Assembly (NCBI RefSeq): GCF_000250985.1
Contig: NW_013524646.1
Coordinates: 774,158-838,157, forward strand
Direction: 5' to 3'
Origin: Nematocida parisii ERTm1
Lineage: Eukaryota; Microsporidia
DNA: 64,000 nucleotides
A program made the position numbers and the translations under genes. Below are positions 1-64,000 of the stretch, one piece after another. The notes below the pieces were generated by a model. It had not been told where the DNA came from. It did no database searches and worked only from the letters and a program-made list of their open reading frames with translations. Position 1 is the first letter of the stretch. Each line of letters begins with the position of its first letter.

Positions 1-297
1 GCTGCCACTCACAGCTTGACTCACTGTGTTTTCATGCACTGGCACAGGGCCATTCACTGGCACAGTGGCTGGCGTGTCTTCAATGGCTGGGTAGTCCTTT
101 GAAGATTCGCATACCACAATGGCAGTGATTACAGCTTGGTCAGTTGCGGCAGCTGACTCTTCTACAGAAATGCTCTCTAGTGTGGGCACAGATACTTCTA
201 CCAGGCGTTTTTTGTTTTCTAACAATGGCACTTCTGTAGTGACAGGCGCTTCCAGCAATAGTATGGGAGCAGTCTGCTCCTCTTGTACAAGTGGCAT
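1..297 (-). CDS. Low-complexity Val/Pro/Glu/Thr-rich protein, clipped at window edge
   Basis: The minus-strand frame is open from the left window edge through the first in-frame ATG at 295-297 and stays open further upstream. The visible part is about 99 residues, very rich in Val, Pro, Glu, Thr and Ala, with degenerate repeats such as VPLLE, VSVPTLE and ATVPVNGPVPV. The upstream in-frame extension would encode a hydrophobic stretch but has no ATG. The C-terminus lies outside the window. No family is recognised. The plus-strand ORF over the same bases is Ser-rich and looks like the antisense shadow. It could be a surface or secreted low-complexity protein, but this is a guess. Confidence 0.4.
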   Translation of the reverse strand, partial: MPLVQEEQTAPILLLEAPVTTEVPLLENKKRLVEVSVPTLESISVEESAAATDQAVITAIVVCESSKDYPAIEDTPATVPVNGPVPVHENTVSQAVSGS

Positions 298-647
298 GGC
301 AGGCTTGCTATCCTCACTGTCTTTGTGTTTCCTATTGTCTTTGAGTGCTATTTGGCTGGATATTCTTATACCAGATATCAATAGATATATTTTTATTTTA
401 AAAGCTGTCTTAAATCTACTGTGTCTTCTATTTAACACATTAACAATAAAAGAAGCCAGTGAGAAAACCAGATGATTTGTAATATTAGCTTTAATCGAAT
501 AATAACAGACTGATTTAAATCTAAAAAACTTTTTAAATATTTGCACTATTCTCTTTTTGCATTTACTGTTTTTATTTTTGAGTTATATTTCTGTAAAATT
601 ATATATTCTGTACTGTATTTCGTGGTTTGGGAATCTTCTTAATGGAT

Positions 648-1589
648 TTATCTGAAAATACTTCTAATTTTTAAAATTGTACTTTCCTTTACCCCAGTAA
701 TAGATTCTATTTTGTTTATTTCCGATAATTCTGAGACTGATGCAAATTGAGCTTTTAAAATTCGAATTTCCTCATTTCCTATGCCAGAGATAGACCGAAG
801 AATGATTTCCATTAGTTCTTGTGGGTTGCTTGTTTTTTTTAGTTTAAGCGCAGGACCTGCTTCTTTTCCATCTCGAAGAATTGCTGCTTCTAATGAATTA
901 AGTGCAATGTCTAATGTATTTGTGTTTAAATAAACAAATGATACGCTGTGCCGCAAAGATATACAGGTAAGCTGTTCTAATATATCAGCTGGCTGAATTA
1001 GACCTATAGATACTCTACCATTTTTTGCGTGCTTTATAGCATGTATGTTATGCAGTGCGATGTTTTTCTCTGCGGATTCTCTATCCCATAAAAAGAACAT
1101 ACGCGTATTGAGCCTTTTTCGAGCCATTTCTAGTTCCTGCTCTTTTTCGTTCTTATAATTATCCTGTGGAATGCTAAGGGGATCGTCGCTATCTGAAATG
1201 CTAATTACATCTGTAATTATTGATGCACAGTTAGCAACACACTCTTCTTTAATAGGCGACGGCCCAAACTTTTTACTATGTATAATTCTATCTTCGACTT
1301 CTTCTACTTCACACAATGTTTCTGGATATTTAGATACAAGAAAGCCATAATACACGCCTTCTACGCGCATTCTTATTATATCTGTAGATTTTCCTGCAGT
1401 CTCTATATTCATCCAGCCAGGAAGATAAAGAGGAAGATCAGGAGCGGGTTCTGTTTGACCAGACTGATCATTCTGAAGACTGCTAAGCCAGGATACATCC
1501 ATAAGAGATTTAGACGATGAGTCCATGATAATAGAGGATGTGTTTTCTCCGCTCTCTTCAGTCTTACTATTCATAAAATTATTATCCAT
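648..1589 (-). CDS. RAD10: ERCC1/Rad10-like structure-specific endonuclease subunit
   Basis: ERCC1/Rad10 is the non-catalytic partner of XPF/Rad1, which cuts the 5' side of DNA lesions and trims recombination flaps. The 313-residue protein has an unrecognised acidic N-terminal half. From about residue 160 it follows the ERCC1 core in order and length: a degenerate nuclease-like domain (RMFFLWDRESAEK through VSFVYLNTNTLDIAL), then a tandem helix-hairpin-helix domain at the C-terminus (SISGIGNEEIRILKAQF, then IESITGVKESTILKIRSIF). The block from residue 160 to the end lines up with human ERCC1 with almost no gaps when compared from memory. No ERKxxxD catalytic motif is visible, as expected for the non-catalytic subunit. 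An XPF-family relative such as FAAP24 or Eme1 remains possible. The next minus gene ends 82 bp upstream of its start. Confidence 0.55.
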   Translation of the reverse strand: MDNNFMNSKTEESGENTSSIIMDSSSKSLMDVSWLSSLQNDQSGQTEPAPDLPLYLPGWMNIETAGKSTDIIRMRVEGVYYGFLVSKYPETLCEVEEVEDRIIHSKKFGPSPIKEECVANCASIITDVISISDSDDPLSIPQDNYKNEKEQELEMARKRLNTRMFFLWDRESAEKNIALHNIHAIKHAKNGRVSIGLIQPADILEQLTCISLRHSVSFVYLNTNTLDIALNSLEAAILRDGKEAGPALKLKKTSNPQELMEIILRSISGIGNEEIRILKAQFASVSELSEINKIESITGVKESTILKIRSIFR

Positions 1590-1671
1590 ACGATTTATCC
1601 ATATTTATATTTATTTAATGAGAATATGTCTTCTATAAATAAAAAAGAATATTTAAAGAAAATCTTTATTT

Positions 1672-2760
1672 TTATTTAGTACTAGCTTCTGTTAGCTTAA
1701 GAAGAGTGTCTCTTTCTTTTTGTTCTTTTTTAATGCGCTCAATTAATTCTTGAACAATTTTTGTCATTTTCTTATTATAGCCTATCAGTGTGCTTTTGAC
1801 TGTTTTATACTCTTCGCGTTCTTGTTGTATTCTTAGTTCTTCATCTGCTAAAATCTTCTTTATTTGCAAAATATTCTGTTGAAGGGCATCGCCTCTCTCT
1901 AAGACTTCTGCAGTTTTATCTTCTCTTTCCTGCAGCAGCCTGTTTAGCTCTTTGTTTTGACTTTCTAAAAGAGATATTTTGTCAGTTGCTTGTCGGATTG
2001 TTTCATCGAAGTGTCTTTTTTGGCACTCAAAATTCTTTTCTTTTAGTTGGATGTAGTCTTTCTGCTTCTTTTCCTCTAGAGTGCGGATTCCTTTCAAGGC
2101 AGTTAAAATTTCATCTGACGGCGAGATTGAAAATGTTTCTGTGATTGATGTAATAATTCTTTTTAACCGATTCTTCTCAGTGATTAGGGACTCAACTGTG
2201 CTATATCCCGAGCTTTCAAGCTCTTTTTTAATTCGGTCTTTTGCTGCCATAAGAAAGGGCAAGCACGCAGAAACAGAAGGCTCTCCAGGTACAGATGATG
2301 TAGTGGCGCTCTCTTCACTTGGCACTAGTGCATTAAGCTCAGCTGTAATAAACCTAATGGTGGTTTCTACTTCCTTGCTATTGGATGCCTTTTCCTGAGC
2401 TGCCTCTTTCGCTTCTTTCTCTTTTTGCTCTGCATCCTGCCTGTTGCACAGTAAATCAACTGCATATATAATCTCATCGATAGTTTGCAGTGGCTTTTCT
2501 TCATTCCAAAGTCTTTTAGAAAGTGCTTTTGCTATGCACTTGAACTCGTGCGGCTTCATAATATAATTTGTATTTACCATATTTACTTTTTCGCCGTACA
2601 ATCGCCGTATTTCTGTCTTCATTTGATTAAGAAGCGGACTATTTTGCTGCGAGTCGCACAGAGATGAAGTGTTCTGGTCAAACAAAACAGCCTTCTTCTT
2701 CTCTAGGCTAGATTTCATTCTTCTACTACCTGGTGCTCTGTCCTTTTTGTTCAAATTCAT
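1672..2760 (-). CDS. Coiled-coil protein of unknown function
   Basis: The protein has 362 residues. The N-terminal 40 residues are basic and disordered (RAPGSRRMKSS). Residues about 45-110 look like a small helical domain (MKPHEFKCIAKALSKRL, then TIDEIIYAVDLL). From about 115 to the end it is charged, heptad-patterned coiled coil (KEKEAKEAAQEK; QKRHFDETIRQATDKISLLE; EREEYKTVKSTLIGY). The arrangement of a short N-terminal helical head and a long coiled coil resembles kinetochore Ndc80/Nuf2 or spindle-pole proteins. I cannot see a diagnostic motif, so no function is assigned. Its ATG is at 2758-2760. Confidence 0.75.
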   Translation of the reverse strand: MNLNKKDRAPGSRRMKSSLEKKKAVLFDQNTSSLCDSQQNSPLLNQMKTEIRRLYGEKVNMVNTNYIMKPHEFKCIAKALSKRLWNEEKPLQTIDEIIYAVDLLCNRQDAEQKEKEAKEAAQEKASNSKEVETTIRFITAELNALVPSEESATTSSVPGEPSVSACLPFLMAAKDRIKKELESSGYSTVESLITEKNRLKRIITSITETFSISPSDEILTALKGIRTLEEKKQKDYIQLKEKNFECQKRHFDETIRQATDKISLLESQNKELNRLLQEREDKTAEVLERGDALQQNILQIKKILADEELRIQQEREEYKTVKSTLIGYNKKMTKIVQELIERIKKEQKERDTLLKLTEASTK

Positions 2761-2929
2761 ACAGTGTTTCGAGCAATAGAATTTAAAGCTGTTTGATCAA
2801 GTGACCAACCGGCTATATAAAAAATAAACAAATCTTCTTTACTCATGGATTAAGAAGGTAGAAAGAATCAGTCTTTAAAGGACATTATTTTATTCCTATT
2901 TGTGATATTACATCTGCATAAAAAAGTGT

Positions 2930-5536
2930 CTAAAACTTTACAATATACACATTGGATACTTCTTTAAGTATCTCCACAAATGGTAGCATTAGATTAGAGG
3001 CACTTATGGCCACGGATGGCATTTGAATAGGCTCTAATGTTAAAGCATCATCCTCATCAATGGGTATGAATAGATTTAGATCTTCAGGACTGAATAGTTG
3101 CGAACTGTAGCTATTTTCTTCTAATGGTTTGGAGTCTGGTCTATAAAACATCAGCTTACTGGTTGCAGAAGATTTTTCCCCTCTAAAGATAGAAGATAGA
3201 TCGATAATTTTTTCACTGCTATCTAAGTGTGAATTGTTATCGATTTCTTTTTTTCCATTTAGAATCAGTTCATAGAGGTCGATTAGATTGCTGTAGTTTG
3301 ATTCAGAGTGCTCATCTGCATTTATCCTATAGATTTGTGCCTTGTTTTTACTTAAGTTAGCAAAGTTTTCTATAATTCTTTTTCTATTTTGTGAACTCAT
3401 GTATAGGACATTGATTAAACGCTCGCAGATCAAGTATGAGAGATTATTTTTACGGGGTAGGATAACGTTAGTTTGATTTTGATCATGTATACAAGGATTA
3501 AAGACATTTTCAAATTCATTTTCAATGTCCTCATATGAAATTTTGATTGTCTTGGTATTGATTAAATAGCAGCGTGTGACATCTGCTATGGCATTAAGAA
3601 TATCCATAGCAATAGTAAGCTGGTATGCGCTATAACTTGACATACTTTCTATAGAAATCCCTTTTGGTATGTTACAGGACAAAACAAATCTAAGCATTAT
3701 CTTAATGGCTTCCCTTATGCTTAGATTATCAGGTATTGAAATGTTGATGTTTTTGGTTTTATCTTTTCTTTCGGTTATAAAATGCATTAGAATGTTACAT
3801 AATCTAGTTATTTTTTTATCCAAGTGCTCAACTGGGGCTGCAGAATCGCCTTTTAAGTATTCGGTACTGCCTGGCGTCTTGGCTGGGTTAATTTTGATAT
3901 ACTCGGGGGCTATGAACATATGGTTTGAATTTGCAGGACAATTCATTGCATATTTGTAGAGTGTATATTCATTTTCAGGATTTAAAGCATTCTTATATAG
4001 AATGTTTGCTGTGTATAACTCAGACTGGTCATTTTTATTGTATTCAAGATTGCTAATGAACCCTAGGCACTCTGGAATGGGGGTGATAATCATCTTGATA
4101 TCATTGGAGTATGATAATCCAAAAGTATTATGCATGACGATTGTATTTATAATCTCAGATTCAATAGATATACTATTAATTTGTTTTAATGGAGGGAATG
4201 TCACATTGTCAAAAATAAATTCTCTAAGTGTTTGGCTAAGTTTAATTTGATGGGCAAGCATTTGCTTTTCTATTTCAGTGTTGCATGTGTTTATACTTTT
4301 TCCATTTTGTATCCTAGCGTATTTAATTGTAGAGCCATTTCCATTTTTTAATTCGTTAATTGTGCATTCATCCTCTTTCCATAATTCATCTGCAGAGTTA
4401 GTAGAGTAAAAAGGAGTCTTTACCATGCTCTCCAAATCGCTTTTCAATTTTGTATAATTATCATAATATCCTATTGTAATCTGACGATCGTATACGCTTC
4501 TAATTGGTATACAGCGGCTGCCAGTAACTTCAACAGAAAGTTTCTCTTCCTTTAAAGTAGCAATTTTGTATAGCCCAGAGATCTGAATAAGATTCTCAAT
4601 TATAGATAACAGAGTCTTCTGATTAATAGTTCTATATTCGCCAACTGGATGGTTTGCAGCAGAATGCAGCTCATAAAGGGCACGGTCAATTACATTTTCA
4701 GTAAGATTGGTGCTCTTCTCTAATATGCACATGTCATTAAGAACATTATATACAGTTACAGTGTTGGTATTTTTGTATGTCTCAAATCCCTCCCTTAACT
4801 TTTCTTTAATTAAACTTTCTGCATTGTTCTTTAGAAGAGTATATGTCAAGTCATCAAGGGCTAATAGCATAGGCTTTACAGTCATTGGAATCATATTTTC
4901 CTGCATGGTGTCTATTATATTTTGGTATTTGTTCTTTCTCTTGGTATATGCTTTTTCTTGTTTGTTAGAATTAGCATCTGTTTTCAGATTAAACAGGTCT
5001 CTATCGCATAGGCTTCTTGCAATTAGACGAAGTCCTTCGCTCAAGAAGGCAGCATCTCTTATTTTTTTATTTTCATTAGTCTTTAACAACATACTAATTA
5101 CCCAGTCATTATGTATGTCACGGTTGTTTTCAAATATTGAAAGATTGCCTGTGGGTACATTTTTAAATGCATGCATTCTTTTTTTACTGTTTTTCTTTTT
5201 ATCTAAATCCTGTTCCTTACTTCGGGTTATAAAAAGGAGCCCATATAGTGTCTGTATCTGCATTTTCTTTGACGAATTCACATCGAACGTAAATCCATTT
5301 TTATGATTAGATAATTTTCCAATGTTTGCTAGTGTGGATAAAGCACTACTTTGGTGTGGTGGGTTAATTATGTTCTTTAAAGATTCGGCAATTTTATTAA
5401 AGGTGGTTTTAAAGCTCTTGTTTGAAACATATTCTATTTCAATTAGATCTTCGGGGGCTTTGGTAGCAGATGCATCTTGGTTCATAAGAACATGTGCAAA
5501 GAAAAGGCACTTGTATATTTCTTTTATGCTTGTCAT
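2930..5536 (-). CDS. Large lineage-specific protein, possible weak signal peptide
   Basis: The protein has 868 residues and is rich in Asn, Lys, Ile and Ser. The N-terminus (IKEIYKCLFFAHVLMNQDASA) could be a short uncleaved or weak signal peptide. The body is predicted mostly helical, with no recognised domain and no obvious membrane segment. An acidic low-complexity patch lies near the C-terminus (LNLFIPIDEDDALTLEPIQMP). The codon use is more AT-rich than in the housekeeping genes of this window. The upstream minus-strand sequence has an AT-rich TATA-like stretch (ATATAAATAC) about 30 bp before the ATG. It resembles the large expanded families of fast-evolving proteins seen in microsporidia, but membership cannot be shown here. 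Confidence 0.75.
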   Translation of the reverse strand: MTSIKEIYKCLFFAHVLMNQDASATKAPEDLIEIEYVSNKSFKTTFNKIAESLKNIINPPHQSSALSTLANIGKLSNHKNGFTFDVNSSKKMQIQTLYGLLFITRSKEQDLDKKKNSKKRMHAFKNVPTGNLSIFENNRDIHNDWVISMLLKTNENKKIRDAAFLSEGLRLIARSLCDRDLFNLKTDANSNKQEKAYTKRKNKYQNIIDTMQENMIPMTVKPMLLALDDLTYTLLKNNAESLIKEKLREGFETYKNTNTVTVYNVLNDMCILEKSTNLTENVIDRALYELHSAANHPVGEYRTINQKTLLSIIENLIQISGLYKIATLKEEKLSVEVTGSRCIPIRSVYDRQITIGYYDNYTKLKSDLESMVKTPFYSTNSADELWKEDECTINELKNGNGSTIKYARIQNGKSINTCNTEIEKQMLAHQIKLSQTLREFIFDNVTFPPLKQINSISIESEIINTIVMHNTFGLSYSNDIKMIITPIPECLGFISNLEYNKNDQSELYTANILYKNALNPENEYTLYKYAMNCPANSNHMFIAPEYIKINPAKTPGSTEYLKGDSAAPVEHLDKKITRLCNILMHFITERKDKTKNINISIPDNLSIREAIKIMLRFVLSCNIPKGISIESMSSYSAYQLTIAMDILNAIADVTRCYLINTKTIKISYEDIENEFENVFNPCIHDQNQTNVILPRKNNLSYLICERLINVLYMSSQNRKRIIENFANLSKNKAQIYRINADEHSESNYSNLIDLYELILNGKKEIDNNSHLDSSEKIIDLSSIFRGEKSSATSKLMFYRPDSKPLEENSYSSQLFSPEDLNLFIPIDEDDALTLEPIQMPSVAISASNLMLPFVEILKEVSNVYIVKF
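5221..5230 (+). repeat. TTCGGGTTAT motif copy
   Basis: This exact copy of the recurring 10-mer lies antisense within the coding region of the 868-residue protein. It is one of two copies found inside coding sequence, so it may be coincidental. Confidence 0.4.
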
Positions 5537-6718
5537 GGCGTCCTCTCTGCGTTTATGTATTTATATTTCTATTTTTTGATCGGTAAACAAATAGTTATAA
5601 TATATCACATACTTCATCTGTCTTGGTTTGTTTATATTTATAGCTTTTTATAAACTAAAGTATAAACATAAACAAATATTTTAATAGATATAAGTCAATT
5701 TTTGGCTATAAATTAAAAACTAAACAAAGCCCCAAACAATAACCCTAAATTAAAAAGTACCACACAAATATAAAGCAAATAAAGATAATTAAATATATAA
5801 AGCATTATATATTTCCATATTCATAATTTATTATTACAATTATAAATGTGCTATTAAAATATATTTAGTACAGTAACAGTAGGAGTGCATATTTTAGGCA
5901 ATAAAGTATATATTTGTTAAAATAAAAGTGATAGTACATTTTAAAGTGTATTACTAAGCTTTTATAATTGTTAATGTGTTTCTAGTAAAATTCAAATATA
6001 CAACTTTTAAAGGGTTTTAACTTGTACAATTTCTATTATAAAGTAAACTCAAGCAGCAAAGATTTATTTATGTTAAATTAAAAGACAATTAAAACTTCAT
6101 AAAACTTATAAGAATACCATAGAAACAATATAGATTTGCGCCCATATATATTGATAGCAAGCAACCATCTAAAGTTATTTAGTAAATACTCCTTTTGCAT
6201 GTATAGTGATAGAACACTGCTTTTCTTTTTACTTGAAGGCTATTTATATATGTTATTTGGGTTTTTTATCCATTATAGAATTCTTTAATTTTTTGGTTAT
6301 AATTCGTTTGGCATTAAAAGAATAATGAATAGTGTTAAATAATTGTTCATTTGTATAAGAATAGTTTTATTGTAATAAAATATCACATAACATAGCTATA
6401 GCTGCTATCAAACATGTGTTCTAAAGTATTCTTTCTATAAATAGTCATCTATAGTTTTAATCCATTTATTTTTCTTATTTTCTTAATAGGCTACTTTTCT
6501 TATGAACAAAAATATAACTTAAAATTTAATTCTCTTCGTAGAGTGTAACACATTCCTAGTTATCATGAACAAAAATCAGGAGATGCATTACAACACATAT
6601 AATACTAAAAAGCGGCAGTATAAAAATTGTAATTATATGCGTATCAATAGAATTTAGCTATTAGCAAAGAAATAAGACTGAAAGGCATTTAAAATAGATT
6701 TTTTTATTGAATATACAC
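5537..6718. other. AT-rich intergenic region, 1.2 kb, no gene seen
   Basis: I see only short AT-rich sequence with many A/T runs, no ORF of note, no tRNA and no box C/D pair. The right end abuts the 3' end of the next minus-strand gene and the left end holds the promoter of the 868-residue gene. Confidence 0.6.
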
Positions 6719-8287
6719 TTATATGTAATTATGCCTATTTTGAAGTATATAAATGATGCAGCAACATAGGAATTGTGCATGGCCTGCTTTGGTAAACTTT
6801 TTTTTATCCTCTGAAACCAGTTTTACCTCTGGGCAGGCATTCTGTGCTGTCTTTAGTATAAAATCAACGATTTCTGACTTACTGATTATATTGCACTCTT
6901 CTATATGTAAAAGAATATCACACACAATTTGTTCAAGAGTGTACCTAATAAGAGAGGGGGTCAGTTCTTTTTTAATGTAGCGAATTACTATGTTGTAGAT
7001 TCTAGCCTTGATCCAAATGGCGCTTTTATTATTCATTTCTAACTGAGATACGTGTGTGCTAATTATACTCTTTAAGAAAGAAATGTATGTGTGGAAAACA
7101 GGAGAGAGTTTTTTAAACTCAGCGCAGAAGAAGCAATCTTGATTGGTTTCTGATTCAAACTTTAAAATACTGTTTACAATCTTAATTACTACAGCTAAGT
7201 CAAAGCTAAGGTCTGTGTTAGCAAATATTCTTGCATCCAAGTATGCCCAGGGCACCTCTAAAAGTGGCCTGTATTTTCCAATATTTTTGCTTTCTACAAT
7301 CTCCTCAGATTTGTCAAAGGTCTTCTGCCACTCACTGAATGTGCATGAATTTTCTTCCACACGCTTGCAAATAGTGTATAATTTAGAAGATTTTTCTTTT
7401 TTCTTTATAGATGCTGACTGACTTTTTTCTTTTCTGGTTAGAGTTTTCTGAATTACTGTAGAGAAAAAAGTGTATGCTGAGTATATATGCTTTATCTCAG
7501 ATTTGGCGGTGGTTTTTTCAGATACATTTTTTTCTTCCGTGAATATTTCAGTGAATAGGTTTTTGTCGGAAAGCTTCTTCTTCATATTTATGAAATCTAA
7601 TGCCTTCTTAATAACCTTCTCGTCCTTCTTAATACACTCAATTCGACCAATCTGAGGTTTGCTCATGTAATTTGTGGAAATTCGGAAGAAGGGAGATGCA
7701 TAGATGGAATTTGAGGTATTTTTACCAGAATTCTGGCTGGAAACAAATTTTATATTGTAGTTATTACTGTTCACCAGAGAGATGTATATGTTTCTGAGCT
7801 CCTTGCCAATTCTATTGTAGTCAAAATCTAATATTGCATTCATTAGAGCATTCTTGCTTTCTGAGCTCACAGCAAGCATCTGGGTGGTGTTGAGATATAT
7901 AGCCAGAGAAAGAAGGTCTTCTTTTTCATTGACTTTTTCATCTACATAATGCTCCTGTAGTACATACACTTTGTTTTTTCTGATAAACTTTTTAATTAAG
8001 CCCATACAGTCATTAATCGAGCTGGATACACTCTTTAGAAGTGTTGTTTTAGAGAAGTTATCGTTCTTTTTAAGTAATGATTGGAAAGGACTATTTATTT
8101 TTTCGACGCGCCTTTTTGGTTTATTAGATGCAATAGTTTGGGGAGTCTCTTTTATAATTTCGCATAAAGAAATGGTTGGTTGTTGTGTGCTTGAGTAGTC
8201 TGTAGAGATATCATCCATGCTAGCATACACGCCTGAAGCAATGCAAGCTGCAGTAAAAACTATCTTGTTAATTTTCATGGTCTTCAT
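6719..8287 (-). CDS. Secreted lineage-specific protein with signal peptide
   Basis: The protein has 522 residues. The N-terminus (KINKIVFTAACIASGVYA then SMDD) is a good signal peptide with cleavage expected near residue 22. A basic patch follows (KPKRRVEK, about residues 55-62), which could be a processing or nuclear-localisation signal. The rest is helical, Lys/Ser/Ile-rich, with a Cys-containing hydrophobic C-terminal stretch (AQFLCCCIIYILQN). No family is recognised. The minus-strand promoter has a TATATAAA box about 30 bp before the ATG. The second ATG, three codons in, would serve as well as the first. A host-exported protein is plausible by analogy with other microsporidia but is not shown. 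Confidence 0.75.
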   Translation of the reverse strand: MKTMKINKIVFTAACIASGVYASMDDISTDYSSTQQPTISLCEIIKETPQTIASNKPKRRVEKINSPFQSLLKKNDNFSKTTLLKSVSSSINDCMGLIKKFIRKNKVYVLQEHYVDEKVNEKEDLLSLAIYLNTTQMLAVSSESKNALMNAILDFDYNRIGKELRNIYISLVNSNNYNIKFVSSQNSGKNTSNSIYASPFFRISTNYMSKPQIGRIECIKKDEKVIKKALDFINMKKKLSDKNLFTEIFTEEKNVSEKTTAKSEIKHIYSAYTFFSTVIQKTLTRKEKSQSASIKKKEKSSKLYTICKRVEENSCTFSEWQKTFDKSEEIVESKNIGKYRPLLEVPWAYLDARIFANTDLSFDLAVVIKIVNSILKFESETNQDCFFCAEFKKLSPVFHTYISFLKSIISTHVSQLEMNNKSAIWIKARIYNIVIRYIKKELTPSLIRYTLEQIVCDILLHIEECNIISKSEIVDFILKTAQNACPEVKLVSEDKKKFTKAGHAQFLCCCIIYILQNRHNYI

Positions 8288-8912
8288 TATTTCTGAAATC
8301 CATTCTCTTTATATACAGCAGATGATCTGTTTATTTCTGAAAATTACTGATTTAATGCCTTGTCCAAACAAATAAACAAGGACATTTAGATGGCCAATTA
8401 AGAAAAAATAAACAAATATCTAGAAATATGAATACAGAGGAAATAAATAAAATTAATTAAAAACAGAAATTCACTTTGTCCAAATATAAATAAAGCACTT
8501 TTTATGTGCCACAGGAAGAATTATTATAGATTAATTAAAACAAATTATATTGGTGCATTTTAATATTGGGCACCAAATTATATTATACTGTAAATAATAT
8601 TAAGCACTGCACACTATCTTATTGCATGCAGTTAGATTAAAAAGAGCAAAAGCAATTTTTAATATTGGCAACTACTTTCTAGCACAGAGCAGATTTCACT
8701 TGCTTTATTCTAGTGTAATTATCATTGTATAAAATATATTATTAACATTGTACATAGTATATTCTAATCGCCCATGAAATTGCATGCATAGAATTTTAGG
8801 ATTTCTACATTTAAGGAAATATTTTAGCCCCTGTCTAATGCATATAATAAAGAGTATATCTAATTCAGACTTACTTTCAGATAAAATAATATCTATACTT
8901 TCTATATTAATT

Positions 8913-8960
8913 TTCTACTTGATATAAACTGTTTTAAACCAAAAAAAATTCTACTTGATA
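8913..8960 (+). mobile_element. Poly(A)-ended micro-insertion with 12-bp target-site duplication
   Basis: A 24-nt insert at 8925-8948 reads TAAACTGTTTTAAACC followed by eight A. It is flanked by perfect 12-bp direct repeats TTCTACTTGATA at 8913-8924 and 8949-8960. A matching 3' sequence, also ending in poly(A), occurs at 34542-34569 and 62565-62590 on the opposite strand. Direct repeats plus an A-tail are the signature of target-primed reverse transcription, so this looks like an extremely 5'-truncated retroposed transcript end. Confidence 0.7.
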
Positions 8961-9359
8961 GAATGTCTATACTATAGCATAATAAATCAGAATAGTATAA
9001 GCACATAATGTAAATATAAATAAATCCAGTATAAAAAAACCACAGACTATTTAAAAATACATTCTGACAATTTATAATAATCTGGCCAACAGTACATAGA
9101 AAGAAAAATACTGAAATTAGGCCATTGCAGGAACTACACCCAAACTAAAAACAACAATAAACATGACCACACAATAGAAAGTTATTAAGTTGGCCAATAT
9201 AGCCCAATACTTAATGAGTTAGTGCTGCAGATGGCTATGCATCTAGAGAACAAACAGGCAGGGCACGCCTACATAGTATAAATAAAGAACATGTTATTCT
9301 CTGCGCTATTTATATTTTAGTTAAGTGAACATGAGATATAAGTATAAAATAATTAAAAT

Positions 9360-9369
9360 TTCGGGTTAT
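9360..9369 (+). repeat. TTCGGGTTAT motif copy
   Basis: This exact copy of the recurring 10-mer lies in the gene-poor region. Confidence 0.6.
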
Positions 9370-9576
9370 GTAAAAGAACTTCACTTTATTATAAAAATAA
9401 GCACATTTTGTCTTAAAGAGTTAATCCACAACAGAACAAATCTAAAGTTTTATAAATTGAATACTGCACCTTGTTGGTTTTGGACAGTGAGATATAGAAC
9501 AGTAAACAAATAAATGTTTATATTTGGGATCAGAATTTAACCATACACAAACAAGGCTAGATCAATGATTGGAAGT

Positions 9577-9765
9577 CGTCTATATAAGGACGGCGAGAAT
9601 TCAATAAATAACAAGTTTTCGCATGTCTAAGTCTTTAAGGATAAAACAGCTTACAAATATATTAAAATAAATTAAATATTGGATAAGCATTAACATAATA
9701 TATTTAAAAACCACAAAAGTATGTATAAAGGCCGTGACTTCAATAAATGTTAATTTCTATAAAGA
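9577..9765 (+). promoter_or_regulatory. Pair of similar TATA-containing segments without a clear gene
   Basis: Two segments, beginning near 9581 and 9721, share the pattern TATA box, then a short GC-richer stretch, then TTCAATAAAT. The first is TATATAAGGACGGCGAGAA and the second is TGTATAAAGGCCGTGAC, each followed by the shared TTCAATAAAT. An ATG follows the first but opens only about 15 codons. They look like duplicated core promoters, or remnants of a gene family whose coding parts have decayed. Confidence 0.3.
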
Positions 9766-10653
9766 ATGAATAATTTTAAATTTAACAGCTCATGCTTATA
9801 TTAAAAAGCTTCATATATGTTGAATGATTTAAAGAAAGCCAATATATATAAAACTCTCAAATAATTTTAAATACCAATCATGCTCAACCCGCAGCTTCTT
9901 TGGCATTATACTAATTTTTAATTGCACATATATTTGCACTGTGTATACACGAATAATCATAGAATGCTAAGTGATATATTAACATACTTTATACCGGTGT
10001 TTTGACCTATAAAAGACGTTATTATGCATATTTTCTAGTCAAGTAAGATCTAATTCCAAGTAAATTGGCTTTGTATAGTCTGAAATTAATCTGCCGAGAC
10101 ATTATATTTTCATCTATTAAATAGCAGTAGATTGCCATATAAAAATAATAATTTTTTTACTTTTTGTCTTCCATGCCTGGAATATATTTTTATATGTACA
10201 GAAAATATTATGAGTTACTTTCTGTATACATATTTTATTTTATTGCAGTAAGTAAGTGAGTGAGTGGTAGAAATTACTATTTAATCAACTGTTTATTTAA
10301 ATAAAGTAAGTATGACTAAAAATATTAGTATAACATAGCCACGCAGGTGTCAGATACTATACTAATAAAATATTATAGTATAGCAATAGCTTACTTGAAA
10401 ATATTTAGTGTATCGAACTATGCACTACTAACAATTGGGCAGCTAGTAATTTTAATAGTATATAACAATATGCTATATACAGAATACAATAAAGAAATTA
10501 TAATAAAACATACACGTATTGCAGAAAAATCTACTATATTTACTCACGTATATAAATTTATATTTGTATGATAATGCTATAGTACAAATTATATATAGTG
10601 TATGCACTTCAATTATGCAGTAGTAAGTAGCTCAGGAGAGGTTAAAAGAAAAG

Positions 10654-10715
10654 GCGTCAGATAAAAAAATCATCACATGTCAGACGACCGTCGTGAAAAT
10701 AGTATCATCATACGC
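10654..10715 (-). ncRNA. Box C/D snoRNA, snR73-like (predicted 25S Cm2959 guide)
   Basis: On the minus strand the order is box C ATGATGA (10705-10711), a guide, box D' CTGA (10680-10683), box C' GTGATGA (10670-10676) and box D CTGA (10657-10660), with GCGT/ACGC closing the ends. The guide before D' contains TCACGACGGTC, the exact complement of the universally conserved LSU rRNA segment GACCGTCGTGA. The fifth nucleotide upstream of D' pairs with the first C of that segment, which is E. coli C2590 and yeast C2959, the site methylated by yeast snR73. Box spacing and the target agree with each other. This is the third snoRNA of a cluster. Confidence 0.8.
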
Positions 10716-10726
10716 AGGTTTTTAAA

Positions 10727-10807
10727 AATAGTATAATCAGCCCATTTTAAGTTACAATCACCTAAATTACTCATACTCGTCATCTAAAACCATCATTTTA
10801 TACTATT
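10727..10807 (-). ncRNA. Box C/D snoRNA, snR75-like (predicted 25S Gm2288 guide)
   Basis: A perfect 10-bp terminal stem (AATAGTATAA at the 5' end, TTATACTATT at the 3' end) encloses box C ATGATGG (10790-10796) and box D CTGA (10737-10740). The internal guide AGATGACGAG, with flanking T residues, complements 12 nt of the conserved LSU rRNA sequence CTCGTCATCTAA. With an AUGA-type D' box at 10771-10774, the fifth upstream nucleotide pairs with the G of CTCG, which is E. coli G1945 and yeast G2288, the snR75 site. The D' and C' boxes are degenerate. The D-box guide (AACTTAAAATGGG) has no target I recognise. Confidence 0.75.
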
Positions 10808-10824
10808 TAAGATATTATTTAGAA

Positions 10825-10893
10825 TGTGCTCAGACCTTCAACTCATCATTATCAGAGACTCTAGCCGTGAATAATAGTCATCTTCATAGCACA
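10825..10893 (-). ncRNA. Box C/D snoRNA, snR78-like (predicted 25S Um2421 guide)
   Basis: A 6-bp terminal stem (TGTGCT/AGCACA) encloses box C AAGATGA (10878-10884), box D' CTGA (10852-10855), box C' ATGATGA (10843-10849) and box D CTGA (10830-10833). The guide before D' (CACGGCTAGAGTCT) complements the conserved LSU rRNA GACTCTAG. The fifth nucleotide upstream of D' pairs with the U of GACU, which is E. coli U2079 and yeast U2421, the snR78 site. The universal complement is only 8 nt; the rest of the guide would pair with a variable rRNA stretch not available here. It is the first snoRNA of the cluster. Confidence 0.7.
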
Positions 10894-10910
10894 GGGGATA
10901 AAAAATAAAA

Positions 10911-10920
10911 TTTATTTATA
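10911..10920 (-). promoter_or_regulatory. TATA box of the snoRNA cluster
   Basis: On the minus strand TATAAATAAA begins 27 nt before the inferred 5' end of the first snoRNA (10893), the distance expected between a TATA box and a start site. No other TATA box is needed for the two downstream snoRNAs, whose spacers are 17 and 11 nt, so a single polycistronic transcript is likely. Confidence 0.5.
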
Positions 10921-11284
10921 CTAGAAAATACTAAAAAGTAACGGGTAAAGAAATCCTATTAAAGGCAGTAGACTACACACAGATAATACGTATGCTCATA
11001 CATAGCTTGAAATTTAGCTTGACTTTAAGCAGAATTATGCGGCGAAAAAAGAAAACAATGCACATGAGGGGGTGCAATTAGCAATTATGGCACATACCAG
11101 AAGGCAGGGATTGGGGTGGATGTTTTAATCGGCTTAGAGCCTTAAAAATATATATCTAGTGTTTATTGTTTCATTATTTGGTAGAATTACAATAGACTGC
11201 TATTTTATTTAGTCTGTTCTGCACCATGCAGGTATTTAGATGGGCTTATGGATTGTTATATCTATTGCAATTAAGCATATGGAG
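10921..11284. other. Intergenic region upstream of the snoRNA cluster
   Basis: There is no ORF of note. It contains a GC-richer stretch with small hairpins near 11060-11150, including GGCTTAGAGCC at 11131-11141. I could not match it to a known RNA. It separates the snoRNA promoter from the 3' end of BRCA2. Confidence 0.4.
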
Positions 11285-12940
11285 TTATATTGGGCGGAAT
11301 GTGCTTATTGTGGTAGTTGTTAATAGAATTGTACCTTTGCTCAGCGCCTTCTTAGGAGGAGACAGCATAAAGAATAGGTATAGCTGGTTTGTCTTCAGTG
11401 TATTATCGCTGTAGGCCGGCTCCCATATGGAAAGTATTGCAGGCGTGGTATTCTTTGTGTAATCACAGATTACATCATATCTGGTGTACTTTCTTAGCCG
11501 CACTTTGCTCAGAGCATCGTTCTTTTCCTCAGCTGTAGTGTATATCTTCTCAATGCTTTTTTCAATTCTTTCAAGGGTGCTGTCCAATCTATCTTCTTCA
11601 ATATTTGACTTTGACCCATTTAGGTCTAAAATATATCTGACGTCTATTTTTCTAGCTATTTTCAGCATAAGGCAGCTGATGTATCCTCCATTCGGGTGGA
11701 TTGACAGAATAGACCGAATAAATCCAAAGTGGCTTTGGTATCCAAGAGGACCAGAAGAGCATGGCTTAACTCCATTATACTGCAGCTCAATCACTGCTTG
11801 GCTATTTTTGTTTACATCGTATATTGAAGTGGCATCAGATAGAAGGGACTTTGAGCATGCGACCTGCAGAATTTTTCCTTCTGTGATTTGATTAGAAATC
11901 TTTTGCAGCGGCAGGTCTAGCTGAGCCTTAACTGAATATATGCCGTCTGTTATCATAATTGTATTTGTTCCCCCTTCAATCACAAGGACCTTTATATACA
12001 CAGATGGGTGCTCGTCCTTTTCCACAATTCTTTGCAGCACAGACTTTGGGTTTTGCTTCCATCGGATTTTTGCTTTTTCAATAACTATTCTTTCAACTTC
12101 TTTAAACTGCATGTCTCCGCCCCTCCTAAAAATTTCCTTTATTTGGGGAAGTACAGAGATCCAGGTCCATTGAAAAAGAGAAAAAAGACTGTACTCCTCC
12201 TCCTCAGATCTGGTCAGAGGAAATATCTCTTTTTTTACTTTTTTGTATATCTCTAGTGCATCTATAATATAGTTCTCCCGGGGAGAAATAACTTTAGGCT
12301 TTAACTTAGCTGCAGAGGGGGCTGCAGTCTGGGTATAGCTCTCCATAAAGCCAAAGCTGCGCCTAGACCTATCCATGCACTCATCAGAAATGTACAAACT
12401 ACTACCATGAGCTGTTTTAAAGCCCGTTAATTTTGTGAATGATGTGTTTGCAGTAGGAATGTTCTCTTCATTGAACAGGCTCCCCATCTCATTAGATTTC
12501 TCTCCATTTCCCGTTTCTGAAAAAGGCCTTTTTCTCTGAAACGTGCCAGTGCCTATGTCTAGACTGTCATCCGGATCTAATAGCTCAGGCCGCCCCGAGT
12601 CTGTTTTATATTTTCCACCTCTTTTTGGGGGAGAAGGGAACTTAATTTCTTTGAAAAGAATCTTATCTGCCAGATCTTTATTAATTGGTTTAGTAGCTGG
12701 AAATGGCCCTTGCTTTATGTCGTTATAGAAGGATTCATCGGGGTCAACAGAGAATCTATAGCTTTTGTCTTCCACCTGAAAAGATCCATCAAGCCCATTG
12801 TCTGGGGATGTTTGAACTTCTTGTATGGGGGCTTCTTTTGAAATAGAAATATTTGTTTTAAGAAGCCCTTCGCTATCCATGAGAATCTGTGAAATTTCTG
12901 AAGATGGCGGAGTATTATTCTCCTTTTTGCTTGGCCGCAT
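11285..12940 (-). CDS. BRCA2: BRCA2 homologue with one BRC repeat and OB1-OB2 DNA-binding domain
   Basis: BRCA2 loads Rad51 on single-stranded DNA during homologous recombination. The 551-residue protein keeps the family order in miniature. One BRC repeat lies at about 173-198 (FKTAHG ... MDRSRRSF) and matches the spacing of human BRC4 from the FxTA motif to the second Phe. A helical domain follows at about 245-312 (FQWTWISVLPQIKE; SVLQRIVEKDEHPS). The OB1 fold contains the hallmark ITDGIYSVKAQLDLPL (about 330-345) and GPLGYQSHFGF. OB2 contains ILSIWEPAYSD, equivalent to human ILSIWRP, after a much shortened tower. No OB3 is evident. Fungal Brh2 is comparably reduced. It is flanked downstream by the snoRNA region and upstream by tRNA-Leu. 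Confidence 0.88.
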   Translation of the reverse strand: MRPSKKENNTPPSSEISQILMDSEGLLKTNISISKEAPIQEVQTSPDNGLDGSFQVEDKSYRFSVDPDESFYNDIKQGPFPATKPINKDLADKILFKEIKFPSPPKRGGKYKTDSGRPELLDPDDSLDIGTGTFQRKRPFSETGNGEKSNEMGSLFNEENIPTANTSFTKLTGFKTAHGSSLYISDECMDRSRRSFGFMESYTQTAAPSAAKLKPKVISPRENYIIDALEIYKKVKKEIFPLTRSEEEEYSLFSLFQWTWISVLPQIKEIFRRGGDMQFKEVERIVIEKAKIRWKQNPKSVLQRIVEKDEHPSVYIKVLVIEGGTNTIMITDGIYSVKAQLDLPLQKISNQITEGKILQVACSKSLLSDATSIYDVNKNSQAVIELQYNGVKPCSSGPLGYQSHFGFIRSILSIHPNGGYISCLMLKIARKIDVRYILDLNGSKSNIEEDRLDSTLERIEKSIEKIYTTAEEKNDALSKVRLRKYTRYDVICDYTKNTTPAILSIWEPAYSDNTLKTNQLYLFFMLSPPKKALSKGTILLTTTTISTFRPI

Positions 12941-12972
12941 ATTTTAAAAAAAATCCGGAAAGAGATAAAAAT

Positions 12973-13054
12973 TGGTTTGAGCGGGATTCGAACCCGCGCC
13001 TCCGGAGAGACTCGATCTTAAGTCGAACGCCTTAGACCGCTCGGCCATCAAACC
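12973..13054 (-). tRNA. tRNA-Leu (anticodon UAA)
   Basis: The minus strand folds as a class II tRNA of 82 nt. The acceptor stem is GGTTTGA/TCAAACC. The anticodon stem TTCGA/TCGAG holds the 7-nt loop CTTAAGA, giving anticodon TAA. There is a long variable arm, a GCGGGTTCGAATCCCGC T arm, and discriminator A. No intron is present and CCA is not encoded. It starts 32 bp upstream of the BRCA2 ATG. Confidence 0.95.
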
Positions 13055-13512
13055 ACACAAGTTTTGCAAGCAGTGCCTCTCTCTCATTATATGTACTTAG
13101 ATTATTATACTAAGCATGTATTAGATACTGGTATATAGAACATAAAATTTAAAAATATATATAGAACAAAGAGAACAGAGTCTCTTCAGCGTGTGAATAA
13201 ATAATAAATTTGGAGCTGTGCACAATAAATGCTATATGCGAAATAGCCCGAAACACTGAAAGATGCTGCGCATAACTATGTTATTTGGAACAGCTGGCAA
13301 TAATTCATGATTTCTGTGTTGTTTTTGAGAGAATTTCAAGTTCTTTCTTTTTACCTTTACAATAGGCATATTGAGATTTTAGGGTATTAACATAAATTTG
13401 CATCAATTTCTGATTTATTAATTAATTATTTTAATGCCCTAGAATTACCTATCTGCAGATCAAAGAGATCTGGATAAGCGGCCTGGGCACTTTGTGCTTA
13501 TTTAGTATTTGA
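13055..13512. other. Intergenic region, 0.46 kb
   Basis: I see no gene. A near-match to the recurring motif (TTTCGGGCTATT on the minus strand, near 13242-13253) lies downstream of the CSC1 gene. The rest is AT-rich. Confidence 0.5.
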
Positions 13513-16236
13513 TTAATGGCCAAGTATTTCCTCTTTCCAGGACCTAGTGGAAAGATCGAATACCGCAGCACTCCCATTCACACTCAAGTATTTTAGAGTA
13601 ATGACAAACCATTTAGGAAGAATGATTGAAGAGGCCGATGGAAGGAAGGAAAGATCTTTGTAAACATAGGGAATTTCTCCTTTCTCAAGCACCTTCTCCT
13701 TAAAAGGGCAGTAAACATCCTTCTTTACGACAGAAGACTCTTTCCACTCAAGAATAGCCTTTTTACGGGACTTAAGAAGCTCATCTATCACATCGGTGCT
13801 TTCTTTATACTCTGACTCGTTATTTGGCAGATAGTGGCAGTTCTTTGACATAAGCTTGCTGAACCCATTCCAAACGCTGACTGTTATGATGATTAAAGGA
13901 AGAATCATGCAAAGCGAGATGTACTGTTTATGGGAGGCAAAGTAAATTAAAGTAAGCAGCTGGAAGACTGTAAGAGAATAAAAAATATTTTCAAATAGGG
14001 AAGGCCAGTGCTCTCCGCCGCTTTCCAGCTGGCTGGCGTGCGAGTATATGAAAAGATACTTAAACACAAAGAAGGCGCCAAAGAAATAAAGGCACCCCAC
14101 GACCATGAAAATCGGGCAGAGGATGGCGTATATAAGCACCATGGGAAACAGCAGAAAGATTTTCGGGTACAGCATTCCAAAGTTGATAGGGTTGGACTGG
14201 AACTGTGCCGTTCTTTCCCTGTGCGTGTGCACTCCGCCCAGGATGTACATTATTGCCCAGCTGGCTAGGCGAGGCACATCCAGCAGCTCAAACATAAGCC
14301 CGCCGAGTGCCTTGTGGATCAGTAAATTGAGGAAGAAAATGGAAGATGAAACAATAGGCGTGGAAACAAGGTTTACAATATCCAGTCTAACCTTGCTGCT
14401 GTTTAAAAGAGTTGCTATGGTAGATCCGAAAATAATCATTAAAAACCCGTTGAAAAACAGAAACACCGAGTACTTTTTTCCAAAGTTCTTCTGCAGCTCA
14501 ATCCACGAGATGCTTCCCTCAAAAATAGAAATCCACCGGAGAACAATAGGCGCAATTGCTAGAAACTGCGAATAGACAGTTGGCACAATAATACCCTGAA
14601 AGGCACTTCTGAATTTAGAAGTACCTGCAATTGCATACAGCTGCGGGTTAATCATGTTTATCACGGCGTATAGTGTTGATATATTGATTAGTGTTGATAC
14701 AAAGAACACAAGAACAATGAATACACCAATAAACACTACTGTTAAAATCATACTAATAAGCCTTCTAAGCATTCTGTGCACCTGTGTGTCGTTCAGTGAA
14801 GACCAGATGATTTGGTCTGGAGGGGGGGCCTCCTCTGCATGGCAGCTGAATGCCCCAGAACCTATAAGAGTCATTTTCAATGCGTTTGCATCTGATGAAT
14901 TTTTAAAGGTCACAAATCCATTTCGTGCGCTTCCTGGGATACTTTTTATAAAATTATTGTATGCTGCTCTAATATAGAAGAGTGATGCGGTAGTGATAAA
15001 AATAGTGCTATTCTTATAGAAGCCATATGGATCGTGCAGCTCAGGGTTCAGTAAATTGGGCTCTTCATCCAAGGAGGTATATTCTCGCATGGATCGCTCT
15101 CTCACTTCATCTATTTTTTCTGTCAGCAGCTTTATAGTGCCTAAGTACTCATGTATTTTAAGAGGAACATCTGTTTTCTGAATGGTTGATAAAAGGCTAA
15201 AGAACTTTCCACCAAATGCATTTCGCATAAGAAAGTCTATCTCGTCTTGGCCGATCTCTTTCTTTTCTCTTTCTCTTTTATGCCACGTGGTTGCATTTGA
15301 TATAAGATCTAATGATTTGTCGTAGTTGTTAATATGCTCTGCAAAGAACTCTGTATTTGTTGACATGATATTCAGTAATATAAAGAACCGCAGTAGCTCG
15401 TATTCTATGAGCAGAATAATCTCTTTTTTCTTATTAATTAGTATTTCTAAGTCTTTTGTGTTTGTTACCACATGCGCATTCTCTGGCTCTGAAGACACTC
15501 CAAGAATTTTTAGGTACCGAAGCAGAGTGGCTTTATCCTGAATGAATGAAGGTAGGTTTGTGATTAGAACAGTTCTGGAGCATATGTTTATCTCGTTAAT
15601 TCCTGCGGGAAGCGACTGCAGCTCATCCACAGTTTTTTTAATTGCTAGAGTGGACTTGGAAAAGGCCCGGTTTCGTATGTGCAGCTGGCGAAGAATAACA
15701 TATTTTCGGTAGAAGGTGTACAAGAAATAAATAACCACTAAGCTTATAGCCCAAATGCAAATACATGGAATAATGCAGTTTACATAGCGCGGGTGTGTAG
15801 GCAGAGAAAGGATAGATATTTTTGTGATAAGCTGCAGTGGCTGAGTGCTGTGCGCAAAGAAGAAGTAGTACGTGCCAAGCGCCGGTACTAGGATAATAGA
15901 AAGCAGGAGAAAGATAATGCCCAGCAGCTTGAGTGTTTCAATAAACAGAAATGCATCAAACCCTATGAGCTCAAACAGGTCATTGTCTGTTATTGTAAAT
16001 ATAGGAATCATCCAGTTGAAGTATCCAGTGTACTGTGCGGCGGGGTGCTGCTTGCACCTCTTTGTGTTTATGGAGTATATCCAAGGTAGCTTCTTCCGGC
16101 AGAAGATAAAAAGAACAAATAGAAAACTTGCTAGGCCTGCTTGAAATATAAAATTGAACCAGATTATGTTATCTGCATCAAGAAGACTGGGCTTATCAAC
16201 AACCTCTTTTGCTTCTAAGACTTTTTTCTTACTCAT
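13513..16236 (-). CDS. CSC1/TMEM63/OSCA-family membrane channel (DUF221)
   Basis: This 907-residue polytopic protein has the arrangement of the CSC1/TMEM63 family, osmosensitive or mechanically gated cation channels. Three N-terminal membrane segments (about 25-45, 105-130, 150-175) are followed by a cytosolic RRM-like domain (SRTVLITNLPSFIQDKATLL, about 220-480) and then a long C-terminal block of about eight segments. The segment around AFQGIIVPTVYSQFLAIAPIVL and the GVHTHRERTAQF loop fall where the family's pore domain is expected. The length is typical for the family. Its ATG is at 16234-16236. In microsporidia such channels may respond to osmotic change at germination or in the host cell; that role is inferred. 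Confidence 0.88.
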   Translation of the reverse strand: MSKKKVLEAKEVVDKPSLLDADNIIWFNFIFQAGLASFLFVLFIFCRKKLPWIYSINTKRCKQHPAAQYTGYFNWMIPIFTITDNDLFELIGFDAFLFIETLKLLGIIFLLLSIILVPALGTYYFFFAHSTQPLQLITKISILSLPTHPRYVNCIIPCICIWAISLVVIYFLYTFYRKYVILRQLHIRNRAFSKSTLAIKKTVDELQSLPAGINEINICSRTVLITNLPSFIQDKATLLRYLKILGVSSEPENAHVVTNTKDLEILINKKKEIILLIEYELLRFFILLNIMSTNTEFFAEHINNYDKSLDLISNATTWHKREREKKEIGQDEIDFLMRNAFGGKFFSLLSTIQKTDVPLKIHEYLGTIKLLTEKIDEVRERSMREYTSLDEEPNLLNPELHDPYGFYKNSTIFITTASLFYIRAAYNNFIKSIPGSARNGFVTFKNSSDANALKMTLIGSGAFSCHAEEAPPPDQIIWSSLNDTQVHRMLRRLISMILTVVFIGVFIVLVFFVSTLINISTLYAVINMINPQLYAIAGTSKFRSAFQGIIVPTVYSQFLAIAPIVLRWISIFEGSISWIELQKNFGKKYSVFLFFNGFLMIIFGSTIATLLNSSKVRLDIVNLVSTPIVSSSIFFLNLLIHKALGGLMFELLDVPRLASWAIMYILGGVHTHRERTAQFQSNPINFGMLYPKIFLLFPMVLIYAILCPIFMVVGCLYFFGAFFVFKYLFIYSHASQLESGGEHWPSLFENIFYSLTVFQLLTLIYFASHKQYISLCMILPLIIITVSVWNGFSKLMSKNCHYLPNNESEYKESTDVIDELLKSRKKAILEWKESSVVKKDVYCPFKEKVLEKGEIPYVYKDLSFLPSASSIILPKWFVITLKYLSVNGSAAVFDLSTRSWKEEILGH

Positions 16237-16752
16237 GCAATTTACAGGATCGGGATATTTTACGTTTAAAGTAATACATTGTTTTACAAGTTTAGAAGAT
16301 ACTTTTTTTTAATTTAATGCCACTCTATATAATAGGAGGTGTTCAATATCACCTAGTGCCCGGAAACCATTAAACGCGTGCATTTTAGAGTGTTTACACA
16401 GTTTTTGTTCAAATAGTCCAAAATCCGTGCGTGTTTTAGTTTAACTTCTAATTCTAAATAGAAATAATCTTAAATAATACAAGATCTATTATTAATCTGC
16501 AAAAACTATTAGATACACATTAAATGCAACAAGATATCTTTTACAGTGCATTAGACAAATTTCAGGTTTTCTGTTTGCCTTTTGGTAGGTAGCACGGGCC
16601 AAAGATAAGATGTTTCTTAAATGGTAATCTAATATTAAACAGAGCATGGCTTAAGTTTGCTGAATGTGCTTCTCCTATTTTGGAAATATTCTTGCTATTT
16701 TAGTAGATTTTAAAGTTTATGGTATATTTATGAAGAAGTCTTTTGTTTTTTT
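16237..16752. other. Divergent intergenic region, 0.5 kb
   Basis: This region lies between two divergent genes. It holds a TATA-like sequence TATATAATAG near 16326 followed by a small hairpin (AGGTG ... CACCT, 16337-16355). No ORF or recognisable RNA is seen. Confidence 0.45.
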
Positions 16753-17904
16753 ATGAAATTACAATTAGAATATGTGCATTTAGTACATCGGCATGGAGAA
16801 AGAACCCCTTTAATGTTTGGACCGCACAATACAACAAAATGGAACATGTGCCATAGAGTCTCACAGATAGATTACACAATTCCTAAAAAACATCCAACAC
16901 TATTTGATAAGATTAAAGGCGTGTTAAGCTATATGCACATGGGCACTGCCCGTCCTCTCCGATTCAAAATTATGCAAAACTCTGGGAGACAGTTCAACTG
17001 TGCCCCTGGCCAACTCACAGACACAGGGCGCGCAAATCTTTTTGGTTTAGGTGAGTGGTTTAGAAAGAAGTATGTTGAAGATAAAGGACTAATCAGCGCG
17101 CATTTCAATAACAAGGAGTTTAATCTGCGATCAACAAACTTCCAAAGGACTCTTGAAAGTCTCCAGTCTCTAATGCAGGGAATGTACAAAAATTCTTCTG
17201 AGCCTATGGATGTGACTGTAGTGGACTTAACACAGGACTCATTAACAAGTAATAAGCACTGCCCGCGCTTAAAAGCACTGAAGGATGCATCCCACCAAAG
17301 CATTAAGAAGATGTTTGAGCCAGAAAGCAATAAAATACGTAACTACTTTACAAAGAATCACTCTAAATTCTTTGCCTCTCTCAGCCCGTACGCAATATAT
17401 GATCTAATAGTAAGCAGCCGGGCACACGGATTTACTGAGTTCTTGCGGGTGCCTAAGTCAATTATGTCTTCTTTGGAAAACTACTCTGTACAGCTATGGT
17501 TTAACCACTTAAACACTAAGGAGGCACTTTCTCTTAACACAGGAAACCTGTTAAAGGAAATTGCAGACCAAATGATCATTAAGTGCACAGACACAGCCAG
17601 TGATTTAAAAGCATCTATTTTCTCTGCGCACGACATTACTGTCTATCCACTGCTAATGGCGGTGGGAATCAACAATATGAAGTGGCCTAAGTTTGGTGCA
17701 AATATTGTCTTTGAACTTTTTAAAGATGCAAACTCTCAAAAGAGATATGTGCAAATGAGATACAATGGGCAGAAAATAGAAATGCCCAGATGCCATCCTA
17801 TAAAGATTGAGAAGGGAATATACTGCCCACTTGATGATTTCGTTAGAATGTGCAATGAAACGTACACAGAGAACTTTTCGCAAGCATGTATGAAAGAGCA
17901 GTAA
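16753..17904 (+). CDS. Histidine-type acid phosphatase (histidine phosphatase clade 2)
   Basis: The enzyme hydrolyses phosphomonoesters or inositol phosphates through a phospho-histidine. The catalytic RHGERTP motif is at residues 13-19 and the proton-donor HD motif (FSAHDITVYP) near residue 294, as in clade-2 histidine phosphatases. Its 383 residues fit the family. The ATG follows a T-rich run, as at many starts in this window. There is no signal peptide in this frame, which is unusual for an acid phosphatase. A short upstream ORF (MKKSFVFL) ends at a T-run just before the ATG and would become an N-terminal hydrophobic extension with one extra T. It is followed after 37 bp by the PKA regulatory-subunit gene on the same strand. 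Confidence 0.85.
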   Translation: MKLQLEYVHLVHRHGERTPLMFGPHNTTKWNMCHRVSQIDYTIPKKHPTLFDKIKGVLSYMHMGTARPLRFKIMQNSGRQFNCAPGQLTDTGRANLFGLGEWFRKKYVEDKGLISAHFNNKEFNLRSTNFQRTLESLQSLMQGMYKNSSEPMDVTVVDLTQDSLTSNKHCPRLKALKDASHQSIKKMFEPESNKIRNYFTKNHSKFFASLSPYAIYDLIVSSRAHGFTEFLRVPKSIMSSLENYSVQLWFNHLNTKEALSLNTGNLLKEIADQMIIKCTDTASDLKASIFSAHDITVYPLLMAVGINNMKWPKFGANIVFELFKDANSQKRYVQMRYNGQKIEMPRCHPIKIEKGIYCPLDDFVRMCNETYTENFSQACMKEQ

Positions 17905-17941
17905 AGGCTTAGAAATAAACGCATTGTCAATTTTTCTTTTT

Positions 17942-18973
17942 ATGGATAGAGACTTCTGTAAGGCAGCAGACATTATAAGTGAGTGCATACGAGATAAGAA
18001 GAACCAGATCGAGAACCCACTCAAGTTTGCAAGTGATACTCTGTCGTTGTATGTTATAAATGCAGAAAGTGAGAATATCATAGGATTCTCAGAGAGTATT
18101 TTCAGAGATACAATCGCAGACCTACTCTCTTCAGAGCAAGAGCCAGAGGAAATCAGTGTGATGGAGCAACTTCCAGTCTCATCTCTAGACTACGAAGCGC
18201 ACAGGCACCGAAAGAGAAGAGGCAGTGTAAGTGCTTCTGGCAATCCATATGCCCCTTTAACTGTGCATCCTAAGTCAGAGAGTGTTTCTGAAATGTTGTT
18301 GAATATTTTAGCAAACACTCGGCTTATTGCAAGAACAATGGATATGAGCCAGATGAAAAAACTTGTGTCAACCATGTTTGTGCAGCATATTTCCAAGGGA
18401 GAGAGGCTCATCATGCAGGGAGAATATGGTAAAACCATGTACTTGGTTGAGAGTGGGGAGTTTCAGATTTTGCAGGATGGAAAATTAAAGGCAACCCTTC
18501 GCCAAAACTCTCTATTTGGAGAGATTTCTCTTCTGTACAGCTGTCCTCGTACAGCAAGTGTCATTTGCACAATAGATGCAACTGTGTGGGTCGTGACATC
18601 TGATGCATATTCAGCTATTCTTATGGTTGACCAGAGAAGAACTAGAGAGCTTGTCTGTTCTATGCTGGAAAAGAATAAAAAGTATATGAGCCTTCCAATC
18701 GAGGATAAGAACCGTATTTTATACTCTTCCCACTTAATCAACTACTCAAAAAATGAAAAAATAGAAGTTCCTGAATCTGGAGTGTTTATGATCGTGTCAA
18801 AGGATGCGCCAGAGTCAGCAGAAGAAGAAAATGGTTTCTTAACTATAGAACATATCTCAGAAAATCTGGAGAGAGGCTCCATCATATACAATGGCACAAT
18901 ATGCGACTCAAATATGTTGGTTTTATTTGTTCCTGATATGATATATTCTATGATAAATGAAAATACTGCTTAA
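17942..18973 (+). CDS. cAMP-dependent protein kinase regulatory subunit
   Basis: PKA-R holds the catalytic subunit inactive until cAMP binds. The 343-residue protein starts at the ATG at 17942; an upstream TTG at 17924 in the same frame is less likely. A pseudosubstrate or autophosphorylation site RKRRGSVS (about 91-96) resembles RII and yeast Bcy1 rather than an RI pseudosite. Cyclic-nucleotide domain A (about 130-245) has the phosphate-binding cassette FGEISLLYSCPRTASV with its key Glu and Arg. The second domain is much degenerated: no FGE...PRAA cassette is visible in residues 255-343. The N-terminal docking/dimerisation helices are weakly recognisable. It may therefore bind one cAMP per chain. 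It lies 37 bp after the phosphatase gene. Confidence 0.85.
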   Translation: MDRDFCKAADIISECIRDKKNQIENPLKFASDTLSLYVINAESENIIGFSESIFRDTIADLLSSEQEPEEISVMEQLPVSSLDYEAHRHRKRRGSVSASGNPYAPLTVHPKSESVSEMLLNILANTRLIARTMDMSQMKKLVSTMFVQHISKGERLIMQGEYGKTMYLVESGEFQILQDGKLKATLRQNSLFGEISLLYSCPRTASVICTIDATVWVVTSDAYSAILMVDQRRTRELVCSMLEKNKKYMSLPIEDKNRILYSSHLINYSKNEKIEVPESGVFMIVSKDAPESAEEENGFLTIEHISENLERGSIIYNGTICDSNMLVLFVPDMIYSMINENTA

Positions 18974-19186
18974 TTTGCAGTTTGTGTAGTTTGGATAAGT
19001 CTCATATATGAATATATGACCATATTAATAGTTTAATAAATTTATCTTTTCAAGCATTTTCTTATTATAATACTTTGCACCATTTCCGGCCATAAATATT
19101 GATTAAAAACTTGGGCTATATTTATACTTTGTTTATTATAGTAAGTACGGAATGGACACGGTGTTATTTCTAATTCTGATTTTGGG

Positions 19187-19414
19187 CTAAATCTTTTCAT
19201 CTGCTGCGAATCCTTCTTGTGGGTACTCAAACTTAAGAATTTTCTGCATTATGTCTACTGTTGTCAGCATAACTGTTCTGCAGCAAGGCCTTTTAAACCC
19301 CAAATCGGTTAGTATCTTGGCTTTGTCGTGGCTCATGGCACATCTTTCCATGTACTCTTCCCACCTACTGGACACCTCCTTTCCGCATGTAAAGCATCGC
19401 ACTGGTATTAGCAT
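19187..19414 (-). CDS. RPB10: RNA polymerase I/II/III shared subunit ABC10-beta
   Basis: RPB10 is a zinc-binding subunit common to the three nuclear RNA polymerases. The 75-residue protein begins IPVRCFTCGKEVSSRWEEY, containing the conserved RCFTCGK motif, and has the second metal-binding pair in KRPCCRTVMLTTVDIM. The length matches the usual 65-75 residues. Its start is 52 bp from the divergent NBP35 start, so the two share a short promoter. Confidence 0.95.
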   Translation of the reverse strand: MLIPVRCFTCGKEVSSRWEEYMERCAMSHDKAKILTDLGFKRPCCRTVMLTTVDIMQKILKFEYPQEGFAADEKI

Positions 19415-19466
19415 AAAAAATTAATGTGGGCACAGAATAAATAGAAAAATTTGTAACGATATTATT

Positions 19467-20240
19467 ATGTCGTGTGAGACTAGTTGCAGTAGCTGCCCAT
19501 CAAAGGGTATGTGCGCTATAAAAAATGAAGGAAATATACCAAGTGAAATACAGAAGAAGTTCATGAATAAGACTGTGGTTGGTGTAATGAGCGGAAAGGG
19601 TGGAGTTGGAAAGAGTACTATTTCAGCAAGCCTAGCACTCCAGATATCTAAAGAGAAGCGAGCCTGCCTTATTGATGCGGACATTGCAGGGCCCAGTATA
19701 TCTAGAGTCACTGGAGTGGATAGCTCGCATATAATTGCAGAAAAGCTTATTCCATCCCAGCTGGACTCCTTAGACATATTTACACCCGAGAGAGGAAAAG
19801 AAAAATACACGAAAGGAATTGAAATACTGCAGTACTTGGAAAGCATTGATGTGGAAGAGTATGATGTGGTGGTGATTGATACGCCCCCTGGCACATCTGA
19901 TATACATATCGCACTTGCCAAGCATATTCCGGAGATAAATATTATTTTAGTCAGTACACCGCATAGGCTGAGCATTGCAGATACAAATAGGCAGATCTCA
20001 TTTTGTAACAAGTCTTCTCTGAAGATCATTGGTGTGGTGGAGAACATGAGCGGGCACACCTGCGGGCACTGCAACTTTTTTATTCCAGTGCACAAGACAC
20101 TGCAGCTGGAGGGGATTGGCGAGGATGTACCCCGCATTACGGTGCCAATGAACCAAACAATAGCCAAAGAATCGGATTGTGGTGTGGTGAAATCGGTTAC
20201 AGCGTATATGAACATCAAAGAACTGAAAATTTTTAACTAA
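19467..20240 (+). CDS. NBP35: Cytosolic Fe-S cluster assembly ATPase NBP35
   Basis: NBP35 is the scaffold P-loop ATPase of cytosolic and nuclear iron-sulfur protein assembly. The 257-residue protein opens with a Cys cluster (C3, C7, C10, C16; CSSCPSKGMC), the N-terminal 4Fe-4S site that separates NBP35 from CFD1, although the spacing before C7 is shorter than in yeast. The deviant Walker A MSGKGGVGKST is near residue 40, the switch DTPPGTSD near 137, and the C-terminal bridging motif CGHC near 205. Its stop codon overlaps the next gene's start as TAATG. Confidence 0.92.
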   Translation: MSCETSCSSCPSKGMCAIKNEGNIPSEIQKKFMNKTVVGVMSGKGGVGKSTISASLALQISKEKRACLIDADIAGPSISRVTGVDSSHIIAEKLIPSQLDSLDIFTPERGKEKYTKGIEILQYLESIDVEEYDVVVIDTPPGTSDIHIALAKHIPEINIILVSTPHRLSIADTNRQISFCNKSSLKIIGVVENMSGHTCGHCNFFIPVHKTLQLEGIGEDVPRITVPMNQTIAKESDCGVVKSVTAYMNIKELKIFN

Positions 20241-20428
20241 TGCAACGGGCCATGCAAGTGCTTAAACAGCCAATAGAGCAGACAACACACGAACAGCTAG
20301 ATGAGATTCAGACATATGTAGAGAATGAAGAGAAGATATATGCATTGGCATCAGAGGTAGAACAGCTGCTCTCCATGTACATTGAAAAGAGAGATTTCTT
20401 CTTCGGGCACGTAAGCAGAGATATATAG
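20240..20428 (+). CDS. Small coiled-coil protein overlapping NBP35 stop
   Basis: The 62-codon ORF starts within the NBP35 stop (TAATG, one-base overlap) and ends 19 bp before the myosin light-chain gene. The sequence is helical and charged (THEQLDEIQTYVENEEKIYALASEVEQLLSMYIEKRD), with heptad-like spacing. It has no recognised family. The composition is protein-like, and there is no room for another promoter except within NBP35, so co-transcription is likely. Confidence 0.55.
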   Translation: MQRAMQVLKQPIEQTTHEQLDEIQTYVENEEKIYALASEVEQLLSMYIEKRDFFFGHVSRDI

Positions 20429-20447
20429 CACAACAAAAGAAATTTTT

Positions 20448-20939
20448 ATGAATCGAAGAAGAAGAACCGCACGCCAGAGCTCAAATGTATTTATGGCATT
20501 TACACAGCCGCAGATACTGGAGCTAAAGGAGATATTTAACCTGCTAGATAGCACAGCAGATGGATTTATTTCACAAGAAGACCTGGTTTCTTTTTTGGAC
20601 AGCATAGGTTCCCCACTAACAAAAGAAGAAATTAGTGAAATGATGTATGACATGGGGGAAAGGTTCAACTTTACTCAGTTCCTGACCACACTCTGTGAGC
20701 GGCTAGCTAATTTGGATGCGCAGAATGTAGTGGAGCAGGCTCTAGGCCTTTTTGATCCTGCTGGAACCGGGTCCGTCTCACTAGCAGATCTTAAAGAGTC
20801 TTTGATGCAGGGAGAGACTCCGATTACCCAGCTTGAATGGAGTATTTTGGAGAAAGAGCTTAAACCCAATGAAGGAAAGATTTCAATTCCAGAGACCGCA
20901 AGAATTATAAAAAACTGTGGCCTTCTGCTTGATAATTAA
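20448..20939 (+). CDS. Myosin regulatory light chain (EF-hand)
   Basis: Regulatory light chains bind the IQ region of myosin heavy chains and tune motor activity. The 163-residue protein follows the conventional family pattern. A basic N-terminus RRRTARQSSNVF matches the phosphorylation site RATSNVF of muscle and non-muscle light chains. EF-hand 1 has a complete loop (DSTADGFISQED). The central motif FNFTQFLTTLCERL and the DPAGTGSVSL lobe follow. The other EF loops are degenerate, as is usual. Calmodulin or centrin are less likely because of the N-terminal site. A myosin heavy-chain partner is not in the window. Confidence 0.85.
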   Translation: MNRRRRTARQSSNVFMAFTQPQILELKEIFNLLDSTADGFISQEDLVSFLDSIGSPLTKEEISEMMYDMGERFNFTQFLTTLCERLANLDAQNVVEQALGLFDPAGTGSVSLADLKESLMQGETPITQLEWSILEKELKPNEGKISIPETARIIKNCGLLLDN

Positions 20940-21286
20940 AAGCTGTAAGTGGGTGCTCCTTAGATCCTTTATTCTTTAATAAAGATTGTTCTAATGCATT
21001 CTTTGTGTTTATTTTTTGATATTACATGCTTTTAAATATATTTTAGTTCTCTGCCTAGCGTTGGATAAGAATAGATTTCTGCTATGCAATAAATACCCTT
21101 TTGTTTTTATGGTTTAGCCCATTTATAAAATATATACTTTTATATAGAGGGTGTTATTTCTACTATGTAAAGTGTTTTATATCTGTACAAAGTTCTTTGT
21201 TCTTTCTGAATACTTTGTGTGAGGCATAATAGCAGATATTTCTGGAACTCTATCAATTTATATGTTTTTAAAAAAGTTTTGTTTAT
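20940..21286. other. Intergenic region, 0.35 kb
   Basis: AT-rich spacer between two plus-strand genes. It contains AATAAA-like signals just after the light-chain stop and no further feature that I can support. Confidence 0.5.
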
Positions 21287-22012
21287 ATGAAATTGTCCAT
21301 TATAATACCCACTCACAACGAAAAAGACAATGCGCCTCTTTTAATGTTTCTTATTTCAGAAGTTCTAAAGGATGTTGAATATGAAATAATTATAGTTGAT
21401 GATGGAAGCACAGATGGAACATCTGATGCATGTAATGAAGTGCTAAATAAATTAGGCATTAATGGAAAAGTCCTTACAAGAAAGGAAAAGCTCGGATTAG
21501 GAAATGCCTATAAAAGAGGGCTAGAGCATACAACTGGAGATTATATAGTTATTTTAGACTCTGATCTAAGCCATGATCCCAGAGAGATACCTAATCTCAT
21601 AAAGAAGATGAAGAATACAAAAGCAGGCATTGTTATAGGCTCAAGATATACAGGAGAAGGAGGCATGTCCAACTGGCCATTTAGTAGAAAGCTCACGAGT
21701 CAGGGTGCAAACATACTTGCATACATATTCACAGGAAAGAAAAACACGGATATGACAAATAGCTACCGAATATATAAAAAAGACATAATTCATTATGCAA
21801 TCCAGAGCGTAAAAGCGTCAGGATTTGCATATCAAATGGAAATACTGTACCATTGCCCGCAGAAAATAGAAGAAATCCCGACCTGTTTTTATGAAAGACT
21901 AACCGGGTATTCTAAGCTATCTGGAAATGAGTATGCACAGTTTCTTTTGTGGGGAGGGACTCTTCTAGCCTCTCGTGCCATGAGCTATGTAAAAGACTTG
22001 ATATATGTTTAG
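21287..22012 (+). CDS. DPM1: Dolichol-phosphate mannosyltransferase
   Basis: DPM1 makes dolichyl-phosphate-mannose from GDP-mannose, the donor for O-mannosylation and GPI anchors. The 241-residue GT2 enzyme shows SIIIPTHNEKDN, VDDGSTDGT, the DxD in VILDSDLSHDP, and the GSRYTGEGGMSNWPFSRKL block. It lacks the C-terminal membrane segments of the yeast-type enzyme, so it is of the human type that depends on small membrane partners (DPM2/DPM3). Those partners were not recognised here. Start ATG follows GTTTAT. A polyprenol-reductase-like gene occurs at 53884-54432. Confidence 0.93.
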   Translation: MKLSIIIPTHNEKDNAPLLMFLISEVLKDVEYEIIIVDDGSTDGTSDACNEVLNKLGINGKVLTRKEKLGLGNAYKRGLEHTTGDYIVILDSDLSHDPREIPNLIKKMKNTKAGIVIGSRYTGEGGMSNWPFSRKLTSQGANILAYIFTGKKNTDMTNSYRIYKKDIIHYAIQSVKASGFAYQMEILYHCPQKIEEIPTCFYERLTGYSKLSGNEYAQFLLWGGTLLASRAMSYVKDLIYV

Positions 22013-22751
22013 GGGTATGCTACTATGTGCATGCCCAAAAAATCATTGTTTATACACTAATGTATTCAGTAAATATGTTATATACTTTAATTGCAAAGTC
22101 ACTTATCTATCTGCTAATGCTCTACTGTAATAATAAATACTTGAATACTCTGAAATATTTTTAACTTTATTAATGCGGAAAACTCTTCAATTATTTTTCA
22201 TTCTACTACACATTACAGTTTAATTCTTTTTGTATAGTGTATAGAAGAAAAATACTACAAGCAGCAATAGAAACAGATCGCGCATTTTATACACAAAAAA
22301 CATAAGATAATATTAAACTGCACCAGCACAAATTTATGATTGTTGTTCGGTTGTATTTATCTCTATTAAATATACTACAAATCATATATTATTTTAAGAT
22401 AGGCCAATGTAACCTAAAGTACAACAGATTCTTACCTAAAATGCAGCGCATCACAATAATATTCATTTGCACACCTATAGGATAAATAAACCATCTTACT
22501 ATACCTATAGTTAGAGCAGATCAAATAAACTAAAAAAGTCAGAATGTGTAATGTGTATGCGTATTACTAGAAAAACATAACTATTCATTTAATAATTACA
22601 TATCCACTCAAACAGAAAAATTAACTATAAATAATTATTACTTTAGTTTACACCACAATCATGCGCTATAACGAGTTTTAGCTATATCCCAAAAAATTAG
22701 TTCGCAACTATATACTAAGATATTAAATACTTTCATATTTTACTTTTTTTT
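22013..22751. other. Intergenic region, 0.74 kb
   Basis: AT-rich, no ORF or RNA gene supported. Immediately before the CBC2 ATG there is an 8-T tract, a recurring feature of starts in this window. Confidence 0.5.
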
Positions 22752-23201
22752 ATGGATAAGTCCGCGTTTGAGATTTACAACTACCTAAAGGACGACGAGC
22801 TCAAGACAATGTACTTTGACAAAAGATACACTGGAACAGAGGACGACTACTTCAAAGAGCTTTTAACCTCTGGAACGATATACGTAGGAAACTTGTCTAA
22901 AAAAATCACTGAGGACCAGTTATACACTCTATTCTCGCAGTGTGGAAAGATAAAGAGAGTTATTATTGGCTTGGATGCCAAGAAGTTCACTCCGTGCGGA
23001 TTTGCTTTTGTTCAATTTGAAAACGTAGAGACTCCATCGATTGCCAGAAAGTTCTTTGCTAAATACATGCTAGGAAACCATCCCATATACATAGATATAG
23101 ACAGTGGATTTGCTGAAAACAGACAATTCGGCCGTGGCATGCAGGGTGGCCAAGCGAAAGACGACATTGCTGCCGGGGACAGAAAGAGAAGGTATGTTTA
23201 A
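22752..23201 (+). CDS. CBC2: Nuclear cap-binding complex small subunit (CBP20)
   Basis: CBP20 binds the 7-methylguanosine cap with CBP80 and couples capping to processing and export. The 149-residue protein contains one RRM with RNP2 (GTIYVGNLS) and RNP1 (CGFAFVQF). The flanking cap-stacking residues are in DKRYTGTEDDYFKELL, and the C-terminal IDIDSGFAENRQFGRGMQGGQ block is diagnostic. TOP3 follows after 24 bp on the same strand. Confidence 0.95.
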   Translation: MDKSAFEIYNYLKDDELKTMYFDKRYTGTEDDYFKELLTSGTIYVGNLSKKITEDQLYTLFSQCGKIKRVIIGLDAKKFTPCGFAFVQFENVETPSIARKFFAKYMLGNHPIYIDIDSGFAENRQFGRGMQGGQAKDDIAAGDRKRRYV

Positions 23202-23225
23202 TAAAGAAAACTCAATAAAATTTAG

Positions 23226-25787
23226 ATGCGTATTTTAAATGTAGCAGAAAAGCCTTCAGTAGCAAAGTCTCTTGCAGATATTCTCTCGAATGGAAGAGCA
23301 CAGTTTTCAAAAGGATACAACAAGTACTGCTCTGTTTTTAGATTTAATCATTGCATAGAAGGAATCCCATGCGAAATGGTATTTACGAGTGTATTAGGAC
23401 ACTTGTACTCATTGGAATTTGCAAAGAAAACGAGCTGGACTGAGATTGATCCCATAGAGCTGTTTGAGGAGGACATAAGGTGGATTATTCCAAAGGAAAT
23501 GGCAGATGTTTCAAGAACACTTGTACATCTTAGTAAAGACTGCGATATGCTTATTATATGGACAGATTGTGATAGAGAGGGGGAAAACATAGGAATGCAG
23601 GTGGCCAATTTAGTTAGAGACAGAATAAGAGAGGTAAAGCGGGCTAGATTTTCAGGACTAAGTAAGTATGATGTAATGCATGCGGTGGAGAATCTGTGCA
23701 GGCTAAATGCGTATGAGTCTAAGGCGGTTGAGTCAAGGATAGAAATAGATCTTAGAATTGGAGCAGCTTTAACACGGCTGCAAACGCTTCAGCTACAAAA
23801 CATTCTGGATAGCAAGTCAGTCATCAGCTATGGAAGTTGCCAAATACCGACTCTTGGCTTTGTCTGCGAGAGAGAAGAGAGTATTGAAGAATTTGTAGAG
23901 GAGAAAAACTGGACAATAGAGGCAGAGGTGCAGAACAATGGGGAAAGGGGTGTTTTTAAATGGGAGAGAGGAGTAGTATATGACGAAGATTATGCAGGCA
24001 TTAAGCTGCGCACTATTTCAGGAGAGGAACTAGTGGTAAATAAAGTGGAAATAAAAAAGCGGCATAAGTCTAGGCCGTGGCCATTAAGAACTGTTGAGCT
24101 GCAGAAGTTCTTTGCCCGCGGGCATGGTGTGTCTAGTTCGCATGAGCTTATGAACATAGCAGAGTCATTATATACTTCTGGGTATATCAGTTATCCCAGG
24201 ACAGAGACAGATGTGTTTTCAAGCCAATTTAATTATAAAGACCCACTGGCAGCACTAAAGGGCGATTCGGTACTAAGTGAGTATGCTAAAAAGTTAGTGC
24301 CAGGGAGACCATCTGCTGGAAGGCATAATGACCAAGCGCATACTCCAATATACCCACTTAAGGCAGGATCGGGGCTTAAAGGAAAGGAAAGAGCCGTGTA
24401 TGAATATATAGCAAGAAGGTTTCTGGCATGCTACAGCGCAGATGCTGAGGGAGAGGAAGAGCTGATTGAGTGCCAGGTGAAGGAAGAGAAGTTTATTAGA
24501 AAGATGCTAAAGGTAATAAAAAAGAACTATTTAGAGATATTTATATACGAAAAGTGGGGAGATACAGAGATTGATCTGGCTCTGAAAGAAGGGCAGACAG
24601 TGAAGTGGGCACCAAACAAAAAGGAGTCGCACACAAACAAGCCGCATCTTCTTACAGAGGCTGAGTTAATTGCAAAGATGGACAGCAATGGTATAGGGAC
24701 AGATGCCACAATACATGATCACATTGAAAGAATTAAGACTAGAATGTACATTGAGATGATTAACAAAAACTCAATAAGAAGCACTTGGCTGGGGCGTTCG
24801 CTTATAAATGGATACAAAAGCATTGGCCTTACTATTAATCAGCCGTATTTAAGAAAAGAGTTTGAATGTAACCTTAAGCGGGTGTGCAGCGGTGAGTTTC
24901 CTTCTTCCGATTTGATCGCGCAGGAAATTATTAAATATAAGGAAATATACACTATTATGGAGAAGAATATGCCTAAGTTTAAAGAAGAATTTACAAAAAA
25001 CAAAACATCGGGGGATGGTGGAGAGATTGAAGAAAAAAGTCAGAATAAGTACACTAGGTACAAAAAGATTGAAGATAGTAGAAGCATAACAAAAACACAA
25101 ACTCATTCCAACATCTCTTCCCTCAAGTCCAGATATCAAAAACCAAATTCTCTTAAGCCTGAAATTTCGGGTTATTCAGGGTATAGAGCAGAAAATCAGT
25201 ATGATTCGGGCGAGAATAGGTACACAAAAAAGAAAAAGGAGGCGAAGGAGCCCTTTGATGGCATAAACATAGAAGGCTCTTTTAAAACAGCACTTGACAT
25301 AAACAGAGCCACTATTAATGACAGGTCTATATCGGACATACTAAAGCAGAAAGAAGAAAGCTGCATAGCAGCCTCAGATGCATCAAATAATTCTTTTGTG
25401 CTGACTCTTCCTAAGGGAACTATTGTGTGCGGATGCAATATAAAAGCGAAAGAAGCAATAGTGAAGAAAGAAGGCCCCAACAAAGGAAAGCTGTTCTATA
25501 CATGCTCTGCCGGGCAGTGTGATTATTTTGGATGGGGAGATTCTGCTAATGTAAAAAAAAGCAGCGAACAAGCAAAGCCATACAGAAAAGAAAACCAGCC
25601 AGCAAAGAATAGAAATATAAAGACTGTGGTAAAAGACAGTATAAAGTGCGAATGCGGTGCTTCTGCTATATATTTACTTTCAAAAACAGAAAAGAACAAG
25701 AATAGAGGCTTCTTCAAATGCAACAAAAACTATAAGCCGTGCACATTTTTCAAGTGGGAAGACGAGGCAACCCAAAACAAAAACTAA
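23226..25787 (+). CDS. TOP3: DNA topoisomerase III
   Basis: Topoisomerase III is a type IA enzyme that decatenates recombination intermediates with a RecQ helicase and RMI1. The 853-residue protein has the N-terminal TOPRIM domain (NVAEKPSVAKSLADIL; DCDREGENIG) and the catalytic Tyr323 in SGYISYPRTETD. After the core, a disordered Lys/Ser-rich linker (about 590-720) is followed by two GRF-type zinc fingers (CGCNIKAKEAIVKKEGPNKG ... CDYFGWGD at about 735-775 and CECGASAIYLLS ... CTFFKWEDE near 805-845). Tandem GRF fingers are typical of metazoan and plant TOP3-alpha rather than yeast Top3. Confidence 0.95.
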   Translation: MRILNVAEKPSVAKSLADILSNGRAQFSKGYNKYCSVFRFNHCIEGIPCEMVFTSVLGHLYSLEFAKKTSWTEIDPIELFEEDIRWIIPKEMADVSRTLVHLSKDCDMLIIWTDCDREGENIGMQVANLVRDRIREVKRARFSGLSKYDVMHAVENLCRLNAYESKAVESRIEIDLRIGAALTRLQTLQLQNILDSKSVISYGSCQIPTLGFVCEREESIEEFVEEKNWTIEAEVQNNGERGVFKWERGVVYDEDYAGIKLRTISGEELVVNKVEIKKRHKSRPWPLRTVELQKFFARGHGVSSSHELMNIAESLYTSGYISYPRTETDVFSSQFNYKDPLAALKGDSVLSEYAKKLVPGRPSAGRHNDQAHTPIYPLKAGSGLKGKERAVYEYIARRFLACYSADAEGEEELIECQVKEEKFIRKMLKVIKKNYLEIFIYEKWGDTEIDLALKEGQTVKWAPNKKESHTNKPHLLTEAELIAKMDSNGIGTDATIHDHIERIKTRMYIEMINKNSIRSTWLGRSLINGYKSIGLTINQPYLRKEFECNLKRVCSGEFPSSDLIAQEIIKYKEIYTIMEKNMPKFKEEFTKNKTSGDGGEIEEKSQNKYTRYKKIEDSRSITKTQTHSNISSLKSRYQKPNSLKPEISGYSGYRAENQYDSGENRYTKKKKEAKEPFDGINIEGSFKTALDINRATINDRSISDILKQKEESCIAASDASNNSFVLTLPKGTIVCGCNIKAKEAIVKKEGPNKGKLFYTCSAGQCDYFGWGDSANVKKSSEQAKPYRKENQPAKNRNIKTVVKDSIKCECGASAIYLLSKTEKNKNRGFFKCNKNYKPCTFFKWEDEATQNKN
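25166..25175 (+). repeat. TTCGGGTTAT motif copy
   Basis: Exact copy inside the TOP3 linker region, where it reads as part of EISGYSG. It may be coincidental. Confidence 0.4.
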
Positions 25788-25927
25788 AAAGTAGAAATCC
25801 CTTTAAGAGCTCAAATATTTAACAGGGAATTCCTATGCATTAGCATATAAAAATAATAAAGAAGAATTATTTAACAATAACAAATGTGTATGTATGACTT
25901 GTGTTTATTATAAAAAGACAAACAAAT

Positions 25928-25937
25928 TTCGGGTTAT
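25928..25937 (+). repeat. TTCGGGTTAT motif copy
   Basis: Exact copy 141 bp downstream of the TOP3 stop, in a convergent intergenic region. Confidence 0.65.
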
Positions 25938-26045
25938 TCCCATGCTTATCACGACCTGTGAAAGAAAAGCGGGACTATTATAATAGATAATGATGAAGGC
26001 GCAGTGTAACAAAGCAACTATAGGAGGCGCTTATATTATAATACT

Positions 26046-26055
26046 TTCGGGTTAT
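26046..26055 (+). repeat. TTCGGGTTAT motif copy
   Basis: Second exact copy in the TOP3 3' region. Confidence 0.65.
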
Positions 26056-26242
26056 AGTTTGAAAATAAATGTGCTGTGTATTCCTAATATATATGGTATG
26101 TTGTGGGATATCTTGTACTATATGTACTGTTTATATGTATAATTATGTGTTGGATCTAGTATTCTTTATATTTAGAAAGATAGAAGAAAGCACACATAAA
26201 CTAAAAGCATCGCTAGAACTCAGATGCTATTCAAGTTATTGC

Positions 26243-26536
26243 TTATTCTATCATGCGATAGAGAGATGAAGCTTGCCAGGTAATCTTTGAAAGAAAATAC
26301 TCGCTTGCTGAAAATGCATAGCTTGCTGTGGCTGCAGCGCGGCCCACCCTCTGGGCATGCTGCAAGACAAAGTATGCCATTCCTCTCTTTTTTCCTCGGG
26401 TGTTTCGAAGTGAGGCAAGTATTCCCTGCATGCCACCAAGAATACTTCCCATCACCAGCCCTGCTCCCGTGATAAAGTATATTCTTTTTATATCCTGCTC
26501 TTTGTAGAGCTGTAGCTGATATTCTTGTTTTTTCAT
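26243..26536 (-). CDS. Small Tim17/22/23-like membrane protein (tentative)
   Basis: The 97-residue protein starts at the ATG at 26534-26536; the longer reading back to 26635 would overlap the divergent YAF9 gene. A Gly-rich hydrophobic segment ITGAGLVMGSILGGMQGILASLRN is followed by GRAAATASYAFSASEYFLSKI. This resembles the first half of the Tim17/22/23 fold, with GxxxG helix packing and a YSGxE-like end. If correct, it would be an inner-membrane translocase component of the mitosome. The similarity is weak and only about half the family length is present. Its start is 14 bp from the divergent YAF9 start. Confidence 0.45.
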   Translation of the reverse strand: MKKQEYQLQLYKEQDIKRIYFITGAGLVMGSILGGMQGILASLRNTRGKKRGMAYFVLQHAQRVGRAAATASYAFSASEYFLSKITWQASSLYRMIE

Positions 26537-26550
26537 TTTCTTTTCTGTAA

Positions 26551-27108
26551 ATGAGAATAAATCGCGCCAACCTTGTGCGCACAATAATATACGGGACCTC
26601 AGCTGTCCGAATATCTGAGCCTGGAGTGGATGCAACGCACAGGTGGAAAGTATACATCAGAGGATATAAAAACACAGATATAAGCTATTTCATTAGAAGT
26701 GTTACATTCAAGACACACGAAACATTTGCAAACCCAACACGGACTGTAGATACTCCGCCCTTTGAAATTGAAGAGTGTGGGTGGGGAGAGTTTACAATAG
26801 CGGCAAAAATATATTTTGTAGATACACATGAAAAGCCTCTTATGTTTTCGATCTCGCTCAAGCTTCATGCCGACGTAAACAACAGAGTGATCGGAGACAT
26901 TCCGTATGAGGCAAATGCAATTATAAATGAAAGACTAGACACAATTGTATTTGAAAGCCCCACGGAGGCACTGTATAAAATAATAAAAGAACGAGAAGAC
27001 CCAGAACTAGACCCAGATGTTCAAGAAATAGTTGATGATGAAAGAAATAGAATAGAGAGGGCAATCGACTATCTAATAGAAAAATTAAGCGAAGACTCCT
27101 CACCATAA
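26551..27108 (+). CDS. YAF9: YEATS-domain chromatin protein (YAF9/GAS41)
   Basis: YAF9/GAS41 reads acylated or acetylated histone H3 in SWR1/NuA4-type complexes. The 185-residue protein contains the YEATS domain: IIYGTSAVRI, THRWKVYIRGY, DISYFIRSVTFKTHETFANP, PPFEIEECGWGEFTIAAKIYF. The C-terminal helix (ERNRIERAIDYLIEKLSE) is shorter than the yeast coiled coil. It shares a 14-bp bidirectional start region with the small gene on the other strand. Confidence 0.93.
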   Translation: MRINRANLVRTIIYGTSAVRISEPGVDATHRWKVYIRGYKNTDISYFIRSVTFKTHETFANPTRTVDTPPFEIEECGWGEFTIAAKIYFVDTHEKPLMFSISLKLHADVNNRVIGDIPYEANAIINERLDTIVFESPTEALYKIIKEREDPELDPDVQEIVDDERNRIERAIDYLIEKLSEDSSP

Positions 27109-27487
27109 TCCATAAACTTTAGAAATTATATTTCTTATTATGGCTAGAAAAGTATTTCTATTAATATTTTTGGTATTAAAAATATATAAAGTGTGCATTA
27201 TTAACCTCTAGTGGCATTGCGGCATTTAAACAAATTATTTTAAGTATATCAGTTGTTTTTATGAAAAGACACCCGAATTTATACTATTTTCTGTTTAGTG
27301 TGTTTTTTTTCTGAGATTATGCCACGGAATATATAAAGTATGCTGTAGGGATAGAATAGTTGTGTGTATATCTTTATGAATAATTTATGTGTAGACTGCG
27401 GTGCTGGTATTTATTAAGGAATGCGCATAGCGAAATAAAATAAAATCAATGCTTTTATAGAATAAGCTGGGAATATTTTTTAATAAA
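27109..27487. other. Intergenic region, 0.38 kb
   Basis: AT-rich promoter region of POB3 with a TATATAAAG near 27331. No gene seen. Confidence 0.5.
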
Positions 27488-28960
27488 ATGGAAGTTCTCA
27501 CACTAGACAATGTCTACTACAGCAGAAAAGAAGGTCTACAAAAGGCTGTGGTGAAGATGGCATCCTCTGGGATTGGGGTGAAGCTGCACGGGGTGGCTGA
27601 TATTATCACAATGCCTGCAGATGGGATAAAAGAAATCATTGAGCATTATGGAGTAATTTCCCACACGCTAAAAATAGTTATACAGAATGGAGCTGTGCAT
27701 ATAATAGATGGGATTACAGCAGAACACTTAGAGAACATTAAGCAGTATGCAAAGAAGCACTACAAGCTAAACATATATCACAAGTCTCTCTGCGTGGAGG
27801 GCAATGTACATGGCACGATTGAGCTGCAGAATGTCTCGCTAGAGTTTAAGTCGCAGAACAATGCTATTTTTGATGTGCCGCTTGAGGCGATTTCAAATGC
27901 GTATGAAAGAAAGGGAGAGGGAATCATAGACATAAATGAAACATACTTTGGCGTATCTGAGATTCGTTTTGGGTCCCTGAAAGAGGAAAGCAATGTTGTC
28001 CAGCTAGTAGATCTGATAAAGAGCTCTACTGTGGGGTCTGACCAACTGGAGATTTTCTCAATTGACGAGGTTACTTCTATTCTACCAAGAGGAAAATACA
28101 AAATCACGCTTACATCTTCCTATATACATCTTATTGGAAAGAGGTACAGCCATCAAATGCTTTACAGTAGCATTTCTCGGCTGTTTTATTTAGAGAGAAA
28201 TGCGGAGGAAGGTGTGGAAGAAATGTCGTATCTTATTTTTGAGCTGAATACTCCAGTTAGGCAGGGCCAGACAAGGTATCATTTTGTAAATCTGCTTGTG
28301 CCTGAAGAAAAAGTAAAGATGATTCTGGGTAAGAACTCTACTATTATATATCCAGAAGATGAGGAAGAGCCACCAGTTGATCCCGAAGAGAAGAGGAAGA
28401 TTGAAGAAAGGGGAATTGACTATATTCAAGAAGGCACCTTGTCCGGGTGTGTAGTGGATATGGTGGAAAAGCTGTCTGGTATTAAAGCAATGAACACAGG
28501 AACATTTGCTACTTTTGCAGGAGGAAAGGCGCTGAAATGCTCTCTAAAGGCGAACGAGGGATACTTGTACCCGCTAAAAAACGGATTTTTGTTTGTCCCA
28601 CAAATTGTGTATATTGAGTACAACCATATTAAGACGGTTGAATTCAGCAGAGTGAATTTGAGCTCAAGAACAGCAAAAACCTTTGATGTGCGTGTAATTT
28701 TACTGGATAAAAAGGAGTACATGTTCAATGGGATACAGAAGGTTGACTACAATGCGCTTGAGACATATCTAGGCAAGAAGGATGTCAACTGTCTGAATGA
28801 GGTGGTTAACGAAGAGTGGGCTGCAGCTGTCTCTGACGAGGACGAAGAAACTGCTAGCGAGGGCACAAGCGGTGATCTTTCGGAAGAAACAGAGGAGACA
28901 GAAGAGGAGGGGTCTGCTGCACACTCTGGCTCGGGTTCAGCTGAAGAGTCTAATGAATAG
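27488..28960 (+). CDS. POB3: FACT complex subunit POB3/SSRP1
   Basis: With SPT16, POB3 forms FACT, which loosens and rebuilds nucleosomes during transcription and replication. The 490-residue protein has the N-terminal SSRP1 dimerisation region (LDNVYYSRKEGLQKAVVKMASSGIGVKL), a first PH-like domain (SSYIHLIGKRYSHQMLYSSISRLFYLERN) and a second (CSLKANEGYLYPLKNGFLFVPQIVYIEYNHIKTVEFSRVN). An acidic Glu/Ser tail ends the protein (from about 445). No HMG box is present, as in fungal Pob3. Confidence 0.93.
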   Translation: MEVLTLDNVYYSRKEGLQKAVVKMASSGIGVKLHGVADIITMPADGIKEIIEHYGVISHTLKIVIQNGAVHIIDGITAEHLENIKQYAKKHYKLNIYHKSLCVEGNVHGTIELQNVSLEFKSQNNAIFDVPLEAISNAYERKGEGIIDINETYFGVSEIRFGSLKEESNVVQLVDLIKSSTVGSDQLEIFSIDEVTSILPRGKYKITLTSSYIHLIGKRYSHQMLYSSISRLFYLERNAEEGVEEMSYLIFELNTPVRQGQTRYHFVNLLVPEEKVKMILGKNSTIIYPEDEEEPPVDPEEKRKIEERGIDYIQEGTLSGCVVDMVEKLSGIKAMNTGTFATFAGGKALKCSLKANEGYLYPLKNGFLFVPQIVYIEYNHIKTVEFSRVNLSSRTAKTFDVRVILLDKKEYMFNGIQKVDYNALETYLGKKDVNCLNEVVNEEWAAAVSDEDEETASEGTSGDLSEETEETEEEGSAAHSGSGSAEESNE

Positions 28961-29269
28961 GTAATAAAAAGACGCCTTTATGATTTAAATTTTCTTACTG
29001 CCGGGCTTTCTATTTCGGGTTAAAGAAATTGGTTTTCTCTTTTTATACTAAAACTTCAAGCTACACTAGCAAACAATAATTATTTATCTGGGATTATTTC
29101 GAATGACGATATAAAAAGTAGAAAACAACAAAAATCGGTATAGCATCTATGTATAACCAGAAATAAGAAATACAAACTTTTATTTCAGATAGAAAGAACT
29201 TATGCTAAAATGTCTGAAAATTTGGGCCATTTAGCCATTGCTTTAATTTATCATTTAAGTGCTTTTAAT
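28961..29269. other. Convergent intergenic region
   Basis: About 50 bp after the POB3 stop there is a near copy of the recurring motif (TTTCGGGTTAAAG). No gene is seen. Confidence 0.5.
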
Positions 29270-29613
29270 TTAATTCTTGATCAGGGTTCTTTTGTGTTCG
29301 CACTCTGCAATATTTTGTTCTGTTATAAGAGAGCTGTTTCTTAGGCTTTCAATTTTAGCTATTGCATGATTCACACCGCTAGTGATTTCTGCTAAGTATG
29401 CAAACATATCTTCTTTTAGAAGCATAGATGCAATTGCGGTCAGTTCTTCATTGTTTTCGTACTCTGCTCTATGCAAAGCTTCATATGTATGCTTTATTTT
29501 ATTTGTGTACTCCATTAACGTTTCATTGTGCGCAGACATCAGATCCTTTTCTTCTTTATCTTCTTTATTTAGAATAGAAAGAGAATTTTCTAGTTTCTCT
29601 GAATACTCTTTTT
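29270..29613 (-). pseudogene. Out-of-frame continuation of the coiled-coil gene
   Basis: After the stop of the 801-residue ORF, the -1 frame continues without a stop as coiled-coil sequence (KKEYSEKLENSLSILNKEDK, then KEEKDLMSAHNETLMEYTNKIKHT, ending at 29270). It has no promoter gap or proper start except an internal ATG at 29539. The junction lies in A5/A5/A7 homopolymers (29598-29618). One extra A in either of the two A5 tracts would join the two parts into a protein of about 915 residues. This is either a sequencing or assembly error, a real frameshift, or ribosomal or polymerase slippage. Confidence 0.6.
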
Positions 29614-32019
29614 TTATTTTTCTTTTTCTGCTAAGGCAGCACTCTGTGCAGTGATGTTTTTATTAATGTTTTCTAATTGTGTTTTTTCTAGCTCAGCCGC
29701 CTTATTACATGCAGCTATTTTATTTTGCAAATTAGAAACAGTACTTTTGTGGCTTGCTTCCTGGGCTTCCATCTTAGAAACAATGTCTAAATCAAGTGTG
29801 CTCTTGGGAAGCCCTGCCCAGTCCCACAGCGATTTTATAAATTCTTTATTTTTATCATGAATGGTACTTTTGCCTTTTGCGACTTTTCCTTTAGAATTAT
29901 CATTCAATAAAATATCGACTAGATTGGATGTTCCCTCTACAATTGCCTCAATTTTTTCTATTTCCTTTTTCTCACTCTCTTCAGCAGCAAAACTCTTCTT
30001 TTGTGCAGCTAGTTTCTGTGCTAGAATCCCTTTTTCTTTTATCAAGTCAGTCTGCTCTTTTTGGGTTTTTGCCTCTTTGTCTAGATCACTCAGAGCCTTT
30101 TCCCTTTTCTTGTGTTCTGCCTTTAACTCTTCAAGCTTTTTAATTACATCTGCTTTTCTTTTATTAAGATCTTTTTTCTTATTAGTTATTTTTTGATTCT
30201 TTTCTAGTGCATCAGCCATAGTCTTATTACTATTGGATACTTGGGTTTTTATGTAAGACACAAATCCATCCAACTGTTCTATTGTCTCTGTGCGCTCATT
30301 TGTTATTGCCGTCTGATTTTCTCTCTGACTAACTAGTAAATTCTCCCATTTGAGTATGCCGCTATACATTTCTTCTGCAGTAGCGGTTGTTTTTAGATTA
30401 AGCGCATCTTGAATGCACATAATGTAATCTGTGCGGTTACACTGTGAATCTGTTATATTCCAGCTCTTGCTGAATTCACGAACCGCTTTATCCAAAACCT
30501 TTGAAGCTGCATATGGAGTAGTTTTTTCTTTTTGAATTAGCTCCCAGAATCTACTTCTCAAATTGGAAACCTCTTGGTCAATTATACTAGATGTAGTTGT
30601 TGCTGGCTTACGTGTGGTAGATGTGAAACTACGCGCTGCTGGGAAATATACAGAACCGGCAGCTGGCGTTTTTGGGTTATATTGCAGATTTTCTGGTCTT
30701 TTTAAAGACTGCCTGCCTAGTTCTTCTGTACTAAGATCATAATTTGCCATTACATCAGCAAACAAATGCGGAGTGGCTCTGGCAGTTTCTGATGGTATGG
30801 ATGGATTTTGCTGATTTTCATCTTTTTCTAGTTTTTTCTGTAATAAGTTTGTTTCAATTTGTTCCTTTACACGCTTGGCTTCATTTAAGTCATAGTTAAG
30901 AAGTATTTCATGCAATTGGTAGTAAACTACAATCGGGTTTAATATATTTTGCTTTTTCGCTATATCTTTACGGGTATATGTTCTTTTGGGCAACATCTGC
31001 ATCTGTGCGCTAAGCACTCCCCTAAAGTTATTCAAAGATTCAATATATTGTAGGGAAAGATTTTTTTTAAAGTTTGCTATGTAAGCTTGATTATTAGTAA
31101 GATAATTTTTCACTGAAGAACTCCATTCACTATTTGGCCATGTAGAAATTTCTGTTTCTAGCAACTGCTTGTTTTCCGCTAGTTTGTTTTTTAGCTCTGT
31201 ATAAAAGTGGTCTATGTTCTGTGTATGTTCGTTGTTTTTCTGGTCGAGTTTTGTTTTTTTATTTATCATTCGAATTACAGATTTTACTTTATACAGGTTT
31301 AAAACTGTCTCGTGCATAATAAAGCCATCTAGTAAATTTAGCTCTGAAAAGAGGGCATTGGATGATTGCTGTTTGCATAGCTCCTCTATATGCTGTGAGT
31401 TTTCTATAGAAGAAACCTCAGCCAAGTAGTCTAAGTTTTCTATTGTTAGTTCATTATTAATAAAGTATGGCCACTCAAAAGTCGAGGCGTCAAGTGCATC
31501 TCTAGAGTTTATAGCACCGATCATTCTTTTATGCTTATTATTGACTGTTTGTATAGAACTTTGTATCTTTTCTATATGTTTTTCGGCCCATGTATGTATT
31601 TTCTGATAGAGAATAGACTGCTGCCTGCTACCATTAGGAAATACTTTATTCATGTTTGATATAATTCTCTTTATATCATCGGTATGCTTAATAAAGTATG
31701 TATTTGTAGGGCCTCTTCTGCTTTGTAGGGCTCTTTTCTTTCTTGCATCGCCCTTTGCTGAGGGTTCTACCCCATATTTACTAGAAGCTTTCTTAATTGC
31801 TCCTAAAAGAGATTTGCTTGTACTTTCTATTCTTTCTTCTTTATTGGCACTTTCCGAATTAAGTAAAGAATTATTTAAAATATGTAGATTACTAAAATCT
31901 ATCTGGGTTGTGGTGTTAAGTAAGCTTCCTTGCGGCATTACTGCACATAGAATATATGTGGTCTTAAATAACCCCCCTACAACTATGGATATCCACCATT
32001 TCATTATATTTATTTTCAT
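29614..32019 (-). CDS. Secreted coiled-coil protein (frame interrupted at 3' end)
   Basis: The 801-residue protein starts with a probable signal peptide or signal anchor (MKWWISIVVGGLFKTTYILCAVMPQG). A basic patch RKKRALQSRRGP at about 93-104 could be a processing site. Long helical and coiled-coil regions follow, with a Ser/Thr/Pro-rich spacer at about 445-500 (SFTSTTRKPATTTSS). The last 200 residues are a strong coiled coil (KKDLNKRKADVIKKLEELKAEH; KEKGILAQKLAAQKKSFAAEE). The ORF ends in a homopolymer stretch and the coil continues out of frame downstream. No family is recognised. A secreted or spore-associated structural role is possible but unproven. Confidence 0.8.
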   Translation of the reverse strand: MKINIMKWWISIVVGGLFKTTYILCAVMPQGSLLNTTTQIDFSNLHILNNSLLNSESANKEERIESTSKSLLGAIKKASSKYGVEPSAKGDARKKRALQSRRGPTNTYFIKHTDDIKRIISNMNKVFPNGSRQQSILYQKIHTWAEKHIEKIQSSIQTVNNKHKRMIGAINSRDALDASTFEWPYFINNELTIENLDYLAEVSSIENSQHIEELCKQQSSNALFSELNLLDGFIMHETVLNLYKVKSVIRMINKKTKLDQKNNEHTQNIDHFYTELKNKLAENKQLLETEISTWPNSEWSSSVKNYLTNNQAYIANFKKNLSLQYIESLNNFRGVLSAQMQMLPKRTYTRKDIAKKQNILNPIVVYYQLHEILLNYDLNEAKRVKEQIETNLLQKKLEKDENQQNPSIPSETARATPHLFADVMANYDLSTEELGRQSLKRPENLQYNPKTPAAGSVYFPAARSFTSTTRKPATTTSSIIDQEVSNLRSRFWELIQKEKTTPYAASKVLDKAVREFSKSWNITDSQCNRTDYIMCIQDALNLKTTATAEEMYSGILKWENLLVSQRENQTAITNERTETIEQLDGFVSYIKTQVSNSNKTMADALEKNQKITNKKKDLNKRKADVIKKLEELKAEHKKREKALSDLDKEAKTQKEQTDLIKEKGILAQKLAAQKKSFAAEESEKKEIEKIEAIVEGTSNLVDILLNDNSKGKVAKGKSTIHDKNKEFIKSLWDWAGLPKSTLDLDIVSKMEAQEASHKSTVSNLQNKIAACNKAAELEKTQLENINKNITAQSAALAEKEK

Positions 32020-32289
32020 TGTAGGGATATTCTATAGTGTATTAATAGATTGTTTCTGATGCCATAAAATCTACAAAATCATTTTTATAGAATCTATTTT
32101 AATCATGTTTTATATATTTCTCTGTTTATGCTCTTAAAACATGTTACTTAATAAAGATTTGTTCAATTATTTAATTTTATAGAATGCCTATTATTGGCTA
32201 TCTGTGTATCTACGAGCACCATATACTTTTCAGAAGTAGCATTTTCTCTTACTGAGACAGTCAAACAGAAACGACACTTGGCGGGATTA

Positions 32290-32400
32290 TAAATAGCACA
32301 GACAAATCTATATAAAAGTTTCCAGACTTTAGTCATGGCCAATAGTAGTTTACATTTAAAAAGAAACCAGCAAGTGTAAACGTACAACTATTTTGCATTT
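32290..32400 (+). repeat. Diverged repeat, copy A (TATA + short ORF)
   Basis: The segment contains CTATATAAAAGTTT, then TTTAGTCATGGCCAATAG and AGTTTACATTTAAAAAG, followed by AAACCAG. The same order occurs in copy B (34610-34750). The ATG opens a 14-codon frame (MANSSLHLKRNQQV), similar to MTNRSSHLRKREKNQ in copy B. It may be a decayed promoter and 5' end of a gene family. Confidence 0.4.
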
Positions 32401-32936
32401 AAATACATTGCTTTCTTTTATTCTTTTCGCTGTTACTAATAAAGCTAGATAAAACATCAAATTCCATTTTATAGGAGTTTTATCTGGTATGTTATCGTTC
32501 TTGTTGGTCCATTGTCCTTTATTATTAGTTTTATTCAATTCTTTTTTTCTTATTTCTTTTCTTCCTTTATACTTTTATTTCTACTCTTATTATTGTATTA
32601 AATATAACAATCCTATAATCCTATAATAATTGTATACCTAGTCAATTCACACTAATATAACACACCCACCCCTCTCTTCCATCCCATACTAGAATTATAG
32701 ATACCCACACCACCCGAACTCATAGTTAATAATGACATATTTGCACCCACTCTCACAAGTTTGTATATTATACGCACACACCCTTACTAACTCCTCCCTC
32801 CATTTATTCCTGCCCACCTCGCATACTATACATTCTTGGCCTTCTTTGAAGAGCCCCTTCGCAAAAATAACCTGACGAAAAACTCTGCTGCAGGGGTATG
32901 AAAAGTGAGGAAATTGGCCAGAAATTGGCCCAAATA

Positions 32937-32946
32937 TTCGGGTTAT
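32937..32946 (+). repeat. TTCGGGTTAT motif copy
   Basis: Exact copy, followed immediately by a second near copy (TCGGGTTAC, 32948-32956). Confidence 0.65.
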
Positions 32947-33039
32947 GTCGGGTTACAGGGGTATACTTACCCTAAAGGGAAAAGTTGCGTCCCAAAGAGG
33001 AAGTGGGAAATATGTGGGGTATAAATAGAGAAGGAATTT

Positions 33040-33215
33040 TAAATTTTATCCACAGGACGAGAGACTTCTCAGCCATATACAAATACATTGTTCGGTCTGG
33101 AAACACTCAGCCTTGTGGGTCAGTCCGAAACAAAATCACCTGTGGCCAGATTGGTTGGCTACGTGTTCGGTGTGGGGGCCAGCCGGCTTGTGGCCCCCTT
33201 GTTCCTTAAGTTCTT
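33040..33215. ncRNA. GC-rich island with strong hairpin, possible structured RNA
   Basis: About 175 bp stand out as near 50% GC inside very AT-rich sequence. A TATA-like GTATAAATAG lies just upstream (about 33019). The island contains a perfect 8-bp stem GGGGGCCA/TGGCCCCC (33174-33181 and 33191-33198) with a 9-nt loop. I could not match it to RNase P, SRP, U-RNA or 5S sequence. A decayed gene fragment is the alternative. Strand is unknown, although the upstream TATA favours plus. Confidence 0.3.
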
Positions 33216-34057
33216 CCTTCATCCATCACTTCGTCAATCCTATAATTCAGGAATAAAATTAAAAAAATATCCCGTGAGAAAAAAATGAAAAAAGTATAAT
33301 TATAGTATAATTAGTCAATGTATGGCTGTGTATAGTAGTAATAGAACATGAAGAGAATAAAGTGCAGTGGGCTAGGTATGCACATGCAATACAATCACAG
33401 TTTATTATATACTAGTTTATAATTTAACTTTCTTTTGTTTAATGAAGAAGGAAATTGTTCATTTCTTTAACTTTTGTTAACTGTTCTCGGTGTGTATTAT
33501 AGTCTCTTTAAAAATCAATATGAATATAACATAATTTGTAATTGTGATAAGTAGTATCATTATACCTGACTGTTCTATATTCTATTGCATATGGTATTAT
33601 GCACATTCTTTAATAATAACATAGTTTGTCTATACTTTTTGTATAATTGTCCTTTACTTATATTCTATTATACTATTAAATATTTCAAATTGTAGAAATA
33701 AAATATGTTCACTTTTCTATGAAAATATTTCAATGAAAATGAATATGAGTTTATTACAAGAAGAATAAAATAAATATAGAAATTATTTAAAACATACATA
33801 GAAACAATTTGTAAGAAATATCGAAAACAGTACAATCACACAGTTGTTTTCTTAGGAAAAGGCATTCTTAAATTTTGACTTTTATTGAATTTGTATACGT
33901 ATTTATAGACTGTATAATCAATTTAATTTATGTTGACTTGTTGTGTCAACAATAATTTCTGATTTAATTTGTGCTGCTCTGTTTATGTAAACATCCCGAT
34001 AACTCATGTCGTGCTACATCAATGCTAGTCTTAGCATACAACAATTTGGATTATATA

Positions 34058-34067
34058 TTCGGGTTAT
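34058..34067 (+). repeat. TTCGGGTTAT motif copy
   Basis: Exact copy in the gene-poor region. Confidence 0.6.
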
Positions 34068-34536
34068 ATTCCGTATATTTCAGAATATTTCTATATTCTA
34101 CAAAAATAAATGTGTATATAAAAAATTAAATGCATTTTCTCTTTGGTATACTTGCACTGTAATAGAATATATTCTGAAGAAAGTTAAAAGTCTAATATTT
34201 ATTGTAATATACAGAATATTTAAGAGATCACCTTACCTGAATATTTAATAAAGAGATAAAGTAACTGGAATCGTAGAAATCCCACCTGTACAGCCAAATA
34301 TTAGTTTATTAAGAACACAATAAATAGTTATATTACAAATTTTATATTTGGCATCGCATCAACTAATAGGAGAACCATTGAATTATACAATACTTCACGT
34401 ATTATAGGCTATAAAAGTATAAAAAGAGTTTTCTAACCACATAAAAATACTCCATGTTGGCTCTCTACGGGCACACGGAAACCACACGCGCCTCAGCGAT
34501 GGCATTGCGCCGTTGAGGTAATGGAACAATTGGCGT

Positions 34537-34577
34537 GATAGTTTTTTTTTTGGTTAAAACAGTTTATTGACGATAGT
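34537..34577 (-). mobile_element. Poly(A)-ended micro-insertion, weak target duplication
   Basis: On the minus strand CAATAAACTGTTTTAACC is followed by ten A (34542-34569). The same 18 bases end in A8 at 62565-62590. Only a 6-bp repeat GATAGT flanks it (34537-34542 and 34572-34577). It may be an older copy, or the 3' end of a longer element extending toward the diverged repeat at 34610-34750. Confidence 0.5.
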
Positions 34578-34609
34578 AATATATGAGTATGCATAATTTG
34601 TGATATGAA

Positions 34610-34750
34610 TACATCTGTGGCAATCATAAATGATGAGGGCGAAAACTATATAAGGGTTTCTGGATTTTAATAAAGAAAAGAGTTTAGTTATGACAAATAG
34701 GAGTTCACATTTACGAAAAAGAGAGAAAAACCAGTTCTCCATATAACTTT
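34610..34750 (+). repeat. Diverged repeat, copy B (TATA + short ORF)
   Basis: This is the partner of the segment at 32290-32400, sharing CTATATAA, TTTAGTTATGACAAATAG, GTTCACATTTAC and AACCAG in the same order, with a short insertion after the TATA box. On the minus strand the two copies also give similar short peptides (WFLFKCKLLLAMTK versus WFFSLFRKCELLFVITK), but neither looks like a working gene. Confidence 0.4.
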
Positions 34751-35058
34751 AAATACAAAATTTAGAAACAGCAAGCAGTATTAATTCCAGTGCATACAAC
34801 AATATAAAATCTATTTGACAGAATGCATTATAAAAGACAGCACAGTATACCATGCACTATAACTTATAGCTGTATAATAATAATCAATCCAAAATATTTC
34901 AAGGGAAATGGCAATTTTATTTGAAAAAAACAAATGATTCAAACTAAAAGGAAAGAGATATCATTTTATATAAACCCCCACTAGAAAACAGTGGGTATAG
35001 GTGCGCAAGAGAAAAATTTCAATCAGTAAAAAATCATAAAAAGTTAATTAAATCATAA

Positions 35059-35880
35059 ATGAAAATTTTTAATATTAAGAGAATGCAAGAAACTACAAAC
35101 TGCAATACACATACATTAACCATCCAAGAAATATCACAAATTACTGCTCCAAAGGCAAAAAAACAAGAAAAGGCTCCATGGAACACTGTGTCTAGGTCAA
35201 TTGGCTGGTTTTTCTTTAGGCACATGCCATATATTCTACTTCTTACAATGGGATTCTTTATTGTTGCACTAAACATGTATAATCTTTTACAGAACCCAAA
35301 TAGAAATTATATTCATAATGATGATCATATTAGGTTGTTTAAAAAATGTATAATGGTAGGTCTAGGAATATGCTCTAAATACTATGCAACCATATTATTA
35401 ATGATGCTGAAAACCAGAATCACCCAGCTTAATACGTATAAGAAAATGATCTTTGTTTTTATTGCAAGGATATTTTTATTTTTAGTCTTTAGTGCACCAC
35501 TGTGCTATCTTCTGTTTCTTTTTACAAAGGCACATAAAACTGAGCAAATCGCCGTGTATATGTTCTTTGCGCACATTGGTGTATTTTATATTATTGTTAC
35601 TGGGATAGTTTCAATTTCAAGTTATGTTTATGCAAAATTTGCTGCTCCTACAACTATATCAACCACACACAAGAAATACATAGAAGAGCCTAGTAGTAAC
35701 AGGGGGTTCCTTTTTTATGTAACTATATGCGGCTTGTTTGTGCTAATTTCTGCCATAGTGCTTTTGCTACCATGCTTAGACATTGCATTACACAGAATAA
35801 CGCCAAATCCAGTTGTTTTGATACCAAAGAAGAGTATATATCAAGAATGGTTTGAATATGCTGTATCTTTTGTTAAATAA
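35059..35880 (+). CDS. Multi-pass membrane protein of unknown function
   Basis: The 273-residue protein has a cytosolic-type basic N-terminus of about 48 residues. About five hydrophobic segments follow: IGWFFFRHMPYILLLTMGFF (about 48-75), a weaker GLGICSKYYATILLMML (95-112), MIFVFIARIFLFLVFSAPLC (128-155), VYMFFAHIGVFYIIVTGIVS (165-190) and FLFYVTICGLFVLISAIVLL (213-240). No family is recognised. No signal peptide is present. It stands alone between gene-poor regions. Confidence 0.75.
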   Translation: MKIFNIKRMQETTNCNTHTLTIQEISQITAPKAKKQEKAPWNTVSRSIGWFFFRHMPYILLLTMGFFIVALNMYNLLQNPNRNYIHNDDHIRLFKKCIMVGLGICSKYYATILLMMLKTRITQLNTYKKMIFVFIARIFLFLVFSAPLCYLLFLFTKAHKTEQIAVYMFFAHIGVFYIIVTGIVSISSYVYAKFAAPTTISTTHKKYIEEPSSNRGFLFYVTICGLFVLISAIVLLLPCLDIALHRITPNPVVLIPKKSIYQEWFEYAVSFVK

Positions 35881-37157
35881 GATTACAGAGTTGTTATGGC
35901 TTTGTAATTTCAATGCTTGGTGTAGCTTACTAATAATGGATGAAAATAATTCATGAATAAATTATTCAGAATTGTTGTAATAGATCACATAGAAACATTA
36001 TAGAGAGAGATTCACACATAAATTAAAAAGTTGAAAATAGTTCAATAATGTGCGGCGCCATTTATACACTATAGGAAGTCATGATCTACATGAAGCTCCA
36101 AAGAAGCCAGCAGAAAATAGAATAGTTCTAAAGTCTAAGCTATATAGTACTTTAAAAGGTTTTATATGACTGGAGGAATCGAGTATATGAGAATGAATTC
36201 ACAGGCAAACTAGAAAATATACATGAAACATTTATAATCAAGGTGTATAGCTAACGCATACATATGATAACTGATAAAAATGTATACTAATCGCAATAAA
36301 GGAGGATTTTAACCATGTTTTCTATATATCTGATTTCATATCCATTTTAATAGATCTTTTAAAACAAACAAACAGAATATTTCATCTTTGCATTTCTTTT
36401 ATATGATTAATCAGAGAATATAACCTAAACTAATTCCAGAGTTTCCTTTATTCAATGTAATAAACAGCTTTTGTGGGCATCTTTAATGATTATGGTGTAA
36501 ATATAGCAATTATTAATTAATTACTAGTATAATTGAAAGAAAGTAAAATATAAGAAATGCTTGAAGATCTTTCATCTACCTGTTTAAGCATGGCATTATA
36601 TAAATTAGGCGCAGCACAGACGGCTCTTCTTACAGTGAACATTTTGGCAGGAAGGATTCTTGTCTGGATAGGATATAATCTATACTGTCTTAATTAGAGA
36701 AGAGCTCTGTACATAAATAATAAAGAACAGCTTGAAACTTTATCTATATATTAGCCACTTTATCTAAGATTAGACCATGCAGTATTTCTATTTTACACTA
36801 CATAGCATCATATATTTAGATATTTCAATTCAGAAGAATTTCTACTATTTAAAGTGATATAGTTGGTATATATTAGATGATTAATTCGGGTTATAACCTG
36901 AAGTACAATTGGCAATCAGCTTATAAAGCCATTTGGGAAAGTTTTCTGCGCTGAGAGATCTTTTATTGTTATTATTAAACTATTGTATATATATACTTAA
37001 ACTTAATACTTTTTGTTCTATTGACAGTGAATATAGAATAAATCATTTGAATTTCAGGCTATTTAAATTCTAGAATATAGAGAGACTAAAGGCCTCTTTT
37101 TATAAATTCTTTTGGAGAAAAAACAGAAAATTAGAATAAATAAAAGCAGTACTCCAT
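35881..37157. other. Convergent intergenic region, 1.3 kb
   Basis: No ORF or known RNA is supported. One exact TTCGGGTTAT copy is at 36885. A TATATAAATTAGGCG near 36597 heads a GC-richer stretch of about 80 bp that could be transcribed, but nothing recognisable follows. Confidence 0.45.
36885..36894 (+). repeat. TTCGGGTTAT motif copy
   Basis: Exact copy between two convergent genes, followed by AACCTGA. Upstream GATGATT and downstream CTGA were considered as snoRNA boxes but are too degenerate. Confidence 0.6.
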
Positions 37158-38171
37158 TTATTTATGGAATTTGCTTATATGAACCAGCAGATCAACCACT
37201 CGGTGTGAATAACCGCATTCATTATCGTACCAAGCAACTAGCTTCACAAACCGATCTGAGAGAAAAATAGATGCATCTGCATCAAAAGTGCTGCTTAAAC
37301 TACTTCCAATAAAGTCACTGCTTACAACTGCTTCTTCGGTATATCCAAGAATACCCTTCAAAGTTGTTTCACTTGCATTCTTTAGAGCCTGCTTTATTTG
37401 CTCTGGGGTTGCGCTGGTTTTCAACCGGGCAGTTAGATCTACCACACTCACATTGGCCACAGGCACTCTGAAAGACATCCCTGTTAATTTTCCTTTAAGT
37501 GCTGGGATGATTTTTCCTATTGCGCTTGCTGCACCTGTTGATGCAGGAATAATGTTCTGAAGGGCTCCTCTTCCATCTCTGTACTCTTTCATTGACATTC
37601 CATCAACTATTCTTTGAGTAGCTGTTAAGGCATGCACTGTAGACATAAGACCTTCTTCAATTCCAAAGGCCTCTTCAATTACCTTCACAACGGGGGCTAA
37701 GCAGTTTGTTGTGCAGCTAGCATTGCTCACTACAGTTTCTCCGTTGTATTCCTTCTCATTTATCCCCATAGCAAACATGGGTGCATCTGGGCTAGGCGCA
37801 GTGATTATAACACTCTTTACCCCTGGGCGCAGATGCTTTTGGCAGGCTTCCACGGTTTTAAACACACCCGATGAGTCTACCACATACTCTATTCCATATG
37901 TGTCCCATTCGATTTCAGATGGGTCTTTCTTGTTTGTTACTTGAATTGTCATATCAGAGGCACCTTCTTTCCGTACGATTAACGAGCTATCAGTATGCTC
38001 AATTGTAATATCTTTTAAGGTTCCATGTGTCGAGTCCCGAAGGATAAGATATGCTAAATATTTTGCATCAATAAACGGGTCGTTGATGCACCCTATTTCA
38101 ATCCCCCTTTCTAAAGCTATTCGAATGACCATTTTTCCTATTCTTCCTGCCCCATTTATTCCGACTTTCAT
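37158..38171 (-). CDS. Glyceraldehyde-3-phosphate dehydrogenase
   Basis: This glycolytic enzyme oxidises glyceraldehyde-3-phosphate with NAD and phosphate. The 337-residue protein shows the NAD-binding [16 protein letters not shown], the catalytic Cys153 in [12 protein letters not shown], the substrate His region [15 protein letters not shown], and the C-terminal [17 protein letters not shown]. Length is typical. Its start is 26 bp from the divergent gene at 38198. Glycolysis is a core energy pathway in most microsporidia. Confidence 0.97.
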
Positions 38172-38197
38172 ATTTATTTACTAATGTAAACAAATAT

Positions 38198-40012
38198 ATG
38201 GTTATTTTAAATTCTCTGAAGATTCTTTCTTCCGGAACAAGGCAGTCCCTTACCGTGCAATACAAACCAAGTGAAGAGATAAGAAAGTCTTTTATCCTTC
38301 CCCCACTGCTGTATGTCTATGTGGAAATATTCCCAATATCTGAGATAAATGTTTTTTCTCGGGCAGAGCCACTGTACTTTATAGACGGATACCTTGGTGC
38401 ACAAAATGGAAAGCCATATATCACTGCTTGTACGTCCGACAAGTTTATATCCTCGCAGTATCAGTCCTATACCACAGTAGATCAAGATCTGCAGCCAGAG
38501 CACATAACACAGTGCATCAACAATAAGATTGATTTGCTTATACACAGCGCCATACGAAAGTCAGAAGCATCTAGATTTAATGTAAAAGACGCCATTTGTT
38601 TGCGATTAGTAGTTTTTTTGATTAAAATAAATCGGCTGAAAGAGGCGCAGAGATGCATTAAGGAGAATATGCCCTCGTCGTATTCGCTCTTTAAAGTTAT
38701 TCCGTATATAATATACGAAATGCTTCTTTTTGCCCTGCTTAATTCAGAAGATCCAGCAGTGATAGATGATATTGCATACATATCCACTGCACTTCGCAAA
38801 ATGGAGAACAGCAATGAGGAGGACAGAGTTATAAATTCAATTTTGGTTGGACTCAGTCTGTCTGCTGCAAAAAGAACGCCAAGTATTCTCAATATGTACT
38901 CACGCGTTCAGGTGTCGCCGCATAAATCCAGCATATTTTTTTATATGCTTTCTCTGTATATTGGCCCGGGATATAACACAAAGTATACTCTAATGGGCCT
39001 TGCCATGGATAAAATTGGCTGTAACATGTGCCTGCCTAGCAAGATAGATAGTTCTCGAAAAACAATTCAGTCTATAATATCACTAGAAAGTGATTTAGTT
39101 ACCGATAGAACTCCCTATGATCTTGTTTTGGATGAGTATATTCATGCCAAAGGATCAATTCCAGACCCAGAAATATGGATATCCAGTGGTATAGGGGAAT
39201 ATATGACGCAGAACAAGGAAACATTATCCTGCACAAAAACAAGGTCTGTGTATAGCATAGACCAAATACTTAAAGACAGAGAAATAGAAGCGGCAGATGA
39301 TGAAAATTCATTCCCAATCACTGCAATCTATACAGAGGGAGACGTGCTAATAGAAGTTAATAACCCACATGTACAGGTAACTGGCCTGCTTCTTAATCGG
39401 CTGCCATCCAATACAACAGTTATATCTTGCAATTCTATGCAGGTTAAGCAAAAAGAAAAGCAAATTATTCTTCCAATATGCGCATGTAATGGAGTATACA
39501 GATTTTTTGTATCTGCGTCATGTGAAATAGCAGAGGTACATCTAAAGTACAAAGGGAGCGCGTATAGCAAGGCGCTCAATTTATCGATTGAAGTACTTGA
39601 AGTTCCTATAGATAAAAAAATTGTGGCGCACAGGCTGTGTGTTGTGCCTGGGCACGCACGTAAAGAAAGTCAGGAGAAAAAAGAAATAGAGGCATATCTG
39701 CATAAGTTTATAAAGGCGCCATTTACAGTCATGTCATTTAATCCACTGAAGATACGTCTTCCTTTTGCGTATAATGAGAAAATGCTATATACTGAGACAG
39801 CACTTGATTGGGAGTACGTGGAAATAATAAAGATTAAAGAAGAAGAGGATACACTTAAGATAGAGTGTCTTCAAAAGGATATAACAATTCGCTACAACAA
39901 TATAGATACTTCAATCAATGCGTTTAACACAAAAACCATACAAAAGAAGGGAGACAACAAGATTTCTTGGTCATTTAATGATAATAGTAAAAGCGGCGAA
40001 TTCTTCCTTTAA
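38198..40012 (+). CDS. Large protein, possibly a TRAPP II (Trs120/TRAPPC9) subunit
   Basis: The 604-residue protein has an N-terminal mixed region, a helical middle (about 110-300, tetratricopeptide-like: RLVVFLIKINRLKEAQRCIKE) and a beta-rich C-terminal half (VLIEVNNPHVQVTGLLLNRLP; GVYRFFVSASCEIAEVHLKY). Helical repeats followed by Ig-like sheets, with a phrase on contacts to VNNPHVQV, resemble TRAPP II subunits that activate Rab GTPases at the Golgi. I see no decisive motif, so this is a tentative call. It starts 26 bp from the divergent GAPDH gene. Confidence 0.45.
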   Translation: MVILNSLKILSSGTRQSLTVQYKPSEEIRKSFILPPLLYVYVEIFPISEINVFSRAEPLYFIDGYLGAQNGKPYITACTSDKFISSQYQSYTTVDQDLQPEHITQCINNKIDLLIHSAIRKSEASRFNVKDAICLRLVVFLIKINRLKEAQRCIKENMPSSYSLFKVIPYIIYEMLLFALLNSEDPAVIDDIAYISTALRKMENSNEEDRVINSILVGLSLSAAKRTPSILNMYSRVQVSPHKSSIFFYMLSLYIGPGYNTKYTLMGLAMDKIGCNMCLPSKIDSSRKTIQSIISLESDLVTDRTPYDLVLDEYIHAKGSIPDPEIWISSGIGEYMTQNKETLSCTKTRSVYSIDQILKDREIEAADDENSFPITAIYTEGDVLIEVNNPHVQVTGLLLNRLPSNTTVISCNSMQVKQKEKQIILPICACNGVYRFFVSASCEIAEVHLKYKGSAYSKALNLSIEVLEVPIDKKIVAHRLCVVPGHARKESQEKKEIEAYLHKFIKAPFTVMSFNPLKIRLPFAYNEKMLYTETALDWEYVEIIKIKEEEDTLKIECLQKDITIRYNNIDTSINAFNTKTIQKKGDNKISWSFNDNSKSGEFFL

Positions 40013-40473
40013 AATAGTCTAAACACTTTAACATACTTTGCACTCTATATACTAATTGCCTGCTTTTCAGATAATTCAACTGAATAAAATAGAATAACTG
40101 TTTTGTTTTTGCTATTATTCATTCTCTGTTTCGTCTTTTAGAATAACCCGACATTAATAATAGAGTTTAGTATTTAACTATTACATTTTTATATGTGTGG
40201 CTATGCATCTATACAATATTAATTTGTATATTATTTGCCAATATTTTTATGCATATTCAGAAATAATACAAATTAATATTGTATAGATGCATTTATTTAA
40301 CTGTGTTAACTATAATAAGAATTTTTGCAACAGAAGAGCATTAATAAGAAATAAAAGTGTATTTGTGCGCATTTCTAACACAAATCCATGCATGAAAAAA
40401 TGAAAAAGCTGCATAATACTGCTATGAAAATGCGTATAATGAGTATAATTTATGTTTATTATGCCGTTTAGAT
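40013..40473. other. Convergent intergenic region with long inverted repeat
   Basis: This region lies between the plus gene ending at 40012 and ASF1 on the minus strand. It contains a near copy of the recurring motif on the minus strand (ATAACCCGA at 40143-40151) and the inverted repeat at 40203-40292. Confidence 0.5.
40203..40292. repeat. Long inverted repeat, 27-bp perfect arms
   Basis: The arms at 40203-40229 and 40266-40292 are perfect complements over 27 bp, starting ATGCATCTATACAATATT. After a 2-base bulge pairing continues for five more bases. The loop is about 25-36 nt. In RNA it would form a long hairpin between two convergent 3' ends. It could be a shared terminator, a foldback element, or a small-RNA precursor. 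Confidence 0.75.
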
Positions 40474-41262
40474 CTATTCTTCATTGAATTTAGAGACATC
40501 TTCTTCATCCTCTGCAGTATTCCATGCCTCAGTAAAAACAGTCACTAGGGGTGGATCTAAAACTTTTCCTTCAATCTTGTCCATATCAAGGTCCATTGTC
40601 TTAAAGTTTTCCTCAGTTACAAAAAGAATGCCATCATGAACTCCTTCTGGCTTTATATCCTCTTTCTTTGCTTCTTCTGCCTCCTCAGCCTCAATTGATA
40701 CATCGTCCTCTGCTGCCTCTTTCTCTGTACTGGCCTCGTCTTGCTCCAAACTCTTTTCTTCTTCTTTTTCTGCAGCTTCCTGTTTCTCTTCTGGCTCTGC
40801 TTCTTGGCTTCTCTCTTCTGCCACATCTGATGAGCACTCTATATCATCAATTTCAAATGCATCCTCCTGGTACTCCTGCGGGGTTTCAATAATCTGAATC
40901 CCTAGGTAGTCTATTTTCACAAAGTACCCCACTCTGACAAACTGCTGGCCCTCTGCTGTATAGAATAAGAAGAGTATTGAAGCAAGCCCAAGCAAGTGCT
41001 CTCTGGGGATCTTTGAGAGGTTTGGTATTTCAGTCTCTAGCTCGAACTCAACTACCCCTGCAGGTATTCCCTCTACTGTTTCACTGCATAATATCTGGTC
41101 ATAATCGGTGTTTGAAGAGCTAACAGAGTAAACCACCTCTATCTTCAGCACTGCATCTGGCTTTGTTGAGGAAATACATATAGTCGGACACATTTTCTTC
41201 TTGAGTATATCCGTTGGCGTATTCCCATTTGCATAGAAGTCTATATAGTTTACTTCAATCAT
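40474..41262 (-). CDS. ASF1: Histone chaperone ASF1
   Basis: ASF1 binds histones H3-H4 for assembly during replication and transcription. The 262-residue protein has the ASF1 core in residues 1-155: VNYIDFYANGNTPTDI, LKIEVVYSVSSSNTDYDQIL, GIPAGVVEFELETEIPNLSKIP, and EGQQFVRVGYFVKIDY, which contains the conserved RVGY motif. A long acidic tail (Glu-rich, about 140-215) follows, longer than in animals but similar to yeast. Confidence 0.95.
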   Translation of the reverse strand: MIEVNYIDFYANGNTPTDILKKKMCPTICISSTKPDAVLKIEVVYSVSSSNTDYDQILCSETVEGIPAGVVEFELETEIPNLSKIPREHLLGLASILFLFYTAEGQQFVRVGYFVKIDYLGIQIIETPQEYQEDAFEIDDIECSSDVAEERSQEAEPEEKQEAAEKEEEKSLEQDEASTEKEAAEDDVSIEAEEAEEAKKEDIKPEGVHDGILFVTEENFKTMDLDMDKIEGKVLDPPLVTVFTEAWNTAEDEEDVSKFNEE

Positions 41263-41422
41263 TGAAACATAAAATTATTTAAAATAAAATATGCAGAGCT
41301 CCTTCTACCCTGCATTCAGCTCTTCTGTTTTTACTGCAGAATAGAACAAATGCTTTAACTTTTCTAGAATAATCAGCTGGAAATATAATTTATTTCTGAT
41401 AGTAAATCTAGAAGATTGTTGC

Positions 41423-41725
41423 TTAACCAAAGAGGTCCATGTCTCCTGAGCTCTCTTCTTCGCTTTCTTCCTCTACTACCTTAGTCTCTGCTGCTGCTGC
41501 TGATGATGCTCCTGCTGCTGCTACTGGTGCTGCGGACTGGAGCATAGATGCTCCCTGTGCAATAAGTTCATCAGAGTTCTTTCCCTCGAATGACTTAAGA
41601 AGTGCCTGTATCTTTGCTGCATCTGCGTTTCCTCCTGCGATTTCAATGACTTTTGCTATTTCACTTGCTTCTGGCTTCTTTGCGTTGGCGAGTTCTACTA
41701 ATCTGTATGCTAATAAACAATCCAT
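41423..41725 (-). CDS. RPP2: 60S acidic ribosomal stalk protein P2
   Basis: P2 forms the lateral stalk that recruits translation GTPases. The ORF is open further upstream, but the ATG at 41725 gives the expected N-terminus (DCLLAYRLVELANAKKP). The body contains KVIEIAGGNADAAKIQALLKSFEGKNSDELIAQG, then an Ala-rich hinge and the acidic ESEEESSGDMDLFG tail, in place of the usual DDMGFGLFD. The 100-residue length is normal. No intron is evident. Confidence 0.93.
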   Translation of the reverse strand: MDCLLAYRLVELANAKKPEASEIAKVIEIAGGNADAAKIQALLKSFEGKNSDELIAQGASMLQSAAPVAAAGASSAAAAETKVVEEESEEESSGDMDLFG

Positions 41726-42041
41726 AATAACAGGGGGACAAATAAAAATAATTTTTACCACTTTAGCACATAACGAACACGCGGCAATTCTGCAAAAAGC
41801 ATGCAAAGTGTCTTAAAATATACACTCATTGCGATTCTATACCTGCTAACACACCATACTGCAGTGCACTTGTCTAAAATAATTTGTATGCTTGGCCTTA
41901 TAGAATTATAACAGTACTAAATAGTAAAAATATGTAAATCATAGAAATAGCAGAATATAATATTTTACTACTGCAAAGACACAGTGCTCACAGCAAAAAA
42001 GCTTTAATAATTATTTATATAAAAGTGCATATACCATGCAT
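41726..42041. other. Intergenic region, 0.32 kb
   Basis: AT-rich promoter region of RPP2. No gene, motif copy or RNA is supported. Confidence 0.5.
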
Positions 42042-43331
42042 CTATTTTATTCTTAGATTATATATCATGTTAACCAAAAGCTCTTTATGCACCAAAGAGC
42101 TATGTTGAGCTAGCACTCCTCCAACTAGAAGATCTATCTCTTGCTCTGTCATGTTCTTGATTACATCCATGTACTCAATAGATATGTTGTTTAGATGGGT
42201 AATAGTCGGTGCTGTCGCCTTTATAAAGAATTCACAAAATTGCACTTTGTCTTCTATTTCTACATACTTAGTTGGCGGTTTTTTAGAAATACTGCCTGGC
42301 GTGGACATTGGGTGCTGTGCGCTTGCTGGCGTGGCATAAGTTTCATTATGTGATATGTTTATGATATCTCTTACTGCTGCGCGCACTGCATCATCTGGAG
42401 TTGACTCCCTTCCTTGGGTACACCTATCAAATACTTCTATTTTAGGAACCTGCCCATTAAGTATTTCATATAACAATATAGCATTCTGTAAATTCAATGT
42501 ATATAGAAGACACACTCCCATTCTTCTATCCAAACCTAGCCGCACATACAGATGTGGTACAATGTCCTGCAGCTTCTCCCAAATCTCATCTTTCAGATTA
42601 TATGCTGTTAACAACAGCTGAATGAACGATCGAGTGTGCATTCTACTTCTCTTCATAACTCTAATCAGAATATTTGAGAAGTAGGGAATATCTTTCTTTG
42701 CATGCAATATACTTAAAAGAATTCCTCCAATAATGTCATTAAAGACCACCGATTCTAGATCAATTAGGGAATTCAACTCGCAAACAGTATAATATACATT
42801 TCCACTGTATGCTGAAATAATTTTGTAGGAGGTAAATGTATCCCGAATAGACTGTATTATATTTCTACTTCTTAAATCTGATAGTATTGCATGCACTTTT
42901 CTTACCTCTTCAAAATTCTCTGGTAGAGTTATCTGTAGGTCTAAATTGAAGTCACTACACACCTCCTCTTCTGCTGACTCTGTAATTAGAGAGAGAAGTA
43001 TAGCTAGGCTTTCTTCATTGTTCAGCGCATCTTTAAGGATTCTTTTAATAAGTGCAGTATTCCATCGCCTTTCTAGGTAAAGACAGGCGTTAGTTAGTAG
43101 AAAATAGTCCTTGGAGGCATACTTTAGCATATCTACCTCTAGTTCTATGATTTTGTCCTTTGTGTATTTTCCTTCTAGCTCTTCACAGATATGATTTGCA
43201 AATGAGTGCTTCTGCGGCATGTTAGTAACTAGAACTATTATTTCCTGCCTTCTTTCTTCAAACTCCTCAAGAAACTTTTCAACGTATTCACCGAGAACTG
43301 GCTCATGGAGACTAAGAATCGTCTCGTTCAT
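42042..43331 (-). CDS. Helical protein, possibly cap-binding large subunit (CBP80-like)
   Basis: The 429-residue protein is all-helical with repeated helix pairs (VEKFLEEFEERRQEIIVLVTNM; FSNILIRVMKRSRMHTRSFIQ; CLLYTLNLQNAILLYEIL). A disordered stretch of about 25 residues (YATPASAQHPMSTPGS) lies near residue 345. The helical repeat order is reminiscent of a MIF4G-type protein such as CBP80, the partner of the CBC2 gene in this window, but I see no diagnostic residue. The protein is much shorter than the usual CBP80. Treat as unassigned. Confidence 0.4.
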   Translation of the reverse strand: MNETILSLHEPVLGEYVEKFLEEFEERRQEIIVLVTNMPQKHSFANHICEELEGKYTKDKIIELEVDMLKYASKDYFLLTNACLYLERRWNTALIKRILKDALNNEESLAILLSLITESAEEEVCSDFNLDLQITLPENFEEVRKVHAILSDLRSRNIIQSIRDTFTSYKIISAYSGNVYYTVCELNSLIDLESVVFNDIIGGILLSILHAKKDIPYFSNILIRVMKRSRMHTRSFIQLLLTAYNLKDEIWEKLQDIVPHLYVRLGLDRRMGVCLLYTLNLQNAILLYEILNGQVPKIEVFDRCTQGRESTPDDAVRAAVRDIINISHNETYATPASAQHPMSTPGSISKKPPTKYVEIEDKVQFCEFFIKATAPTITHLNNISIEYMDVIKNMTEQEIDLLVGGVLAQHSSLVHKELLVNMIYNLRIK

Positions 43332-43435
43332 TATAAAAAAAAAATGACGCGTATTTATGCCTGCTTGAATTATAATTTCTGGAATCCGTGGGAATGGCTG
43401 CCTCCATTAATATTAGAATGAAAACTTTTTTGTTT

Positions 43436-44290
43436 ATGAAAAGACTTGCACTTAACAATCACAATGAAATAGATATTCTTGGACTGGGAACATATGAAAC
43501 TAAGTGTGAAGAGGCAGAATTAGCAATAAGCACTGCAATGAAGGAGGGCTACCGGCTATACGACACTGCGCAGGTGTACAAAAATGAAAAGCAGGTAAGC
43601 GAAGCAATTACAAAGACGGGCATCTCCAGGCAGGATGTTTTTATAACCACCAAAGTAAGCACATCAAATCAGGGATATGCAGAAGCAATGGCATCTGTTC
43701 GGGAGAGTTTGAAGACCATGGGGCAGGAGTATGTTGACCTTGTTCTGATCCACTGGCCAGGCGCAAAGGGGGTAGATCTTCAGAGCCCAAAAAACAAAGA
43801 ACTTCGGCATGGATCGTACAGAGCGCTTCTTGAGCTGCAGGAAGAGGGTGTAGTGCGGAATATAGGTGTAAGCAACTTTATGACCACACACCTGCGAGAC
43901 TTATTTGAGGAGTTTGAGAAGAAGCCTCAGATAAACCAGATAGAGCTTTCTCCATTGTGCTATCCAAAGGATGTGGTTGAGTACTGCCAGACCAATGGGG
44001 TAGTAGTCCAGTCTTACTCTACACTAGGAAGAGGGCTTCTTCTTTCTGAAGAGTATCTGCAGAAGTATCCACAGCTAAAAAAAATGAAAGAAAAGGGCTC
44101 TCTTGCAAATCAGATACTTAAATGGTCTATGGATAAAGACTGCTGTGTAATTCCTAAGAGTGTGCATCCAGATAGAATCATAGAGAACTTTAATGCGCTT
44201 TCCCAGACATTGGATCCAGAAGATGATGAGTTTCTTAGCAACTTTCCGGTAGAAAATAGAACCTGCTGGGATCCTTATACTATAGCATAA
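43436..44290 (+). CDS. Aldo-keto reductase
   Basis: AKR enzymes reduce aldehydes and ketones with NADPH. The predicted barrel starts KRLALNNHNEIDILGLGTYE. Tetrad residues are visible: Asp and Tyr in YDTAQVYKNEKQV, Lys in FITTKVS, His in LVLIHWPG. NADPH-binding C-terminal sequence VIPKSVHPDRIIENFNAL is present. I prefer the ATG at 43436, which follows a T-rich run as at other starts in the window. An in-frame ATG at 43394 would add 14 residues. Length is about 284 residues. Confidence 0.9.
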   Translation: MKRLALNNHNEIDILGLGTYETKCEEAELAISTAMKEGYRLYDTAQVYKNEKQVSEAITKTGISRQDVFITTKVSTSNQGYAEAMASVRESLKTMGQEYVDLVLIHWPGAKGVDLQSPKNKELRHGSYRALLELQEEGVVRNIGVSNFMTTHLRDLFEEFEKKPQINQIELSPLCYPKDVVEYCQTNGVVVQSYSTLGRGLLLSEEYLQKYPQLKKMKEKGSLANQILKWSMDKDCCVIPKSVHPDRIIENFNALSQTLDPEDDEFLSNFPVENRTCWDPYTIA

Positions 44291-44337
44291 ATCTAAAATC
44301 TGCTAAATATGCAATGTTCTTTAGAATTGCTCAGTTT

Positions 44338-44347
44338 TTCGGGTTAT
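44338..44347 (+). repeat. TTCGGGTTAT motif copy, sense 3' position
   Basis: Exact copy 48 bp downstream of the aldo-keto reductase stop, on its coding strand. Confidence 0.7.
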
Positions 44348-44984
44348 TTCGCTTTCTGAATAAATTCTATCGCCTAGCTAGTTTTTTCTATTTCTATTCT
44401 ATTATTATACTGAAAAATAAACAAATATGTATTTTTTCTTATTATGTGTGAAGAGGTTTTAAATATTCATCTAGTTAAATAAAGAAAGAAAACTAAAATA
44501 TTTATTACAAAGGACAAATAAGCTTAGTTTAATATACATTTCCTTACTACAACAATAGACTATAACACAGTGCATAGTTTTGAAGATGCCATGAAGAAAT
44601 TATATGATATTATATGAAAGGCCATCATGAATATTAGATACTGCCTGCCAAATAACCAATTTTCTAGAGGTATTTATCAAAAAAGTATATGCATAGCAAT
44701 ATAAAGACAGGAGGCATACAGTATAATAAAGAGAAAAGTAAGTGAAATTAATAATAAATAAAACAAATACATTAACTATCCAGATATAGCTAGAAATAAA
44801 AGATTATAAGGTGATGATGCCAAATAATATAATACTTAAGTCTATTTATTATATGTGTAGAACAGAGCCATTTACTCTTTATAATACTATCTGCTACTGC
44901 TATTTAGTCACAAAGCGTATTTATAGCACTAAATGCAAAAAACACCACAGACTAGCTACTAGATTTAAAGTATTTTACTGCTAA

Positions 44985-44994
44985 ATAACCCGAA
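44985..44994 (-). repeat. TTCGGGTTAT motif copy, sense 3' position
   Basis: Exact copy on the minus strand, 50 bp downstream of the minus-strand gene ending at 45044. Confidence 0.7.
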
Positions 44995-45043
44995 TTTCAG
45001 AAATAGCAGATATTCACTGTATTATTAATATAAGAACATTTCA

Positions 45044-45655
45044 TTATATAATATTTGGCTTAATTCTATTTGAATTAGTAGTTGCATCTTCCCAGTTCTC
45101 GCACTTATCATTAGTTTTTAGTTTTTTGGGTGTTTTAGCCACAGGCGCAGGCTCTGCTTCTGGCTCTTCTTTTATGTAATTTGCAGAATATTCCCCCAAT
45201 CGACTGAGAATTCTGTTGCACTCCTCAATTGATGATTCTGGCCGCCTTTTATTTTTTACTCTTTTCTCCTTGACAAACATGTTTGAGAGTGCAGAGAAAG
45301 ACCCACCACTCTGCTTATTAACTTGGTCAATAAGAGAGGCAAAGCAATCCTTTGGCAAAGCAGACTTTGCTGATGCATTTTCTTTTTCTGCCTCTTTTGC
45401 GTGTAGGGTTGTTGTTTTCTGCTCTTCATTGTGTGAGCAGTCACTCTCTAGATCAGACATCTCGATACCGCTGCTTAAGTCGGAGTCTTCGTCGCGCTCC
45501 TCACGAAGACCATCGGCAAGTGTAAAGAAGTCATCTTCTAGGTCATTCCCGTGTATTTTTCTGTTTAGATTGGCAAGTATTTCTCTTTCTTCTTCTGTTG
45601 AGGGGACAAATGTTCTCTCCTTGGAGAAAACCATTCCCGAATACTTTTTTGACAT
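45044..45655 (-). CDS. Charged, probably nuclear protein of unknown function
   Basis: The 203-residue protein is acidic in the middle (DLSSGIEMSDLESD) and basic near residues 130-140 (KEKRVKNKRRPESS). Apparent regions are an N-terminal YSGMVFSKERTFVPSTEEER and a conserved-looking helix CNRILSRLGEYSANYIKEEP, followed by a Lys-rich TPKKLKTND motif that could be a nuclear signal. It has no recognised family; ribosome-biogenesis or splicing factors share this composition. Confidence 0.65.
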   Translation of the reverse strand: MSKKYSGMVFSKERTFVPSTEEEREILANLNRKIHGNDLEDDFFTLADGLREERDEDSDLSSGIEMSDLESDCSHNEEQKTTTLHAKEAEKENASAKSALPKDCFASLIDQVNKQSGGSFSALSNMFVKEKRVKNKRRPESSIEECNRILSRLGEYSANYIKEEPEAEPAPVAKTPKKLKTNDKCENWEDATTNSNRIKPNII

Positions 45656-45903
45656 AAAAATTTGACAGAGGCAGTTGCAAGAAATAATGAACTGACACTA
45701 ACTACTATTTTCTATATAAAGTGTAGTAATTTAAATTAAGTCCATTCTACTCATATACTCAAGAAATTGCCATGTGAACACACATATAAATCCAACTAGT
45801 ATTAAACATTTATTTAAATCGCTTTTTAGCAGAGGAACCATCACATACTCTGGCTATGCACATATGCAGTGTATTTGCTCATCTAAGCCATTTAGAGGAA
45901 CTT

Positions 45904-47139
45904 CTATATAGAAAAAAGAACTTTTTCTTTAAGAACTCGTAGCCCCACAGACCGCCACTCTTTGTCTGTAAGCCACAGATCCTTAGATGGCTCAATGTTA
46001 GCAAGCGCAAATACACCATTCCATGCAGTGTGTGCCTTTTTCTTATCTTCAACATAAAGAATGGTTGATGTGGTGGATTCATCAATTATGGGAGGCACTA
46101 TTTTTATAGCAGGTTCTGGAGTAGCATGGCTATCTGCTGGCTCTGCTTCGGCGCCTTCGTTTTCATGCGTCTCATCCTCAGCTTCGGCCTTTGCCTCTGG
46201 AATAGACTTATTCGTTATGAAAACAACTGTTGATGTAATTTTTGTACTTCGCTCAGGCGGTGCAAGCTTTCTTAGCATGTCTTTTCCTACAGTATCTAGA
46301 TCTGTGCACGTGGGCTCTTCCACTGCAGGCGCTTCTTCCTTTGGCACACATTTATGGAGAAGCGTGTCGCTGTGCTTCTGGTCTGCATATATATCTATCA
46401 TATGCTTATTAAGAAAATGCATGCCAAACTCAGATACTTCAAAGGGCACGTTGCACATAAAACAGGCCATTTCCAGCGTGTTCTTTACTGGTTCTTCCTT
46501 TCGCAGAAATTCTTCAACCACATCGCTTCCATATAATGTGGTGCTACCTGGCCGATCTGCAGTGAAGGTGTCAAACACACAGTTATCTTCAACAAGAGTA
46601 ACGGTTTTGTCCATTTCGCTGTATACAACTGAGTTAGACAGGCCCAGGCCAAAGCACACACTAAGGGTCAGCGGAAGAAGAAGGATGCCTTTGAACCCAG
46701 AGTGATTTAGCACAGAATCAACCATGTTCATAATACTGACTCGATTCAGCCCATCTGGATAGACAAGCCCTATAAAGATATCACTTGCTTTTATGTCCTC
46801 TGTTCCAGGCAAAGAATATTCTATCTCTCTGATTGTTTTGAACAGGTTGGAAAGAGTAACTTTTTTTGTATGTAGATTGTGCTTACTCTCCCCTATTAAG
46901 CACTCCATCTCTATTGAGTTGCTGTTGTGCTTATAAGTGTAGTCTCCTGTATTACTTTCATATTTGGATATAACCACAATATATGTTTTGTCTGTCTCTT
47001 TTCTGTACAAAGAGTATCTATGCTTACTATCAACACAGTATGAGTTGTCATTTTTCATAAAGTAACTGTAGATGTTCTTATTTGCCGTCTGAATTCCCTC
47101 AATTGGGTGTACAGAAGAAAAAGAAGGATTATGCTCCAT
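45904..47139 (-). CDS. ARP8: Actin-related protein 8 (ARP8) with embedded zinc-finger-like motif
   Basis: Arp8 is a nuclear actin-like subunit of the INO80 remodelling complex. Actin-fold segments are readable: FIGLVYPDGLNRVSIMNMVD, KGILLLPLTLSVCFGLGLSN and VVYSEMDKTVTLVEDNCVFD. The C-terminus AWNGVFALANIEPSKDLWLT followed by EWRSVGLRVLKEK matches the Arp8 ending (AWKGGAVLACLDT ... REWQRFGVRMLRE). The 411 residues are short for the family. Unlike known Arp8, residues 226-246 hold a C2H2-like pattern (C226, C229, H241, H246), followed by a disordered acidic stretch (about 310-350). Confidence 0.75.
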   Translation of the reverse strand: MEHNPSFSSVHPIEGIQTANKNIYSYFMKNDNSYCVDSKHRYSLYRKETDKTYIVVISKYESNTGDYTYKHNSNSIEMECLIGESKHNLHTKKVTLSNLFKTIREIEYSLPGTEDIKASDIFIGLVYPDGLNRVSIMNMVDSVLNHSGFKGILLLPLTLSVCFGLGLSNSVVYSEMDKTVTLVEDNCVFDTFTADRPGSTTLYGSDVVEEFLRKEEPVKNTLEMACFMCNVPFEVSEFGMHFLNKHMIDIYADQKHSDTLLHKCVPKEEAPAVEEPTCTDLDTVGKDMLRKLAPPERSTKITSTVVFITNKSIPEAKAEAEDETHENEGAEAEPADSHATPEPAIKIVPPIIDESTTSTILYVEDKKKAHTAWNGVFALANIEPSKDLWLTDKEWRSVGLRVLKEKVLFSI

Positions 47140-47291
47140 GCGTCATACAAAAAAAATAATTATAAATACGGATTCATGATCTGATTGCAGCTCTTCGTAA
47201 GCAATAGAAAGACAAATTATCTATTATTTACGCCATAGGCAATCTACAAGCAGCAGTTTTCTGATGCAGCAAACTAGTAGATTAAGCATAA

Positions 47292-47927
47292 ATGGGAAAG
47301 AGCGCAAAAATATTTTGCATGGACTACGCACAGTGCCGAAGCATACTGGATGAGGATAGCGACGAAGGCATGCACCCAAACATAGACGAGCGCACTTTTA
47401 AGAAGTGGAAAAGAGAAAAGAAGGATCTAGTGAAGGTCCAGCTAAGGGCCCGTCTAGAGGAGCTGATGGGTGCATCAGATGAGACAAAAGAAGAATCGAA
47501 AAAAGAGATAGAGACAATAAACCGCCTGCTAAAGGAGGAAATAGTAGAAAGAGTGACGTATACTCAGGTGGCATCCTCGCCTTCTGTATTTGAAATTGCT
47601 GCAGTAGAAACAGATGTATCTGCGCTGTTCCAGATAATAGAGGTCATCTGCGGAACAGGCTGTGTTATAGAGTACATAGAGGTTCTTACAGAAACAATAA
47701 AGACCTGCTCTGCTGATGAGATAGAGGACTATCTCCTTCTTTGTATAAAGCACAATATACAGGAAAAGTATTTTGAGGCTGCAAAGAGAATTTCACAGTG
47801 CGTGATAGCTCTGGAGTACATTAAGCTAGAAAGCGGAAGACTCAACCAAAATATTATTATGGGCATACAGAGAGAGGGAGCAGCGTACTATGAGAGAATT
47901 CTTAGTGTGTATCAGACAAAAGAGTGA
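47292..47927 (+). CDS. CDC37: Hsp90 co-chaperone CDC37-like
   Basis: Cdc37 delivers protein kinases to Hsp90. The 211-residue protein starts with the signature block SDEGMHPNIDERTFKKWKRE, equivalent to the family's DDE.HPNID...W/FRW motif, then a coiled coil (KKDLVKVQLRARLEELMG) and a short helical remainder. It lacks the middle and C-terminal domains of the yeast protein (about 500 residues), so it is a minimal form. An internal ATG at 47319 would start at MDYAQCRSIL, close to the usual MDYSKWD; either start is possible. Confidence 0.8.
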   Translation: MGKSAKIFCMDYAQCRSILDEDSDEGMHPNIDERTFKKWKREKKDLVKVQLRARLEELMGASDETKEESKKEIETINRLLKEEIVERVTYTQVASSPSVFEIAAVETDVSALFQIIEVICGTGCVIEYIEVLTETIKTCSADEIEDYLLLCIKHNIQEKYFEAAKRISQCVIALEYIKLESGRLNQNIIMGIQREGAAYYERILSVYQTKE

Positions 47928-48059
47928 AAATAAAACAGACTCTTTTGAAGAAGAATATTATTTAACAGAATAGAAAAGAAGCAAGCATACGCAGAGGCAG
48001 TGTATGGCAGGCTGTGCAGAGAAGAACATGCAGTGGATCTGTGGTATTTAGTCTGTAGA

Positions 48060-48130
48060 GGTCCTATGGTGTAGCGGTAGCACCCGGGACTTTGAATCCC
48101 GTAACCCGAGTTCGATTCTCGGTAGGACCA
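48060..48130 (+). tRNA. tRNA-Gln (anticodon UUG)
   Basis: A 71-nt cloverleaf: acceptor GGTCCTA/TAGGACC, D arm TGGTGTAGCGGTAGCA, anticodon stem CGGGA/TCCCG with loop CTTTGAA (anticodon TTG), T arm CCGAGTTCGATTCTCGG, discriminator A. There is no intron. It ends only 10 bp before the 3' end of the minus-strand gene. Confidence 0.95.
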
Positions 48131-48140
48131 CTGCTTTTTG

Positions 48141-48767
48141 CTAGTAAACAAGCACCTGCCTAATCGTAGCGCAGAAAATACCTTTGAGAAGCACTTCCTG
48201 CTGGGCCGTGATCGCTCTCTGCGGGGTGGCCATGACCACTATTTCTGTTATCCGATTGAGTGTGCTTCTTATGTCAATGCCTATTGAGAGAGACTTCTTT
48301 AGGTGTACATACAGCTTTCCTGCGCTATGGTGCAGGTGTGCGGGAGAAAACTCCTCAATAAATATTAGCTCTAGAATATGCATGTAGTACTTGCTAAGAG
48401 CCGGCTTGGCTATTTTTTGGACCTCTACATTATTGAATATAAAGAACTTTACGCGGCACATGTCATGGCGCAGCTGAAAGAGCAGCTTTACACGCAGTCT
48501 AGTCAGGTGCTGATGCATTCTTTCTTCTAGCACGGCATACTCCATTATTTCATATTTCATTTGTCCACTGTACCGGGACAGTGCCTCATATGTTTTAATT
48601 GGATACCTATTTATGTGCATGTCATATAGCGATCTATACGGCATGCTTTTTTGGATGGATGTTTTAGCCTCTGCCGTTAGAAACAGCGTGTAAAGAATGT
48701 GAATCTTCCACTGCTCAAGGAGTTTCCACTGGTCAATTGCAAATAGATATTCAGAAAGGATTCCCAT
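48141..48767 (-). CDS. Helical protein of unknown function
   Basis: The 208-residue protein is helix-rich and basic (MHQHLTRLRVKLLFQLRHDMC; EFSPAHLHHSAGKLYVHLKK). No signal peptide, membrane segment or known motif is recognised. Codon use is typical of housekeeping genes here. Its stop is 10 bp from tRNA-Gln. The tight packing suggests that it is a real gene. Confidence 0.65.
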   Translation of the reverse strand: MGILSEYLFAIDQWKLLEQWKIHILYTLFLTAEAKTSIQKSMPYRSLYDMHINRYPIKTYEALSRYSGQMKYEIMEYAVLEERMHQHLTRLRVKLLFQLRHDMCRVKFFIFNNVEVQKIAKPALSKYYMHILELIFIEEFSPAHLHHSAGKLYVHLKKSLSIGIDIRSTLNRITEIVVMATPQRAITAQQEVLLKGIFCATIRQVLVY

Positions 48768-49197
48768 GCAAGCGCCTGCTGCTCCTCTATTTAAAGAACC
48801 AAGATTATTTAATTGCCCATCACGCGTATCTATTTCGTGCTATTATATAAGAGAATTCAACAGTTTAGCTAGAATCAAGTGATCTTAAAAATAAACTAGA
48901 TAGCATATTTCCAGCTATCTAATTTAGACGCAATCAGTGCAGATCTACATAGGATTAATTCAGTTATATATGACTAACTAATAAGAATAAATTAGTGCAG
49001 TACTTGTTAGTCTATGTCTTTAAGATTTGTCTGGTTTTATTTGTTATGTGCATTGATTCTTTCCTATATGGGAGCAGAGTGTTTGCATCGGATGATTTTT
49101 ATATGCAGAGGCGCACGGCAATCATTTTATTTATCTGGTGAATGTTCGCTAGATAAGAGAAGTCTGCATATAAGTAATTTGTAATTTATTTTTTATT
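48768..49197. other. Divergent intergenic region, 0.43 kb
   Basis: AT-rich promoter region between the minus gene and RPT4. No motif copy, snoRNA or tRNA was found. Confidence 0.5.
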
Positions 49198-50367
49198 ATG
49201 GACCCAAACAAACAGGATGCCCTTCTAAAGTACCAGAAAGTTATCGCAGAGCATGCGCAGGTGATGGAGACGATGCGGGATATAAACGAGTCAATGAAGA
49301 ACCAGACAGTTGAATTTGAAAAGACGGAAAAGGACATCAATGCGCTGCAGAGTATTGGGCAGATGGTGGGAGAGGTGCTGAAGCAGCTTGACGAGGAGAG
49401 GTTTATAGTTAAAACCTCGCAGGGCCCGCGGTATATTGTAGGAGCAAGAAAAAGCATACCCAGAGAGCTTTTAGTTCTTGGTGCACGTGTGGCTCTAGAT
49501 ATAACCACACTTACCATAATGCGGCATTTACCAAGAGAGGTGGATCCAACTGTCCACGCCATGTCAATTGAAAAGCCTGGGGATATTTCATTTGACAGCA
49601 TAGGTGGTCTGGCAGAGCAGGTGAGAGAAATCCGGGAAGTAATTGAGCTTCCGATAAAGAATCCTGAGATATTTAGCCGTGTGGGTGTGTCTGCTCCAAA
49701 GGGTGTGCTCTTATACGGGCCGCCAGGAACAGGAAAGACTCTTTTAGCAAGAGCCGTGGCAGCAACACTCGACTCAAACTTCTTAAAGGTGGTGAGCTCT
49801 GCTATTATTGAGAAGTACATTGGAGAAAGCAGTAGAATGATTAGAGAGATGTTCACGTATGCCAAAGAAAACCAGCCATGTGTTATATTCTTGGATGAGA
49901 TTGATGCGATTGGAGGAAAGAGGTCCTCTGAAAGTACGTCCTCTGACAGGGAGGTGCAGCGTACGCTTATGGAGTTGCTGAACCAAATGGACGGGTTTGA
50001 GGAGCTGGGAAGAGTTAAGGTCATTATGGCAACAAACAGGCCAGATATTTTGGATCCTGCACTTTTGCGACCAGGTCGGCTTGACAGAAAGATTGAAATA
50101 CCTCTTCCCACAAGCCAGGGCCGCCTGGAGATACTAAAGATACACTCGCAGAAGATGGAGAAAAAGGGGGATATAGACTACAACACAATTGTCAAGATGT
50201 CTCACGGTTTCAACGGGGCTGATATAAGAAACATCTGCAGTGAAGCCGGTATGCTTGCAATTAGAGATGACCGAGACTTTATTGTCCAGGAGGATCTTAC
50301 ACGGAGTGTTCGTAAAATAGCCGAGCAGAAGAAGCTAGAGGGGCGCATGGACTACAAGAAGGTATAA
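49198..50367 (+). CDS. RPT4: 26S proteasome regulatory ATPase RPT4 (PSMC6)
   Basis: RPT4 is one of six AAA ATPases that unfold substrates for the 20S proteasome. The 389-residue protein has the N-terminal coiled coil with the RPT4-type phrase [22 protein letters not shown] domain, Walker A GPPGTGKT, Walker [15 protein letters not shown] and arginine fingers ([20 protein letters not shown]), and C-terminus [11 protein letters not shown], matching PSMC6 KLDYKPV closely. The length is typical. Confidence 0.96.
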
Positions 50368-50899
50368 GATATAAACTAAATATGTTGTAATGTTTTATTT
50401 AGACTGGATAATAATTGTACCAGTGTCTTTTTCTGTTTTCAGTGGTTTTATTGTTTGCGTGTGTATAATCCTGGTATTTAATTTCGAAAATAAAAGTCTT
50501 CATTTTAAGAATATGTGACAGCTTTCTGATTTATTTTTACTTAAATATGTTAAATGAAAGAGTTTAAATGTAAAAATATATATTAGAAACAATTTAAAGC
50601 GCAACCTGGCAGAAAAGGCTGCAAATATACTAAATTGTCTGAAACTACCTTTAGGGTTCAAAGGTAGAGGAGGGAGCACAGCAGAATATATTCTGAAAGC
50701 ATGATGTGCACACTTTTTTATACTAATGTGTAGATAATCACATTTAATTAATTTACACAGTAGCAATAGAAATAATAGTGTAGCTTTTTCGGATTTATAG
50801 CTATTTCTGCAATAAATTATTATAGTGCATGCACATGCATTTAACAATACGCCATTCTACACAATTGCATGCAGAGTAAATGCGCAGGCTTATATTTGT
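50368..50899. other. Intergenic region, 0.53 kb
   Basis: No gene supported. The minus ORF of 115 codons at 50500-50847 has low coding quality and is rejected. The sequence is AT-rich with a box-like ATGATG at 50701 but no matching box D. Confidence 0.45.
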
Positions 50900-51052
50900 A
50901 TGAAAGATATAACACGAAATTCAATGTACGAGTGCTTCCATCCGTCAAAGTATAATTTACTGGACAGTGTACCACCAGATATAATCGCAATGATTTTTCT
51001 GATTGGTGCATCCGCTGGAGTATATCCACCAATAGAAAAGAGCAGGATATAG
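50900..51052 (+). CDS. Small single-pass membrane protein (tentative)
   Basis: From the ATG at 50900 a 50-residue protein reads MKDITRNSMYECFHPSKYNL, then LDSVPPDIIAMIFLIGASAGVYPPIEKSRI. One hydrophobic segment (about 30-44) sits before a short basic end. It ends 29 bp before the cyclin ATG. No family is recognised; the size suits small subunits of membrane complexes. The composition is protein-like but the call is uncertain. Confidence 0.35.
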   Translation: MKDITRNSMYECFHPSKYNLLDSVPPDIIAMIFLIGASAGVYPPIEKSRI

Positions 51053-51081
51053 TAAATAAGGCAAGGAGTAGATATTCCATA

Positions 51082-51645
51082 ATGGCAGACAAGAAAGAAG
51101 AAGTCATCCCCAACGAGGTATTGCAAAACACACTCAACAAACTGCAGATAGCAGACGCGCCAAGCAATAATCAAATATTATATATTATAAAACGAGCAAA
51201 TTTATCAAGCACAGTTGTGCTAGCAGCAGTTTCTCTTTTATTTACTGCCAGAGAGAAGCTCTCAGCGTACATACAAAAGATAAGAAGCACCCCGGAATCA
51301 AAAAAACACAGGGCACTCGCTCTGGAGAGAGCCACTACACTGTTCAATAATACGTACATCCTTTTCTCAGTGTGCTTGGTCATATCTTCGAAATACCTCA
51401 TAGATAGATCTTACATTAACAGAACCTGGGCCAACATACTAATGATAAACAGACAAATGCTAAATAGCTATGAAATGTGTCTTTTAGAGGCACTTGACTA
51501 CCAGGTAATACTAACAAAGGTTAAGCTAGACAGCCTTCTTAAGAAAGCAGAAGAGCCAGGACTTGCAAAAAAGGAGAAGAGAGAGAATCGGTTTGTTAGA
51601 AACGTGAAGAGAATAATTACATGTCTTTTTAAGAATGTTGGATAG
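51082..51645 (+). CDS. Cyclin-box protein (cyclin-dependent kinase partner)
   Basis: The 187-residue protein contains a cyclin fold: TYILFSVCLVISSKYLIDRSY, then INRTWANILMINRQMLNSYEMCLLEALDYQV. The spacing of SSKYL to the LEALDYQV helix matches the cyclin N-box (SSKFLDD ... LEL.FL..L.W). The short length and lack of a second cyclin box suggest a PHO80/PCL-like cyclin that activates a small CDK. Substrate is unknown. Confidence 0.75.
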   Translation: MADKKEEVIPNEVLQNTLNKLQIADAPSNNQILYIIKRANLSSTVVLAAVSLLFTAREKLSAYIQKIRSTPESKKHRALALERATTLFNNTYILFSVCLVISSKYLIDRSYINRTWANILMINRQMLNSYEMCLLEALDYQVILTKVKLDSLLKKAEEPGLAKKEKRENRFVRNVKRIITCLFKNVG

Positions 51646-51680
51646 ACAGTCTACGCATTATGAGATTAATAAACGAATAT

Positions 51681-51744
51681 GTTTTCAGAGTAACTATGAC
51701 TTCAAATCCTACTAAGGCCGAGTTAAAGCTTTTCATCATTAAAC
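51681..51744 (-). ncRNA. Box C/D snoRNA, snR63-like (predicted 25S Am2256 guide)
   Basis: On the minus strand GTTT pairs with AAAC at the ends. Box C is ATGATGA (51733-51739) and box D is CTGA (51685-51688). The guide before D, GTCATAGTTACT with one more base, complements 13 nt of the conserved LSU rRNA AGTAACTATGACT. The fifth upstream nucleotide pairs with the second A of GUAAC, E. coli A1913 and yeast A2256, the snR63 site. It lies within the 133-bp gap between cyclin and SUMO, antisense to both. Confidence 0.8.
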
Positions 51745-51778
51745 ATGGGGTATAAAAATAAAAAAATATAAATGTCTA

Positions 51779-52051
51779 ATGCATATTCAAGAAGTAAAGG
51801 AGAAAGATCCCAAACCAACAGTTCAGCTGAAAATATCAGACCAATCAAAAAAGACGTACTCATTTGTAATGAAAAGGAAGACAAAACTAAGCAAGTTGTT
51901 TAAAGAGTACACAGACAGATCGCATCTTGACTCGCACAAGTTAAGATTCACACACAATGGAATCACTGTAAGTGGAGAAGAGACAGCAGACTCACTTGGA
52001 CTGAAGAATGACGATGTATTAGAAGTGTTTTCATCACAGGTTGGAGGATAG
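51779..52051 (+). CDS. SMT3: SUMO (ubiquitin-like modifier), encoded in mature form
   Basis: SUMO is conjugated to lysines to alter protein interactions. The 90-residue protein has the SUMO fold (TVQLKISDQSKKTYSFVMKR; KLRFTHNGITVSGEETADSL) and ends in VGG directly before the stop. There is no C-terminal extension, so no Ulp processing is needed before activation. A TATA-like sequence TATAAAAATA lies 28 bp before the ATG. Another ATG at 51772 is out of frame. Confidence 0.93.
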   Translation: MHIQEVKEKDPKPTVQLKISDQSKKTYSFVMKRKTKLSKLFKEYTDRSHLDSHKLRFTHNGITVSGEETADSLGLKNDDVLEVFSSQVGG

Positions 52052-52669
52052 ACAAGAACAGACAGTGCATTCTATTATAAGAGTATTGGACTGTATTACA
52101 GCAGGAAAAGAATTTACATAAGAAAATATTTCAAGCAGGATGGACATTATGTAGGATTTGTACACGTGTTAGTAATATTAAATTTCGGGTTTTTCTGGTT
52201 ATATAAGTTTTATTATTTGTATGGGATAAACAAGTCTAATAATTTATAAAAGTATAGAAATGGCTATTTTTGTTATAGGAATGCGTAATAGAGAGGGTTG
52301 AATAATTAAGTTGTATAATAATTAAAGTGTTTTTATAAAAAGAGCAAACCAGTTAAATAACGAACTTGATGCATATTATTATAGATTATTATAAAGGCAT
52401 TTTATAATTTTAATCTATCGAATTATTTTGTGCTATTACTCAGATATTATGACTAGAAGTAACTAAAAATAAAAATAGAAAATAATCAAAAAATAAAAGT
52501 AAAAGTAGCATAAAGATAGAATGGGTGTGTTTTATGGCGAGTACAACATAATCAATAAAATAAAGGTGTAGTGGAAGATAATAGTAAAATTATTTATTAT
52601 GTATTTCGGGGTATAGTATATTAGGTTATGTATACCAGGCCGATTAGAGTATATTTACAATATAATGGG
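52052..52669. other. Convergent intergenic region, 0.6 kb
   Basis: AT-rich. A near copy of the recurring motif (TTTCGGGTTTTTC) lies about 130 bp after the SUMO stop, and TTTCGGGGTATAG near 52605 is a looser match. No gene is supported. Confidence 0.5.
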
Positions 52670-53257
52670 CTAGGCCTCTTCCAGCCTCCTGTCATTCTGC
52701 TTTCTTACAATGCACGACTTATCTATGCTGTAGACTGTTCCTGTGTCAGTAAGTGCTATGTACAAATTATCATCAACTGTTGCACACTTGGTAATGTATT
52801 TAGTCTCATTATCAATAGTAACTTCGTATAGATACTGCCCTATGCTGCTTATTTGGTCAACATTATTCTGCTCCATTTCTATTCCTATCATGGCATGCTC
52901 TTCTTGTAGTGCGTCAAAGTTAATCTCTACTTTATATTCTATTTCATCGCTGTCTTGCGATTCTTTTTGGGTGTTAATACTTGCCAGAGTCTCTTCTGTT
53001 GGGTGCAGTGCGCTTTCTATTGAAATGTCCTCTGTAAGTATTTCTAACATAGGGTTATCAAAAATAAAAAGAGGATTTGATATAGATGGTTTGTCAAATG
53101 TGGTAGAGCGATTCATCGTGAGCGAATAATTAAGGAATGCGTCATTTAACACCTCTGTTGTTTCTTCCGGCAGTAATAAATATCCCATGCGTATATGAAA
53201 ATCAAAGAAAATAAAATAAATAATAGCTGAAGATTCGCAGAGAGTGGCTAAAAACAT
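52670..53257 (-). CDS. Acidic protein of unknown function
   Basis: Two starts are possible: the ATG at 53257, following a T-rich run, gives a hydrophobic N-terminus (ATLCESSAIIYFIFFDF) like a signal or anchor; the ATG at 53188 (MGYLLLPEETTEV) removes it. The body is acidic, with Asp/Glu/Ser-rich central sequence and a beta-rich C-terminal part (YLYEVTIDNETKYITK; DDNLYIALTDTGTVYSI). No family is recognised. Confidence 0.6.
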   Translation of the reverse strand: MFLATLCESSAIIYFIFFDFHIRMGYLLLPEETTEVLNDAFLNYSLTMNRSTTFDKPSISNPLFIFDNPMLEILTEDISIESALHPTEETLASINTQKESQDSDEIEYKVEINFDALQEEHAMIGIEMEQNNVDQISSIGQYLYEVTIDNETKYITKCATVDDNLYIALTDTGTVYSIDKSCIVRKQNDRRLEEA

Positions 53258-53450
53258 AACAAAAACAGAAAAATAAAATTAGAAATAATTAAAACCAATT
53301 ATATTGCATTACATATTAAAGAACTCCAAACGCATTAAGATGTATATTATAATGCTTTTTACTTAGTTTATATAAAGCGCACATTCTAGTATATTGTCAA
53401 ATGGGTTCATTTTTGGCATAAGATAATTAATTTACAGTTTATTTGCACAG

Positions 53451-53582
53451 ATGCGTACTAAAACTCTCTTAAGAGTTATTCCGGATATGCATTTCAGGCA
53501 GCGAAGAAAACTAATAGACAGATTAACAGAAACAACCCGAAATATAGTATGTGTAACTATATTCATTATACTGTGTATATAG
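53451..53582 (+). CDS. Tiny tail-anchored-type protein (tentative)
   Basis: A 43-codon ORF encodes a basic N-terminal part (DMHFRQRRKLIDRLTETTRN) followed by one hydrophobic C-terminal segment (IVCVTIFIILCI), the shape of a small tail-anchored membrane subunit. It is too short to be sure. A near copy of the recurring motif on the minus strand (near 53536) overlaps it. Confidence 0.3.
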   Translation: MRTKTLLRVIPDMHFRQRRKLIDRLTETTRNIVCVTIFIILCI

Positions 53583-53653
53583 GCAGCTCGATGAATATTA
53601 GACAGAAGAAATTATATATAAAAGAGTATGTGGAGAGTAGTCTGAATTAAGTT

Positions 53654-53770
53654 ATGGACGTACACATTGGCCCACCTTTCGATTTGACTATCCGGCTAGC
53701 ACCAGCCATCTCAACTGTACAGAGTACAGGAACAATTTCTGGTCAGCTGGCACGTAAGGTTTCCCTTTGA
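53654..53770 (+). CDS. Small ORF behind a TATA box, possibly first exon of a split gene
   Basis: A TATATAAAAG at 53615-53624 precedes an ATG by about 30 bp. The 38-codon ORF (GPPFDLTIRLAPAISTVQST) is clearly GC-richer than its surroundings, so it looks genuine. A possible 5' splice site (GTAAGG at 53755) could join it to an open frame downstream (LPKDISTSIESFHLL). Function is unknown. Confidence 0.3.
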   Translation: MDVHIGPPFDLTIRLAPAISTVQSTGTISGQLARKVSL

Positions 53771-53883
53771 TTATTTCAATCTGTGCATGGCTACTCTCAG
53801 ACCTTCCTAAAGATATTTCTACCTCTATCGAAAGCTTCCACCTACTACAAGGGATAAAATATTTTAAAGTAAAAATAAAAAGT

Positions 53884-54432
53884 CTATTTATTGTTAAGAA
53901 TGTTAATTATACTAAAAGATACAATCCATGCAAGGTTCAAGTAGTCTACGCATATGGCGCAGTGTATAATTAGCTCAGATATATAGTGCAAATACCTTAT
54001 GCGGCGCTTTTTTCTGAACATCAAATAGTGTGCAACTGTCTGTAGGAGAGTTCCTGCGCAGAATAAGTACACTTGGGAGGACTTGCTCTCAACTGATCTC
54101 ATTAGTATCATTGGGTAGTAGATAATGCCCACTGCCAGATGGAGGATATTCATTCTGCTTGTATAAGTATAGGAGTACACAGAAGATTCAATAAGTCTTC
54201 TAAGAATGTGTATGCCCAGTAAGTGGGTGCTTTTACTGGTATATTTAAAGAAGTAGATCAGAATAAAGAAAATGGCCGCATTTAAATAGAAAAAAATAAA
54301 GCAGTCTTTGTCTATTGTGCTAATCGAAGGAACAGACCTCCCTACGCCCCCGTTTTGTGTTAGCGGGTTTATAAGGAAAAAGACCCCCCAAGACACCCCT
54401 ATAAGAGCTGTAAAGAATGCTTCATACAACAT
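53884..54432 (-). CDS. Polyprenol reductase / steroid 5-alpha-reductase family (SRD5A3/DFG10-like)
   Basis: The family reduces polyprenol to dolichol, the lipid carrier used by DPM1. The 182-residue protein has several hydrophobic segments and the family's motifs: GIHILRRLIESSVYSY, then HLAVGIIYYPMI, and the C-terminal YLHYISELIIHCAI, equivalent to CPHYLAEIIIY. It is shorter than human SRD5A3 (318) because the N-terminus is reduced. Its occurrence with DPM1 supports the assignment. The motif matches are partial, so another steroid-reductase-like protein is possible. Confidence 0.6.
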   Translation of the reverse strand: MLYEAFFTALIGVSWGVFFLINPLTQNGGVGRSVPSISTIDKDCFIFFYLNAAIFFILIYFFKYTSKSTHLLGIHILRRLIESSVYSYTYTSRMNILHLAVGIIYYPMILMRSVESKSSQVYLFCAGTLLQTVAHYLMFRKKRRIRYLHYISELIIHCAICVDYLNLAWIVSFSIINILNNK

Positions 54433-54666
54433 AAATGAAAAGTAAAATTATAAAACAAGTAAATATTTGTTGCCCCTGCCAATCATTTTGAGTATATGCA
54501 AAGTATCCAATGCCAAGGTTTGTAATTGCACATAACACACAGAATACCGACATATTTACACATTAATACCTTCTGATTAAAGCACAGTGAATTTTCAGGG
54601 TATAGCTTAAAGTAGAAAATATCTAATTTATTTTTAAAAATAGGTTTATTAGTGTTTATATCACTA

Positions 54667-55899
54667 TTATGCAGTCTGGCATGATGGCCCGGATTCTTCT
54701 CTGCGGGAATGAGACTCGTGGCTAGAGCTGCTCTGCTGGTTATTGTACCATTTGTTTATGTCGTGCTTTGATATAAAGCATGCTCTGTGTGTTGGTGAGT
54801 ATGTGCTGGCTGTGTAGTTAAGTAGTTCGGTTCCCAGGTCCTTTATCTTCTGCACTGGTGGAAGTATAGGAACAATTCTTACAAAGAGAGATCCTTTGCT
54901 TCCTCTTCTCATGGGGATTCCTTCATTATCAATGCGCAGGTAGTCCTCTCCTATATCCTGTGCACTTACAGTGGGATAGCCAACTGTGATTACTCTCTTA
55001 TCAATAGTTGTTATCTCGATGGGTTTCTGCATAAGAATATCGCTGATTGGTACCTTTACCTCGGTATACAGATGCTCTGGAGTGAGTCGGGTAAAGTCGG
55101 GGTCTTCCTTTATAGAGACAACAACAATTAAATCTCCGGTAACTAGTCCATCTGCTTCATCTCCCATTCCCTTGTAGGAGAGCTTGTATTCGTCTGTTGC
55201 ACCGGCCGGTATTGTTATTTCTATGTTTTCTACCTTCTTGGTGTATCCCTGCCCAGAGCAGGATGTACAGCTTGGCCCAGACTTGATTATTCCATGCCCT
55301 CTGCACGTGTTACATGTAACATCTCTTTGCAGTCTGATTCCTCCCATGTTTGTAATTTCTACGTATGCACCTTGTCCACGGCACTTAGCACACGTCTTTG
55401 TGTTCATGGAGCCAGTAGCCTTGCATGGCTTGCATATAATGTTTCTAGTTATCTTTCTGGTTAGCTTTATCTCGCTCATCACATCGGCAAGTGTTAAGTG
55501 CACTTTCTCGACCTTTGGGTTGTTTTTCTGCTGCCTTCTTTCTCCGCCAAACATTGAGCCCATAGACCCTCCGAAGAAGGATGAGAAGAAAGACTCGCCG
55601 TCCCCGAATCCTTCAAACCCTCCTCCTTGCTGGTTGGGATCTATTCCTTTATCATACAGGGCCTTCTTTTCGGGTACAGAAAGAACTTCATACGCATTTG
55701 TTATTTCTGAAAACTTCGCATCCATTTCCTTCTTTAACCGCTCCCTCTCTTCATCCGTTTTGCATGCTTTCAGTGCGTTTGACACTGTAAGACCGTCTGA
55801 GTGATACTTCTTGGCTAGTGTTCTGTATGCAGCCTTTATTTCTTTTTCAGATGCATTTGGGTCTACATTTAATAATTTATAATATCCTTTGACATCCAT
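54667..55899 (-). CDS. Type I J-protein (DNAJA/YDJ1-like) with HSD in place of HPD
   Basis: DNAJA proteins bind unfolded clients and stimulate Hsp70. The 410-residue protein has the J domain, Gly/Phe region (FEGFGDGESFFSSFFGG), four-repeat zinc-binding CxxCxGxG domain (CKPCKATG, CAKCRGQG, CNTCRGHG, CTSCSGQG) and C-terminal domain. The J-domain tripeptide is HSD (residues 33-35) instead of the conserved HPD, which is unusual. The protein ends CQTA, a CaaX-like box; the human family member DNAJA1 ends CQTS, so farnesylation and membrane attachment are plausible. Confidence 0.93.
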   Translation of the reverse strand: MDVKGYYKLLNVDPNASEKEIKAAYRTLAKKYHSDGLTVSNALKACKTDEERERLKKEMDAKFSEITNAYEVLSVPEKKALYDKGIDPNQQGGGFEGFGDGESFFSSFFGGSMGSMFGGERRQQKNNPKVEKVHLTLADVMSEIKLTRKITRNIICKPCKATGSMNTKTCAKCRGQGAYVEITNMGGIRLQRDVTCNTCRGHGIIKSGPSCTSCSGQGYTKKVENIEITIPAGATDEYKLSYKGMGDEADGLVTGDLIVVVSIKEDPDFTRLTPEHLYTEVKVPISDILMQKPIEITTIDKRVITVGYPTVSAQDIGEDYLRIDNEGIPMRRGSKGSLFVRIVPILPPVQKIKDLGTELLNYTASTYSPTHRACFISKHDINKWYNNQQSSSSHESHSRREESGPSCQTA

Positions 55900-55991
55900 T
55901 ACTCTATTAGTAAATTTTTTGCTATTATATATATGGAAAATTCCAGAACTATAAATATATTCTAGAATTAAAATATCAATTCAAAAAGAAA

Positions 55992-57164
55992 ATGGATCCA
56001 GAAGAAATAACCATATGCGAAGAATTTAAAACATGGAGAAAGAATGTGCCATATCTCTATGACATGCTGCTATCCCATGCACTCACTTGGCCATCTCTTA
56101 CTGTGCAGTGGTTTCCTGATGCAGTCAGAAATGAAGAGACAGACACCACAATGCAGCGACTGCTTCTTTCCACACAGACATCTGGGCAGGAGGATGAGTA
56201 CTTGCAGATAATGTCAGTTACTCTTCCGGACACGGTAGGGGATGAAGCAGTGCGCTCTTTAGATGACGGAGGGTACGGTCTTGGTGAGTCAAAGGTAAGA
56301 ATAACCCAGAAGATACCTATGCAGCATGAAGTGAACAGGGCCAGGTACATGCCCACCAACAACAACCTAATTGCAGTGAAGTACGACAACCCAGAGGTGC
56401 ACATTTATGACTACACGAAGCATCCATCCTTTGGGAAGGAAGCAGTGCCAGATATAGTCTTTAGTGGGCATACAAAGGGAGGATTTGGTCTGGCGTGGAA
56501 TCCTGTGGTTGAAGGTGAGCTTTGCAGTGCAGGATACGATGGAATGGTGTGTGTATATAATCTTAATGCAGGGACAGAGCCGATTAATAAGATAGAAGAG
56601 AGTGAGGAGATAAATGACATCGCAATTTCAAATGATGGAGGTATACTTGCACTAGGGATGGACAAGACCGGCACACATCTGGTAGACAAAAGAACAGGAG
56701 AGAAAAAGCTTCTTGCCACGGGAGAGACACTTAGCGTGCAGTTCTCCCCAGAGAATGCGTCATGGCTTGCCACGGGTACTAAGGAGGGAGCACTTACTAT
56801 ATGGGACATAAGGAACGATGCAGCCCCTATATACACACTTTTAGGACACGGAGGAGATGTTACACAAGTTGAATGGTCACCCCACTATGAGACTGTGCTG
56901 GCTTCGTGCGGATCAGATAGAAGAGTGCGGCTGTGGGACCTGTCTAAGGTAGGCCAGGAGCAGTCAGAGGAAGACAAAGAAGACGGCCCGCCAGAGCTGC
57001 TTTTCATCCACGGCGGTCATACAGACGCAGTGTGCGATATCTCATGGAATCCACACGAGCCCTGGGAGATTGCCAGTGTGGCAAATGACAATATTCTCCA
57101 GGTATGGCAGGTATCTTCTTTAATTGCAGGTGATAATGAAGCAGAGGAGAGCGATCACCAGTAA
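55992..57164 (+). CDS. Histone-binding WD40 protein (RbAp48/MSI1/HAT2 type)
   Basis: RbAp48-type proteins carry histones H3-H4 or H4 for CAF-1, HAT1 and deacetylase complexes. The 390-residue protein opens with the family N-terminal helix EEFKTWRKNVPYLYDMLLSH, then ALTWPSLTVQWFP, followed by WD repeats (for example GLAWNPVVEGELCSAGYDG; VEWSPHYETVLASCGSDRRV; ISWNPHEPWEIASVANDNIL). It is the only copy in the window, so it may serve more than one complex. Confidence 0.92.
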   Translation: MDPEEITICEEFKTWRKNVPYLYDMLLSHALTWPSLTVQWFPDAVRNEETDTTMQRLLLSTQTSGQEDEYLQIMSVTLPDTVGDEAVRSLDDGGYGLGESKVRITQKIPMQHEVNRARYMPTNNNLIAVKYDNPEVHIYDYTKHPSFGKEAVPDIVFSGHTKGGFGLAWNPVVEGELCSAGYDGMVCVYNLNAGTEPINKIEESEEINDIAISNDGGILALGMDKTGTHLVDKRTGEKKLLATGETLSVQFSPENASWLATGTKEGALTIWDIRNDAAPIYTLLGHGGDVTQVEWSPHYETVLASCGSDRRVRLWDLSKVGQEQSEEDKEDGPPELLFIHGGHTDAVCDISWNPHEPWEIASVANDNILQVWQVSSLIAGDNEAEESDHQ

Positions 57165-57597
57165 ATCTATTAAATACCAAAATATCTTAAAATTCAACTG
57201 TTTATATTCTTTATGTATGCTATATTCCATGATCACTAGCAAAATATCTATAACTCTTTGTATTGTAAAATATTCTTTAACACATTTCAGCAAATATATA
57301 GAAATGTCTGTGCATGCTTTATATCTTAGTGAAACAGAGAATCAATTAAATATTTCATATGTCATAATTACAAGACACATTGCTATTTCGCATAGAATAA
57401 TGAGTATAATGAATTTTTGGTTGGATGTAATTTAGAAGGCACTTTATATTGAATAGACCGAGCATAGAAAAGGTAATTGTATGAGTATATTTATTTGTTT
57501 TTATAATTTCCTGATCAAGGGATTCCTCTATTTATTTACTATCCTTCTGGATATATTTATTTTTACATATATAAATACATTTTAAATAGTAAACAAT
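57165..57597. other. Intergenic region, 0.43 kb
   Basis: AT-rich. The 103-codon ORF at 57124 overlaps the WD40 gene and is rejected. An in-frame 43-codon tail (MSVHALYLSETENQ) at 57303 has protein-like composition but no support. Confidence 0.4.
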
Positions 57598-58380
57598 ATG
57601 GGCCTTACATTTAACTGGATAGTATTACAATCATTCCTAGCAGAAGGGCTATGCACTGCGCTGTTTGCCTTTGCAGTGTACTCTGTAGTCACTGGTGTGA
57701 ATATCACGCCGTGTGCAGATGGAGTAGCAAATATTGCTGTTACACTAACAATTGCACTAACCAGTGTTGCAATTATTTATGCATTTATGGACATAACCAT
57801 AGCACACTTTAATCCAGCAATTACTCTTGCTGCGATAGTCACAGGAAAGCTGCCTATTTTCATGGGGCTCGGGTATATAATTATGCAGGCGTGCGGTGCC
57901 ATGCTTGGATCTGCAGTAATGCTGCTTACAAAGCCAGGATCATCATCTGAGCTGCTTGGGTACACTCGGTCAACTCTGGGCCCAAATGCCAGCATAGGAA
58001 ATGCAATTTTAACAGAGATAATTCTTACAGGTATACTTACGTATGTTGCATTTTCTGTGGCCATCAATGTGTTCAATCCCCCCACTCAGGTAAAGATTGA
58101 GGTGCCAGATGAGGTTGAGGACAATGATAAGTTGCGCGTAGTCACCTCACAGGCACCAAACAGATCAGCATTTGCCCCCATTGCAATTGGGTTTACTCTG
58201 GGGTTCTTGTCTCTTCTGGGTATTGGCTCTAGTGGTGGTGTGTTTAACCCTGCAATCACTCTGCCAGGTACACTGTTCTCTGGCGTGTGGAGAGATGTAT
58301 GGGTGTACTGGGTCGGACAATTCGTTGGTGGCATAGGAGGTGCTCTTCTGCACGTATGGATATTCGCTAAGACCGTATAA
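57598..58380 (+). CDS. Aquaporin (MIP family)
   Basis: Aquaporins pass water, and in microsporidia are thought to help drive spore swelling at germination. The 260-residue protein has two NPA boxes (HFNPAITLAA and FNPAITLPG), six hydrophobic segments, and the family start NWIVLQSFLAEGLCTALFAF. A short hydrophilic loop (VPDEVEDNDKLRVVTSQ) lies between the halves. Residues for glycerol versus water selectivity are not resolved by eye. Confidence 0.93.
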   Translation: MGLTFNWIVLQSFLAEGLCTALFAFAVYSVVTGVNITPCADGVANIAVTLTIALTSVAIIYAFMDITIAHFNPAITLAAIVTGKLPIFMGLGYIIMQACGAMLGSAVMLLTKPGSSSELLGYTRSTLGPNASIGNAILTEIILTGILTYVAFSVAINVFNPPTQVKIEVPDEVEDNDKLRVVTSQAPNRSAFAPIAIGFTLGFLSLLGIGSSGGVFNPAITLPGTLFSGVWRDVWVYWVGQFVGGIGGALLHVWIFAKTV

Positions 58381-59075
58381 TAAATATAGTATTTACTACA
58401 TAAAGCATTATTACCCCCCTTCCTTTCAGCGCACAAACAAGTGCCTAACCCGCATCAATGCGAGAGAAACACAACTCACACTGCGCAGAAGAATGCTTGA
58501 AGTATCTGTGTATATTTCTATGCAGTATGCATCTGTCTATTACGAGCTAATAGACTCCTATTACCATTGTAAATGCGCATACCCCGAAATACAGGTAAGA
58601 AATCACAAATAATATAGAAAGTTCTAATATTTACAACAGATACGTTGGTATATGTCCTAGCAGCAGATTCACAGACTAATTTATAGTAAAATATATTTTG
58701 TGCTATGCATATGCAACACTCTGAGGTTTCTATTAAAATAATATTTCTGTAATCATTTGTTTTCTTATTTCTATAATTTAAATATTAATATTTCATATAG
58801 ATCTGAGATTCGGATTATATCCAGATGTTTTATCTATCTTTATTTACAGTTTCTAACTGTTTATGGAGGTGTAGACATAATCAGGTAATCTAGTTAGACA
58901 ATTTTTCTGTTCTATCCTTATATAATATATACACGAGTGATGAACTGTATATTAAACTGTCCTCTAGCAATTGGCCCTCTGCCTGCTCCAACCAGAGCTG
59001 CTCTTTAAAATGCCTAATTATAACTTGGAATTTTAAATTATTTGGATATAAAAGTTGCAAATCTTAAAAAGGCCA
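58381..59075. other. Intergenic region, 0.7 kb, possible small ORF
   Basis: Within 58430-58610 the sequence is less AT-rich and carries overlapping short frames of about 30-45 codons, for example MLEVSVYISMQYASVYYEL. No family is recognised, so no gene is called. A box-C-like GTGATGA at 58936 has no box D. Confidence 0.35.
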
Positions 59076-60806
59076 ATGCAATGCATTTATAAGCGAAAGG
59101 GTATACAGGAGCCTATCACAATGGGCGCCCTAAAAAGAACAGGAAGTGCGTATACGCTGTTCTCTAGTGCAGGCATTCCCATGGATAGAGTGATGCAAAC
59201 GGCCCAGACGGAGTTTGAAGGGTCAATGTATCTTGTTTCCACCGACGTAACAAAGGAAATAAAAGAGACTACAATTCGAGCGCAGGAAGCTCCGGCTATT
59301 TCCAGGCCTGTGAATCGAAAAGTACAGGTGCCTCCGCCGCCAGCAGGCTCTCTAATATTTACGAATCGGGCGTATATTGAGCCATCACACCTGCGATTCT
59401 TCAAAGATTATCAGATAGAGGGCGTGCAGTTTATGTTTGAGCGGCTGAGGTCTGCAAATGGTGCTCTTTTAGCTGATGAGATGGGGTTGGGAAAGACTTT
59501 CCAGGCGGTTGCCATTGCCAGAATATTCTGCAGGGCCGGCGGGCTTGTCTTGGTTGTTTCTCCATGTTCGCTTGTTGGCGTATGGGAGAAGGAAATAAAA
59601 AAATGGGCAGGCTCTCTTCGAGTGTTCAATGGGGCAATAAAGCATCCGAACAAGTACACTGGGTTTGAGAATGTTCTCCTGGTGAGCTATGAGAAGCTTG
59701 CCACGCTTGACACAGATAAGTACAAATTTCAGTTAGTAATCTGCGATGAGGCGCACCGGCTAAGAACCAGTACATCGCAGGCTCTACAGGCGCTGAAGAA
59801 GATGGGGAGCAAGAAGCTTTTACTGACAGGGACCCCCTTTCAGAACACACTGCAAGAGTATAAAACCCTTCTGGCATTAGTAGATGGGAGAGCAGAGCAT
59901 GCAAAAGGAATAAAAGAACTGTCAAATATAGCAAACGATGCAGTTCTTAGAAGAAAAATAGAAAGAACAAGTCTTAAACTGCCGCAGAAGGATGAGATTA
60001 TTTGGATCATAAAGAACAAAGAATATGCAGCGTACAAATCGTTTTATGCCAGCATTGCATCGAAGGCGGGAATTCAAGATATCCAAAGGCTAAGAATTAA
60101 AACATGCACCTCGCCAAGTAAATGGAATGTTTTCCTTACGCTTGCTAAGAGTATACTTAAAGAAAGGCACTCACTTGTCATTATTTCCAGATATATTGAA
60201 GTGATTAAGAAGGCAGAAAGTTCTATTAAATCACTAGCAGTGAATAGAGAAGTGCCAATTGCACCAAGAGATGTATCCTCATTTCATGGAGAAATGAAGA
60301 TTACGCAGAGGGAGGAAGCGCTCTCTTCTTTCCAAGCAAGCGGGCAGAAGGTAATTATTCTTTCGGCAAAGTGCGGAGCAGAAGGTCTTACGCTAGTTAA
60401 GTCTACTCGCATGATAATAATTGATTCGGATTGGAATCCAGCGAATGACTTGCAGGCCATGGCGCGTATTTGGAGGCTTGGACAGACAATGCCTGTGATA
60501 ATTCACAGGCTGTTTCTTATGGGAACCATCGAGGAGTATATTTTATTAGTTCAAATGAAGAAGATAGATCTGCAGAAGAAATTAGAAGGGGTCCTTCCTG
60601 CAGAAGAGATCGAACAGCGACTGTCGCAGTGTGAAGAAGAGCAGAGTATTCTAGAGCCTTTAGAGACATCGTTGGTTCATAAGTGGCTTAAGTGCGCATG
60701 CACTGAAGACTATCCCTTTGTATGCGATGATGGCTACTCGCACAGCCATTCCGATGTAGGATTGATTCTGTCACAGAGGATTAACAGTGCAGAAATAGAT
60801 AAGTAA
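59076..60806 (+). CDS. RAD54: SNF2-family ATPase, RAD54-like
   Basis: RAD54 works with Rad51 to remodel DNA and drive strand exchange. The translation from ATG 59076 is 576 residues. An upstream TTG would add seven residues and is not needed. It has the SNF2 motifs LLADEMGLGKTFQAVAIA, CDEAHRLRTS, LTGTPFQN, the helicase half CGAEGLTLVKSTRMIIIDSDWNPANDLQAMARIWRLGQTMP, and the RAD54-type tail MGTIEEYILLVQMKK. The short N-terminus with RTGSAYTLFSSAG fits a compact RAD54. Other SNF2 proteins (RDH54-type) remain possible. Confidence 0.82.
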   Translation: MQCIYKRKGIQEPITMGALKRTGSAYTLFSSAGIPMDRVMQTAQTEFEGSMYLVSTDVTKEIKETTIRAQEAPAISRPVNRKVQVPPPPAGSLIFTNRAYIEPSHLRFFKDYQIEGVQFMFERLRSANGALLADEMGLGKTFQAVAIARIFCRAGGLVLVVSPCSLVGVWEKEIKKWAGSLRVFNGAIKHPNKYTGFENVLLVSYEKLATLDTDKYKFQLVICDEAHRLRTSTSQALQALKKMGSKKLLLTGTPFQNTLQEYKTLLALVDGRAEHAKGIKELSNIANDAVLRRKIERTSLKLPQKDEIIWIIKNKEYAAYKSFYASIASKAGIQDIQRLRIKTCTSPSKWNVFLTLAKSILKERHSLVIISRYIEVIKKAESSIKSLAVNREVPIAPRDVSSFHGEMKITQREEALSSFQASGQKVIILSAKCGAEGLTLVKSTRMIIIDSDWNPANDLQAMARIWRLGQTMPVIIHRLFLMGTIEEYILLVQMKKIDLQKKLEGVLPAEEIEQRLSQCEEEQSILEPLETSLVHKWLKCACTEDYPFVCDDGYSHSHSDVGLILSQRINSAEIDK

Positions 60807-60821
60807 ATATTTACACCGTAT

Positions 60822-61196
60822 TTATAATTTAGTCTGATATGTGCCAGGGTTTTTATGCTTTCTTGTGATTGCATGGAGCCCTCTTCTAAGCGTGTACATC
60901 AGCTGCGCGTATACTATTTTGTTTAGAAGAGTAAGTGTTTCCTGCTCAGAAGCAAACTTTAGTTGGATTTTCCTGTTGTTCGTAAATATTCCCAGCGATG
61001 AGTACTTCTGCTGTATTTCTACTGTGCTATTTGATATTTTAACTGTTTCCACAGTTTCCCTGCACCGGAAGAATTTCAAGTATATTCGTACTGTATTTCT
61101 TCTGAGGGCAACTCTTATTTCCAGGGAATTATTAGTATTTAAGTGTGTCCAGCCCTCGCCAGTGTTTCTAGACAGAATCTGCACTTTCCATATCAT
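60822..61196 (-). CDS. Small conserved-looking protein, possible PH-like fold
   Basis: The 124-residue protein is beta-rich (WKVQILSRNTGEGWTHLNTN; EIRVALRRNTVRIYLKFFRC; GIFTNNRKIQLKFASE), followed by one helix (TLTLLNKIVYAQLMYTLRRG). This pattern of strands then a helix resembles a PH-like domain. No decisive motif is present. It ends 15 bp from the convergent RAD54-like gene. Confidence 0.6.
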   Translation of the reverse strand: MIWKVQILSRNTGEGWTHLNTNNSLEIRVALRRNTVRIYLKFFRCRETVETVKISNSTVEIQQKYSSLGIFTNNRKIQLKFASEQETLTLLNKIVYAQLMYTLRRGLHAITRKHKNPGTYQTKL

Positions 61197-61393
61197 TTAT
61201 TTTTTCAAAATACAAAACGGTTTAAGCTTTATTAATAAATTAAGATATAATAATTATAAATAGGCCAAGTTGTAATAAACTTTTATTTAAGATAAAGAAA
61301 AGCATAGGTTGAACAGAGAAATATTTCGGGCTATACAGCCAAGTTCTGTGCAGATCAAGCTAAAAACTCTGTTCACATCCTCTTATTTCAGCG

Positions 61394-61867
61394 CTAAGAA
61401 CGATTCTTATTAGAGCTAGACTCTGAGCTGTTCTTATTGGAGCTTGACTCTGATTTATCACTGCTCTTCTCCGTGCTCTGTGAGTTGTTCTTGGTAGAGC
61501 TAGACTCTGATTTACTCTTTGTATTGGTGCTTTCAAACTTGTCACTGCTCTTATCAGTATTTTGTAATTCTTGCGCTTCTTCTTTATTCATTGATTTATA
61601 GAATCCAGAACGAGCACCTTCTGCTCCTCCTTTTATCTTTGCAGTTAGCACTTGGAAAAAGTTAGTAACTTTTGTTGTTGCACTTTCTACTTGGCTCTGC
61701 GCCTTTTCATGCATTTCCTTCTCATGCTTTGATAGATCTTCATGTTGATTCTCAGATTTATTTATTGATTCATTCTCGGTCTTATTAGATTTACTTTCTG
61801 ACTTATTTATTGATTCATTCTCGGTATTATTAGATTTGCTTTCTGTATTCTTTCTTTGGTTCTCCAT
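61394..61867 (-). CDS. Low-complexity Ser/Lys/Asn/Glu repeat protein
   Basis: The ATG at 61867 is preferred; the longer reading starts from TTG. The 157-residue protein begins with a 15-residue tandem duplication (ESKSNNTENESINKS and ESKSNKTENESINKS, residues 9-38). A helical middle (KVTNFFQVLTAKIKGGAEGA) follows, then a Ser/Lys/Asn-rich tail with repeated SESSS and NKNSSESSS. No signal peptide. Such low-complexity proteins are common among microsporidian spore or surface candidates, but nothing identifies this one. Confidence 0.6.
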   Translation of the reverse strand: MENQRKNTESKSNNTENESINKSESKSNKTENESINKSENQHEDLSKHEKEMHEKAQSQVESATTKVTNFFQVLTAKIKGGAEGARSGFYKSMNKEEAQELQNTDKSSDKFESTNTKSKSESSSTKNNSQSTEKSSDKSESSSNKNSSESSSNKNRS

Positions 61868-61943
61868 GCAGGAGAAAGTTTCATTCAATTTATACCCGTA
61901 TATTATTCATTTATTGGCTAGTTTTTCTGGATTATATCACTGA

Positions 61944-62558
61944 TCATTTGGAGCTATTGGGCAATTCCGTAGTATAAAACTTCTCAATTGTTTTCTTAAC
62001 CTCTGGATACTTTGCTGCCAGCGGGTCATGCCGTACTACCTTTGTTCCTGTCCTATCCACGACAAACATGGTAAAATTCCATTTAATTGCTTTTATGTTA
62101 AGCCATCCTGTTTTCTCATAGTTTCTAGTGAGCCAGTCAAATATACCCTTTGAGCTATCAATCACTCTCTTATTAAATACAACTACTCGGCCACCCACAG
62201 TTATATTAGCTTTCTTTATTTCCTGCAGTATTTCTTTCGGTGTATTTTTCTCCTGGTTAATTATCTTGCTGAATGCACTTGGAAATAAAAGAACATTAAG
62301 ATCTTTAAACTCCTCTTGCAGCTTTCTAATTGTTTCAAATCCCTCCTTTGCTAGCCCGCAGGTGCATGCAGTATTTACTATAAGAGATACCTCCCCTTTA
62401 AATCTTGTGAAGTCCACTTCACTTCCATCAATTGCCACGTCTTTAATACTGTAAAAGCTAGATGCATTTATTTCTTTGGTCTCTTTGCTGTTCATTCTTA
62501 GTGTATATAGTGGAAAAAATAGAGTAATTATAGAAATGCTCAGAATTCGCATGCGCAT
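61944..62558 (-). CDS. Secreted glutathione peroxidase-like protein
   Basis: Glutathione-peroxidase-family enzymes reduce peroxides. From ATG 62558 the 204-residue protein begins with a signal peptide (ILSISIITLFFPLYTL). The family motifs follow: VNTACTCGLAKEGFE with the active Cys67, LNVLLFPSAFSKI in place of FPCNQFGGQEP, and IKWNFTMFVVDRTGT containing the catalytic Trp/Asn. The catalytic Gln is missing, replaced within FPSAF. ATG 62552 is an alternative. An upstream ATG at 62597, created by a target-site duplication, is in frame and would add 13 residues. Confidence 0.87.
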   Translation of the reverse strand: MRMRILSISIITLFFPLYTLRMNSKETKEINASSFYSIKDVAIDGSEVDFTRFKGEVSLIVNTACTCGLAKEGFETIRKLQEEFKDLNVLLFPSAFSKIINQEKNTPKEILQEIKKANITVGGRVVVFNKRVIDSSKGIFDWLTRNYEKTGWLNIKAIKWNFTMFVVDRTGTKVVRHDPLAAKYPEVKKTIEKFYTTELPNSSK

Positions 62559-62603
62559 AATAATTTTTTTTTGGTTAAAACAGTTTATTGTGCGCATAAT
62601 AAT
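62552..62603 (-). mobile_element. Poly(A)-ended micro-insertion with 13-bp target-site duplication
   Basis: A 26-nt insert (62565-62590), reading on the minus strand CAATAAACTGTTTTAACC followed by eight A, is flanked by perfect 13-bp repeats (TGCGCATAATAAT on the plus strand, 62552-62564 and 62591-62603). The duplicated target contains the peroxidase start codon, so the insertion created a second in-frame ATG. AATAAA sits at the expected distance before the A-tail. The pattern is that of target-primed retroposition. Confidence 0.8.
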
Positions 62604-62606
62604 CAC

Positions 62607-63146
62607 TTAAACTTAAATAGTTAAAAATTAAGCAGAAATACTAAACTTATATTCATGCAATGGCCATAAGAAAGGCCCTGGCACATAGCACACTCTAAGT
62701 GTCTATAATTAGTATAATCTACATTCAGCCATATAATGAGTATGTACACGCTCTATGTTTAATAATGCTTCATACCCAGAGAATATAATCCGAGCACATA
62801 AATTGGCATTTTATTTATTATATGAGTGAGCTGGTATGAAATGTGTCTAAAAATCATGATAAGATTGTTTATAGGCAGCAGATACATTTTAATTAGCATG
62901 TAAACATAGAGTACGCAGAGGAAAATACTATTTCAAATAGATTTTGGATTGTATGGGACTACTTTACTAAAAACATCTTGAAATACAGTCTGTTAGTGTT
63001 TATATACCACTATATGTAAAGATATTAGGCTATAGAATTGCTTTTCTTTAGACTATCTGTTTTATGCACATGTTTGTATTGCACTATTATATAATAGATA
63101 AATAGAAGTTTTATAAAAATGGCCCGAAGTTGAATATGACTCTTTA
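62607..63146. other. Intergenic region, 0.54 kb
   Basis: AT-rich promoter region of the peroxidase gene. No gene, motif copy or RNA was recognised. Confidence 0.5.
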
Positions 63147-63932
63147 TTAAGCAACGTGTCTTATGCTGTCTTCAGTTTGACAGCAGAATCCCATAATTGC
63201 ATTTTTAATTGATCTAAAGAACTTTACGAAAGCGTTGGGCTCGTCTTCCTCAGGAATAGACCCAGATGTGTCTCTGTTCATAGACCCCTGTGAGTTTCTT
63301 GGTGCACTACCAGACAACGATGATGCAGCAGCACCAGTTGGATTTGAGCCAGTTGTAGGTCCGTTTGATGGCTCTACCGGTTTTCTGGCACCAGGTGCGG
63401 CTGGGTTGGTGCTGGCTCCTCCGTTTCCCATAGAAGTAGATCCTGCGGGTCTAGATGAATTGGGTGCATTGCTACTGGATAGCTTTGTTGCCCCTCCTAT
63501 GCCCATTGCTCCTGCAGCAGCACCAGTTGTGCTGGTTTTGGGAGGAGCACTAGGCATCTTATTTTCACCTGGCTTAGTAGCATTTGAGCCAATTCCTGGT
63601 TTTGGGGCATCTGATAGCTTGCTAGACTCTAGCTTTTCCGTTGTTGGCTTAGTAGGCTGTGTTTTAGGCAAAAGCGAGTCTATCTTCTTTTCAGTTGCAG
63701 ATGATATTCCTGCGCCAGATGCGCTGCCCTTAGAGAGCTTTGAGTCGTCAATCTTTGACTTGTCGTCTACTTTAGACTTGTCGTCAGTCTTTGACTTATC
63801 ATCGGTCTTTGACTTGTCTTCTGCTTTAGATTTGTCGTCTACTTTAGACTTGTCTTCGGCCTTTGACTTGTCGTCTGCTGGCTTCTTGTTTTCTTCTTTG
63901 TTATAGTTTAATTCTCCTCCTTGTATTGGCAT
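63147..63932 (-). CDS. Repeat-containing low-complexity protein
   Basis: The 261-residue protein has seven tandem hexapeptides of the form DKSKX(D/E) at residues 21-62 (63747-63872). A long Gly/Ala/Ser/Pro/Thr-rich region follows, and the acidic stretch SGSIPEEDEPN leads into a C-terminal amphipathic segment (AFVKFFRSIKNAIMGFCC). No signal peptide is visible at the N-terminus (PIQGGELNYNKEENKKPADD). The composition recalls polar-tube and spore-wall proteins, but there is no specific match. Confidence 0.65.
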   Translation of the reverse strand: MPIQGGELNYNKEENKKPADDKSKAEDKSKVDDKSKAEDKSKTDDKSKTDDKSKVDDKSKIDDSKLSKGSASGAGISSATEKKIDSLLPKTQPTKPTTEKLESSKLSDAPKPGIGSNATKPGENKMPSAPPKTSTTGAAAGAMGIGGATKLSSSNAPNSSRPAGSTSMGNGGASTNPAAPGARKPVEPSNGPTTGSNPTGAAASSLSGSAPRNSQGSMNRDTSGSIPEEDEPNAFVKFFRSIKNAIMGFCCQTEDSIRHVA

Positions 63933-64000
63933 GATGGTCTTTGTTTCGATTATATTTATACTTTTTCTCCTTCTTTTATCCCCCGGAAACTAGCAAATCA

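Follow-up and report, generated by a model that had tools for sequence, protein, structure and literature searches.

A predicted array of three box C/D snoRNA genes in Nematocida parisii resembling a shortened fungal snoRNA cluster I

The closest described system is fungal C/D snoRNA cluster I, snR78-77-76-75-74-73-72, which is reported from nearly all analysed fungi, spanning Asco-, Basidio- and Zygomycota (PMC3596301). In some Basidiomycota, snR78, snR75 and snR72 are described as having moved out of the cluster, and the word microsporidia does not occur in that paper's passages on cluster I (PMC3596301). The Neurospora homologues of snR78, snR75 and snR73 are all described as guiding from D' (PMC2780460). 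In Rfam, SNORD52 and snR78 belong to clan CL00063, snR75 to CL00045, and RF00328 and snR73 to CL00056 (PMC3511168). None of the titles in the literature listings we searched reports cluster I in a microsporidian, from which we claim no absence from print.

We analysed a locus of the microsporidian Nematocida parisii ERTm1; the window, meaning the whole stretch of DNA analysed, is 64,000 nt long and corresponds to positions 774158-838157 of contig C1. In this window, the minus strand carries three predicted box C/D snoRNA genes, arranged head to tail within 240 nt at 10,654-10,893 (Table 1). A first-pass annotation of the same DNA had described three minus-strand units with C/D boxes and complementary ends, behind a TATA box, and all of these were found. 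It had also given the spacing as 17 and 11 nt; the spacers are present, and with the stems counted their lengths come close to those values. The order that it had read as that of yeast, snR78...75...73, matches the order of cluster I on one strand (PMC3596301). We infer descent from fungal cluster I, and consider it very probable that the array is a shortened, vertically inherited copy of that cluster, forming one polycistron with probable Pol II transcription and exonuclease trimming.

Table 1 Predicted features of the Nematocida array and of two further C/D candidates.
Feature	Position	Strand	Length	Sequence and remarks
Putative core promoter	10913..10920	minus		TATAAATA; 19 nt upstream of unit 1
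Unit 1, predicted C/D snoRNA, snR78/U52 family	10825..10893	minus	69 nt	
Unit 1 box C	10881-10887	minus		ATGAAGA
Unit 1 D' guide and D' box	10852..10864	minus		CTAGAGTCT + CTGA (10852-10855); predicted target AGACUCUAG, U predicted to be methylated
Unit 1 C'	10843-10849	minus		ATGATGA
Unit 1 box D	10830-10833	minus		CTGA
Unit 1 terminal stem		minus	5 bp	TGTGC/GCACA
Spacer 1	10806..10824	minus	19 nt	A/T-rich, without a hairpin of its own
Unit 2, predicted C/D snoRNA, snR75 family	10729..10805	minus	77 nt	
Unit 2 box C	10790-10796	minus		ATGATGG
Unit 2 D' guide and D' box	10771..10787	minus		TTAGATGACGAG + ATGA (10771-10774); predicted target CUCGUCAUCUAA, G predicted to be methylated
Unit 2 box D	10737-10740	minus		CTGA
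Unit 2 terminal stem		minus	8 bp	TAGTATAA/TTATACTA
Spacer 2	10716..10728	minus	13 nt	TTTTTAAAAACCT; no hairpin on its own
Unit 3, predicted C/D snoRNA, snR73/U35 family	10654..10715	minus	62 nt	
Unit 3 box C	10705-10711	minus		ATGATGA
Unit 3 D' guide and D' box	10680..10696	minus		TCACGACGGTC-GT + CTGA (10680-10683); predicted target GACCGUCGUGA, first C of CC predicted to be methylated
Unit 3 C'	10670-10676	minus		GTGATGA
Unit 3 box D	10657-10660	minus		CTGA
Unit 3 terminal stem		minus	3 bp	GCG/CGC
Possible 3' end region	10644..10652	minus		TTTTCTTTT; directly after unit 3
Fourth C/D candidate	51685-51739	minus		Perfect box C, 6-bp stem, D guide AGTCATAGTTACT
C/D candidate, L029 1478-1541	genome C2:82261-82347	plus		snR79 guide block ACUACAACGGU (ACUACAACGG)

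A stretch of 2.4 kb (8288-10650) contains no ORF of at least 100 aa, and beyond the array Rfam gave nothing convincing in it; a gap of this size is large for a compact microsporidian genome. The gene adjoining the array (11,285-12,940, minus strand) encodes a BRCA2-OB1 domain, and its product shares 97% identity with a Nematocida sp. AWRm78 protein. The viral contigs searched held no relative of the downstream gene. Elsewhere in the window lie a GAPDH gene with 86% identity to Nematocida ausubeli and 81% to N. minor, and a nuclear RNase P RNA (53626-53845, minus strand; Rfam E 5.5e-18).

In C/D snoRNAs, the k-turn has a 3-nt bulge beside the terminal stem. All three units show this geometry, with 1 nt between stem and box C and 0 nt between box D and stem; box C carries one mismatch each in units 1 and 2, and boxes D, guide cores and k-turn geometry are intact in every unit. 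We scanned the 3,010-nt region at 8,281-11,290 for k-turns (box C with at most one mismatch, CTGA, a stem of at least 3 bp and a 3-nt bulge): the three matches were the three units, and no further k-turn unit was found there. In 400 dinucleotide shuffles of the region, the mean was 0.21 matches; three matches arose in 1/400, and two per 260-nt cluster in 0/400. In the whole window, the total of 11 k-turn matches is not above its 20 shuffles (2-12), whereas the clustering is, the largest cluster being a single match in 20/20 whole-window shuffles.

C/D boxes alone are little proof. A looser C/D scan gave 29 matches in the window and missed unit 3, because its stem is shorter than 4 bp. Folding energy does not set units 1 and 2 apart from shuffles (z 0.06 and -0.64, respectively); for unit 3, z was -3.04, with 1/200 shuffles equally good. 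Each guide string, taken from the window itself, is found there once and in 0/100 shuffles. For the 11-mer and 12-mer guides, about 0.5 chance occurrences each are expected in 3.98 Mb, so the guides alone are not decisive; it is the coincidence of evidence that decides. A crude estimate, with strand and order not counted, gives a probability of about 1e-6 that both other families would land within 260 nt of unit 3.

To the units the first-pass annotation had given the identities snR78, snR75 and snR73. Rfam models of the right clans do match units 1, 2 and 3, all below threshold. A permissive scan of the whole window with 4,227 families produced 11 matches at E up to 10; four were to snoRNA families, and 4/4 fell in the array (SNORD52 was absent from these at the whole-window search size). 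On the 3-kb region, unit 3 matched snoZ161/228 at E 0.0075, unit 2 snR75 at E 0.12 and unit 1 SNORD52 at E 0.53. Their scores of 29.6 (snoZ161_228), 22.1 (snR75) and 20.1 bits (SNORD52) compare with gathering cut-offs of 45, 40 and 45; none passes, and at these curated cut-offs all three units were missed in the window. Across the 3.98-Mb genome, unit 3 ranked first of four matches to RF00328 (E 0.0023; 55 of 1027 candidates scored). For RF01185, unit 2 ranked first of seven with a partial match of 16.9 bits (E 0.019; 56 of 604 candidates scored), and for RF00276, unit 1 was second of eight (E 0.167) to a 26-nt match with E 0.159 (64 of 1729 scored).

A weak Rfam match alone means little, because prokaryote control genomes give such matches too: at E up to 10, RF00328 matched 10/14 of them, RF01185 8/14 and RF00276 14/14, with none over the cut-off. 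A 121-base stretch around unit 1 gave 21 Rfam matches at E up to 10, among which SNORD52 (20.1 bits, E 0.021) has rivals in SNORD18 (20.2 bits) and sR14 (E 0.014). SNORD52 stands out among them by its identical predicted guide and D' block: CUAGAGUCUCUGAUA, the guide core with its D' box, is the same in unit 1 and in the SNORD52 consensus. By guide and rank, we describe the units as putative divergent homologues, not as Rfam members.

The guides could be paired only with the LSU of other organisms, because no rDNA was found in the assembly. Among its 3,978,357 bases (11 contigs), the microsporidian SSU family had no match (63 candidates, 5 scored; 9/14 controls matched), LSU fragment L001 had none in a search run without a positive control, AGACCGTCGTGAGA had none, and CTCGTCATCTAA was present as the window copy only. 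The sarcin-ricin string at up to one mismatch gave seven scattered matches in the assembly, none of them exact, and its reversed control gave 35. Since the LSU and SSU searches found none, the 11-contig assembly most likely lacks rDNA.

As test fragments we used eukaryotic pieces from contaminated public contigs, that is, LSU of other organisms. L001, the sole fragment from a viral-contig scan for eukaryotic LSU, is eukaryotic LSU by Rfam at gathering score; two other LSU patterns had no match in the viral contigs scanned. The 28S-like ends of L014-L017 came from a pattern search and are not listed by Rfam at gathering score; 4/4 carry CTCGTCATCTAA, and all four are identical around the unit 2 site. 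These are bacterial MAG contigs in which the 28S-like end is joined to other sequence at nearly one point, as expected of an rDNA-inserted retroelement of the R1/R2 type.

The D' guide of unit 2 forms 12 uninterrupted Watson-Crick pairs with CTCGTCATCTAA (28S-like fragment, end of L014). With GACCGTCGTGAGA of L001, the D' guide of unit 3 forms 11 Watson-Crick pairs, followed by a G-U and a further pair. On these LSU fragments, the fifth base from D' is G for unit 2 and C for unit 3, and by eye the two align with E. coli G1945 and A2590, sites that we take to be the yeast Gm2288 and Cm2959 positions. Against the target implied by SNORD52, the D' guide of unit 1 forms nine Watson-Crick pairs, one G-U and one more pair, the fifth base being U; against a yeast sequence, it forms eight pairs and two G-U. 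The earlier assignment of U, G and C as the bases picked five from D' thus held for G and C on other eukaryotes' LSU fragments, and for U only on the SNORD52-implied target. With E. coli 23S as a substitute, pairing was chance-like for units 1 and 2, and the unit 3 site gave a 10-base run including wobble. In viral contigs, the predicted unit 1 target had 10 matches, and no relative of the snR75 guide was found in those searched. In the LSU of Nematocida itself, we would expect AGACUCUAGCC (unit 1), CUCGUCAUCUAA (unit 2) and GACCGUCGUGA (unit 3) at the places homologous to Um2421, Gm2288 and Cm2959.

The string ahead of unit 1, TATAAATA, is likely a core promoter string in Nematocida. It occurs 26 times in the window, where 10.5 copies would be expected, and it lies within 60 nt upstream, on the same strand, of 5/31 ORFs (36 listed, 5 shadow ORFs dropped) as compared to 1.1% of random positions; these five copies sit 12-34 nt upstream of the ATG. 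The enrichment upstream of ORFs, together with the copy ahead of unit 1, suggests an ordinary Pol II start near that copy. Pol III transcription was considered and rejected on T-runs of 4, 5, 4 and 7 inside the array.

The genome encodes fibrillarin (E 8e-103) and two Nop-domain proteins (E 1.8e-72 and 8.8e-66), and the methylation machinery appears largely encoded, with Snu13 presumed. No third Nop-domain protein that could be Prp31 was seen genome-wide, consistent with spliceosome loss. The RNase III domain PF00636 had no match in the genome at E up to 1, in a search that matched 8/14 control genomes and that a divergent copy could escape. In yeast, Rat1 and RNase III reportedly release cluster I (Qu 1999, as cited in PMC5934358). 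With spacers of 13-19 nt and no RNase III domain detected, the Rnt1 route of yeast looks unavailable in Nematocida. Neither spacer folds alone. When 20 nt of flanking sequence are included at either end, spacer 1 is less well folded than its shuffles (z 2.06), and spacer 2 gives a 53-nt hairpin (10,696-10,748, minus strand; -8.9 kcal/mol, z -3.10, 1/200 shuffles equally good). Spacer 2 is the loop of this hairpin, and its stem extends into the two neighbouring units. Because box D of unit 2 and box C of unit 3 are used in it, the hairpin is in competition with the snoRNP fold. The hairpin might be a by-product or a processing signal.

The transcription, processing and methylation that we infer for the array would run as follows. 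A single Pol II transcript would begin near the TATA box, and Snu13, Nop56/58 and fibrillarin would assemble on each k-turn. Each D' guide would pair with LSU rRNA, where the fifth base from D' would receive 2'-O-methylation: the U in GACUCUAG, the G in CUCGUC and the first C of GACCGUCG. Given spacers shorter than 20 nt and the failure to detect an RNase III domain, we propose that the units would be freed by cutting or exonuclease entry in these short A/T-rich spacers, with trimming stopping at the protected snoRNPs. The array would then be an ancient fungal polycistron kept without introns or detectable RNase III and released neither by splicing nor by an Rnt1-type enzyme but by a third route, in which spacers of less than 20 nt are cleaved or entered by exonucleases and trimming runs up to the snoRNP-protected k-turns. 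We offer this release route tentatively and judge it somewhat less probable than its opposite; the hairpin that spans spacer 2 lowers its probability slightly.

A wider k-turn scan for units of 45-100 nt covered 267,087 bases, made up of the window, a further 200 kb from contig C1, and locus L029, which entered through the RF00328 search. It gave 13 matches, and among the seven listed (perfect box C or a stem of at least 4) five lie outside long open frames: the three units, the candidate at 51,685-51,739 and the one in L029. The D guide of the 51,685 candidate makes 13 pairs with the universal LSU sequence AGUAACUAUGACU, a site that would fit yeast Am2256 (snR63/U46). Its Rfam match to snR63 is weak (E 1.1, one of 18 matches, with snoR38 best by bits), and the window Rfam scan at gathering cut-offs missed it. 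On a 141-base stretch with the L029 candidate, Rfam gave snR79 at E 0.037 and, nearly as good, SNORD24 at E 0.04.

Could C/D-like motifs in A/T-rich DNA merely resemble these guides by accident? The 29 loose matches in the window, and the prokaryote controls that Rfam models weakly match as well, speak for such an origin, but family ranks, guide strings and clustering all coincide in the array, and we regard accident as exceedingly improbable. The array might instead be a decayed relic, neither expressed nor functional, a reading to which the mismatches in two boxes C, the sub-threshold Rfam scores and the competing hairpin across spacer 2 would all lend themselves. Against decay stand the intact guide cores, three boxes D and k-turn geometry, the genes for fibrillarin and two Nop-domain proteins in the same genome, and the presence of two further C/D candidates; we consider a relic very unlikely.

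Two other explanations accept the snoRNAs and differ in how they came together or are transcribed. If each unit had its own promoter, the locus would be a gene cluster and no polycistron; yet promoters would hardly fit into spacers of 19 and 13 nt, and between 10,654 and 11,285 the minus strand has TATAAATA only ahead of unit 1, which makes separate promoters highly improbable. Alternatively, three real snoRNAs could have become linked separately by reshuffling and not through an ancestral cluster. The spacers, far shorter than those of yeast, fit such an origin, as do the reported movement of snoRNA genes within genomes (PMC3511168; PMC8476143) and the departure of snR78, snR75 and snR72 from cluster I in some Basidiomycota (PMC3596301). 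Separate linkage would, however, have had to reproduce the relative order and strand described for cluster I in nearly all fungi analysed (PMC3596301), and no other k-turn unit is mixed into the array. We think it unlikely, and prefer inheritance of a shortened cluster I.

If that inheritance is true, the snR78-75-73 order is older than the divergence between microsporidia and the other fungi, and three core LSU sites kept their guided rRNA methylation through extreme genome reduction. The array would also offer a natural example of a snoRNA polycistron that is processed with, apparently, neither RNase III nor introns. Named nucleotides are now predicted in a nematode parasite described as growable in C. 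elegans (PMC10393165). Because curated cut-offs missed all three units in the window, microsporidian C/D snoRNA catalogues based on such Rfam cut-offs may be underestimates.

How, then, does the array compare with the known families and with the cluster itself? Unit 1 shares CUAGAGUCUCUGAUA with the SNORD52/snoR37/snR78 group (CL00063); beyond this core the SNORD52 model reads CA-GACUAGAG whereas unit 1 reads CACGGCUAGAG, a guide change that would predict AGACUCUAGCCGUG in the LSU of Nematocida. With snR75 (RF01185, CL00045), unit 2 shares the guide UUUUAGAUGACGAGU followed by D'; its D' box is ATGA, and the likeness lies mainly in guide and D'. The UCACGACGGUCGU-CUGA guide of unit 3 is identical to the RF00328 consensus of the snR73/U35/snoZ161_228 group (CL00056), but the model has 93 positions and unit 3 only 62 nt, with a terminal stem of only 3 bp. 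An intronic form of the cluster is not expected in N. parisii, since the species is described as devoid of introns (PMC8476143).

Cluster I has seven members and only three were found in the Nematocida gap, where a search with 10-mers detected no snR74- or snR77-like guides. The Nematocida array has spacers of 13-19 nt and a genome in which no RNase III domain was found, unlike the Rnt1-served cluster of yeast. With cluster I it shares three families, their relative order, a single strand and the D' guides. Judged on these sequences, the array appears to be a divergent but convincing relative of the known snoRNA families and of their cluster.
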